The notes beneath the pieces were generated by a model. It worked only from the letters and a program-made list of their open reading frames with translations, did not search any database and was not told the origin of the DNA. Shown piece after piece: positions 1-33,388 of a DNA stretch of 33,388 bases. Made by a program: the position numbers and the translations under genes. The DNA is from a bacterium (lineage in GTDB: Bacteria > Planctomycetota > Phycisphaerae > UBA1845): assembly GCA_024231775.1 (NCBI GenBank), contig JAAEQG010000136.1, forward strand, positions 1 to 33,388, in the 5' to 3' direction. The first letter of the stretch is position 1, and each line of letters starts with the position of its first letter.

Positions 1-105
1 AACCCGTTGGGCGGTGAACCACCGACCGGAGAGCCGGATGCGGGAGAACCGCACGTCCGGTTCGGAGGGAGGGGAGACCGGGAAACCGGTCTTCCCTACC
101 CCTAT
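1..105 (+). mobile_element. Group II intron, 3' end (domains V and VI)
   Basis: The sequence folds as the catalytic end of a bacterial group II intron. Domain V is at 31-63: outer arms 31-38 and 56-63 pair with one G-T wobble, a 2-nt CG bulge follows at 54-55, and an inner 5-bp stem carries a GAGAA loop. The AGC triad is at 32-34. Domain VI is at 66-105: a 12-bp stem closed by a GAAA loop at 82-85. It has an unpaired A at 98, seven bases before the predicted 3' end at 105, as expected for the branch-point A. Only this end is inside the window, so the reverse transcriptase and the 5' exon cannot be seen. The intron points at the 3' end of the minus-strand gene that stops at 153. The structural call is strong; the exact 3' splice position is inferred from branch-point spacing. 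Confidence 0.88.
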
Positions 106-152
106 CCCTACTGCCTCCGGACGCATGATTCTCCGGCCGTCTGGGCGGTGCC

Positions 153-1193
153 TCAATAGTAGGGGACGAAATCGAGCCCCTTGAAGGACACGGTCTTCAC
201 GCTGGCAGGCAGGTCGGCGACGGTCTTGAGTCCCGGAGTGACCGCCAGGAGGCGATCAATCGAGTTGACCACAATTGCCGCCGTAGCGGGATCGCCCGCT
301 ACGCCATGGTCACATCGCCAGGAGATCGGCGGGTCGCTGTCCAGGGTGAAGGCGTCGTGGGGGTCGTCGGCACCGACGTACATTTTCAGGTCCAGGTTGA
401 TGACTTCCTTGCCGCCCATCTTGCCCAGGACGACCTGGTGGATGCCCGCAGCCTGGCCTGGCTTGAGGTCCACGAAGTCGGTCTTGACCGACTTCTGGGA
501 GATGACCGGCTCGATCGTTTCGCTGAGGAAATCGAGTTTCCAGCCCATCTTGGCAGCCAGCAGGGCACCCGACTCGCAGTAACCCACGTGGCCGAACTTA
601 CCGGTGGCGATGCGGGCCTGGAACTCTTCGGGCGTGATCCCGGCGCCGACCTTCTTCTGCAAAGGTCCACGGCGGGTCGCGGCGTTAACCACGCGCTCGG
701 CGCGAACCGCGCGGACGCGTTCAGCCGGCGGATTGGCCAGTACCGGGAGCAGGTCCATCAGGAATCCGGGGTTGATCCCCGTGCCCAGCAGGCGGGAACC
801 GTGCTGTTTGCACAGCTCGTCAATCTCCTGGGACCACTTGGGGTGACGGAGCCAGGGATAGAGCAGCTCTTCCGTGGAGGAGACCATAGCTACGCCGGCG
901 CGAGCGAGTTCGCGCAGGTGATCGATGCAGTCCGGCAGATAGCTGACCGTCGTGTGGGTGACCGCGGCGGCTTGGTGGTCCTTAATGCAGGCGGTGGTGT
1001 TCCCCTCGATCTTGAGGTTCTTTCCCTTGGCATCCGGGACGTACTCCTCGAGCGGATGGCCGATCTTCTGGGGATCGGCATCCACCACCCCGACCAGTTC
1101 CAGGTCCGGGCGTTCCAGGAGCAGGTTGATGACTCGACAGCCGACCGGGCCAACGCCGGTGTGCACCACACGGATGGGAACATTCGTACTCAT
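153..1193 (-). CDS. DapB-fold NAD(P)-dependent oxidoreductase, 2,4-diaminopentanoate dehydrogenase-like
   Basis: This 346-residue protein has an N-terminal Rossmann fold of the dihydrodipicolinate reductase type: a VVHTGVGPVGCRV nucleotide-binding loop, then an acidic residue in GVVDADPQKIG. A long C-terminal domain resembles the 2,4-diaminopentanoate dehydrogenase group, with GTGINPGFLMD in the middle. Such enzymes oxidatively deaminate a diamino acid with NAD(P) in the cytoplasm; the substrate here is not established. The open frame extends upstream to 1259. The ATG at 1193 is preferred because the Rossmann strand begins a few residues later and a GAGG lies about 12 bases upstream. It is transcribed away from the nuo operon and stands alone. 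Family confidence is good; the specific reaction is inferred. Confidence 0.72.
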   Translation of the reverse strand: MSTNVPIRVVHTGVGPVGCRVINLLLERPDLELVGVVDADPQKIGHPLEEYVPDAKGKNLKIEGNTTACIKDHQAAAVTHTTVSYLPDCIDHLRELARAGVAMVSSTEELLYPWLRHPKWSQEIDELCKQHGSRLLGTGINPGFLMDLLPVLANPPAERVRAVRAERVVNAATRRGPLQKKVGAGITPEEFQARIATGKFGHVGYCESGALLAAKMGWKLDFLSETIEPVISQKSVKTDFVDLKPGQAAGIHQVVLGKMGGKEVINLDLKMYVGADDPHDAFTLDSDPPISWRCDHGVAGDPATAAIVVNSIDRLLAVTPGLKTVADLPASVKTVSFKGLDFVPYY

Positions 1194-1651
1194 TGCGCCA
1201 AATTCCTCTACGACCACAGAGACCGTCCTGCCCCAGCGACTCCACAGGCTGGGTTTCACCGTTGAATCCTACAGGGATAGCAATCCGAATACCACGGTAG
1301 GACCTTCTGGATTCGGTGCAGGGCCAGCGGAAACGCGGTCGCTGGTGGGTCCCCATGCCCTGCCGCTGTCCCGCGTGTGTACCGGAGTCACCCTGGTTCG
1401 TCCGGCGCGGCACATGCCAGTGGATCCGGCGTATGATTGGCGGTCGACAGCGGTCGCGGTCAATAATTCACAGGATAAACCCTGAGCGACCGTGTTTCCG
1501 GGATTGTGGCCCTATTGAACGGGGAAGCCGGACGCCATAGGATTCCGGCTTGAGCCTTAGGGGTACTGCGGGGCACGGTGGCGCGGGATGTGTTCCGAGG
1601 GGTGTCGAGGCTGATCGAGGCCTGCGGCAACTCGACATCAGGTTGGATAGT
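1194..1651. other. Divergent intergenic region upstream of the oxidoreductase and nuoI
   Basis: No convincing gene is present. The open frames that cross it are opposite-strand shadows of the flanking genes. It must hold the promoter of the nuo operon. The only candidate I can point to is weak: TTGGCG at 1437-1442 and AATAAT at 1462-1467, separated by 19 bases. A TATGAT at 1431-1436 has no good -35 partner. No terminator or clear operator palindrome was recognised. Confidence 0.4.
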
Positions 1652-2329
1652 GTGAGCACCTATTTTCGCAACATCTACTCGACGATACGGACCGTCCTGA
1701 TCGGGATGCACATCACCCTGCGGTACTGCTTCGCGAAGACGATCTGCGTGCAGTATCCGGACGTGGCTCCGACCATCCAGCCGCGGTTCCGCGGGTTCCA
1801 CTGGTTCGAGGTCCAGAAGTGCATCGCGTGCGACCAGTGTGCCAAGGCGTGCCCGGTGGACTGCATCTACATCGAGAAGACCGCGGCGCGGAAGCTGGAC
1901 AAAGCCAGCGGCGTGGCGATGGGCGGGGCGATGGTTCGCTACGCCATCGATTACTCGAAGTGCATGTTCTGCGGTTTGTGCACGAGTCCTTGTCCGACCG
2001 AGTGCATCCACATGGGCAATCTCCACGACCTCTCCGGGTACGACCGGGAGAGTATGATCGTGGAGTTCGTGGAACTGGCCAAGCAGGGCTTGCAGACGCC
2101 GCAACCGGCGTGGATGCACGGGGTGAATCGCACGAACCAGTTGGGAGCGTACGGGGAGCAGATCCCCGAGTGGGCCGCCCAGACCAAAGTTGCCTGGGAA
2201 GAGAGCGCCCGTCCTCACCGGGAGGTGATGCTCAAGGCGATGACCGAGCAGAAACCGCCCCCCAAGCCCAAGCCGGCGAAGCCTGCGGCGGGTACGGACG
2301 AAACGCCGCCGACCAAGGCGGGGAGCTAG
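1652..2329 (+). CDS. nuoI: NADH-quinone oxidoreductase subunit I (two [4Fe-4S] ferredoxin)
   Basis: NuoI carries electrons through two [4Fe-4S] clusters (N6a/N6b) to NuoB in the peripheral arm of complex I. Both cluster motifs are intact: CIACDQCAKACP and CMFCGLCTSPCP. The N-terminus, with an amphipathic helix and TICVQYPDVAP, is typical of NuoI. The start is the GTG at 1652 (VSTYFRN), with AGG about 9 bases upstream; the open frame to 1550 encodes sequence unlike NuoI. At 225 residues it is longer than the usual 160-180 because of a C-terminal tail that ends in repeated KP/PK. It is the first gene of the operon, an odd place since nuoI normally follows nuoH. It is followed 15 bases later by nuoA. 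Identity is certain; the exact start is likely. Confidence 0.95.
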   Translation: MSTYFRNIYSTIRTVLIGMHITLRYCFAKTICVQYPDVAPTIQPRFRGFHWFEVQKCIACDQCAKACPVDCIYIEKTAARKLDKASGVAMGGAMVRYAIDYSKCMFCGLCTSPCPTECIHMGNLHDLSGYDRESMIVEFVELAKQGLQTPQPAWMHGVNRTNQLGAYGEQIPEWAAQTKVAWEESARPHREVMLKAMTEQKPPPKPKPAKPAAGTDETPPTKAGS

Positions 2330-2344
2330 GTAGAGGTGGATATC

Positions 2345-2878
2345 ATGCCCTTGGCGAGTTCGTCGGTGTCGGTTGCGAGTCTGGCGCAAGCGGTGCCGCG
2401 CGATGCCACCAGCGTGCAATTGATTACGGGTCTGCTGATTCTGGCCGGTCTGGGTTTCGCCCTGTGCTTTGGGGCGTTGTTCGCCGGCTGGCTGATCCGC
2501 CCGAAGCAACGCAACGCCGAAAAGGGGGCTATCTACGAGTGTGGTGAGCCCACCATCGGGCGAGGATGGGTCCAGTTCGATTTGCGCTTCTACGTGGTCG
2601 CCCTGGTGTTCATCGTGTTTGACGTCGAGATCGCCCTGTTCTGGCCTTGGGCGGTGGTGTTCGGCGGGGGAGGCGTCGCGGCGGACGAGCTGGCCACGGT
2701 CAAGACCGTGGCGTTGTACGACATGCTGTTCTTCTTCGGGGTGATCGTGGTCGGTTTTCTGTACCTGTGGAAGTACGGGTACCTGGAGTGGGTGCGTTCA
2801 ACGCGTTCGCAGCCGACGGCTTCCGCACCAGCGGAAGTGAGTGGGGCCAGCGCGGTGAGCCGAGGGCTGACCCCATGA
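2345..2878 (+). CDS. nuoA: NADH-quinone oxidoreductase subunit A
   Basis: NuoA is a three-helix membrane subunit of complex I near the quinone-access region. The hallmark YECGEP followed by [20 protein letters not shown] is intact, and three hydrophobic segments are visible. At 177 residues it exceeds the usual 120-150 through a polar N-terminal stretch and a Ser/Ala-rich C-terminal tail. The ATG at 2345 is chosen because GAGG at 2333-2336 sits at a good distance; a GTG at 2336 in the same frame overlaps that site. The stop codon overlaps the start of nuoB in ATGA, which implies translational coupling. Confidence 0.95.
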
Positions 2879-3393
2879 GTTGGTTTAACGAACGGTTTGA
2901 AGACGGCCTGATCATGACGTCGGTCGATTGGGCGATCAACTGGGCGCGGCAGGGGAGTATCTGGCCGGTCACTTTCGGTCTGGCCTGTTGCGCCATCGAG
3001 ATGATGGCGACGGGAGCTTCGCGATTCGACCTCGACCGCTTTGGGGCGGGGGCGTTCCGCCCTTCACCTCGGCAGGCGGATCTGATGATCGTCGCGGGTA
3101 CGGTGACGTACAAGATGGCCAGCCGGGTTAAACGCTTGTTCAACCAGATGCCCGAGCCCAAGCAGGTCATGGCGATGGGGGCATGCACGGTCGGCGGCGG
3201 CCCCTACTTCAAGTACGGTTATCACGTGGTCAAGGGCGTGGACCTGGTCGTGCCGGTGGACGTATATGTTCCCGGTTGTCCGCCGCGTCCCGAAGCGTTA
3301 CTCGAAGGTTTGATGCGTCTGCAGGACAAGATTGCCCACGAGTCCCGCACCAAGCCGGAACCGAGCGGTAGGAGTCTGCCGGTGATCGCCTAG
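2875..3393 (+). CDS. nuoB: NADH-quinone oxidoreductase subunit B (cluster N2)
   Basis: NuoB holds the terminal [4Fe-4S] cluster N2, which passes electrons to quinone at the NuoB/NuoD interface. All four ligand cysteines are visible: the pair in LACCAIEMM, one in [11 protein letters not shown] and one in [11 protein letters not shown]. The 172-residue length is normal. The ATG at 2875 overlaps the nuoA stop; the longer frame opening at 2647 lies inside nuoA and encodes nothing NuoB-like. No unusual substitutions were noticed. Confidence 0.96.
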
Positions 3394-3420
3394 ACCGGCC
3401 TGGGAAGAAAACGGATTCGC

Positions 3421-3954
3421 ATGACTCCCGAAGAAATCTGCAAGCTGCTGCGAGACGAGTTCGGTGACGCCATTGAGGACACCGTCCTCGAAGGTGCGCA
3501 CCCGTACGCCCTGGTTGCCGCGGGTCGGTGGGGCGAGGTGGCCCGGTTTCTGCGGGACGATCCGCGTTTGAACTTCAACCTGCTCAACTGCATCTCGTCG
3601 ATCGATCTGCTGGCGGAGAACCGGTTGGGGTGTGTGTACGATATGTGTGCGATCGACGGCGAGGATCTGACCGAGCTGCTGCCTTGGCGGCACGCCTTTG
3701 CGGTGCGCGTCGTCGTCGATCGAGACAATCCGGTCATTCCGTCGGTGGCGGCGCTCTGGCCGACGGCGGATTGGCACGAGCGGGAGGCCTTCGACATGAT
3801 GGGGATCGTGTTCGAGGGGCATCCCGATCTGCGGCGGATCCTCTGTCCGGAAGACTGGGTGGGATATCCGCTGCGTAAGGACTATAAGTTCCCCACCGAA
3901 TATCACGGTATCGCGGCGACGACCGAGTACGAGCTGAACAGCCCGGTACACTAG
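3421..3954 (+). CDS. nuoC: NADH-quinone oxidoreductase subunit C
   Basis: NuoC is the 30-kDa-type subunit of the hydrophilic arm that packs against NuoD and NuoB. The C-terminal family signature is clear: WHEREAFDMMGIVFEGHPDLRRIL, then EDWVGYPLRKDY. The protein is 177 residues and is not fused to NuoD, unlike the NuoCD of enterobacteria. The gene begins 27 bases after nuoB behind a weak purine-rich site (GGGAAG) and ends 9 bases before nuoD. Confidence 0.95.
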   Translation: MTPEEICKLLRDEFGDAIEDTVLEGAHPYALVAAGRWGEVARFLRDDPRLNFNLLNCISSIDLLAENRLGCVYDMCAIDGEDLTELLPWRHAFAVRVVVDRDNPVIPSVAALWPTADWHEREAFDMMGIVFEGHPDLRRILCPEDWVGYPLRKDYKFPTEYHGIAATTEYELNSPVH

Positions 3955-3963
3955 GGACGATTC

Positions 3964-5166
3964 ATGGCCGAGAGTGTCATTCAAACCCAGCCTGACCTGC
4001 TGATCGACACCGATCGGGAAGAGCAAGCCGATCTGTGTACCGAGGAGCTGCTGATCAACATGGGTCCGCAGCACCCGGCGACGCACGGCGTGCTGCGGGT
4101 GGTGTTGCGCACCGATGGCGAGATGGTGATGGCGGCGTACCCGCACATCGGTTATCTCCATCGCTGCGCGGAGAAGATCGGGGAAAACCTCCAGCCGTAT
4201 CAGTACGTGCCCTACACGGACCGCATGGATTACTGCGGCGGGATGAACAACAACCAGGCGCTTGCTCTGGCGATCGAGAAGTTGGGGGGGATCGAGGTTC
4301 CGCCGCGGGGTGCGGCGCTGCGGGTGATGGTTGCGGAGTTCAACCGGATCGCCTCGCACCTGATCTCGGTGGGGTGCTACGGGCTGGACATGGGGGCGTT
4401 CACCCCGTTCCTGTACACCTTCCGCGAGCGGGAGATGATCCTGGACATGTTCGAGGCCCTGTGCGGGGCGCGCTTGACTTACAGCTACATCACCCCCGGT
4501 GGAGTGACGCACGACCTACCAGAGGGTTTCGTGGAGCGTGCCCGGGAGTTTCTGGACTACTTCGAGCCGAAGATCGACGACTACAACAACCTGCTGAGCT
4601 ATAACCACATTTTCCTGAAGCGAACGTCAAACGTGGGGGTGATTCCGGCCCGCACCGCTTTGGGGTACGGGATGACCGGGACCTGTCTGCGGGCCAGCGG
4701 CGTGCGTTGGGATCTGCGCAAAGCCCAACCGTATGATGGATACGAGCAGTACGACTTTGAAGTGCCGATCGGGCGTCCGGGTGGGGTGGACGGTTGGCCC
4801 CTCGGGGTGGTCGAGGGAGACTGTTTCTGCCGGTACTACGTGCGGGTTCTGGAGATGGTCCAGTCGGTGCGGATCATCCGCCAGGTGCTGGACACTCTTC
4901 CGGATGGTGAAGTAATTGCCAAGAAGACCAAAAACGTGAAGCTCCCCGCCGGCGCGGAAGTGTATGTCGAGGCGGAGGTGACCCGGGGGCAGTTGGGCTT
5001 CTACGTCCTGGGCGATGGGTCAGCGATTCCGGCCCGGATCAAGGCCCGTGGGCCGAGCTTCAGCAATGTTTCGGTGGTGGGTGCTGTGGCCCCGAATCAC
5101 CTGATCGGCGACATGCCGGCGATCATCGGCAGCATCGACATGGTGATGGGAGAGGTGGATCGTTAG
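3964..5166 (+). CDS. nuoD: NADH-quinone oxidoreductase subunit D
   Basis: NuoD is the 49-kDa-type, hydrogenase-derived subunit that forms the quinone site with NuoB. The conserved start MGPQHPATHGVLR, the block GYLHRCAEKIGE through QYVPYTDRMDY, and the C-terminal GSIDMVMGEVDR are all present. The 400-residue length is typical. AGGGA precedes the ATG at 3964. After nuoD most bacterial operons carry nuoE, nuoF and nuoG; here a 113-base spacer leads straight to nuoH. Confidence 0.96.
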   Translation: MAESVIQTQPDLLIDTDREEQADLCTEELLINMGPQHPATHGVLRVVLRTDGEMVMAAYPHIGYLHRCAEKIGENLQPYQYVPYTDRMDYCGGMNNNQALALAIEKLGGIEVPPRGAALRVMVAEFNRIASHLISVGCYGLDMGAFTPFLYTFREREMILDMFEALCGARLTYSYITPGGVTHDLPEGFVERAREFLDYFEPKIDDYNNLLSYNHIFLKRTSNVGVIPARTALGYGMTGTCLRASGVRWDLRKAQPYDGYEQYDFEVPIGRPGGVDGWPLGVVEGDCFCRYYVRVLEMVQSVRIIRQVLDTLPDGEVIAKKTKNVKLPAGAEVYVEAEVTRGQLGFYVLGDGSAIPARIKARGPSFSNVSVVGAVAPNHLIGDMPAIIGSIDMVMGEVDR

Positions 5167-5226
5167 GTACGCGTGGTGTGGCGTGTGTGCTGCGGGGGCG
5201 ACCTCGTGGTCTATGATCGGCGGGTA

Positions 5227-5243
5227 AGCCGGTCCCACCGGCT
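5227..5243 (+). repeat. Perfect short hairpin in the nuoD-nuoH spacer
   Basis: AGCCGGT pairs with ACCGGCT across a CCC loop, a perfect 7-bp stem in the 113-base gap between nuoD and nuoH. There is no T-run after it, so it is a poor intrinsic terminator. It may stabilise processed ends of the long nuo transcript. The structure is seen directly; the role is unknown. Confidence 0.5.
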
Positions 5244-5279
5244 GGAGCAGTCGGCCTCACGCATTGGCGGAGGGATACC

Positions 5280-6812
5280 GTGAGCCAGATGTCCGTCCCT
5301 TGGAAACCAACTGAACCGGTCAAGCTCGGTCCGTTCGGGACCCTGATCGCCGCCGTGGGCACGGCGCTGTATCGGGTCTTTCGGCCGATCCTGATTCGCG
5401 TTGCGTTTCCGATTTTTCTGGCGACGCTGGCGGGCATCGCGGTGTTCGTCTTTTCGGTGGCGCTGCTGTTCGGGTTCGTGGACGACCAGCTCATTGTGGC
5501 AGCCACCAATGGACCGGAGTTGGGTCTCGCCGGTGGAGAACTCACCCTGGCGGAGCTCGAGTTGGGGCTCACGCATGCCGGCGTTCCGCTGGCGGTGGCG
5601 CTGAAGTACGCCTTCTGGCCGCTCCAGTATGCCATTGTGCGGGACATCATCATTGCCCTGGGTATCTTCGTGTTCGCCACGATCACGCCGGCGTTCGCGA
5701 TATGGTGGGAGCGGAAGTCGGCTGGGCATATTCAGTCGCGTCCCGGTCCGATGCGTGTCGGCGGTTGGCACGGTTGGGCCCAGCCGCCCGCCGACGGACT
5801 CAAGCTGCTCCAGAAGGAAGATACTATTCCGGACGACGCGGACGGGCCGCTGTTCCGTATCGCCCCGTACTTGGTCTACATCCCGGTGATGGCGGCGTTT
5901 GTGGCGTTGCCCTTCGGTAGTTACTGGATCTTTCGCAATCTCGACATCGGTCTGCTGATCATCCTGGCGATGCTGGGGATCGAGGTGGTGGGGGTGATCG
6001 TCGCCGGGTGGGCGTCGCACAGTAAGTGGGCGGTCTATGGGGCGATGCGTGAAGCTTGCCAGATGGTCTCGTACGAGATTCCCATGGGCATGGCTCTCCT
6101 GCTCCCGGTGATGTGTGCGGGGACGCTGAGCCTGTCGGGGATTGGGGCGATGCAGGACGGCGGGTGGCATACCTGGATGGTGTTCCGCAATCCGTTCACC
6201 TTTGGGGCGGCGGTGGTTTACTTCATTGCTTCGCTGGCGAGCTGCAAGCGGGCTCCTTTTGATCTGCCCGAGGGCGAAAGCGAGTTGGTGGCTGGCTTCC
6301 TGACCGAGTACAGCGGGTTCCGCTGGGCGCTGTTCTTCTTCGCCGAGTACACGGCGATGTTCGTGGTTGCGGGCCTGATGGTGGTAATGTTCCTCGGCGG
6401 CTGGAATAGTCCCCTGCCGGCGAGTTGGGGGACTGGGCTGGGTGATGGTGTTGTCGGCCGGGCGCTCCGCGGGGTGATCTTCGGCGGGCCGATCTGGTTC
6501 ATCGCCAAGGCCTACCTGCTGGTGTTCGTGCAGATCTGGATTCGCTGGACGCTGCCGCGGATTCGGATCGACCAAGTGCTGTATTCCTGCGTGCAGGTGA
6601 TGCTGCCGGTGGTGATGGCGTTGCTGCTGGCCAACACGTTCTGGGAGCTGCTATTCCCGGCGGACACGGTCGTGGCTAAGGTGTTTAACGTTATCATGGC
6701 CCTGATCGGCGTTGCGGTGGTGGTGAGTTTTCTGACGGCGGCGGCCCGCGGGTTCATCAATCGTCGGCAGGAGGTCGGTTGTCTGGCGATCGACCTTACG
6801 CCGGGAGGATAG
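5280..6812 (+). CDS. nuoH: NADH-quinone oxidoreductase subunit H, N-terminally extended
   Basis: NuoH is the membrane subunit linking the quinone chamber to the proton-pumping arm. Family blocks are clear: ERKSAGHIQSRPGPMRVG (from about residue 144), QPPADGLKLLQKED, WASHSKWAVYGAMREACQMVSYEIPMG, and FLTEYSGFRWALFFFAEYTAM. At 510 residues it is well above the usual 320-430. The first ~115 residues precede the canonical first helix and add one predicted membrane segment at about 40-64. GGAGGG ending 5 bases before the GTG at 5280 supports this start, so the extension is probably real. An in-frame ATG at 5289 is the alternative. Confidence 0.94.
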   Translation: MSQMSVPWKPTEPVKLGPFGTLIAAVGTALYRVFRPILIRVAFPIFLATLAGIAVFVFSVALLFGFVDDQLIVAATNGPELGLAGGELTLAELELGLTHAGVPLAVALKYAFWPLQYAIVRDIIIALGIFVFATITPAFAIWWERKSAGHIQSRPGPMRVGGWHGWAQPPADGLKLLQKEDTIPDDADGPLFRIAPYLVYIPVMAAFVALPFGSYWIFRNLDIGLLIILAMLGIEVVGVIVAGWASHSKWAVYGAMREACQMVSYEIPMGMALLLPVMCAGTLSLSGIGAMQDGGWHTWMVFRNPFTFGAAVVYFIASLASCKRAPFDLPEGESELVAGFLTEYSGFRWALFFFAEYTAMFVVAGLMVVMFLGGWNSPLPASWGTGLGDGVVGRALRGVIFGGPIWFIAKAYLLVFVQIWIRWTLPRIRIDQVLYSCVQVMLPVVMALLLANTFWELLFPADTVVAKVFNVIMALIGVAVVVSFLTAAARGFINRRQEVGCLAIDLTPGG

Positions 6813-6816
6813 GCGA

Positions 6817-7500
6817 ATGCGGAATGGAGCATGGAGAATGGAGGAGTCCCGAGGTGGGCCAAGCGCTCGTCGGCGCTCGTCGCGTCTGTCCTCGATGCTC
6901 AATCCTCGATTCTCAGTTCATCTCGTGCTCGCGGCGACGGCGCTGCTGATGTGCGTCGGGCCGGTGTCGGCGGCGGAGGAGGGCGTTCCAACGGTCGAGT
7001 CGGGGATGCTGGAGGGGATCTTCTTCTACGTCTTTTCAATAGCGGCGGTGGTCTCCGGGTTGATGATCTGCCTGGGCAGGAACGTGGTGCGCATGGCGGT
7101 CTGGCTGTTCTTCGTGCTAGGCGCCGTAGCCATGCTGTACTTCTTGTTGGGGGCGAACTTCCTGGCGGTGATCCAGTTCATCGTCTACGCCGGGGGTACG
7201 CTGATTCTGCTGATTTTCGGGGTGATGCTGACCAATAAATCGCCGTGGGTGCGCTTGACGATTAGGCCGCATGAGATCTTCGCTGCGGCGGCGGTGGGCT
7301 TTGTGCTGCTGGTCACGCTGATCGTGATGATCGCGGTGACCCACTGGCCGGTGGAAGTGGCCCGGGCGGACGGTTTTAGCGTCGGGCAACTAGGCCGCGG
7401 GTTATTGACCACGTACCTGGTGCCGTTCGAGGTGACCAGTGTGCTGCTGTTGACGGTGATGATCGGGGCTGCGTATCTGGCGCGGCAGGAGCACGAGTAG
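6817..7500 (+). CDS. nuoJ: NADH-quinone oxidoreductase subunit J
   Basis: NuoJ is a five-helix membrane subunit whose third helix takes part in coupling. The core motif FLAVIQFIVYAGGTLILLIFGVM (split here: FLAVIQFIVYAGG, then TLILLIFGVM) is conserved. The protein is 227 residues. The ATG at 6817 has GGAGG at 6804-6808, 8 bases upstream. The first ~35 residues are Arg/Ser/Gly-rich and are encoded by an inverted purine/pyrimidine repeat, unlike any NuoJ I know. A signal-like hydrophobic stretch (HLVLAATALLMCVGPVSA) follows. An internal ATG at 6895 could be the functional start but lacks a visible ribosome-binding site. Confidence 0.92.
   Translation: MRNGAWRMEESRGGPSARRRSSRLSSMLNPRFSVHLVLAATALLMCVGPVSAAEEGVPTVESGMLEGIFFYVFSIAAVVSGLMICLGRNVVRMAVWLFFVLGAVAMLYFLLGANFLAVIQFIVYAGGTLILLIFGVMLTNKSPWVRLTIRPHEIFAAAAVGFVLLVTLIVMIAVTHWPVEVARADGFSVGQLGRGLLTTYLVPFEVTSVLLLTVMIGAAYLARQEHE
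6820..6919. repeat. Inverted GAATGGAG-type repeat overlapping the start of nuoJ
   Basis: A purine arm at 6820-6846 (iterated GGAATGGAG/ATGGAGAATG units) faces a pyrimidine arm at 6891-6919 whose complement reads as similar units (GAGAATCGAG, ATTGAGCATCGAG). Between them is a perfect tandem 10-mer, GCGCTCGTCG twice, at 6863-6882. Related units recur at 7867-7896. The pattern looks like a dispersed intergenic repeat that landed at the nuoH/nuoJ junction. Confidence 0.6.
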
Positions 7501-7515
7501 AGGCGGATTGCGATC

Positions 7516-7866
7516 ATGCTCAGAGAGATGCTCGGCCAACCTCTGGATTACTACCTCACCGTCTCCTTGACGCATTACCTAGTGCTCTCGGCGGTGCTGT
7601 TCTGCATGGGCGTGTTCGTCATGTCCACCAAGCGGAACGCGATCGGGATCCTCATCGGCGTGGAGATGGTGCTCAACGCGGTAAACCTGAATCTGGTGGC
7701 GTTTTCGCGCTATCACGAGCACAGTCGCCTGGATGGGCAGATCATGGCGCTGTTCATCATTGTGCTTGCGGCGGCGGGGGCAGCGGTGGGCGTGGCCTTG
7801 GCCATGAACTACTACAAGAACCACTCCTCGATCGACGTCGATCGCGGTGCGGAGTTGCAGGGTTAG
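7516..7866 (+). CDS. nuoK: NADH-quinone oxidoreductase subunit K, with Glu-to-Gly change
   Basis: NuoK is a three-helix proton-channel subunit (MrpC-like). Length (116 residues) and the second-helix block GVEMVLNAVNLNLVAF, with Glu50, match the family. The third helix reads VLAAAGAAVGVALA, where the family has Glu in AAAEA (Glu72 of E. coli NuoK). The codon at 7777-7779 is GGG, one base from GAG. The loss removes one of two membrane carboxylates implicated in proton movement. The gene starts 15 bases after nuoJ. Identity is certain; the effect of the substitution is inferred. Confidence 0.95.
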   Translation: MLREMLGQPLDYYLTVSLTHYLVLSAVLFCMGVFVMSTKRNAIGILIGVEMVLNAVNLNLVAFSRYHEHSRLDGQIMALFIIVLAAAGAAVGVALAMNYYKNHSSIDVDRGAELQG

Positions 7867-7896
7867 GAATGGAGAATTGAGAATCGAGAATGGAGA
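7867..7896 (+). repeat. Purine-rich GAATGGAGAATTGAG repeat after nuoK
   Basis: Immediately after the nuoK stop comes a run of GAATGGAGA / GAATTGAGAATCGAG units, closely related to both arms of the repeat at 6820-6919. A looser complementary segment, TCTCCAATTGTTGGTTCTCC, follows at 7923-7942. The sequence is noncoding and sits inside the operon. Confidence 0.55.
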
Positions 7897-7956
7897 GTGC
7901 CGGATCGGGCAATGGGGCCTGCTCTCCAATTGTTGGTTCTCCGGTCAACGAGGTGC

Positions 7957-8020
7957 GTCGCCCACGAGGCGTGGCGCGTCGGCGAATAACTAGGATGAAC
8001 GTCACCCACAAGGGGTGACG
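7957..8020. repeat. Two diverged copies of a palindromic element between nuoK and nuoL
   Basis: Copy 1, GTCGCCCACGAGGCGTGGCGC at 7957-7977, and copy 2, CGTCACCCACAAGGGGTGACG at 8000-8020, align with mostly conservative changes. Copy 2 is a perfect 8-bp hairpin (CGTCACCC/GGGTGACG, loop ACAAG). Copy 1 is an imperfect version. They lie about 43 bases apart in the 175-base nuoK-nuoL gap, like REP-type hairpin elements. Confidence 0.6.
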
Positions 8021-8041
8021 CTACAGCTGATAGCGGTTTCC

Positions 8042-10393
8042 ATGAGCAACTACGAAATCTATCTGGCTGCCGGCGTTTTCGTTCCGCTGATTACGTTCGC
8101 CTTCCTGGCGTTCTTCGGCAACCGGCTGGGCAAACCGGTCTCCGGTTGGGTTGCCGTGGCGGGCATGGGGGTCAGCCTGTTGCTGGCTACGATCACCCTG
8201 GTCGGGTGGTATGGCGAGGTCACCAACGGGACCGCCGCCGACCTATCCGCCAATGCGGCGCGATTCCACTGGGCCGATCTGGGCGACGTGGCTGCAGACG
8301 TGGGCGTGAAGCTCGATTCGCTGACGGTGATCATGTTCTTCATGGTCACGTTCGTGGGGTTCTGGATTTTCGTCTTCAGCGTCGGGTATATGGCTGGGCA
8401 CTCGGATGAGATCGACGGGCAGTGTAAGTTCCACCGGTTCTTCACCTACCTCTCGCTGTTCGCCTTCAGTATGTTGGGGCTGGTGGTCAGCAGCAGCTTG
8501 CTGTTCCTGTTCATCTTCTGGGAGCTGGTGGGGCTGTGCAGCTACCTGCTGATCGGGTTCTACTTCGACAAGAAGTTCGCTTCTGATGCGGCGATCAAAG
8601 CCTTCGTGACGAATCGGGTGGGCGACTTCGGATTCATCATCGGGCTGATGCTGGTGTTCTTCTACCTGCGGACGCTGGACCTCGACACGGCGGCGGCGGT
8701 GTTTGCCGAGCAATACGCTGCGGGGACGGGCATCTTCGCGAGCCAGTTCACCCTGTTCGGCGCGGGGTTGGCTACGCTGATGGGGATCGGGTTGTTCTGC
8801 GGGGCGATGGGCAAGAGTGCTCAGTTCCCCTTGCAGGTGTGGCTGCCGGATGCGATGGCCGGTCCTACGCCGGTCAGTGCGTTGATCCACGCGGCGACGA
8901 TGGTGGCTGCCGGGGTCTATCTGGTGGCCCGGATCTTCCGCTTGCTGACGCCCGAGGCCCAGATGTTCGTGGCGGTGATCGGGTGTATTACGCTGACGAT
9001 CACGGCGCTGATCGCCATCGTGCAGACTGACATCAAGAAGGTGCTGGCGTATTCGACGCTTTCGCAGCTGGGGTACATGATCTTCGGTCTGGGCGTGGGG
9101 GCGTGGATCGCGGCGTTGTTTCACCTGATGACCCACGCGTTCTTCAAAGCCATGCTGTTCCTCGGCTCGGGCCAGGTGATCGAGGGTTGTCACCACGAGC
9201 AGGACATCCGCAACATGGGCGGCCTGCGGAAGAAGATGCCCTGGACGTGCTGGACGTTCTTCGTGGGCGTACTGGCCATCGCCGGCGCTGGTATCCCCGC
9301 CGCCCATTTCGGGCTGGGGGGGTACTTCAGTAAGGACGAGGTTCTCGCGGTTGCCTACGAGCGGGCCTACAACTGGGACTACGCCGGAGCTGACGCAGGG
9401 CACACCCCGCCGAGCGATCATGATGGTGGTACGGACCACAGCGGTCACGACCATGCTGGGACGCAGGCTCCGCGGGCGATTCTGGTTGCCGGTCAGGAGG
9501 GGCACGGACAGGGAGTCGAACACGCCACCGCGGTGGGCGCCCACGGTGAGGGGCACGGGGCGTCAGCCAAGCTGGGCATCGCTGCGATGGTTCCACGTTT
9601 GCCGAAGTGGATGTTCTGGCTGCCGATTGTGATCGCTTACGTCACCCCGTTCTACATGATGCGGGTCTGGTGGCTGACCTTCATGGGCAAGCCGCGTAAC
9701 GAAGAGGTGTACCATCACGCTCACGAATCGAAGCTGATGTACATTCCGCTGGTGGTGCTGGCGGTGGGCACGGTGTTCTGCAGCTACTTCGTCTTCCGTC
9801 CGATGATTGCCGACGCCGCTCCGGCGGCGGCCGACGCCGCGATGATCGTGGCGGTTGACGGTGAAGCTCATCACCATGCGAACAACATGCTCAGCCTGAC
9901 CCACGAGGCGGGCAGCAATCCGCACGCGGCGCTGGTCGGTATTGTGGGTTTCGCGTTTATCGTGGGCATGGGCCTGGCGTGGCTGATCTATCGCAACGGA
10001 CTCGAGGTAGCGACGAAGATTCGGCAGTTGCCGGTGATTCGGTACGTACACGTGGCGCTGGAGCAGAAGCTCTACTTCGACCACCTGTACGAGGGCTTCC
10101 TGGTGCCCCTCATCAAGACGGTTTTGGCTGGTGCGTGCCGGTTGTTCGACACGTACGTGATCGACCTGATAGCCAATCTCTCAGCGCGGGTAACCGAGCG
10201 GATCGCAGCTTTCAGCGGCTGGGTGCTCGATACTCGCGGGGTTGACGGGGTGGTCAACGGTATCGCGGACACGGCGCTGGAAGCCGGCGAAGTCATGCGC
10301 CAGCCGCAGACCGGTCTGATTCGGAATTACGTTCTCCTGGCCGCCGGCGGAGCGGCATTTGTGATGTTGTGCGTCTTGTTGGTGGTGCTGTAG
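8042..10393 (+). CDS. nuoL: NADH-quinone oxidoreductase subunit L, with His-rich loop
   Basis: NuoL is the distal antiporter-like subunit of complex I, with the long lateral helix at its C-terminus. Core motifs are intact: FIFWELVGLCSYLLIGFYF (channel Glu), MGKSAQFPLQVWLPDAM (channel Lys) and LIHAATMVAAGVYL. From the ATG at 8042 it has 783 residues, against about 610-650 typical. The excess includes a hydrophilic insert at residues 450-506 with nine His among Asp and Gly (such as DHDGGTDHSGHDHAG and GAHGEGHG), and a shorter HHH-containing insert near 610-635. An in-frame GTG at 8015 lies inside the preceding hairpin and is unlikely to be used. Confidence 0.95.
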   Translation: MSNYEIYLAAGVFVPLITFAFLAFFGNRLGKPVSGWVAVAGMGVSLLLATITLVGWYGEVTNGTAADLSANAARFHWADLGDVAADVGVKLDSLTVIMFFMVTFVGFWIFVFSVGYMAGHSDEIDGQCKFHRFFTYLSLFAFSMLGLVVSSSLLFLFIFWELVGLCSYLLIGFYFDKKFASDAAIKAFVTNRVGDFGFIIGLMLVFFYLRTLDLDTAAAVFAEQYAAGTGIFASQFTLFGAGLATLMGIGLFCGAMGKSAQFPLQVWLPDAMAGPTPVSALIHAATMVAAGVYLVARIFRLLTPEAQMFVAVIGCITLTITALIAIVQTDIKKVLAYSTLSQLGYMIFGLGVGAWIAALFHLMTHAFFKAMLFLGSGQVIEGCHHEQDIRNMGGLRKKMPWTCWTFFVGVLAIAGAGIPAAHFGLGGYFSKDEVLAVAYERAYNWDYAGADAGHTPPSDHDGGTDHSGHDHAGTQAPRAILVAGQEGHGQGVEHATAVGAHGEGHGASAKLGIAAMVPRLPKWMFWLPIVIAYVTPFYMMRVWWLTFMGKPRNEEVYHHAHESKLMYIPLVVLAVGTVFCSYFVFRPMIADAAPAAADAAMIVAVDGEAHHHANNMLSLTHEAGSNPHAALVGIVGFAFIVGMGLAWLIYRNGLEVATKIRQLPVIRYVHVALEQKLYFDHLYEGFLVPLIKTVLAGACRLFDTYVIDLIANLSARVTERIAAFSGWVLDTRGVDGVVNGIADTALEAGEVMRQPQTGLIRNYVLLAAGGAAFVMLCVLLVVL

Positions 10394-10416
10394 ACCGCCA
10401 AACGGAACTGATTACC

Positions 10417-12066
10417 GTGGAAAGTGCAAGCATACTCAGTTGGGTCGTGTTTCTGCCGACGATCGGCGCGCTGCTCTGCCTGTTCGTACCCAAAGAAATG
10501 ATCAAGTGGGTGGCGACGTTGGCCAGTGGGGTGGCTTTACTCCTGTCGCTCACCTTGTTCGGTACGTTCACCGGCGGTGGCGATCCTGATGGGGCGCTGG
10601 ACGTGTTCGGCTCCGCCTATGGTACGCTACACCATGTCCTGCGTACCGACTGGATCACGGGCGACAACTTCACCATCGAGTACTTCGTGGGGATCGACGG
10701 GCTTAGTTTCCCGCTGTTCATCCTGACGACGGTGGTGGCGTTTCTGTCGTGCGTAGCCAGTCACAACATGACTACCGCCTGGAAGGTCAAGAAGGGCGAG
10801 CGGGCCTACTACATCCTGTTTCTGCTACTGGAGACAGGGATGCTGGGCGTGTTCGTATCCCTGGACTTCTTCCTGTTCTACATCTTCTGGGAAGTCATGC
10901 TGCTGCCGATGTACTTCCTCATCGGGGTGTGGGGCGGTCCCCGGCGGGAATACGCCGCGATCAAGTTCTTCCTGTTTACCCTGGCCGGCTCGGTGCTGAT
11001 GCTGGTGGCTTTGCTGGGGATGTACTTCTACAGCGCCGATGCGGTGGAGGTAGCCGGTGGTGCGGTGGCTAGTGCCTATCGCGATGGTTTCACGCTAACC
11101 GGGGGCACTTTCGACCTGATCGAGTTCTCTCGGAACCCGACCATTCAGGCGGCGTTCACTTCGGCGTCACTGACCTTTGTGTGGGACTGGCTGCCGTTCG
11201 CTCCGACGATGTTCATTCTGCTGTTCATCGGTTTTGCGATCAAGCTGCCCTGTGTCCCGTTCCATACCTGGTTACCCGATGCTCACGTGGAGGCGCCTAC
11301 GCCGATCAGCATGATCCTGGCCGGTGTTCTGCTGAAGATGGGGGGGTATGGCTTCTTGCGGCTGTGCTATCCGATCTTCCCCACGGGGGCGGAGTTCTGG
11401 GCGTTCCTGCTGGCGCTGATCGGGCTGGTAAGCATCATCTATGGCGCGTTGTGCGCTATGGCCCAGACCGACTTCAAGAAGTTGGTGGCGTACAGCTCGA
11501 TCTCGCACATGGGTTTTGTGCTGTTGGGCCTTTCGGTGATGACCCGCACGGGATTCCAGGGGGCGATGTTCCAGATGATTGCCCATGGCATTTCTTCGCC
11601 CATGTGCTTTTTCCTGGTTGGCGTGGTGTATGACCGGGCCCACCATCGGGAGATCAATCGCTTCGGCGGTTTATGGCTGACCATGCCCAAGTACGGTTCG
11701 ATGGCCACTCTGGGCTTCTTCGCTTCGCTGGGGCTGCCGGGACTGTGCGGGTTCATCGGCGAGATCTACGTGTTGCTGGGCACTTTCGAGGCCCGGGAGA
11801 CGTACAGTTGGGCCGGTCCGTTCGCGATCGTGGCGGCGTTCGGGGTGATCCTGACCGCAGGTTATATCCTCTGGCTGATCCAGCGGGTTTATCTGGGCAA
11901 AACCAAATCCGAGTACGCCGACTTCCCCGACATCACTCCGCGCGAGGTGTTTGTGTTGGCTCCGTTCGCGATTCTGGCGATCGTGCTGGGGGTGCTCCCC
12001 AAGCAGACGCTGTTCAACTTCATGAATGGTACGTTGGACAATATCCTGGCGATCGTTGTCGGTTGA
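10417..12066 (+). CDS. nuoM: NADH-quinone oxidoreductase subunit M
   Basis: NuoM is the central antiporter-like proton pump of complex I. Family features are clear: FYIFWEVMLLPMYFLIGVWGG (channel Glu), KLPCVPFHTWLPDAHVEAPT and DFKKLVAYSSISHMGFVLLG, with about 14 hydrophobic segments. The GTG at 10417 (VESASILSWVVFLP) gives 549 residues and a normal NuoM N-terminus. The frame opens 48 bases earlier inside nuoL, but that start would add an Arg-containing leader unlike the family. The site upstream is weak (ACGGAA), so coupling to nuoL is likely. Confidence 0.95.
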   Translation: MESASILSWVVFLPTIGALLCLFVPKEMIKWVATLASGVALLLSLTLFGTFTGGGDPDGALDVFGSAYGTLHHVLRTDWITGDNFTIEYFVGIDGLSFPLFILTTVVAFLSCVASHNMTTAWKVKKGERAYYILFLLLETGMLGVFVSLDFFLFYIFWEVMLLPMYFLIGVWGGPRREYAAIKFFLFTLAGSVLMLVALLGMYFYSADAVEVAGGAVASAYRDGFTLTGGTFDLIEFSRNPTIQAAFTSASLTFVWDWLPFAPTMFILLFIGFAIKLPCVPFHTWLPDAHVEAPTPISMILAGVLLKMGGYGFLRLCYPIFPTGAEFWAFLLALIGLVSIIYGALCAMAQTDFKKLVAYSSISHMGFVLLGLSVMTRTGFQGAMFQMIAHGISSPMCFFLVGVVYDRAHHREINRFGGLWLTMPKYGSMATLGFFASLGLPGLCGFIGEIYVLLGTFEARETYSWAGPFAIVAAFGVILTAGYILWLIQRVYLGKTKSEYADFPDITPREVFVLAPFAILAIVLGVLPKQTLFNFMNGTLDNILAIVVG

Positions 12067-12101
12067 CGGAGCTGACTGCTGATAGCTGAGAGCTTGCGAC
12101 G

Positions 12102-13772
12102 ATGATGAACTTCATGCTGGCCACATTCTTCGTACCGACCGGCGAACAGTTGGGGTGGTTTTCGCCCGAGCTGGTGCTGGTGGGAACGATCATGGCGATT
12201 CTGATCGCTCCGCTCGCGATGGGGCGCAGCAGTCGCACCACGGTGCTGATCGCCCTGGTGGGCATTGTGCTCACGATCGCGTGTACGCTGGGCGTGGGGC
12301 GCACCGTGGCGACCGAGGGTTTGAGCGGTCTGGCTCCCCCGGAAGCCGCCGGCATGCTGATCGTCGATAACCTGACGGTCTTCTTCAAGATCATCCTGAT
12401 GGTCTTCGCCGCGGGCGTGTCGGTGTTGTGGTGGTACGGTTCTGCCGCGGAGGAGAAGGACGCCCCGGCGTTTTTCGTGCTCCTGCTGGGTAGTGCCCTG
12501 GGCATGAGCCTGATGGTCAGCACGCTCAATCTGCTGCTGTTGCTCATTGCGTTCGAGTTCGCCTCGTTGCCCAGTTATGCGATTGTCGCCTTTGACAAGC
12601 GCGACCGGCTGGCGTCGGAAGCCGGCCTCAAGTACGTGATCTTCGGTGCGATCAGCTTCGCGGTCTTGTGCTACGGAGCCAGTCTGCTGTACGGCTTGTA
12701 TCAGACGCTCGATCTCGGGCTCATAGCCGGAGCGGTCCTGGCCGATCTCGACGCCGGGCAGAACTGGATCGTCCTGACCGTCGCCCTGCTGGGGCTGCTG
12801 TTCGGTATTGGCTTCAAGATTTCCGCGGTGCCCTTTCATTTTTGGTGTCCGGACGCGTTCCAGGGGGCCCGCACGGAGGTCACCACTTGGCTGAGCGTGG
12901 TCAGCAAAGCCGCCGGGTTGATGTTGCTGCTACGGTTGGTACACGCATTTGCCGTCGCGGCTTCCGGGGCACACTTCGAGGCTCCGGTGACTGAGGCGCT
13001 CGCCTGGGTGGTCGGTATCCTAGCGATGGTCACCTGCACCGTGGGCAATTTCAGCGCCTACAAGCAGACCAGTGTGAAGCGTTTGCTGGCTTACTCGTCG
13101 ATCGCTCACGCCGGGTACATGATGATGGCCGCCACGATTTTCGCCTATGACGGCGCAGGAGCTTCCAGTGGCGCCATCAGTGCGGTCCTGTTCTATATTC
13201 TGGTTTATCTGTTCATGAACCTCGGGGCGTTCGGCGTGACCGCGATGGTTGTCTGGCACACCGGCAGCGACTCGATCGACGCCTTCACCGGGCTGGTCCG
13301 GCGGTGTGTCTGGCTGGCGATACCCATGCTCTTCTGCCTGATGTCGCTGGTGGGCCTGCCGCCCTTCGGCGGGTTCGTGGCCAAGTACTGGCTGTTGTAC
13401 GCCCTGGCGGAGCAGGGACATCCCTTGCACTGGATCCTGGTTATCGTGGCGGTGCTCAACACCCTCGTCAGCCTATTCTTCTACCTGCGGATCGTGAAGC
13501 AGATGATGCTGCGAGATGACGAGGATCGCTCGGCGGTGGAGGCACCGATTGGCGGACTGGCGTTGGTGAACTTGTGTGCCGTCGCCGTGCTTATCCTCGG
13601 TTTCCTTATCATTCAGCCGGTTAAGGACTGTGCGGATCGGTACGCGGCACATCTGTTCGTTCCTCCGACCAGCCGTGCGCCGGTTCTGGAACCCGAAGCG
13701 ATACAAGGTCTGTCTTCGGCCGTCGATGCCGTGCCGAACGCACCTCTGAGCAGATGGAACGTTGAACCATGA
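12102..13772 (+). CDS. nuoN: NADH-quinone oxidoreductase subunit N
   Basis: NuoN is the third antiporter-like pump, next to NuoK. Expected features are present: LLLIAFEFASLPSYAIVAF, GIGFKISAVPFHFWCPDAFQGA and SVKRLLAYSSIAHAGYMMM. The 556 residues end in a polar tail of about 50 residues. The ATG at 12102 is followed directly by a second ATG at 12105; no strong ribosome-binding site is seen. A copy of a GCTGATAGCTGAGAGCT-type sequence lies just upstream at 12078-12094. The stop overlaps the next gene in ATGA. Confidence 0.95.
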   Translation: MMNFMLATFFVPTGEQLGWFSPELVLVGTIMAILIAPLAMGRSSRTTVLIALVGIVLTIACTLGVGRTVATEGLSGLAPPEAAGMLIVDNLTVFFKIILMVFAAGVSVLWWYGSAAEEKDAPAFFVLLLGSALGMSLMVSTLNLLLLLIAFEFASLPSYAIVAFDKRDRLASEAGLKYVIFGAISFAVLCYGASLLYGLYQTLDLGLIAGAVLADLDAGQNWIVLTVALLGLLFGIGFKISAVPFHFWCPDAFQGARTEVTTWLSVVSKAAGLMLLLRLVHAFAVAASGAHFEAPVTEALAWVVGILAMVTCTVGNFSAYKQTSVKRLLAYSSIAHAGYMMMAATIFAYDGAGASSGAISAVLFYILVYLFMNLGAFGVTAMVVWHTGSDSIDAFTGLVRRCVWLAIPMLFCLMSLVGLPPFGGFVAKYWLLYALAEQGHPLHWILVIVAVLNTLVSLFFYLRIVKQMMLRDDEDRSAVEAPIGGLALVNLCAVAVLILGFLIIQPVKDCADRYAAHLFVPPTSRAPVLEPEAIQGLSSAVDAVPNAPLSRWNVEP

Positions 13773-14221
13773 CAGATCCGCACACTGCTCTGGACGTACT
13801 CGGTGGTTTGCTGGGAGTAATGGAGCATGGTCCATTTGCCCGCTTGGCTGACACCGGAGCATTCCTCTCCGCGGAGGGTACGTCCGAGCACGAAGCCGTA
13901 CGGCGGATGCTGGAAGAGGAGCGGGACCTCGTGGCCCGCCTGGCTGATCTGCTTATCGAGTTGGGCGGTACGCCGTCGTTTGGGGTTCCCGATCCGCGTA
14001 CGGCAAACATTCACTATCTTAACCTGAACTACCTGCTGGAGGGTCTGCTGAGCGCCAAGCAGGAAATGGCGGACGCGTGTGTGCAGGCGCTCGATGGGCT
14101 GGCCCGATGGCCGTCAGCCGCGCAACTCGTCTCCAGTATCGCCGAGACCCTGCGCAAACACATCTTGATCCTTCAGCAGCTCATGGCCCAGTCCAGCCCT
14201 ACTGCGTCTGGACGTGGGTGA
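13769..14221 (+). CDS. Hypothetical ferritin-like four-helix protein coupled to nuoN
   Basis: This 150-residue protein is soluble and almost all alpha-helical, and its start overlaps the nuoN stop by 4 bases. Helices run at about 6-28, 38-66, 80-112 and 117-142. The segment EEERDLVARLADLLIELGGTP resembles the second helix and LGG-x-P turn of rubrerythrin/bacterioferritin-like domains. His and Glu recur at helix positions (His20, Glu49-51, His82, Glu91, Glu99, His131) that could form a di-iron site, but spacing alone does not prove metal binding. No complex I accessory subunit I know matches it. Being the last cistron of the operon, it may act in assembly or oxidative protection; that is inference. 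Confidence 0.6.
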   Translation: MTDPHTALDVLGGLLGVMEHGPFARLADTGAFLSAEGTSEHEAVRRMLEEERDLVARLADLLIELGGTPSFGVPDPRTANIHYLNLNYLLEGLLSAKQEMADACVQALDGLARWPSAAQLVSSIAETLRKHILILQQLMAQSSPTASGRG

Positions 14222-14321
14222 ACACGCCTGCGCTTCTCCTCGTTCTCGTCTTCCCAAGCAGCACAACCGGATCACCCGTTGCCCTCCCGCGGACCGGGTG
14301 GTTTTCATGGCGCATAATAAG

Positions 14322-14346
14322 AGGCCCGGTGGGGTGGACCGGGCCT
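14322..14346 (+). terminator. Strong hairpin after the nuo operon, possible terminator
   Basis: AGGCCCGGT and ACCGGGCCT form a perfect 9-bp GC-rich stem with a 7-base GGGGTGG loop, 100 bases after the last nuo-operon gene. On the plus strand it is followed by TGGGG rather than a T-run. On the minus strand CTCTTATTATG follows, which is closer to an intrinsic terminator. Its role as the nuo terminator is plausible from position only. Confidence 0.45.
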
Positions 14347-14353
14347 TGGGGAA

Positions 14354-14378
14354 ACCGTCCGAAGGGGGATCGGACGGT
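14354..14378 (+). terminator. Second hairpin adjacent to the first
   Basis: ACCGTCCG pairs perfectly with CGGACGGT around a 9-base purine-rich loop, only 7 bases after the previous hairpin. Two strong stems in tandem suggest either a double terminator or mRNA 3'-end stabiliser for the nuo transcript, or part of a small structured RNA. There is no T-tract. Confidence 0.35.
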
Positions 14379-15349
14379 AGATGACGAATTCACCGCAGCA
14401 TGATCTGCCGCGCGGGCTGCATCCAGCTCGCGAATCCTATTGTAGCAGAACTCTCGCTTGGTTGCGAGCCCTCTCGCCGCCCTGTCTAGGGCGCCATAAC
14501 TTCCTGTGGGACAGTTAGTTAGAGTGGGGTGACGGTGGCTGGCACAAACGCCGCCTCAGGCGATCCCCTCAATGGGCCGCCTTGGAGCGGTGCGAAGAGT
14601 GGCGTTCCAAACCGAGGGGAGCGGCGATTTCTTGGGCGTGGACGGCTGGTGTACGGGCGCTGAACCACTTGCGTTGGCTGTCGAGTAGCCCAACCGTAGC
14701 AGCCTCGCATGTTCGTTCAAGGTGAGCGTGCCATCAGGCTTGGTTCGCGGATTGTGGAGTCTCGGTTCCGGCCCGCGTGTTCGTCTTTCACGCGTTGGGC
14801 GCCGCATTCTCGTGGGTGCAAAGGTGGTCTCTCCGCGATCCACCGGGTAGGGCGGGTTGGGAGTGTCTCTGTCCGCACCCTCTGAAGTGGCGGGACACCC
14901 CAGCTGAGCACTCGCAGTCGGCTGCCAATCACACTCAGGAGCGAACGCGACCGGGGGTGCATTCTGGGGTGACGTACTGAGCATTGACGATGCGGGTAAT
15001 CCGTTGGCCGGGAGGTGGTCGGTTTCGCCATTCGCAAGCAAAGGACGTCAATGGAACCATTCGCTATGCATGGAGCCTACGGATCCTGGGGTGAATACCC
15101 TATGGTTGGGCGATACTGGGGCATGCTGCGGCGTGCACCGTTCACACGTGGATCCGGGTGACGCCGCGGTTCTTTGGGCCAGCCGCTGAGTGGACGCCAG
15201 GGTGTGTCTTCTCACGGCTCGCAGTTGCATCGACGGTAGACGCGGCGTGTCCGCTTCTCGGAGATAGGGGATGTGGCGCTTGCCTCGCAGGGCAGTAACC
15301 ATTAAGGTATCAGTCGAGTTGTTCATTAGGAAGTAATAGGAGTATTGCG

Positions 15350-15634
15350 ATGGCTGGTTTTAGATGCACACGTTGCGATCGGACGTTCAGTATGGCGGCG
15401 CACCTGGCGCGTCATATGAGCGCTACGCATGGCGTCGGTGGAAAGCGGACCGCCAAAGGCAAAGGCAAACGCAAGCCTCAGGCCAAGGCTGCACGTCGAG
15501 GTCGCCCCAAGGGCTCCAAGAGCACCGCACGCTTCGGTCTGCGAGCGATGCCCCTGGAGAGGCTGTGCGAATTGATCACTGCGGCACGGACGGAGCTGCG
15601 GAATCGGATTGCCGAACTCGAACAGTCGATCTGA
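15350..15634 (+). CDS. Small C2H2 zinc-finger / AT-hook protein
   Basis: A 94-residue basic protein, probably DNA-binding. Residues 6-27 match the classical TFIIIA-type finger exactly: Cys6-x2-Cys9-x3-Phe13-x5-Leu19-x2-His22-x4-His27. A Lys/Arg/Gly-rich linker leads to RRGRPKGSK at 49-57, which matches an AT-hook core (GRP flanked by basic residues). A C-terminal helix at about 65-94 could dimerise. AGGAG 7 bases before the ATG at 15350 makes this a convincing start. It stands alone between long noncoding stretches. It differs from the Ros/MucR type of bacterial finger, which has a longer loop. Targets are unknown. Confidence 0.75.
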   Translation: MAGFRCTRCDRTFSMAAHLARHMSATHGVGGKRTAKGKGKRKPQAKAARRGRPKGSKSTARFGLRAMPLERLCELITAARTELRNRIAELEQSI

Positions 15635-15907
15635 TTCGGTTCCCGTGACGGCGGGACAGAAGAGCTTCTTGGTCGGGTAATGAGTTTGCGGGAAGAGGAG
15701 TCAGGCTCGTGGTGTGGCGGTGCACAGGCCGTTTCGGGCATGGGTCTTCCGCGGTCTCTGGGCGGCGTGGGTGTCGTTCCCCGGAGTTCGTCTGTCTTGG
15801 CGGGCAACTCTGCCGTTAGGTGGAGTTTCGGCTGATCCTGGACGGACTGCATCTGGGTTTCACTCGACTTATCGGATGATGGTATTGGTCGGCGGATCGG
15901 AACCGCC

Positions 15908-17812
15908 TCACGCTGCCGGAGTCGGCAGGGTGAGCCGGAAGCAGGCGCCGCTGGTCTGGGCATGGTCGACGAGTTCCAGACTGCCTCCGATCAAGCGGGT
16001 CCACCGCTTGGCCAATGCCAGTCCGAGTCCGACGCCGCCCGACGCAACAGACCGTCCTCGCCCCCCTCGTTGAAATGGTTTGAACAGGCTGGCGCGTTCC
16101 TCTGGGGGAATGCCCGGACCATCGTCGGTGACTTCGATGGCCAGCCTGGGACCGAGATCATTGACGCGGATATGAATGCCCGCGGGGGAGTTGTCGGGTG
16201 GGGTCCGTTCGATCCCGGCAGCGGATGTCGAACCAGAGGCGTACTTGCACGCGTTGTCGATCACCGTACCCAGGATCTGCAGGGCGATGTGCGGGTCTGT
16301 GTACACCTGGCGCTGATCGGTTTCGTCGTCGGTGACTTCCAATACCAGTCCGGCGCTCCGGCAGCGCGACTCGTGCCGTTGGCGAAGAGTTTCCATGAGT
16401 TCGCCGATGGTATACGTGCGCATCTGGGTGTGGACTGTGTTGCTTTCTATGCGCGCGAACTCCAGGACTTCCGTGATTAGATCGCTCAGCCGGCGGGCTT
16501 CGGTGTGGATGGTCTCCAGGTAGAACGCCTTCTTCTCTTCCGGCACGAGGCCTGCCGCCAGCATGTCGGTGTAGAGCTGGAAGGTGGTCAGGGGGGTTCT
16601 CAGCTCATGGGTGACGGCGTAGGTGAACTCGCGGCGTCGCTCGCTTAACGATACCAGGCGCTTGACCCCGAGGCCCACCGCCGCCAAGGCTACCAGTGCG
16701 GTGACCCACGCAATGACCATCGTGGCGTGCCCCGAACTCGGGGTCGGCAGAATCTGGGCCAACTCCGACTCCGGAACGACCAGGCGAATCGGGAGCGAGC
16801 CCAACCTGGTGGCGGGAGCTTCGTCCGAGATGGATTCGTCCACGGCGACCCTCAGGTCGACCCGGGCGAACAGGTCGCGGACATGCGTGGACAATACGTC
16901 TGTGAGCTCGCCCAGATCGACGATCAACCCCTGGAAGACTCGGTCACCGCCGATATCGATACGCCGGACCAGCGCCACCCTCGATCGGTCGCCGCCTGGG
17001 GGCGGTGGGAGCGTGATCGCCGCAATCTCCCGTGGGCGCACGGAGACGAACCCCTCCTCGGTTTCGTGGGCGTTCGCCTTGACCCCTCGGGTGATCTGGC
17101 GAACCCGGGCCGGACGCTCGCATTCCAGGGGTGCGGGCAGGAACTCCTGTTGAAGACGGGCGGCTTGGGCCTGCCGCTGCAGGGCGGCATCGCCGAGCGA
17201 GACGATCCGTGCATCCGCAGAACCGTTGCTCGACGCACTCCGCACCGCAGCCATACGCGCGGAGAAGTCATCCGGCGTGTAGGCGGCGGCCAGTTCCTCC
17301 AGTAAGTCCTTGCGCTCCACGGCAACCGGGTCTGAGTCGTCCGCCTCCACACAGGTGATGTGGGGGATCTTTTCCGCGAGATCATCCCCCCGCGAACTCG
17401 AACGCAACGCCGTGATCTCCGCGGTTGACGTAGGGAGCGGCTTGAGCTGTGGTGATGTCCAGCACAAGTCTTCGGTCACCTGGAAGTGCAGGGCGATCCA
17501 GCTTTCCGGACTATGGATCGGCTGAGCTGCGTAGGTCTCCGCATCCCGGGGGTGGTCGCGACGCGGTGAAGGAGCGTACTCCTCGAAGGATCGGGATGCC
17601 TCCCGGATCAGGATAGGCCACAGGTAGTTGTCCATGCGCAGGCGGGCGATCTCCAGGCGATTGCCCAGATCGCGGCTCGCGTGGATTCGACGCGTGGTCT
17701 CCTCCAGCCGGAGTGACGCGACCGTTGCCCAGCTCAGTCCACTGAGCACCAGCACAGTCACTACGGTGAATCCGATGATCGCGAAGCGTACTGTCCGGTT
17801 CTCGCCCAGCAT
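15908..17812 (-). CDS. Membrane sensor histidine kinase
   Basis: This 634-residue kinase has a membrane segment at about 11-32, a large extracytoplasmic region at 33-362 that I do not recognise, a second membrane segment at 363-384, then the kinase core. The H-box FTYAVTHELRTPLTT has phospho-acceptor His402. The N-box is IDNACKYAS (Asn520), and the ATP-lid motifs are DDGPGIP (563-569) and GVGLGLAL (593-600). The sensor domain is unusually long and mostly hydrophilic, suggesting detection of an envelope or external signal. The ATG at 17812 lies 7 bases after the response-regulator stop with GGAG upstream, so the two are one transcription unit. The ligand cannot be told from sequence. Confidence 0.93.
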   Translation of the reverse strand: MLGENRTVRFAIIGFTVVTVLVLSGLSWATVASLRLEETTRRIHASRDLGNRLEIARLRMDNYLWPILIREASRSFEEYAPSPRRDHPRDAETYAAQPIHSPESWIALHFQVTEDLCWTSPQLKPLPTSTAEITALRSSSRGDDLAEKIPHITCVEADDSDPVAVERKDLLEELAAAYTPDDFSARMAAVRSASSNGSADARIVSLGDAALQRQAQAARLQQEFLPAPLECERPARVRQITRGVKANAHETEEGFVSVRPREIAAITLPPPPGGDRSRVALVRRIDIGGDRVFQGLIVDLGELTDVLSTHVRDLFARVDLRVAVDESISDEAPATRLGSLPIRLVVPESELAQILPTPSSGHATMVIAWVTALVALAAVGLGVKRLVSLSERRREFTYAVTHELRTPLTTFQLYTDMLAAGLVPEEKKAFYLETIHTEARRLSDLITEVLEFARIESNTVHTQMRTYTIGELMETLRQRHESRCRSAGLVLEVTDDETDQRQVYTDPHIALQILGTVIDNACKYASGSTSAAGIERTPPDNSPAGIHIRVNDLGPRLAIEVTDDGPGIPPEERASLFKPFQRGGRGRSVASGGVGLGLALAKRWTRLIGGSLELVDHAQTSGACFRLTLPTPAA

Positions 17813-17819
17813 GGCCAGG

Positions 17820-18557
17820 CTACTCCGTTGAAGCCGGACCGGTGGCGACGGTGGTGACCTCCGGACCGAGCATGTATCCCTTGCCCCGCACCGTCACGAT
17901 CCAATCCGGACTGTCCTTGCTTTCGGAGGGTTTGAGCTTGCTGCGCAAACGGGTGATGTGCATGTCAATCGCTCGGGTCTCCACGTTCCCCTCGCCGATG
18001 CCCCACACCCGCATGAGCAATTCGTCGCGCGAGATCACTCGACCGGGATTGGCCGCCAGATGGGCCAAGACGCCGGTTTCCATTTCCGAGAGCCCGGTCC
18101 GGCGGCCGTCGGCGAACACAGCCTCACATCGTTCAAAGTCCACAGTTCCAGCCGATGTGGAAATCGCCCGGACCGGTGCGGGACGCCCCGGCGTACGCCG
18201 GAGCACTGCTTCAATCCGAGCGAGCAACTCGCGGGCGGAGAAGGGCTTGACGACGTAGTCATCCGCCCCTCCGCGGAGACCGCGCACTCTGTCCTCCTCG
18301 GCCCCGCGCGCCGTCAGGATGATCACCGGCAGGGCGGGATGCGTCTTACGCAGCTCAATCAGAACCTCGAAGCCGTCCATCTTGGGCATGAGCAGATCGA
18401 GCAACACGAGGTCCACGCCGACACGTCGGCTGAGGTCCAATCCGGTCATTCCGTCAGAGGCGCCCACGGAATCAAACCCGCCGGCTTCGAGTACGTCCAG
18501 CAACCCCTGGAGGATTGCCGGTTCGTCCTCGACTACGACCACCTTACGCCGTTTCAC
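17820..18557 (-). CDS. OmpR/PhoB-family response regulator
   Basis: A 245-residue DNA-binding response regulator. The receiver domain (1-120) has the acid pair Glu10/Asp11, phospho-acceptor Asp54 in LVLLDLLMPKMDG, Thr82 and Lys104 in YVVKPF. The C-terminal winged helix (about 130-235) ends in RAIDMHITRLRSKL and VRGKGYML, typical of OmpR/PhoB. The start is a GTG at 18557 with AAAGGG upstream; an ATG a few bases earlier is in another frame and stops after nine codons. It precedes its kinase by 7 bases. A sigma70-like -10 and a direct repeat lie upstream, so autoregulation is possible. Confidence 0.94.
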   Translation of the reverse strand: MKRRKVVVVEDEPAILQGLLDVLEAGGFDSVGASDGMTGLDLSRRVGVDLVLLDLLMPKMDGFEVLIELRKTHPALPVIILTARGAEEDRVRGLRGGADDYVVKPFSARELLARIEAVLRRTPGRPAPVRAISTSAGTVDFERCEAVFADGRRTGLSEMETGVLAHLAANPGRVISRDELLMRVWGIGEGNVETRAIDMHITRLRSKLKPSESKDSPDWIVTVRGKGYMLGPEVTTVATGPASTE

Positions 18558-18654
18558 TCGAAGGCCCTTTCATGGTGACACTGTCGACGCAACCGATCCG
18601 GCCGTGTCATGATGAACGGTCTTGCCCCGGTTGCTCGTGAGCTTGGGCAAATCC

Positions 18655-18691
18655 ATTATAGAACCACCTCTGCATGACGGGTGTAACCACC
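18655..18691 (-). promoter_or_regulatory. Promoter -10 and direct repeat upstream of the response regulator
   Basis: Read on the minus strand there is a perfect TATAAT at 18660-18655, giving a start site near 18648 and a leader of about 90 bases. Upstream are two copies of GGTGGTT (18691-18685 and 18668-18662), 23 bases apart, about two helical turns. No good -35 is present at 17 bases, which is common for activator-dependent promoters of PhoB-type regulators. The -10 is seen directly; the operator role is inferred. Confidence 0.5.
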
Positions 18692-18720
18692 GCGCAACGC
18701 TGGAGATTTTTGGGGCGAAT

Positions 18721-19134
18721 CTAGGCACCTTCAGGGTCGGGACCCATGGGGCGGTTCAGATAGGCCATAGCCAGCGCCGCCGTCGCTCCGGTAAGATCCG
18801 CCCCCCAGTCCATCACGGAAGGGGATCGGTGCACCAGCCCCTGGAGCAGTTCGTCAGCTGCTCCGTAGACCGCATAGATGATGACCCACTTGATCAGCCA
18901 ACCGCCGGTCAACTCGACCTGCCGAGCCAGGGATGACCGGGTACCCAGCAGAGCCAGGACGAAGTATGCACAGAGGTGCATCACCTTGTCGCTGTGTGGG
19001 GGAAGACCCTTGGGCCCAGTGTGTGGCGAGTGCGTGGCGACGAAGAGTCCTACCCACGCCGCAATCCAAACGATCGTCCAGGCATGTGGGGCTTTCGTGT
19101 GCTTCGGTGGCAAGTTGCGCTGGGGATCAGGCAA
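18721..19134 (-). CDS. VanZ-like small membrane protein
   Basis: The protein has three to four hydrophobic segments and VanZ-family features: a first helix followed by HSPHTG, then SDKVMHLCAYFVLALLG, and a C-terminal DELLQGLVHRSPSVMDWGADLTGATAAL. This core (SDK-x-H-x-x-x-Y, D-E-x-x-Q, D-W-x-x-D) defines VanZ-like domains, whose biochemical role is mostly unknown apart from teicoplanin resistance in some. The start is uncertain: an ATG at 19194 would overlap parA by 68 bases, so the TTG at 19134 with GGAG upstream is used here, and a TTG at 19113 is also possible. The gene is the last of the minus-strand run. Confidence 0.8.
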   Translation of the reverse strand: MPDPQRNLPPKHTKAPHAWTIVWIAAWVGLFVATHSPHTGPKGLPPHSDKVMHLCAYFVLALLGTRSSLARQVELTGGWLIKWVIIYAVYGAADELLQGLVHRSPSVMDWGADLTGATAALAMAYLNRPMGPDPEGA

Positions 19135-20062
19135 GGTTGGCGGACACTCCAGACGTACGACTTTCGGTGACCTGTGGTTCCACCGCCGGTTCATCGCTTT
19201 CGTTTTCGGCGGCTACGGGGGGCGTTTGGCTTGCCGATGAAGCCTCCTCCACCGGTTCATCGTTCGCGCTGAGCTCATTGGCGCCGAGTACTTCCTCAGC
19301 CAGGCGAGCGTAGTCACGGGCCCCGTTGCTGCGCGGTTCGTAGTCGAAGATGGTTTGCCCGTGGCTGGGACACTCTGCCAGCTTGATGTTTCGCCGGATA
19401 ACCGTGTCGAAGATGCGGGCGTTTGCCCAGGGCACTTCCGTTCCCCGAGCGCCGTCCAGGAACTGTCGGAGATCCTCCACGACCTCCGCAGCCAAGCGTG
19501 TGCCCGATTCGTACATGCACAACAGCACGCCGGTCACCGAGAGTGCAGGGTTCAAGCGGTCGCGCACCAGGGCGACCGTTTCGAATAGCTTGCCCACGCC
19601 CTGCAACGCCAGAAAGTGCGGTTGCAGAGGGATGAACACCTCGGTCGCCGCGGTCAGGGCATTGAGCGTGAGCAATCCCAGAGAGGGTGCGCAATCGATG
19701 AACACGTAGTCGTATTCCTGGTCCATCGTCGCGAGGGCGTCGCGCAGAATAACCTCCCGGCCGACCACGCTGACCAACTCCAACTCGGCGGCGGCTAGGT
19801 TGATGTGCGAGCTGATCATCCAGATGTTGTCTCGGACCTTCCGGACGACGTCGACAAGTGGTGTGCGGTTGGTCAGGACGTCGTATACGCTGGGGCGTTC
19901 TGACGTCGGTTCGACGTTGTAGCTCAGGGTAAGATGCGTCTGGGGGTCGAGGTCGATGAGCAGGACGCGTTGGCCGGCGTTGGCCAGCGCCGCCCCCAGG
20001 TTGGTCACCGAGGTGGTCTTTCCGACGCCGCCTTTCTGGTTGATCGTCGCAATGATCCGCAT
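19127..20062 (-). CDS. ParA/Soj-family ATPase without a ParB partner
   Basis: This 311-residue P-loop ATPase has the deviant Walker A KGGVGKTT at residues 10-17, switch motif LLIDLDPQ at 34-41, and Walker B YVFIDCAPSLG. Such proteins partition chromosomes or position large protein assemblies. The ATG at 20062 follows AGGTGG at good spacing, and the P-loop then sits at the usual distance from the N-terminus; the frame opens earlier at 20119. About 45 C-terminal residues are acidic and Ser/Pro-rich, beyond the normal fold. No ParB gene or parS-like site was noticed beside it. It lies between an amidohydrolase and a VanZ-like gene, so it may be an orphan ParA that positions something other than DNA. 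Confidence 0.9.
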   Translation of the reverse strand: MRIIATINQKGGVGKTTSVTNLGAALANAGQRVLLIDLDPQTHLTLSYNVEPTSERPSVYDVLTNRTPLVDVVRKVRDNIWMISSHINLAAAELELVSVVGREVILRDALATMDQEYDYVFIDCAPSLGLLTLNALTAATEVFIPLQPHFLALQGVGKLFETVALVRDRLNPALSVTGVLLCMYESGTRLAAEVVEDLRQFLDGARGTEVPWANARIFDTVIRRNIKLAECPSHGQTIFDYEPRSNGARDYARLAEEVLGANELSANDEPVEEASSASQTPPVAAENESDEPAVEPQVTESRTSGVSANLA

Positions 20063-20249
20063 GGGTCCACCTGTATCGGTTCGCCGAGCGATACGCGGTT
20101 CACCGACCGCCCGGGGCATCTACGCCGCATGCGGGATCATATCGCACTTGCCGTTGACCAGCCAGCCGCCCCGATGCGGGCAGCTGCGCAACGGTCAGGT
20201 CCCAAGATGGACGGGCCACTTGGCCTCTACGGGCCATACCGCGACGCGC

Positions 20250-21452
20250 TCAGCCGCATTTCCAGGCTGGCGGCGAGGTCAGGAAGCGGTGGGCGATGGC
20301 ACAGTGCAGGTGGACGCCGAGCGGGATGGCTGCGTCGGTGAAGTCGAACCGCGGATTGTGCAGTGTGGGCATCTGGGCGCTCTCCGGAGGGCGCAAACCC
20401 ATCTGGTACCAGGTTGACGGTACGGCTTGGGCGAAGAACGCGAAGTCCTCGGCGCCCATTCCCGCGGGAGCGGCACGATCAACTTCCTCGATCTCGTCGA
20501 GGGTCGCGGCGACATCCGCCACCAGTTCGGCGCAGGTGGAGTCGTTGACCAGGGCGGGGTATGGCTCGAGTGAGCTGATTTCGGCGCTGGCTTTGAACAG
20601 CTTGGGAACCGCTTGCACAACCTCGCGGACCATGGTCATTACCCGATCGTGCGTCGCCTGACGCAGGGCGCGCACGGTTCCACGGAGCAGGCACGCATCC
20701 GGAATGATGTTGTGAGTGTCACCGCCGGTCACTTGGCATACCGAGATGACCGCGGGGTCCATCGGATCGACGAACCGCGTGCGAATGCCCTGGAGGATAG
20801 TGATCAGATGAGCGGCGGCGAGGAGCACGTCGGAACCCTCATGGGGGTATGCGGCGTGGGCTCCTTGTCCGGTGAGTAGGATCTCGAACGCCTGCGAGGC
20901 CGCCATCATCGGTCCGGGGCGGACGGCTACGCTGCCCAGCGGGTACGCGGGCCAACCGTGCAGGGCGAAGACGGCATCGACGCGCGGGGCGTCCAGCACC
21001 CCGGCATCAATCATTTTGCGGGCTCCGGCGCCGCCTTCCTCCGCCGGTTGGAAGATGAACTTGACCGCTCCGGGCAGTTCGTCGGCGTGCTTCGCCAGTA
21101 CCTGGGCGGCTCCTACAAGGCAGGTGATATGACCATCGTGTCCGCAAGCGTGCATCTTGCCCAGGTTCTGCGACGCATAGGGGAGCCCGGTCTTCTCGAC
21201 CAACGGGAGGGCGTCGAGGTCGGCGCGCAGGGCGACACAAGGCGTGGGGCGCTGGGCGTTGAGCACGGCGACTACCCCGGTTCCGGCGACGCCGCTGGTG
21301 ATGCGCAGGGCGTCGAGCTTGGAGAGCTCCGCCACAACCCGGGCGGCGGTTTCGTGTTCAGAGTATGCCGTCTCCGGTTGGGCGTGCAATTGGTGGCGCA
21401 GTTCGATCCACTCGTCTGCCAGAGCGGCGATCGTGGTGGCAAAGTCGGGCAT
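20250..21452 (-). CDS. M20-family metallo-amidohydrolase (N-acyl amino acid type)
   Basis: A 400-residue M20D-type amidohydrolase of the hippurate hydrolase / N-acyl-amino-acid deacylase group. Metal and catalytic residues are visible: His101 and the Cys103-Gly-His105-Asp-Gly-His108 block in MHACGHDGH, Glu138-Glu139 in QPAEEGG, His165 in FALHGW, and a C-terminal His in LHNPRFDF. It cleaves an N-acyl amide in the cytoplasm; the substrate is unknown. The ATG at 21452, 8 bases after AGG, is preferred over the TTG three codons upstream. It follows the sugar-nucleotide enzyme by 96 bases and may be cotranscribed, though a link to polysaccharide is not obvious. Confidence 0.88.
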   Translation of the reverse strand: MPDFATTIAALADEWIELRHQLHAQPETAYSEHETAARVVAELSKLDALRITSGVAGTGVVAVLNAQRPTPCVALRADLDALPLVEKTGLPYASQNLGKMHACGHDGHITCLVGAAQVLAKHADELPGAVKFIFQPAEEGGAGARKMIDAGVLDAPRVDAVFALHGWPAYPLGSVAVRPGPMMAASQAFEILLTGQGAHAAYPHEGSDVLLAAAHLITILQGIRTRFVDPMDPAVISVCQVTGGDTHNIIPDACLLRGTVRALRQATHDRVMTMVREVVQAVPKLFKASAEISSLEPYPALVNDSTCAELVADVAATLDEIEEVDRAAPAGMGAEDFAFFAQAVPSTWYQMGLRPPESAQMPTLHNPRFDFTDAAIPLGVHLHCAIAHRFLTSPPAWKCG

Positions 21453-21548
21453 GGCTATCAACCTGTGGTTCCAGTGGAAGTACGGTTTCAGAACGGGCGC
21501 AGGCGCTCCGTTCGACGGTCCGTATGGTTGAGGCTGGGCGGGTCGGGG

Positions 21549-22493
21549 TCAAGCGGATGCGGCAAGCACTTCGCGGAAGTACTCGACGGTGCGGGTGAGG
21601 CCCTCTTTGAGGCTGATCCGCGGTTGCCAGCCGAGACGCTGGCGGGCTCGAGTGCTGTCGGCCCGGCGGCGGACCGGGTCGTCCTGAGGAAGCGGTTGGC
21701 GCACGGTATCGAGGTCGCGCTCGAGGACTTCCCCAAGGGTAGTGACCAGTTCGTTCATGGACACTTCGTCCGAGCTGCCGATGTTGACCGGTTCGTGGGC
21801 ATCTGGTCCGGCGTATTCCATCAGGGCGATCATGCCGTTAATCAGATCCTCGACATAGCAGAAGCTGCGCGTCTGTGATCCGTCGCCGTAGACGGTCAGC
21901 GGTTCGCCTTGCAGAGCCTGAACGATGAAGTTGGAGGCGACTCGCCCGTCGCCCACCGCCATCCTCGGCCCGTAGGTGTTGAAGATGCGCATGATGCGGA
22001 TGTCCACCGCGTTCTGGCGGTGGTAGTCACACATCAGGGTCTCGGCGACGCGCTTGCCCTCGTCGTAGCAGGCCCGCAGGCCGATGGGATTGACGTTGCC
22101 CCAGTATGTTTCCACTTGCGGGTGGACCGCCGGATCACCGTAGACCTCACTGGTGGAGGCTTGCAGAATCCGCGCCTTGACCCGTTTGGCCAGCCCGAGC
22201 ATGTTGAGCATGCCCATCACGCTGGTCTTGACCGTCTTGACCGGATTGTATTGGTAGTGGACGGGCGATGCAGGACAGGCCAAGTTGAAGATCCAATCCA
22301 CCTCGACTAGCAGCGGATTCACGATGTCGTGGCGGATTAGCTCGAAATCGTGTCGTCCGAGGAGATGGTGGATGTTGCGCTTGGACCCGGTGAAGAGGTT
22401 ATCGACCGCGATGACCTCATGTCCGTCCGTTACCAGGCGGTCGCACAGATGACTGCCGAGAAAGCCCGCGCCTCCGGTGACCAGGACTCGCAT
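21549..22493 (-). CDS. UDP-glucuronate decarboxylase (UDP-xylose synthase)
   Basis: A 314-residue extended short-chain dehydrogenase. It has [10 protein letters not shown] (nucleotide loop, 7-16), TSEVYGDP (114-121), and the catalytic pair Tyr143/Lys147 in [22 protein letters not shown] and [11 protein letters not shown] are typical of UDP-glucuronate decarboxylase, which converts UDP-glucuronate to UDP-xylose with bound NAD. UDP-xylose would feed glycan synthesis, in line with the export genes immediately upstream in the same direction. GGAGG lies about 7 bases before the ATG. A related 4,6-dehydratase cannot be excluded, but the Pro-Ala-Ser-Pro block favours the decarboxylase. Confidence 0.9.
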
Positions 22494-22544
22494 GAAACCT
22501 CCGCCTTTCTGTCTGAGGTGTGCGCCGGACGGTCGCCGACCACG

Positions 22545-24800
22545 CTACGCCTGGGTGTCGTCGTTGCCAGGCTCTGGATCCGGATCGGTGGCGATCTCCT
22601 TCGCCGGCTCAGTGGACAGCACGCGCTCGACTCCACCCTCCTCTTCTTCCTGGTATTCGTAGAACGTGCGTAGCTGCTCGCGGAAGTACCCCCCGCGGCG
22701 GACTTGGGCACAGTTCAAGATGCCGCCGAACACGGACGCGTTGACTCGGTCGAGCAGGGACAGCGCCCGCTGGGCTTGGCCTCGGGAGTTGTCTTTGGCG
22801 CGGCACACCAGGATCACGCCTTCGACCCGCGTAGCCAGCACCAGCGCATCACTGGCCAGCAGTACGGGGGGCGTGTCGATGATTACCTGATCGTAGCGGC
22901 TTTGGGCTTGCTCGAGGAACTCGCCGCCCAGGGCGCCGTTCAGCAGTTCAGCGGGGTTCGGCGGCATGGGTCCGCTGCCGACCACATCCAGATTGGCTAT
23001 CTCCGTCTTGCAGATCAGCTCGTCCAGCTTGGCCCCACCGATTAGGAAATTGCTCAAACCGGCCTGGTTGATACTGGAGAACACGCGATGGAGGGCAGGG
23101 CGCCGGAGGTTGGCGTCCACCAGCAGTACCCGGCGTCCGGTGAGGGCGATGGATGTGGCTATGTTGCACGAGATTACGGTTTTGCCGTCCTCGGGGCGCG
23201 GACTGGTGACCAGCAGGGTGCGCTGCCGATCCGACGGGGCACTGAATTGCAGGTTCGTCCGGATGGTTCGAAAAGCCTCAGCCACCATCGAATGGGGTGC
23301 CACACGTACTGCTGTTTCCACGACCTCGATGTCGACTTCTTCGTCGTCCATGTCGGGCACGGTGCCCAGGAGCGGGAGGCTTAGATGGCGCACGATGTCC
23401 TGGGGTGTACGCACGGAAGTGTCCAGCAACTCCAGGCCCACGGCGACGGCAATCGCCAACCCTAACGCGAATATCACTGCAACCGGAAGCAGCAAGAACC
23501 GGGGGCTGCTTCGCTGGAGCGGATCAACCGCCGGCTGAGCTACGTCGACCCGTACCGCCGTCTGATCGCGAACGACTCGCTCCACCTCCTGGACCACGTC
23601 GTCCAGTCGGGCTTTGGTGTCCTTGAGCATGGCCAGCTCGTCCTTGAGCGTCTCATGCTCAGCCAGTTTTCTCTCCAGATCGGCCTGCTTTGCCCGGGCT
23701 TCGGTGAGCCGCTCCCGGGCGACCAGCAGCGAGTGCTGCGAAGTGAGAAACGCTGATTCGACCTGCTCGGCTTTGAACTTGAGGATCTCCTGCAGCCGCA
23801 AGCCGCGCACCTCCGCCGCCTGTCGGCGGACCATCTCCATTCGAATCCGCATGGCTCGCACGGTCCGGTGTTCTGATCCCAGGTCGTGTAGGGCCATATC
23901 CAGTTCTTGCTCGAGATAGCTTACCTGGTTGTCCAGGGAGATCACCCGCGGGTCCGCTTCCACGGCCTGGGCGTCCTCCACGGTGACGCCCGGACCGGTC
24001 GGGTCCTGATAGATGTTGACGAACGACTCCAGCTCCAGGGTCTGTAGCTCCAGCCGGGCGACTTCTTTCTGACGGTCGAGGATCTCCATGACCGATGGTC
24101 CGTACTGCGCCCCTTGGTGAATCGCCCCGGGTTCCAGGGTGGATACGAAGTTCTGTACCTGGCGAAGTTTCTGGGTGATCTGTTTCTGGAGAGTGGCCTG
24201 TTCAGATTTATATGAAGCAAGCTGGGCCCGGTAGGCGTCCGCCCCGCGGCTGCGCACTTTCTCGATGTAGCTGGCGACGACTTGATTGACGATCGCTGCG
24301 GGGTCCCCGAGGGAACGACAACCCATGCTGATGGCGAAGTAGTTGGTGTCCCGCACCGGGGAACTGCCCAGGTCTTCCTCCAGCTCCAGCCGCAGTTTGC
24401 GCTTGTCCGCCTGCCCGTACCAGTCGGTCTTGCGGACTTCCGGGGCCTCCAGGGCGGCGTCGAGCACTCTCGGACTGGACGCGAACATGGCATGGCTGGC
24501 GACGAAGCGCTCGTGGCGGTCCTCGGTCATCTGCACGTCGAATTCGCCCGGGCGCATGGGTAGGTCGCTAATGCACTCGATGAAAGCCGTGGCCCTGTAC
24601 GTGGGAAACTTGAAGTAGGCCAGGAAGAACAACCCAACTCCCATGGTGCTGAAAAGCAACCACAGGGCGATAATCATCACCAGGCGATGCTTGAGGATCG
24701 CGGCGATGTCAGCCGCCGACAGACTCGGGCCCTCGCCACCCTCTCCACGGGGCGGGGCCAGAGCGATTTGTTCCTGAATGGTGGTTGGTACGGTGGTCAT
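22545..24800 (-). CDS. Wzc-like chain-length determinant / tyrosine autokinase
   Basis: A 751-residue fusion typical of bacterial tyrosine kinases of polysaccharide export. A Wzz-like segment has membrane helices at about 38-61 and 435-459 and long coiled coils (195-230, 285-410) in the periplasmic part. The C-terminal ATPase has Walker A in SPRPEDGKTV (Lys540), Walker A' in LLVDANLRRP (Asp562) and Walker B in VIIDTPPVL. GSGPMPPNPAELL is the family block. The usual GEGKS/T is here EDGKT, an accepted variant. Three tyrosines near the end (705, 714, 716) are possible autophosphorylation sites, fewer than in Wzc. Its start overlaps the exosortase stop by 3 bases, so the two are coupled. Confidence 0.92.
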   Translation of the reverse strand: MTTVPTTIQEQIALAPPRGEGGEGPSLSAADIAAILKHRLVMIIALWLLFSTMGVGLFFLAYFKFPTYRATAFIECISDLPMRPGEFDVQMTEDRHERFVASHAMFASSPRVLDAALEAPEVRKTDWYGQADKRKLRLELEEDLGSSPVRDTNYFAISMGCRSLGDPAAIVNQVVASYIEKVRSRGADAYRAQLASYKSEQATLQKQITQKLRQVQNFVSTLEPGAIHQGAQYGPSVMEILDRQKEVARLELQTLELESFVNIYQDPTGPGVTVEDAQAVEADPRVISLDNQVSYLEQELDMALHDLGSEHRTVRAMRIRMEMVRRQAAEVRGLRLQEILKFKAEQVESAFLTSQHSLLVARERLTEARAKQADLERKLAEHETLKDELAMLKDTKARLDDVVQEVERVVRDQTAVRVDVAQPAVDPLQRSSPRFLLLPVAVIFALGLAIAVAVGLELLDTSVRTPQDIVRHLSLPLLGTVPDMDDEEVDIEVVETAVRVAPHSMVAEAFRTIRTNLQFSAPSDRQRTLLVTSPRPEDGKTVISCNIATSIALTGRRVLLVDANLRRPALHRVFSSINQAGLSNFLIGGAKLDELICKTEIANLDVVGSGPMPPNPAELLNGALGGEFLEQAQSRYDQVIIDTPPVLLASDALVLATRVEGVILVCRAKDNSRGQAQRALSLLDRVNASVFGGILNCAQVRRGGYFREQLRTFYEYQEEEEGGVERVLSTEPAKEIATDPDPEPGNDDTQA

Positions 24801-25747
24801 GTGGACTCCGTCGCCTTCGAGACTTCTCCCGCCTCCGAGGTGGGTTCGTCCATGAACAAGTGTTTAAGCACATACCCGGTGAGCGCGAACAGGCCCAGGG
24901 CGATCGGCAGCATGGCCATCCCCAACAGTTCGTGCGTGGTTCCCTGGGCCAGATCTCGACGGTCGTATACGTGGAGGAATCCCGTGGTCGTCACCCGGAC
25001 GATATTGCAGAACACGGCGATGGGGACGCAGGCGATCACCATGCAGATCCGCTGCCAAGCGGGACGCGTGCCCACGTATGCCATGGCGACGCCAAGGGTG
25101 ACGAAGGCCATCATCAGGCGCATTCCGGCGCAGGCTTCTTCCACGTTGAGCGATCCCGGACGCCCTCTGTAGAAGTAGTCGACGACCACCCCCTGCACCT
25201 CGACTTCGATGTCCGGGATCAGCATCAGCACCAGCGAAGACAACTGCGTGGTCAGCATTCGCAGGGGCATGGTCAGTTGCACGTACTTGTCTTCGGGGAT
25301 CGGGAGGGCAAAGAAGAGGAATAGAATGGGTAGCCAGACGATCCGCAGCATGGGCCATCCGGTCAGGAACAGCACCACACCCAGGATGGCCCCCAGCAGC
25401 GAGAAGGCTTCCAGGTAAGCGAACGGCTGGAAGACGAAGAAGTAGATGTTCGCCGCCAGGGATAGCACGAACAGCACCAAGCCAGGGTAGCAAGTCGTTG
25501 CCGGGGTACGGGCAATATCCGCCCGGCGGGTGTAGAGGAAGTACAGACTGAACAGCGGCACCAGCCAACCGTGCGACCAGTTCGCATCCGAGTTCCACCG
25601 CCCGGCGACCGCGGTGAGGCGCGGCCAGTAGATCAGCAGCAACAGCGTACCGATCACGCCGGCTTGTACCCACGCCACGATGCGGGATCGGTCCACCGAA
25701 GCTGTGCCGCCGGGCAGGTTCGACATTTCGATGCTGTTTGGGGTCAT
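24797..25747 (-). CDS. Exosortase (archaeosortase/exosortase family)
   Basis: A 316-residue polytopic membrane protein with about eight hydrophobic segments. All three residues of the exosortase active site are present: Cys206 in EEACAGMR, Arg251 in CNIVRV, and His272 in GTTHELLGM. Exosortases cut PEP-CTERM-like C-terminal signals and are thought to attach the proteins to surface glycan. The subfamily is not resolved; the type common in planctomycetes is a guess. It lies 8 bases after the export lipoprotein and overlaps the Wzc-like gene, an arrangement seen in exopolysaccharide/exosortase loci. No C-terminal EpsI-like domain is fused to it. Confidence 0.92.
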   Translation of the reverse strand: MTPNSIEMSNLPGGTASVDRSRIVAWVQAGVIGTLLLLIYWPRLTAVAGRWNSDANWSHGWLVPLFSLYFLYTRRADIARTPATTCYPGLVLFVLSLAANIYFFVFQPFAYLEAFSLLGAILGVVLFLTGWPMLRIVWLPILFLFFALPIPEDKYVQLTMPLRMLTTQLSSLVLMLIPDIEVEVQGVVVDYFYRGRPGSLNVEEACAGMRLMMAFVTLGVAMAYVGTRPAWQRICMVIACVPIAVFCNIVRVTTTGFLHVYDRRDLAQGTTHELLGMAMLPIALGLFALTGYVLKHLFMDEPTSEAGEVSKATEST

Positions 25748-25755
25748 CGGGACAG

Positions 25756-27603
25756 CTACTGGAACAGATTCGGGAACCTCGACTGTTGGTTTGCCGGGTT
25801 GACCTTGGAACTGTATCGGTCGATATCCGCGAAATTGCGGTCGTAAACGAAGCCGAACCCGTAACTCATCCGGAACGCGCTACGCAGCACGGCCAGGAAC
25901 GGAGACACGGGATGGGTCCCCACCAGGACCAGATCATCCTTCTTGAGGAAGAAGTCCTGTTCCTTGCCGGCGAAGATCGCATCCAAGTCCACCTGGATCA
26001 TCTGCTCGCGGTCACCCAGACGGCGATAAACCGTGCAATGCTGCGGCCAAGCCAGCGGAGAAAGATTGCCCGCGGCGGCCACCGCTGTTTTGAGCGTGAT
26101 CGCCCGACCGGTCAGTGAATAGGCACCCACCCGGAACACGTGACCCATGATGTAGTATTCGCCGAACTCGCCCGAGGCGAGGCGGATGGCGTCTCCGGGC
26201 CGAACGACGATGTTGTGTCGACCGTCTCCGTCGCGGAGGGCTCCGGCGGAGATCTTGATCACCCGCTGCTCGCTTACGCCCGCGACCTGAGCCCAGTCAA
26301 TCGATGGCTGGGTCGCCTGGGGCGGATCCACGGAGGCAACCGGAGCTGACGCTACGGCTGGGGCGGAGTCGGGGGCTTCGGTCTCGATCCATTTTCCGTT
26401 GTAGTAGATCCACCGGGGCTGCGTCGGACCTGCCGACACGGGCTCACCCGCGTCCGGGGCGGCGGGCGCACTGGACGACGGCTCGCCGGTCATGGTCTCG
26501 ATCAGCTCTTGCCTAGCCGGGGGCGGGATGACCTCTGTCGGCGTCGGTGAGGAAGCACTGTCAGGCGGTGACGCTGAGTCGGACTTCGCCGAGGGGTCCA
26601 CCTCGACCCATGCCCCGTTCTTGTAGATCCACTGGGGTACCGCTTGGCTGGCCGGTGCCTGGACCTCCGGTTGCGGGGCTGCGGGCGCGGAGGATGTTTC
26701 TCCGAGCATGACGTCGATCAGCTCTTGCTGACCGGCTTGAGTGCTGGGTGTGCTCGGCGGGGTGTCCGTCGGGTCCGCGGGGGATCCGTGACGTGCGCCG
26801 GAGCCATATCCGTCAGATAGGGTCACCGCCTCCGCGCCCCGCCGCTTCGCGGTGGTTCCGCGGGAGCGCCAGTTGGTGGCCATGACCGGATCGGGCAGTG
26901 CCTGATTCCGCACCACGTAGATTTCTGTGACCGAATCCACGAGTCCGCCGGCGATGTTGATCGCGTCGAGGAGGCGGAGGTCATACTGCCCCAGTGGATA
27001 GAGGTTGGGGCCGGCGATGGTGCCATATACAGTATAGCTGAGCTTCCGCCGTATGGCGGGTTCGACGATCAGCTCCGGATTGACCAGAATCTCCCTGCTG
27101 ACCAACTGGTCGGCCAGCTCCGCTTCGATTTCGGGAAGGGTGAGGCCGCCCACCTCCAACCGTCCGAGCACGGGGATGGAGATGCTTCCGGTCTCGTCCA
27201 GGACCACCTGAAGTGCCGTTTCGGTCCCGCGCTGGAGGAGCTCGTACACGCGGATGTTCAGGGCATCCCCGATCTGGTACTCATACTCCTCGACGATAGG
27301 AACCAGATCCTCCGGTTGCGGATCGCTTACCCCCATCACCCCGGTGGGCGCGTCCTGGAGGGAAAGCGAACTGCGGATGTCCAGAGTGCCCTCCCGGCCA
27401 ATCAATCCGTACGAACCCAGCTCCGATGGATTAAACAGGCCGTTGAAGAAGCTGCTCATCAACCCGTTGCTGTTGCAGCCCATCAGGCTAGTCCAAGCGA
27501 CTGCCGCGCACGCCACCCTCAGCCGGAGCAGCCTCCGGTGGCGGGAAAGGGCCGGGTCCGAGGAAGACCCCATTGCGAGGTGGTGCGAAGCGGTTTCGTC
27601 CAT
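25756..27603 (-). CDS. Wza-like polysaccharide export lipoprotein with duplicated insert
   Basis: A 615-residue outer-membrane export protein. A cytoplasmic leader and hydrophobic segment end in lipobox LMGC (Cys43). The polysaccharide-export domain is at about 107-185 (YEYQIGDALNIRVYE, GSISIPVLGRLEVGGLT). A first SLBB domain begins at 189 (YTVYGTIAGPNLYPLG) and a second runs at 483-564 (EYYIMGHVFRVGAY). A Pro/Ala/Ser-rich insert of about 200 residues (234-440) splits the first SLBB from its PGD end. It contains two copies of a 72-residue unit (QELI-x-x-M-x-GE, then WIY-x-NG-x-W-x-E). The ATG at 27603 follows AAGG. It is the first gene of the minus-strand export set. Confidence 0.88.
   Translation of the reverse strand: MDETASHHLAMGSSSDPALSRHRRLLRLRVACAAVAWTSLMGCNSNGLMSSFFNGLFNPSELGSYGLIGREGTLDIRSSLSLQDAPTGVMGVSDPQPEDLVPIVEEYEYQIGDALNIRVYELLQRGTETALQVVLDETGSISIPVLGRLEVGGLTLPEIEAELADQLVSREILVNPELIVEPAIRRKLSYTVYGTIAGPNLYPLGQYDLRLLDAINIAGGLVDSVTEIYVVRNQALPDPVMATNWRSRGTTAKRRGAEAVTLSDGYGSGARHGSPADPTDTPPSTPSTQAGQQELIDVMLGETSSAPAAPQPEVQAPASQAVPQWIYKNGAWVEVDPSAKSDSASPPDSASSPTPTEVIPPPARQELIETMTGEPSSSAPAAPDAGEPVSAGPTQPRWIYYNGKWIETEAPDSAPAVASAPVASVDPPQATQPSIDWAQVAGVSEQRVIKISAGALRDGDGRHNIVVRPGDAIRLASGEFGEYYIMGHVFRVGAYSLTGRAITLKTAVAAAGNLSPLAWPQHCTVYRRLGDREQMIQVDLDAIFAGKEQDFFLKKDDLVLVGTHPVSPFLAVLRSAFRMSYGFGFVYDRNFADIDRYSSKVNPANQQSRFPNLFQ
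26377..26727 (-). repeat. Tandem protein-level duplication inside the export lipoprotein
   Basis: Copy A encodes residues 293-336 (QELIDVMLGE ... WIYKNGAWVEVD) and copy B residues 365-409 (QELIETMTGE ... WIYYNGKWIETE), with a period of about 72 residues joined by low-complexity Pro/Ala/Ser linkers. The motif ends are conserved while the linker has drifted, so the duplication is old and probably under selection. Confidence 0.75.
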
Positions 27604-28001
27604 AACACCTTGTGGTGGCTAGATTACTGCGCGCACGACCTCCGTCTCGATGCGGGGGCCGTGGTGCGTAGGTCCACGGGGATATTATCGGCATTTGTTC
27701 CCATGCTGGTTAGCACTCTATACGTGCGCGCTCTTTCCCTGAGGTTGGACCCATTCCTGCGGCAGGAATGGCGGGCCTCTGCGTACTAGTTCGAACCACA
27801 GGCCCCGCCGGTTCGCTGCTGATAACGCGGATTGTGAGAAAAAGCAAGCTGCTCCTGCTCTCGGCTTCGCCGGAGGGGCGGATTGACTCCGAGCCATCAA
27901 CCGGTAGACTCCCGGACTTCGGCGCTTCGGCCCGTACCCAGGCCAGCGGCGGTCGGTGGCCCGCGCGGGGTCCGCCGGCGTCGTTACGGAGGTATCAGAC
28001 G
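27604..28001. other. Divergent intergenic region with a perfect palindrome
   Basis: About 400 bases separate the export operon (minus) from the small lipoprotein (plus). No coding frame is convincing. A perfect inverted repeat lies at 27751-27771. Possible minus-strand -10 elements (GATAAT near 27691) lack a good -35, and so does TATACG at 27719 on the plus strand. GGAGG at 27988-27992 is the ribosome-binding site of the gene at 28002. Confidence 0.45.
27751..27771. repeat. Perfect 9-bp inverted repeat with 3-base loop
   Basis: CCATTCCTG and CAGGAATGG flank CGG, a perfect 21-base palindrome between the two divergent transcription units. It could be an operator, a REP-like dispersed hairpin or a transcript stem. 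A purine/pyrimidine outer match (GAGG/CCTC) extends it loosely. The structure is directly visible; the role is unknown. Confidence 0.6.
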
Positions 28002-28163
28002 ATGAAGAAAGCACGCGTGCTGCGCCAAGCGGCTCTGCTCGCCAGTGGCATAGGTCTGCTGTTTCAAGTGGGGTGTACCACGGCGACGTTTCTGGACTTC
28101 CTGAACACGGTGCTCCTGGGGGTGACTGCGGCGGGCTCGGTGGCCATACTGCAGAACATCTAG
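28002..28163 (+). CDS. Small probable lipoprotein, 53 residues
   Basis: A short gene with an excellent ribosome-binding site (GGAGG, 9 bases before the ATG). The peptide has a basic start (MKKARVLRQ), a hydrophobic core and VGC at 23-25, resembling a lipobox, although Gln at -3 is atypical. The rest is a hydrophobic helix (FLDFLNTVLLGVTAAGSVAIL). It could be a lipoprotein or a two-helix membrane peptide. I recognise no family. It lies between the export operon and the HEAT-repeat gene. A longer upstream frame exists from 27768 but shows no coding character. Confidence 0.6.
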   Translation: MKKARVLRQAALLASGIGLLFQVGCTTATFLDFLNTVLLGVTAAGSVAILQNI

Positions 28164-28510
28164 AAGCGGTCCGTGAGCCCGTTCCCAGGCTGTTCCGTGC
28201 CCGTCCTCTTTTCCTACCCGGAGGGTCAGGGGGAGGAGAGCGGAGTTCCGGCGTTCCCCCTCGCTACGAATCCCGTACCCTGAGTCACGGGAACGGGAAC
28301 GGGATAGGGAGGGAGGCTGACGCTTGCGTTGACCTGGGGGCTGGCTTTCTTATACTGAGGCGCCTTCGAGCAGGTTCTGCCCAGCAATGAGTGGTCCAGC
28401 CGGTTGAGGCTGGCGGAGAGGCGGAACTCAGGCGTGGTTCGTGCGTCCCGGCGCCCTCTGGGCACGAGGCGAGTTTCCGTTCCCCCCGATGAAGATTTGC
28501 GGAGAATCGT
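28164..28510. other. Noncoding region carrying the promoter and leader of the HEAT gene
   Basis: No gene is seen. It contains the inverted pair ATCCCGT/ACGGGAT around 28267-28310, a good sigma70-type promoter at 28329-28356, and two hairpins in the predicted leader: CCAGCC/GGCTGG at 28396-28413, and TTCGTGC/GCACGAG (28438-28444 with 28462-28468, one G-T pair). GGAG lies 6 bases before the ATG at 28511. Confidence 0.5.
28329..28356 (+). promoter_or_regulatory. Sigma70-type promoter for the HEAT-repeat gene
   Basis: TTGACC at 28329-28334 and TATACT at 28351-28356 are separated by 16 bases, each one base from consensus. Transcription would start near 28363, leaving a leader of about 148 bases before the ATG at 28511. 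This is the clearest promoter in the window. Confidence 0.65.
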
Positions 28511-30793
28511 ATGTCCGCCCCCGCTGGTCTACGCTGGTTGTTTCCGTCCCTACGGCTGTTTGTGCTGAGCACCGCGATGCTGGTGAGCGGGTTTCTTGGT
28601 GTTCCGGGAGGGTATGCGCAGTCTGGCGTGGAGGACGCTGTCGAGGCAGCGGATGCGCCGGCTGACGACAGCGAAAAGGGCGTGCAGGCTCTGTTTGCCG
28701 ATTTCCTGCACTATGCCCGGATGGGCCGGTTCGAGGAAGCCCGGGCGTACGCCACCCGGTTGCTGGACCATCCGGATCTGGATCCGGTCGAGTTGCTGGA
28801 GTGGGCGGATCGCGACCGCGGTAGCCTGGATACCCTAATCACCGTAATCAGCCACTCGTCTGTTGGGCGTGAAGCGCAGCGCGTGCTGGATGTGCTTCGA
28901 GAAGGCGAGCACCTGAAACGCCAGGATCCGCAACGGATCGGCGCGAACATCGATAAGCTGGGCGGCGCTCCGCAGGCGGAGTATCACGCCATTCAAGCCC
29001 TGAGAGATTCCGGCGAGTATGCGGTTCCCTGGATGGTGCAGGTTCTGGTTGACCGAAGTCGGGAGGATCTTGCTCCGCGGATCATTCGCACCCTGCCGCA
29101 GATCGGTCAGCCGGCGGTGAATCCGCTGGTGGCTGCGCTGGAGACGGCGGATCTTGATCTTCAGCAGACCCTGGTCCGGGCATTGGGCGAGATCGGGTAC
29201 CCCCATGCGGTGCCTTACCTCAAGAAGCTGTTTACGGAGGGCGACCTCCCGGATGGCGGGCGGGCGGCGGTTGACGAGGCTTTGGCACGGATTGCTCGGC
29301 AGTGCGGGCGGAGCTTCCCTGGCAGCGCGGCGGAAGACTTCATCCGACTCGCCGAGCAGTACTACAACGAAGAAGGGGTGCTTCGTGCCGACCCCCGACT
29401 CCCCTCGGCGAATCTGTGGTATTGGCGCGATGGTTTTGTCGATTCCGTCGTCGTTCCTCGCGACATCCACGGGCCGATCATGGCCATGCGCTGCGCCGAG
29501 TACGCTCTCAGGCTGGAGCCTGCTCGCGTCGAGTCGATTCCGCTTTGGCTAGCGGCCAATATCCGGCGCGAAGCCTATCTGGGCATGAATGTCGAAAGCG
29601 GTGAACCGGTGGTGAGCGAGCTGGACCCCAGTCGCCCGGATGGTTTTCCGCGGGCTCTGTATTTCTCGCGCGCGGCGGGGGCGCAGCACTGCCTGGACGT
29701 TCTGGACCGGGCGAACCGCGACCAGGATACGCTCGTAGCCCTGGGGGCAATTGCGGCGCTGCGCACGGTAGCGGGGCCGAGTGCGCTGGTCGCGTACCGG
29801 GGTGCGACCCAGCCGCTGGTGCAAGCTCTGACCTTTCCGGATGCATCGGTGCGGATCAAGGCGGCGTTGGCCTTGGCTGAGGCTCGTCCGCGGGCGTCTT
29901 TTTCCGGCGCGGACTGGGTGATCCCCGTGCTGACCGAAGCACTGGGACACGTGGGTGAGCAGTTCTACATCGTGGTCGATCCCGATTCGGCCAACCTGAA
30001 TCGCATAGTGGAGCTTCTTCGTCAACAGGGCGCCGAGGTCCTGGGAGAATCCAACTTCTACAAGGCGGTAGAACAGGTGCGCAAGGATCGCCGGCTGGTA
30101 GCGGGCGTATTCCTCTCCGCGGCGATGGAGAATCCCGGGGTCTGGCCCGCGGTTGCCGAGCTCCGGCGCGAGTTCCGTTACCGTCTGACTCCGGTAGTCC
30201 TGCTGCGGGATTCCGTTAACTATGAGACCGCTCGGACTCTGGCCGAGAAGGATCCTCGGGTAGGCCACGTGGCAGCGGACGCCGAGAGTGAGGCTCTGGC
30301 CGCTACCATGCGCGAGGTGATGGCTCGGACGGGTCGCGTACCGCCGCCGGACGATCAGTCGCAGCGTTTGGCCTTGGCGGCTACGGATGCACTGCTCGGT
30401 CTGGCCCACGATCCGGCGACCGTGCTGAGTGCGGCGGTGTCCCAGCCGGCGCTGATTGCGGTGCTGGAGGATGCTGACGACGATGAGTTGCGTCGGCGCA
30501 CCACCGCCGTGCTGGCCAGATTGGACGGACCGACCGCACAGCGTGCCCTAGTGGCTACGGCGCTGAGTGACACCGAACACGAGACTTTGCGCGTGGCGTC
30601 TTTCGACGCCCTGGCGGAGTCCGCACGGATCCACGGTAACCTGTTGAGTGACACTCTGCTGACACGCCTCATCGAGGTTGCGAGCGATGAGCCCGACCTT
30701 GCCCTGCGCACCGCGGCCAGCCAGGCGTTGGGGGCATTGAACCTTACGGACAACAAGGCCGGCGAGGTCATCCGCAAGTACCACCAGGGATAG
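28511..30793 (+). CDS. Exported HEAT-repeat protein with an embedded receiver-like domain
   Basis: A 760-residue protein with an N-terminal signal peptide (about 1-36, ending GGYAQSG). Helical HEAT-like repeats occur at about 155-265 (such as VNPLVAALETADLDLQQTLV, then RALGEIG), 400-480 and 615-755 (ALIAVLEDADDDELRRR). Between them residues 483-608 read like a CheY-type alpha/beta domain: FYIVVDPDSANLNRIVELL, then GVFLSAAME where the phospho-Asp would be (Ser536), then LTPVVLLRDS and a final helix. If this reading is right, the domain is a non-phosphorylatable pseudo-receiver outside the cytoplasm. Such repeat proteins are usually scaffolds. GGAG precedes the ATG at 28511. The DUF2723 gene follows 52 bases later. 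Confidence 0.8.
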   Translation: MSAPAGLRWLFPSLRLFVLSTAMLVSGFLGVPGGYAQSGVEDAVEAADAPADDSEKGVQALFADFLHYARMGRFEEARAYATRLLDHPDLDPVELLEWADRDRGSLDTLITVISHSSVGREAQRVLDVLREGEHLKRQDPQRIGANIDKLGGAPQAEYHAIQALRDSGEYAVPWMVQVLVDRSREDLAPRIIRTLPQIGQPAVNPLVAALETADLDLQQTLVRALGEIGYPHAVPYLKKLFTEGDLPDGGRAAVDEALARIARQCGRSFPGSAAEDFIRLAEQYYNEEGVLRADPRLPSANLWYWRDGFVDSVVVPRDIHGPIMAMRCAEYALRLEPARVESIPLWLAANIRREAYLGMNVESGEPVVSELDPSRPDGFPRALYFSRAAGAQHCLDVLDRANRDQDTLVALGAIAALRTVAGPSALVAYRGATQPLVQALTFPDASVRIKAALALAEARPRASFSGADWVIPVLTEALGHVGEQFYIVVDPDSANLNRIVELLRQQGAEVLGESNFYKAVEQVRKDRRLVAGVFLSAAMENPGVWPAVAELRREFRYRLTPVVLLRDSVNYETARTLAEKDPRVGHVAADAESEALAATMREVMARTGRVPPPDDQSQRLALAATDALLGLAHDPATVLSAAVSQPALIAVLEDADDDELRRRTTAVLARLDGPTAQRALVATALSDTEHETLRVASFDALAESARIHGNLLSDTLLTRLIEVASDEPDLALRTAASQALGALNLTDNKAGEVIRKYHQG

Positions 30794-30845
30794 CCGCGCG
30801 GACCGGTGCGGAGGGGTCTCTGCGCGTCTCTCCTGGGAGGGGCCT

Positions 30846-32396
30846 GTGTCTCCAGTCGCCGCTAGCCCGGCTGAACACCCACCGTCATGCCCGCCGCGGA
30901 AGGCACGGCGTGCCTATCTGCTCGTCCTGTTCTTGGCCTTGGGACTATACCTCGCCAGCATGTCGCCGGGGGTGCTCTGGCAAGACAGCGGGATGGCCCA
31001 GGTCCGCACGTTTCGTGGCGATCTATCGGGGCATGGTGGGTTGGCCCTAAGCCACCCGCTGTACTACGTGCTCACCATCGGGTTTCAGTTTCTTCCTTTT
31101 GCCGAGTCTGCTTTCAAGACGACCTTGGTGTCCGTCGTGCTGGGCGCGCTGACCGTCGCGAATGTCTTTCTGCTGGTTCACTGGGCTACCGGACGAGCCG
31201 CCGGTGCGGTCACCGGGGCAGTTTCGCTCATGGTGGCACATACGTTCTGGCAGCACGCCGCCGTGGCTGAAGTCTATATGGTGAGCACGGTACTGCTCAC
31301 CGCGGAGTTGCTCAGTCTCATGCAGTACCGTCGGACCGGGCGGGCCCGCTGGCTGGTGCTGCTGTTCGGGCTGAACGGTCTGGGGATCAGCAACCACATG
31401 CTGGCGCTGCTGAGCCTGGCGTGTTACGGGGTCATGTTGCTGTGGCTGCTGTGGACCCGTAGGGTCCGCTGGGCGATGGTCGGGCTGATGGTGGTAGCCT
31501 GGTTGGCGGGCACGAGTATCTACCTGGCGCTGATCGTTCAGGAGCTCCGCTCGGGGGCCAGTGTGGGGGAGACGGTGCAGTCTGCCCTGTTTGGGGTCAA
31601 CTACTCCGGTAGCGTGCTTAATGTGTTTCCGTCTCCTATCCAGGTGATGCGTTCGGTGCTGTTCCTGGGATTGAACTTCCCTACGCCCGGGCTGTTGCTG
31701 GTGATCCCGGGTATCGCGGCGTTGCGTGGTGCGGATGACAAGCTCTGGCGTACCGTGCTGGTCGGGCTGGGGGTGGTGCATTTTGTATGGGCGGTGCGCT
31801 ACGACGTGGCGGACCAGTACACGTTCTTCATACCTGCGTGGGTGATGCTGGCGATGGTGCTTGGGTTGGGGGCGGACCGCGTGTTGCGGACCCGCGGGCG
31901 CGGTTGGCGGTGGGGGGCGGTGGCTTTGGCGGCGATGCCCGCGCTGGTTTACTGGCCCCTGCCAGGGGTTGCGCGGGCCTGCCATCTCGATTTGGGCGTC
32001 GCTCGCGAGCTGCCCCATAGAGACAGTTACACTTATTTCTTGCGTCCGTGGAAGACGGGTGACCGGGGCGCGGAGCGCTTCGCTCGTGAGCTGGCCAGGA
32101 TTCTTCCACGGAATGCGGTCCTTTTTGCGGACAGTGCTTCGGTTCACCCGATCTACTACCTGCGGTTGACGGAGGGCTGGCGGGATGATGTGCGGGTGTA
32201 TCCCGCCGTCGAACCGCTGAAGAACGCGCGGGAAGTGTTTGGTGAGCAGGCTGTGCGGCGGGAGGTCGAGGCGGGGCTGGTGTTCGTGACCAGTCCGGGA
32301 CGTGATCCGAAGTGGTCTCGCCAGGGATACGTCTTCGTGCCGGAGGGCGTAGCGTACCGTCTTTCGCGGAAGACTGCTGGTGAGGGCGGGCCGTAG
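30846..32396 (+). CDS. DUF2723-family polytopic membrane protein (GT-C glycosyltransferase-like)
   Basis: A 516-residue membrane protein with about ten hydrophobic segments and a soluble C-terminal region (about 390-516). The start of the membrane domain has LASMSPGVLWQDSGMAQVRTF followed by LSHPLYYVL, matching the DUF2723 pattern with its DSG loop (Asp47-Ser48) and H-P. Relatives are GT-C-fold, O-mannosyltransferase-like enzymes that transfer sugars from lipid-linked donors outside the membrane; the donor and acceptor here are unknown. GGGAGGGG stands about 4 bases before the GTG at 30846. It follows the HEAT-repeat gene and is probably cotranscribed with it. Confidence 0.82.
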   Translation: MSPVAASPAEHPPSCPPRKARRAYLLVLFLALGLYLASMSPGVLWQDSGMAQVRTFRGDLSGHGGLALSHPLYYVLTIGFQFLPFAESAFKTTLVSVVLGALTVANVFLLVHWATGRAAGAVTGAVSLMVAHTFWQHAAVAEVYMVSTVLLTAELLSLMQYRRTGRARWLVLLFGLNGLGISNHMLALLSLACYGVMLLWLLWTRRVRWAMVGLMVVAWLAGTSIYLALIVQELRSGASVGETVQSALFGVNYSGSVLNVFPSPIQVMRSVLFLGLNFPTPGLLLVIPGIAALRGADDKLWRTVLVGLGVVHFVWAVRYDVADQYTFFIPAWVMLAMVLGLGADRVLRTRGRGWRWGAVALAAMPALVYWPLPGVARACHLDLGVARELPHRDSYTYFLRPWKTGDRGAERFARELARILPRNAVLFADSASVHPIYYLRLTEGWRDDVRVYPAVEPLKNAREVFGEQAVRREVEAGLVFVTSPGRDPKWSRQGYVFVPEGVAYRLSRKTAGEGGP

Positions 32397-32405
32397 CGTT
32401 GTTCT

Positions 32406-32433
32406 CGGACGAACCTCGGCGCCAATTCGTCCG
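32406..32433 (+). terminator. Perfect hairpin just after the DUF2723 gene
   Basis: CGGACGAA pairs with TTCGTCCG (8 bp) around a 12-base loop, 9 bases after the stop codon. No T-run follows. It is a plausible attenuator or 3'-end stem between the DUF2723 gene and the downstream gene, which starts 172 bases later. Confidence 0.4.
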
Positions 32434-32605
32434 CACGGTTTGCCTGAAAACGCATCCCGGTTTAGAACCTCGCACCGCGGTACGAAGAAGAATGTGGGGG
32501 TGGGGCGGGGCGAATCGAGACGGCTCATGTCGAGTTGCGGAGGTGGCGCCGGTGCGCCGCTCCCGAACTCAATCGGGTGCGGATGCGTAGGGGGCTAGGA
32601 GGTCC

Positions 32606-33388
32606 GTGATTCCCGTGACAGACTCCTTTAGGCTGGTGCGCTGGCTTGGCCCGCGATGGGTGCTCTGGCGCGCGTTCTACGCCCTGCGGAAGAAGAGCGG
32701 CTTGATGAAGCGTGGTTTTCCCACGCCGGAGTTTGCGGATCTTTCGTTGGCGGACGTGGTTTGTCCGGGGACGCCGACCGAACCGGTGGCTTATCGGTCC
32801 TTCCGCGAGGCGAGCGCGTCGCGGTTCTTCTTTCCGCTGGGCAGGCCTCCTGACGCCGATTCGCTCGGTCGAGTGATGCAGGATGACGGTCGTGAGCAGA
32901 CCCTGAAGACCGCCGACGACTACTGTGCCGGCCGGTTTCTCTTCTACAGCCGCCACCTGCACGATCTGGGGCAGCCGGTGAACTGGTTGCTGAACCCGTT
33001 TACGGGTGCGCAGCACGAGGTGGACACGCATTGGGTGGACTACACGACGTTTTCTGCCAGCATGGGGGACATCAAGGATGTCTGGGAGTCTTCGCGGTTC
33101 GCGTGTGCGTTTTGGCTGGGGCGGGCGTACGCTCTGACCGGCGATGAGAAGTACGCCGAGGCGTTCTGGGGCCACTTCGAGTCCTGGTGCGCACAGAACC
33201 CGCCCAACCGGGGTCCGAACTGGAAGTGCGGTCAGGAGACCGCTCTGCGGAGCATGGCTTGGTGCTTTGCCCTGTACGCCATGTGGGGTGCGGACGCCAG
33301 CACGCCGGAGCGGGTGACTGCTCTAGTGACCGTGCTGGCGTTTCAGGGCGAACGGATCGTCCGCAACATCGGTTACGCAGTTTCCCAG
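32606..33388 (+). CDS. Heparinase II/III-family protein, N-terminal part (cut by window end)
   Basis: The frame runs off the window after 261 codons. The visible part matches the alpha/alpha-toroid N-terminal domain of heparinase II/III-type polysaccharide lyases: NWLLNPFTG, HWVDYTTFSASMGDIKDVWE, SRFACAFWLGRAYALTGDEKYAE, and WCAQNPPNRGPNWKCGQE with ALRSMAW. Such enzymes cut uronate-containing glycans; the catalytic half lies beyond the edge, so substrate and activity cannot be judged. No signal peptide is evident at the N-terminus. AGGAGG at 32597-32602 sits 3 bases before the GTG at 32606 and 12 before an in-frame GTG at 32615; either could be the start. Homologues are often found in exopolysaccharide gene clusters. 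Confidence 0.8.
   Translation, partial: MIPVTDSFRLVRWLGPRWVLWRAFYALRKKSGLMKRGFPTPEFADLSLADVVCPGTPTEPVAYRSFREASASRFFFPLGRPPDADSLGRVMQDDGREQTLKTADDYCAGRFLFYSRHLHDLGQPVNWLLNPFTGAQHEVDTHWVDYTTFSASMGDIKDVWESSRFACAFWLGRAYALTGDEKYAEAFWGHFESWCAQNPPNRGPNWKCGQETALRSMAWCFALYAMWGADASTPERVTALVTVLAFQGERIVRNIGYAVSQ

Follow-up and report, generated by a model that had tools for sequence, protein, structure and literature searches.

The window analysed here, a stretch of 33,388 nucleotides from a bacterium of the class Phycisphaerae, encodes a Wza-like OPX lipoprotein whose first SLBB domain is interrupted by some 200 residues of unusual composition. A sequence-only reading had placed this interruption at 26290-26900, had described it as two copies of a 72-residue unit with conserved aromatic ends, and had suggested a carbohydrate- or protein-binding module. 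The question raised by the locus is what such a sequence is, how widely it is kept, and what it might do in a polysaccharide exporter.

The OPX lipoprotein and its split SLBB domain

The gene and its domains are as follows.

25756..27603, minus strand: OPX (Wza-like) lipoprotein gene, 615 aa (Pfam Poly_export, SLBB and SLBB_2; phmmer match to Escherichia coli Wza)
27475..27534, minus strand: signal sequence and lipobox (SLMGC, Cys43), read off the translation
27064..27291, minus strand: Poly_export domain, aa 105-180 (Pfam PF02563)
26905..27036, minus strand: first half of SLBB1, aa 190-233 (Pfam PF10531)
26164..26265, minus strand: second half of SLBB1, from aa 447 (alignment with relatives)
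25921..26157, minus strand: SLBB2, aa 483-561 (Pfam PF22461, SLBB_2)

The domain content is that of an OPX protein: the Poly_export match scores 47.3 bits against a cut-off of 28, and PF10531 and PF22461, each above its cut-off, supply the one or more SLBB domains expected of the family. The closest solved relative found with phmmer is E. coli Wza (PDB 2j58, E 4.7e-10; the Wza-Wzc complex is described in PMC12881504), which shares the signal sequence and lipobox, the Poly_export domain and two SLBB domains. An alignment running through the split SLBB domain shows Wza to lack such an insert, whereas the window protein lacks a detected Wza_C domain. Because neither Wza_C nor GfcC is among its Pfam matches, we assign the protein to class 3 by domain content, following the definition in PMC9603273; a low-confidence model suggests that residues 567-581 may form a cryptic C-terminal helix.

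Two equivalog families of OPX proteins from exosortase and EPS systems, EpsE (TIGR03028) and pepcterm_export (TIGR03027), share these domains in part and, like the window protein, neighbour exosortase and co-polymerase genes. The window protein falls well below their curated cut-offs, scoring 78.3 against 262.65 for TIGR03028 and 35.4 against 180 for TIGR03027, and the models, at 239 and 169 positions respectively, are too short to contain the insert.

Upstream of the OPX gene, a divergent small ORF at 28002-28163 on the plus strand (MKKARVLRQAALLASGIGLLFQVGCTTATFLDFLNTVLLGVTAAGSVAILQNI) looks like a 53-residue lipoprotein. Elsewhere in the window, a 760-residue HEAT-repeat protein is encoded at 28511-30793 (plus strand), and a 493-residue ORF without a Pfam match at 31047-32528 (minus strand) overlaps a 516-residue ORF on the opposite strand.

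Layout of the insert

Pro, Ala, Ser and Glu are abundant in the insert, which carries the following elements.

26266..26907, minus strand: insert splitting SLBB1, aa 233-446, 214 residues
26797..26820, minus strand: motif A, LSDGYGSG, weakly conserved (in 16 of 110 inserts; 2.3 in shuffled sequences)
26698..26730, minus strand: motif B copy 1, QQELIDVMLGE
26599..26634, minus strand: hairpin C copy 1, QWIYKNGAWVEV, the extra and more diverged copy
26482..26514, minus strand: motif B copy 2, RQELIETMTGE
26380..26415, minus strand: hairpin C copy 2, RWIYYNGKWIET, at the ancestral position and the most conserved copy
26278..26307, minus strand: motif D, PSIDWAQVAG, directly before the SLBB strand resumes

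These boundaries agree with the coordinates given in the sequence-only reading, and its statement that the insert splits the SLBB domain is correct, since the two halves are nearly contiguous in paralogous proteins, with a gap of only 6-30 residues. The internal repeat is also as described. Unit 1 begins at aa 292 (QQELIDVMLGE...WIYKNGAWVEV) and unit 2 at aa 364 (RQELIETMTGE...WIYYNGKWIET), so that the QELI parts lie 72 residues apart and the WIY parts 73. Local alignment of one unit with the other scores 127, against a mean of 39 (sd 7, maximum 71) in 2000 shuffles, giving z = 12.4. Since the units are only 62% identical in DNA, the duplication is an old one.

A search of the window's genome with a 79-aa unit recovered only the protein's own two copies, the other matches having E values of 0.25 or worse. 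Likewise, comparison of the 72-aa unit with Pfam and of the insert with PDB chains gave only chance-level matches, and no known folded domain was recognised. phmmer pairs motif D with the 'DW' of E. coli Wza; we set this homology aside, as by its place within the SLBB domain the Wza DW precedes the other strand.

The insert is a class-wide feature of one OPX clade

Searches for OPX genes, which were then extracted, covered 100 near relatives together with 198 genomes from the class and 199 from the phylum. The gap between the conserved parts of the proteins is bimodal, spanning 81-298 residues in one group (n=122) and 7-62 residues in the other (n=28). The insert-bearing proteins form a single clade with a FastTree support of 0.96, every complete member of which has the insert, and the clade is spread over the class (recorded as Phycisphaerales or Phycisphaerae). 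Short paralogs coexist with them in the same genomes, two of them in the window's own, and the OPX proteins of other planctomycetes (L130-L144) have no insert. The comparison shows that the insert arose once, in one OPX clade, and that it has been kept class-wide by every complete member. The longest insert, the 298 residues of L070 (G016), has short tandem repeats of its own (GHASGKDHASGKDHAAGKE; GQVDGLGQVGEQGHVDGLGQV) and a single hairpin.

In the open-licence literature searched we found no description of the insert, and no papers on the OPX or exosortase loci of Phycisphaerae.

A short hairpin is the conserved part of the insert

The constant element of the insert is a short motif of the WIFLNGKWIEV type, [WYF][IV][FYW]x[ND]Gx[WF][IV][EPR]. 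This strict pattern occurs in 75 of 112 inserts, against a mean of 0.8 and a maximum of 4 in shuffled sequences, and the count is a lower bound because the regular expression misses variants such as WVFTADRKWVE. A profile of the hairpin gives 120 matches at 8 bits or above and none on reversed ORFs. The element makes up 5% of the insert length and yet holds 201 of the 465 aromatic residues in the inserts. Its turn is exchanged among relatives (NG, DG, ND, DPxTG, DPxxG); in families f4 and f8 NG is replaced by DPxTG or DPxxG with both strands, or at least the first, retained, as would be expected of a β-hairpin. In f4 (LIFDPQTGEVI) it is the tryptophan of the second strand that is replaced while strand one is kept. 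Around this element the signals are weaker: a QELI-like segment resembling motif B precedes the hairpin in 61 of 110 inserts (5.9 in shuffles), a DWxxhA segment resembling motif D follows it in 62 of 110 (5.0 in shuffles), and the linkers between them are of low complexity, drifting in sequence and variable in length. That the hairpin has been hidden from domain databases, class-wide as it is, can be put down to its being a few residues inside disordered sequence.

Substitution rates between the window's species and two congeners, for which dS is high to saturated throughout, follow the same division. Hairpin 2 has a dN of 0-0.03 and motif D of 0-0.11, values to be set beside 0.10-0.14 for the SLBB core and 0.5-1.3 for the linkers. 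The hairpin is thus under strong purifying selection while the linkers drift. Hairpin 1 is less constrained, with a dN of 0.15-0.38, and it is also farther from the SLBB strand, for which reasons we take the second copy to occupy the ancestral place. The sequence-only reading would have been undone by a module absent from all relatives and without selection on its conserved ends; the hairpin is found throughout the class, and its aromatic ends are under purifying selection. On the C-terminal side, the tether from the hairpin to the resuming SLBB strand spans 40-46 residues (interquartile range), whereas the N-terminal one spans 92-123; the contrast is weak on a log scale (p = 0.03), and we give it little weight because the sequences are not independent.

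Two hairpins are present in all three species of the window's genus (g1) and once elsewhere, in L098 (G223), which belongs to a distant family and has an independent duplication (EWVFRDGKWIPM ... EWVFQDGKWVPI); its congener L097 has one copy. In no other OPX protein examined was more than one copy detected. The doubling noted in the sequence-only reading is real in the window's genus but, because nearly all relatives are single-copy, it is not an essential feature. Expansion of copy number, considered as the main explanation of the insert, was rejected on this distribution, and the duplicated hairpin is best described as a local copy-number change in a class-wide feature. Two profile matches outside OPX proteins (L107 and L052) come from the same gene of one genome (G015), an ORF that we take to be spurious because it is antisense to the OPX gene; apart from it, a profile search of the neighbouring genes at all loci read detected no hairpins.

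Predicted structure of the insert

AlphaFold2 was run with alignments of 4 sequences from near relatives, many homologues from the wider genome searches being left out. Over its full length the protein was modelled poorly (mean pLDDT 35), and this model was kept out of fold searches. In it, both copies are nevertheless drawn as two-stranded hairpins, with strands at aa 324-328/331-335 and 397-401/404-408. An 85-residue piece around copy 2, predicted from the 4 sequences, gives the same hairpin at a pLDDT of about 73-80, with little structure elsewhere except for a short helix in motif D.

Both the prediction and the conservation are limited to the hairpin, in low-confidence surroundings, and we have rejected the notion of a folded 72-residue domain. 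The repeat is real, but its conserved part is a hairpin of about 11 residues accompanied by the weaker QELI and DW motifs, the rest being drifting linker. What stands of the binding module, proposed as unusual for Wza, is a short class-wide element whose aromatic ends are under purifying selection.

Association with exosortase genes

Downstream of the OPX gene, and only a few bases from it, lies an exosortase gene; a co-polymerase gene comes next.

24797..25747, minus strand: exosortase, the next gene (Pfam PF09721, E 4.8e-57; TIGR02602 over its cut-off; synteny)
22545..24800, minus strand: Wzc/GumC-like co-polymerase with a tyrosine autokinase domain, overlapping the exosortase gene (TIGR01007 over its cut-off)

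The exosortase scores 139.6 against the TIGR02602 cut-off of 105.55, and the window's genome (G000) has 58 matches to TIGR02595, as compared with 18-90 PEP-CTERM matches in five sampled genomes with the system. The locus thereby shares an adjoining exosortase gene and multiple PEP-CTERM proteins with the PEP-CTERM/exosortase (EpsH) system of PMC1569441. The terms Wza, EpsE, 'polysaccharide export' and 'hairpin' do not occur in that 2006 paper, nor does it describe the OPX insert. Elsewhere in the window's genome (G000:C491:7469-7849), on a contig without an OPX match, there is a second, short exosortase-like match.

An exosortase gene lies directly after the OPX gene in 66 of 67 insert-bearing loci, which reduce to 62 distinct genomes when repeats are discounted. 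Further genomes beyond this set have the same order, and within the class the clade is followed by an exosortase in every genome with readable downstream DNA. The lone exception (L233, G429:C180) is an OPX C-terminal fragment with a hairpin, on a contig fragment of a genome placed outside the class, and may represent contamination or transfer. Downstream of the six short OPX loci for which sufficient sequence was available there is no exosortase, nor is there one after the short paralogs of insert-bearing genomes, and no OPX gene was found within 1.5 kb of the exosortases of other planctomycetes in the loci read. Moreover, three genomes of one family of the same order (f2: G051, G058 and G062), which are 80-94% complete, have no match to the insert-bearing OPX, to exosortase or to PEP-CTERM, but retain a short OPX. 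From the adjacency to exosortase and the joint loss in this family we conclude that its gene associations place the clade in the PEP-CTERM/exosortase system, and the exosortase link raised by the sequence-only reading is supported at the level of genes. The link can be assigned to the clade but not to the insert itself, because insert and pairing arose once, together. In several families a co-polymerase gene was not detected beside the pair.

A possible role for the insert

A conserved hairpin in an exosortase-linked exporter is supported by the comparisons above; that it docks, and where, we infer. The reading that we favour, with about an even chance of being right, is that the insert is a tethered docking hairpin in the OPX ring of the PEP-CTERM/exosortase exopolysaccharide system of Phycisphaerae. 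The insert would form a flexible arm in the periplasm, as a built-in part of the SLBB1 ring, and the hairpin, with one aromatic face formed by W/Y-x-F/Y/W and a cross-strand W/F, would be its docking element, folding alone and binding at a fixed site that a tether of about 40-50 residues from the SLBB strand can reach. This site would most likely belong to one of the proteins of that export machine, either the next OPX subunit in the ring or the co-polymerase with its periplasmic part, the exosortase being a less likely candidate. If the ring is octameric like that of Wza, eight arms could make a multivalent contact, and a second hairpin per arm, as in the window's genus, would bring the docking elements to sixteen.

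The aromatic face might instead make contact with the polysaccharide during its export, inside the ring lumen or close to it, guiding or gating the polymer, in keeping with the carbohydrate binding proposed earlier. The aromatic hairpins of choline-binding (CW_binding) repeats bind their ligand and are likewise short with a G turn; the unit, however, has no Pfam match to them at E values up to 10, and members of the window's clade usually have a single copy in place of a repeat array. SLBB domains have themselves been proposed to contact the polymer (PMC9603273). Such a glycan-contacting arm nevertheless seems to us unlikely: the insert matches no carbohydrate-binding family in Pfam or the PDB, the hairpin is present in nearly every member of the class though the exported glycans presumably differ, and family f4 dispenses with the second-strand tryptophan while keeping strand one. 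A purely structural role, with the hairpin contributing strands to an SLBB or Poly_export domain, either of its own subunit or of the next one, and doing no more than stabilising the ring, would be one particular form of the docking model. It would suit the more constant C-side tether of 40-46 residues and the position of motif D beside the SLBB strand, but the linkers are long, variable and of low complexity, and paralogs without the insert manage without a hairpin; we consider this role unlikely.

The adjacency in every checkable genome of the class, the joint loss of OPX, exosortase and PEP-CTERM, and the families with no co-polymerase gene detected beside the pair would all fit an arm that recruits the exosortase or PEP-CTERM substrates, coupling protein sorting at the inner membrane to polysaccharide export. 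The exosortase, however, resides in the inner membrane, which the N-side linker could reach but for which the C-side tether is short, and the single joint origin of insert and pairing means that the link may be to the OPX protein as a whole; we judge this reading rather improbable. A passive spacer, in which a surface loop tolerates disordered sequence and the repeat is a chance duplication, would accord with the freely diverging linkers and their variable lengths. It is very hard to reconcile with the class-wide conservation, the purifying selection acting on the hairpin and a profile specificity of 120 to 0, and we regard it as most improbable.

Whatever its partner, a conserved short element confined to the exosortase-paired OPX clade and never found in the paralogs provides a specific and easily mutated handle, and the natural single-copy and double-copy variants allow comparison. 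Should the arms bind the exosortase or PEP-CTERM substrates, sorting and export would be one physically coupled machine in Phycisphaerae. The question on which the hairpin, as a handle on the exporter, bears is why exosortase genes travel with polysaccharide-export genes.
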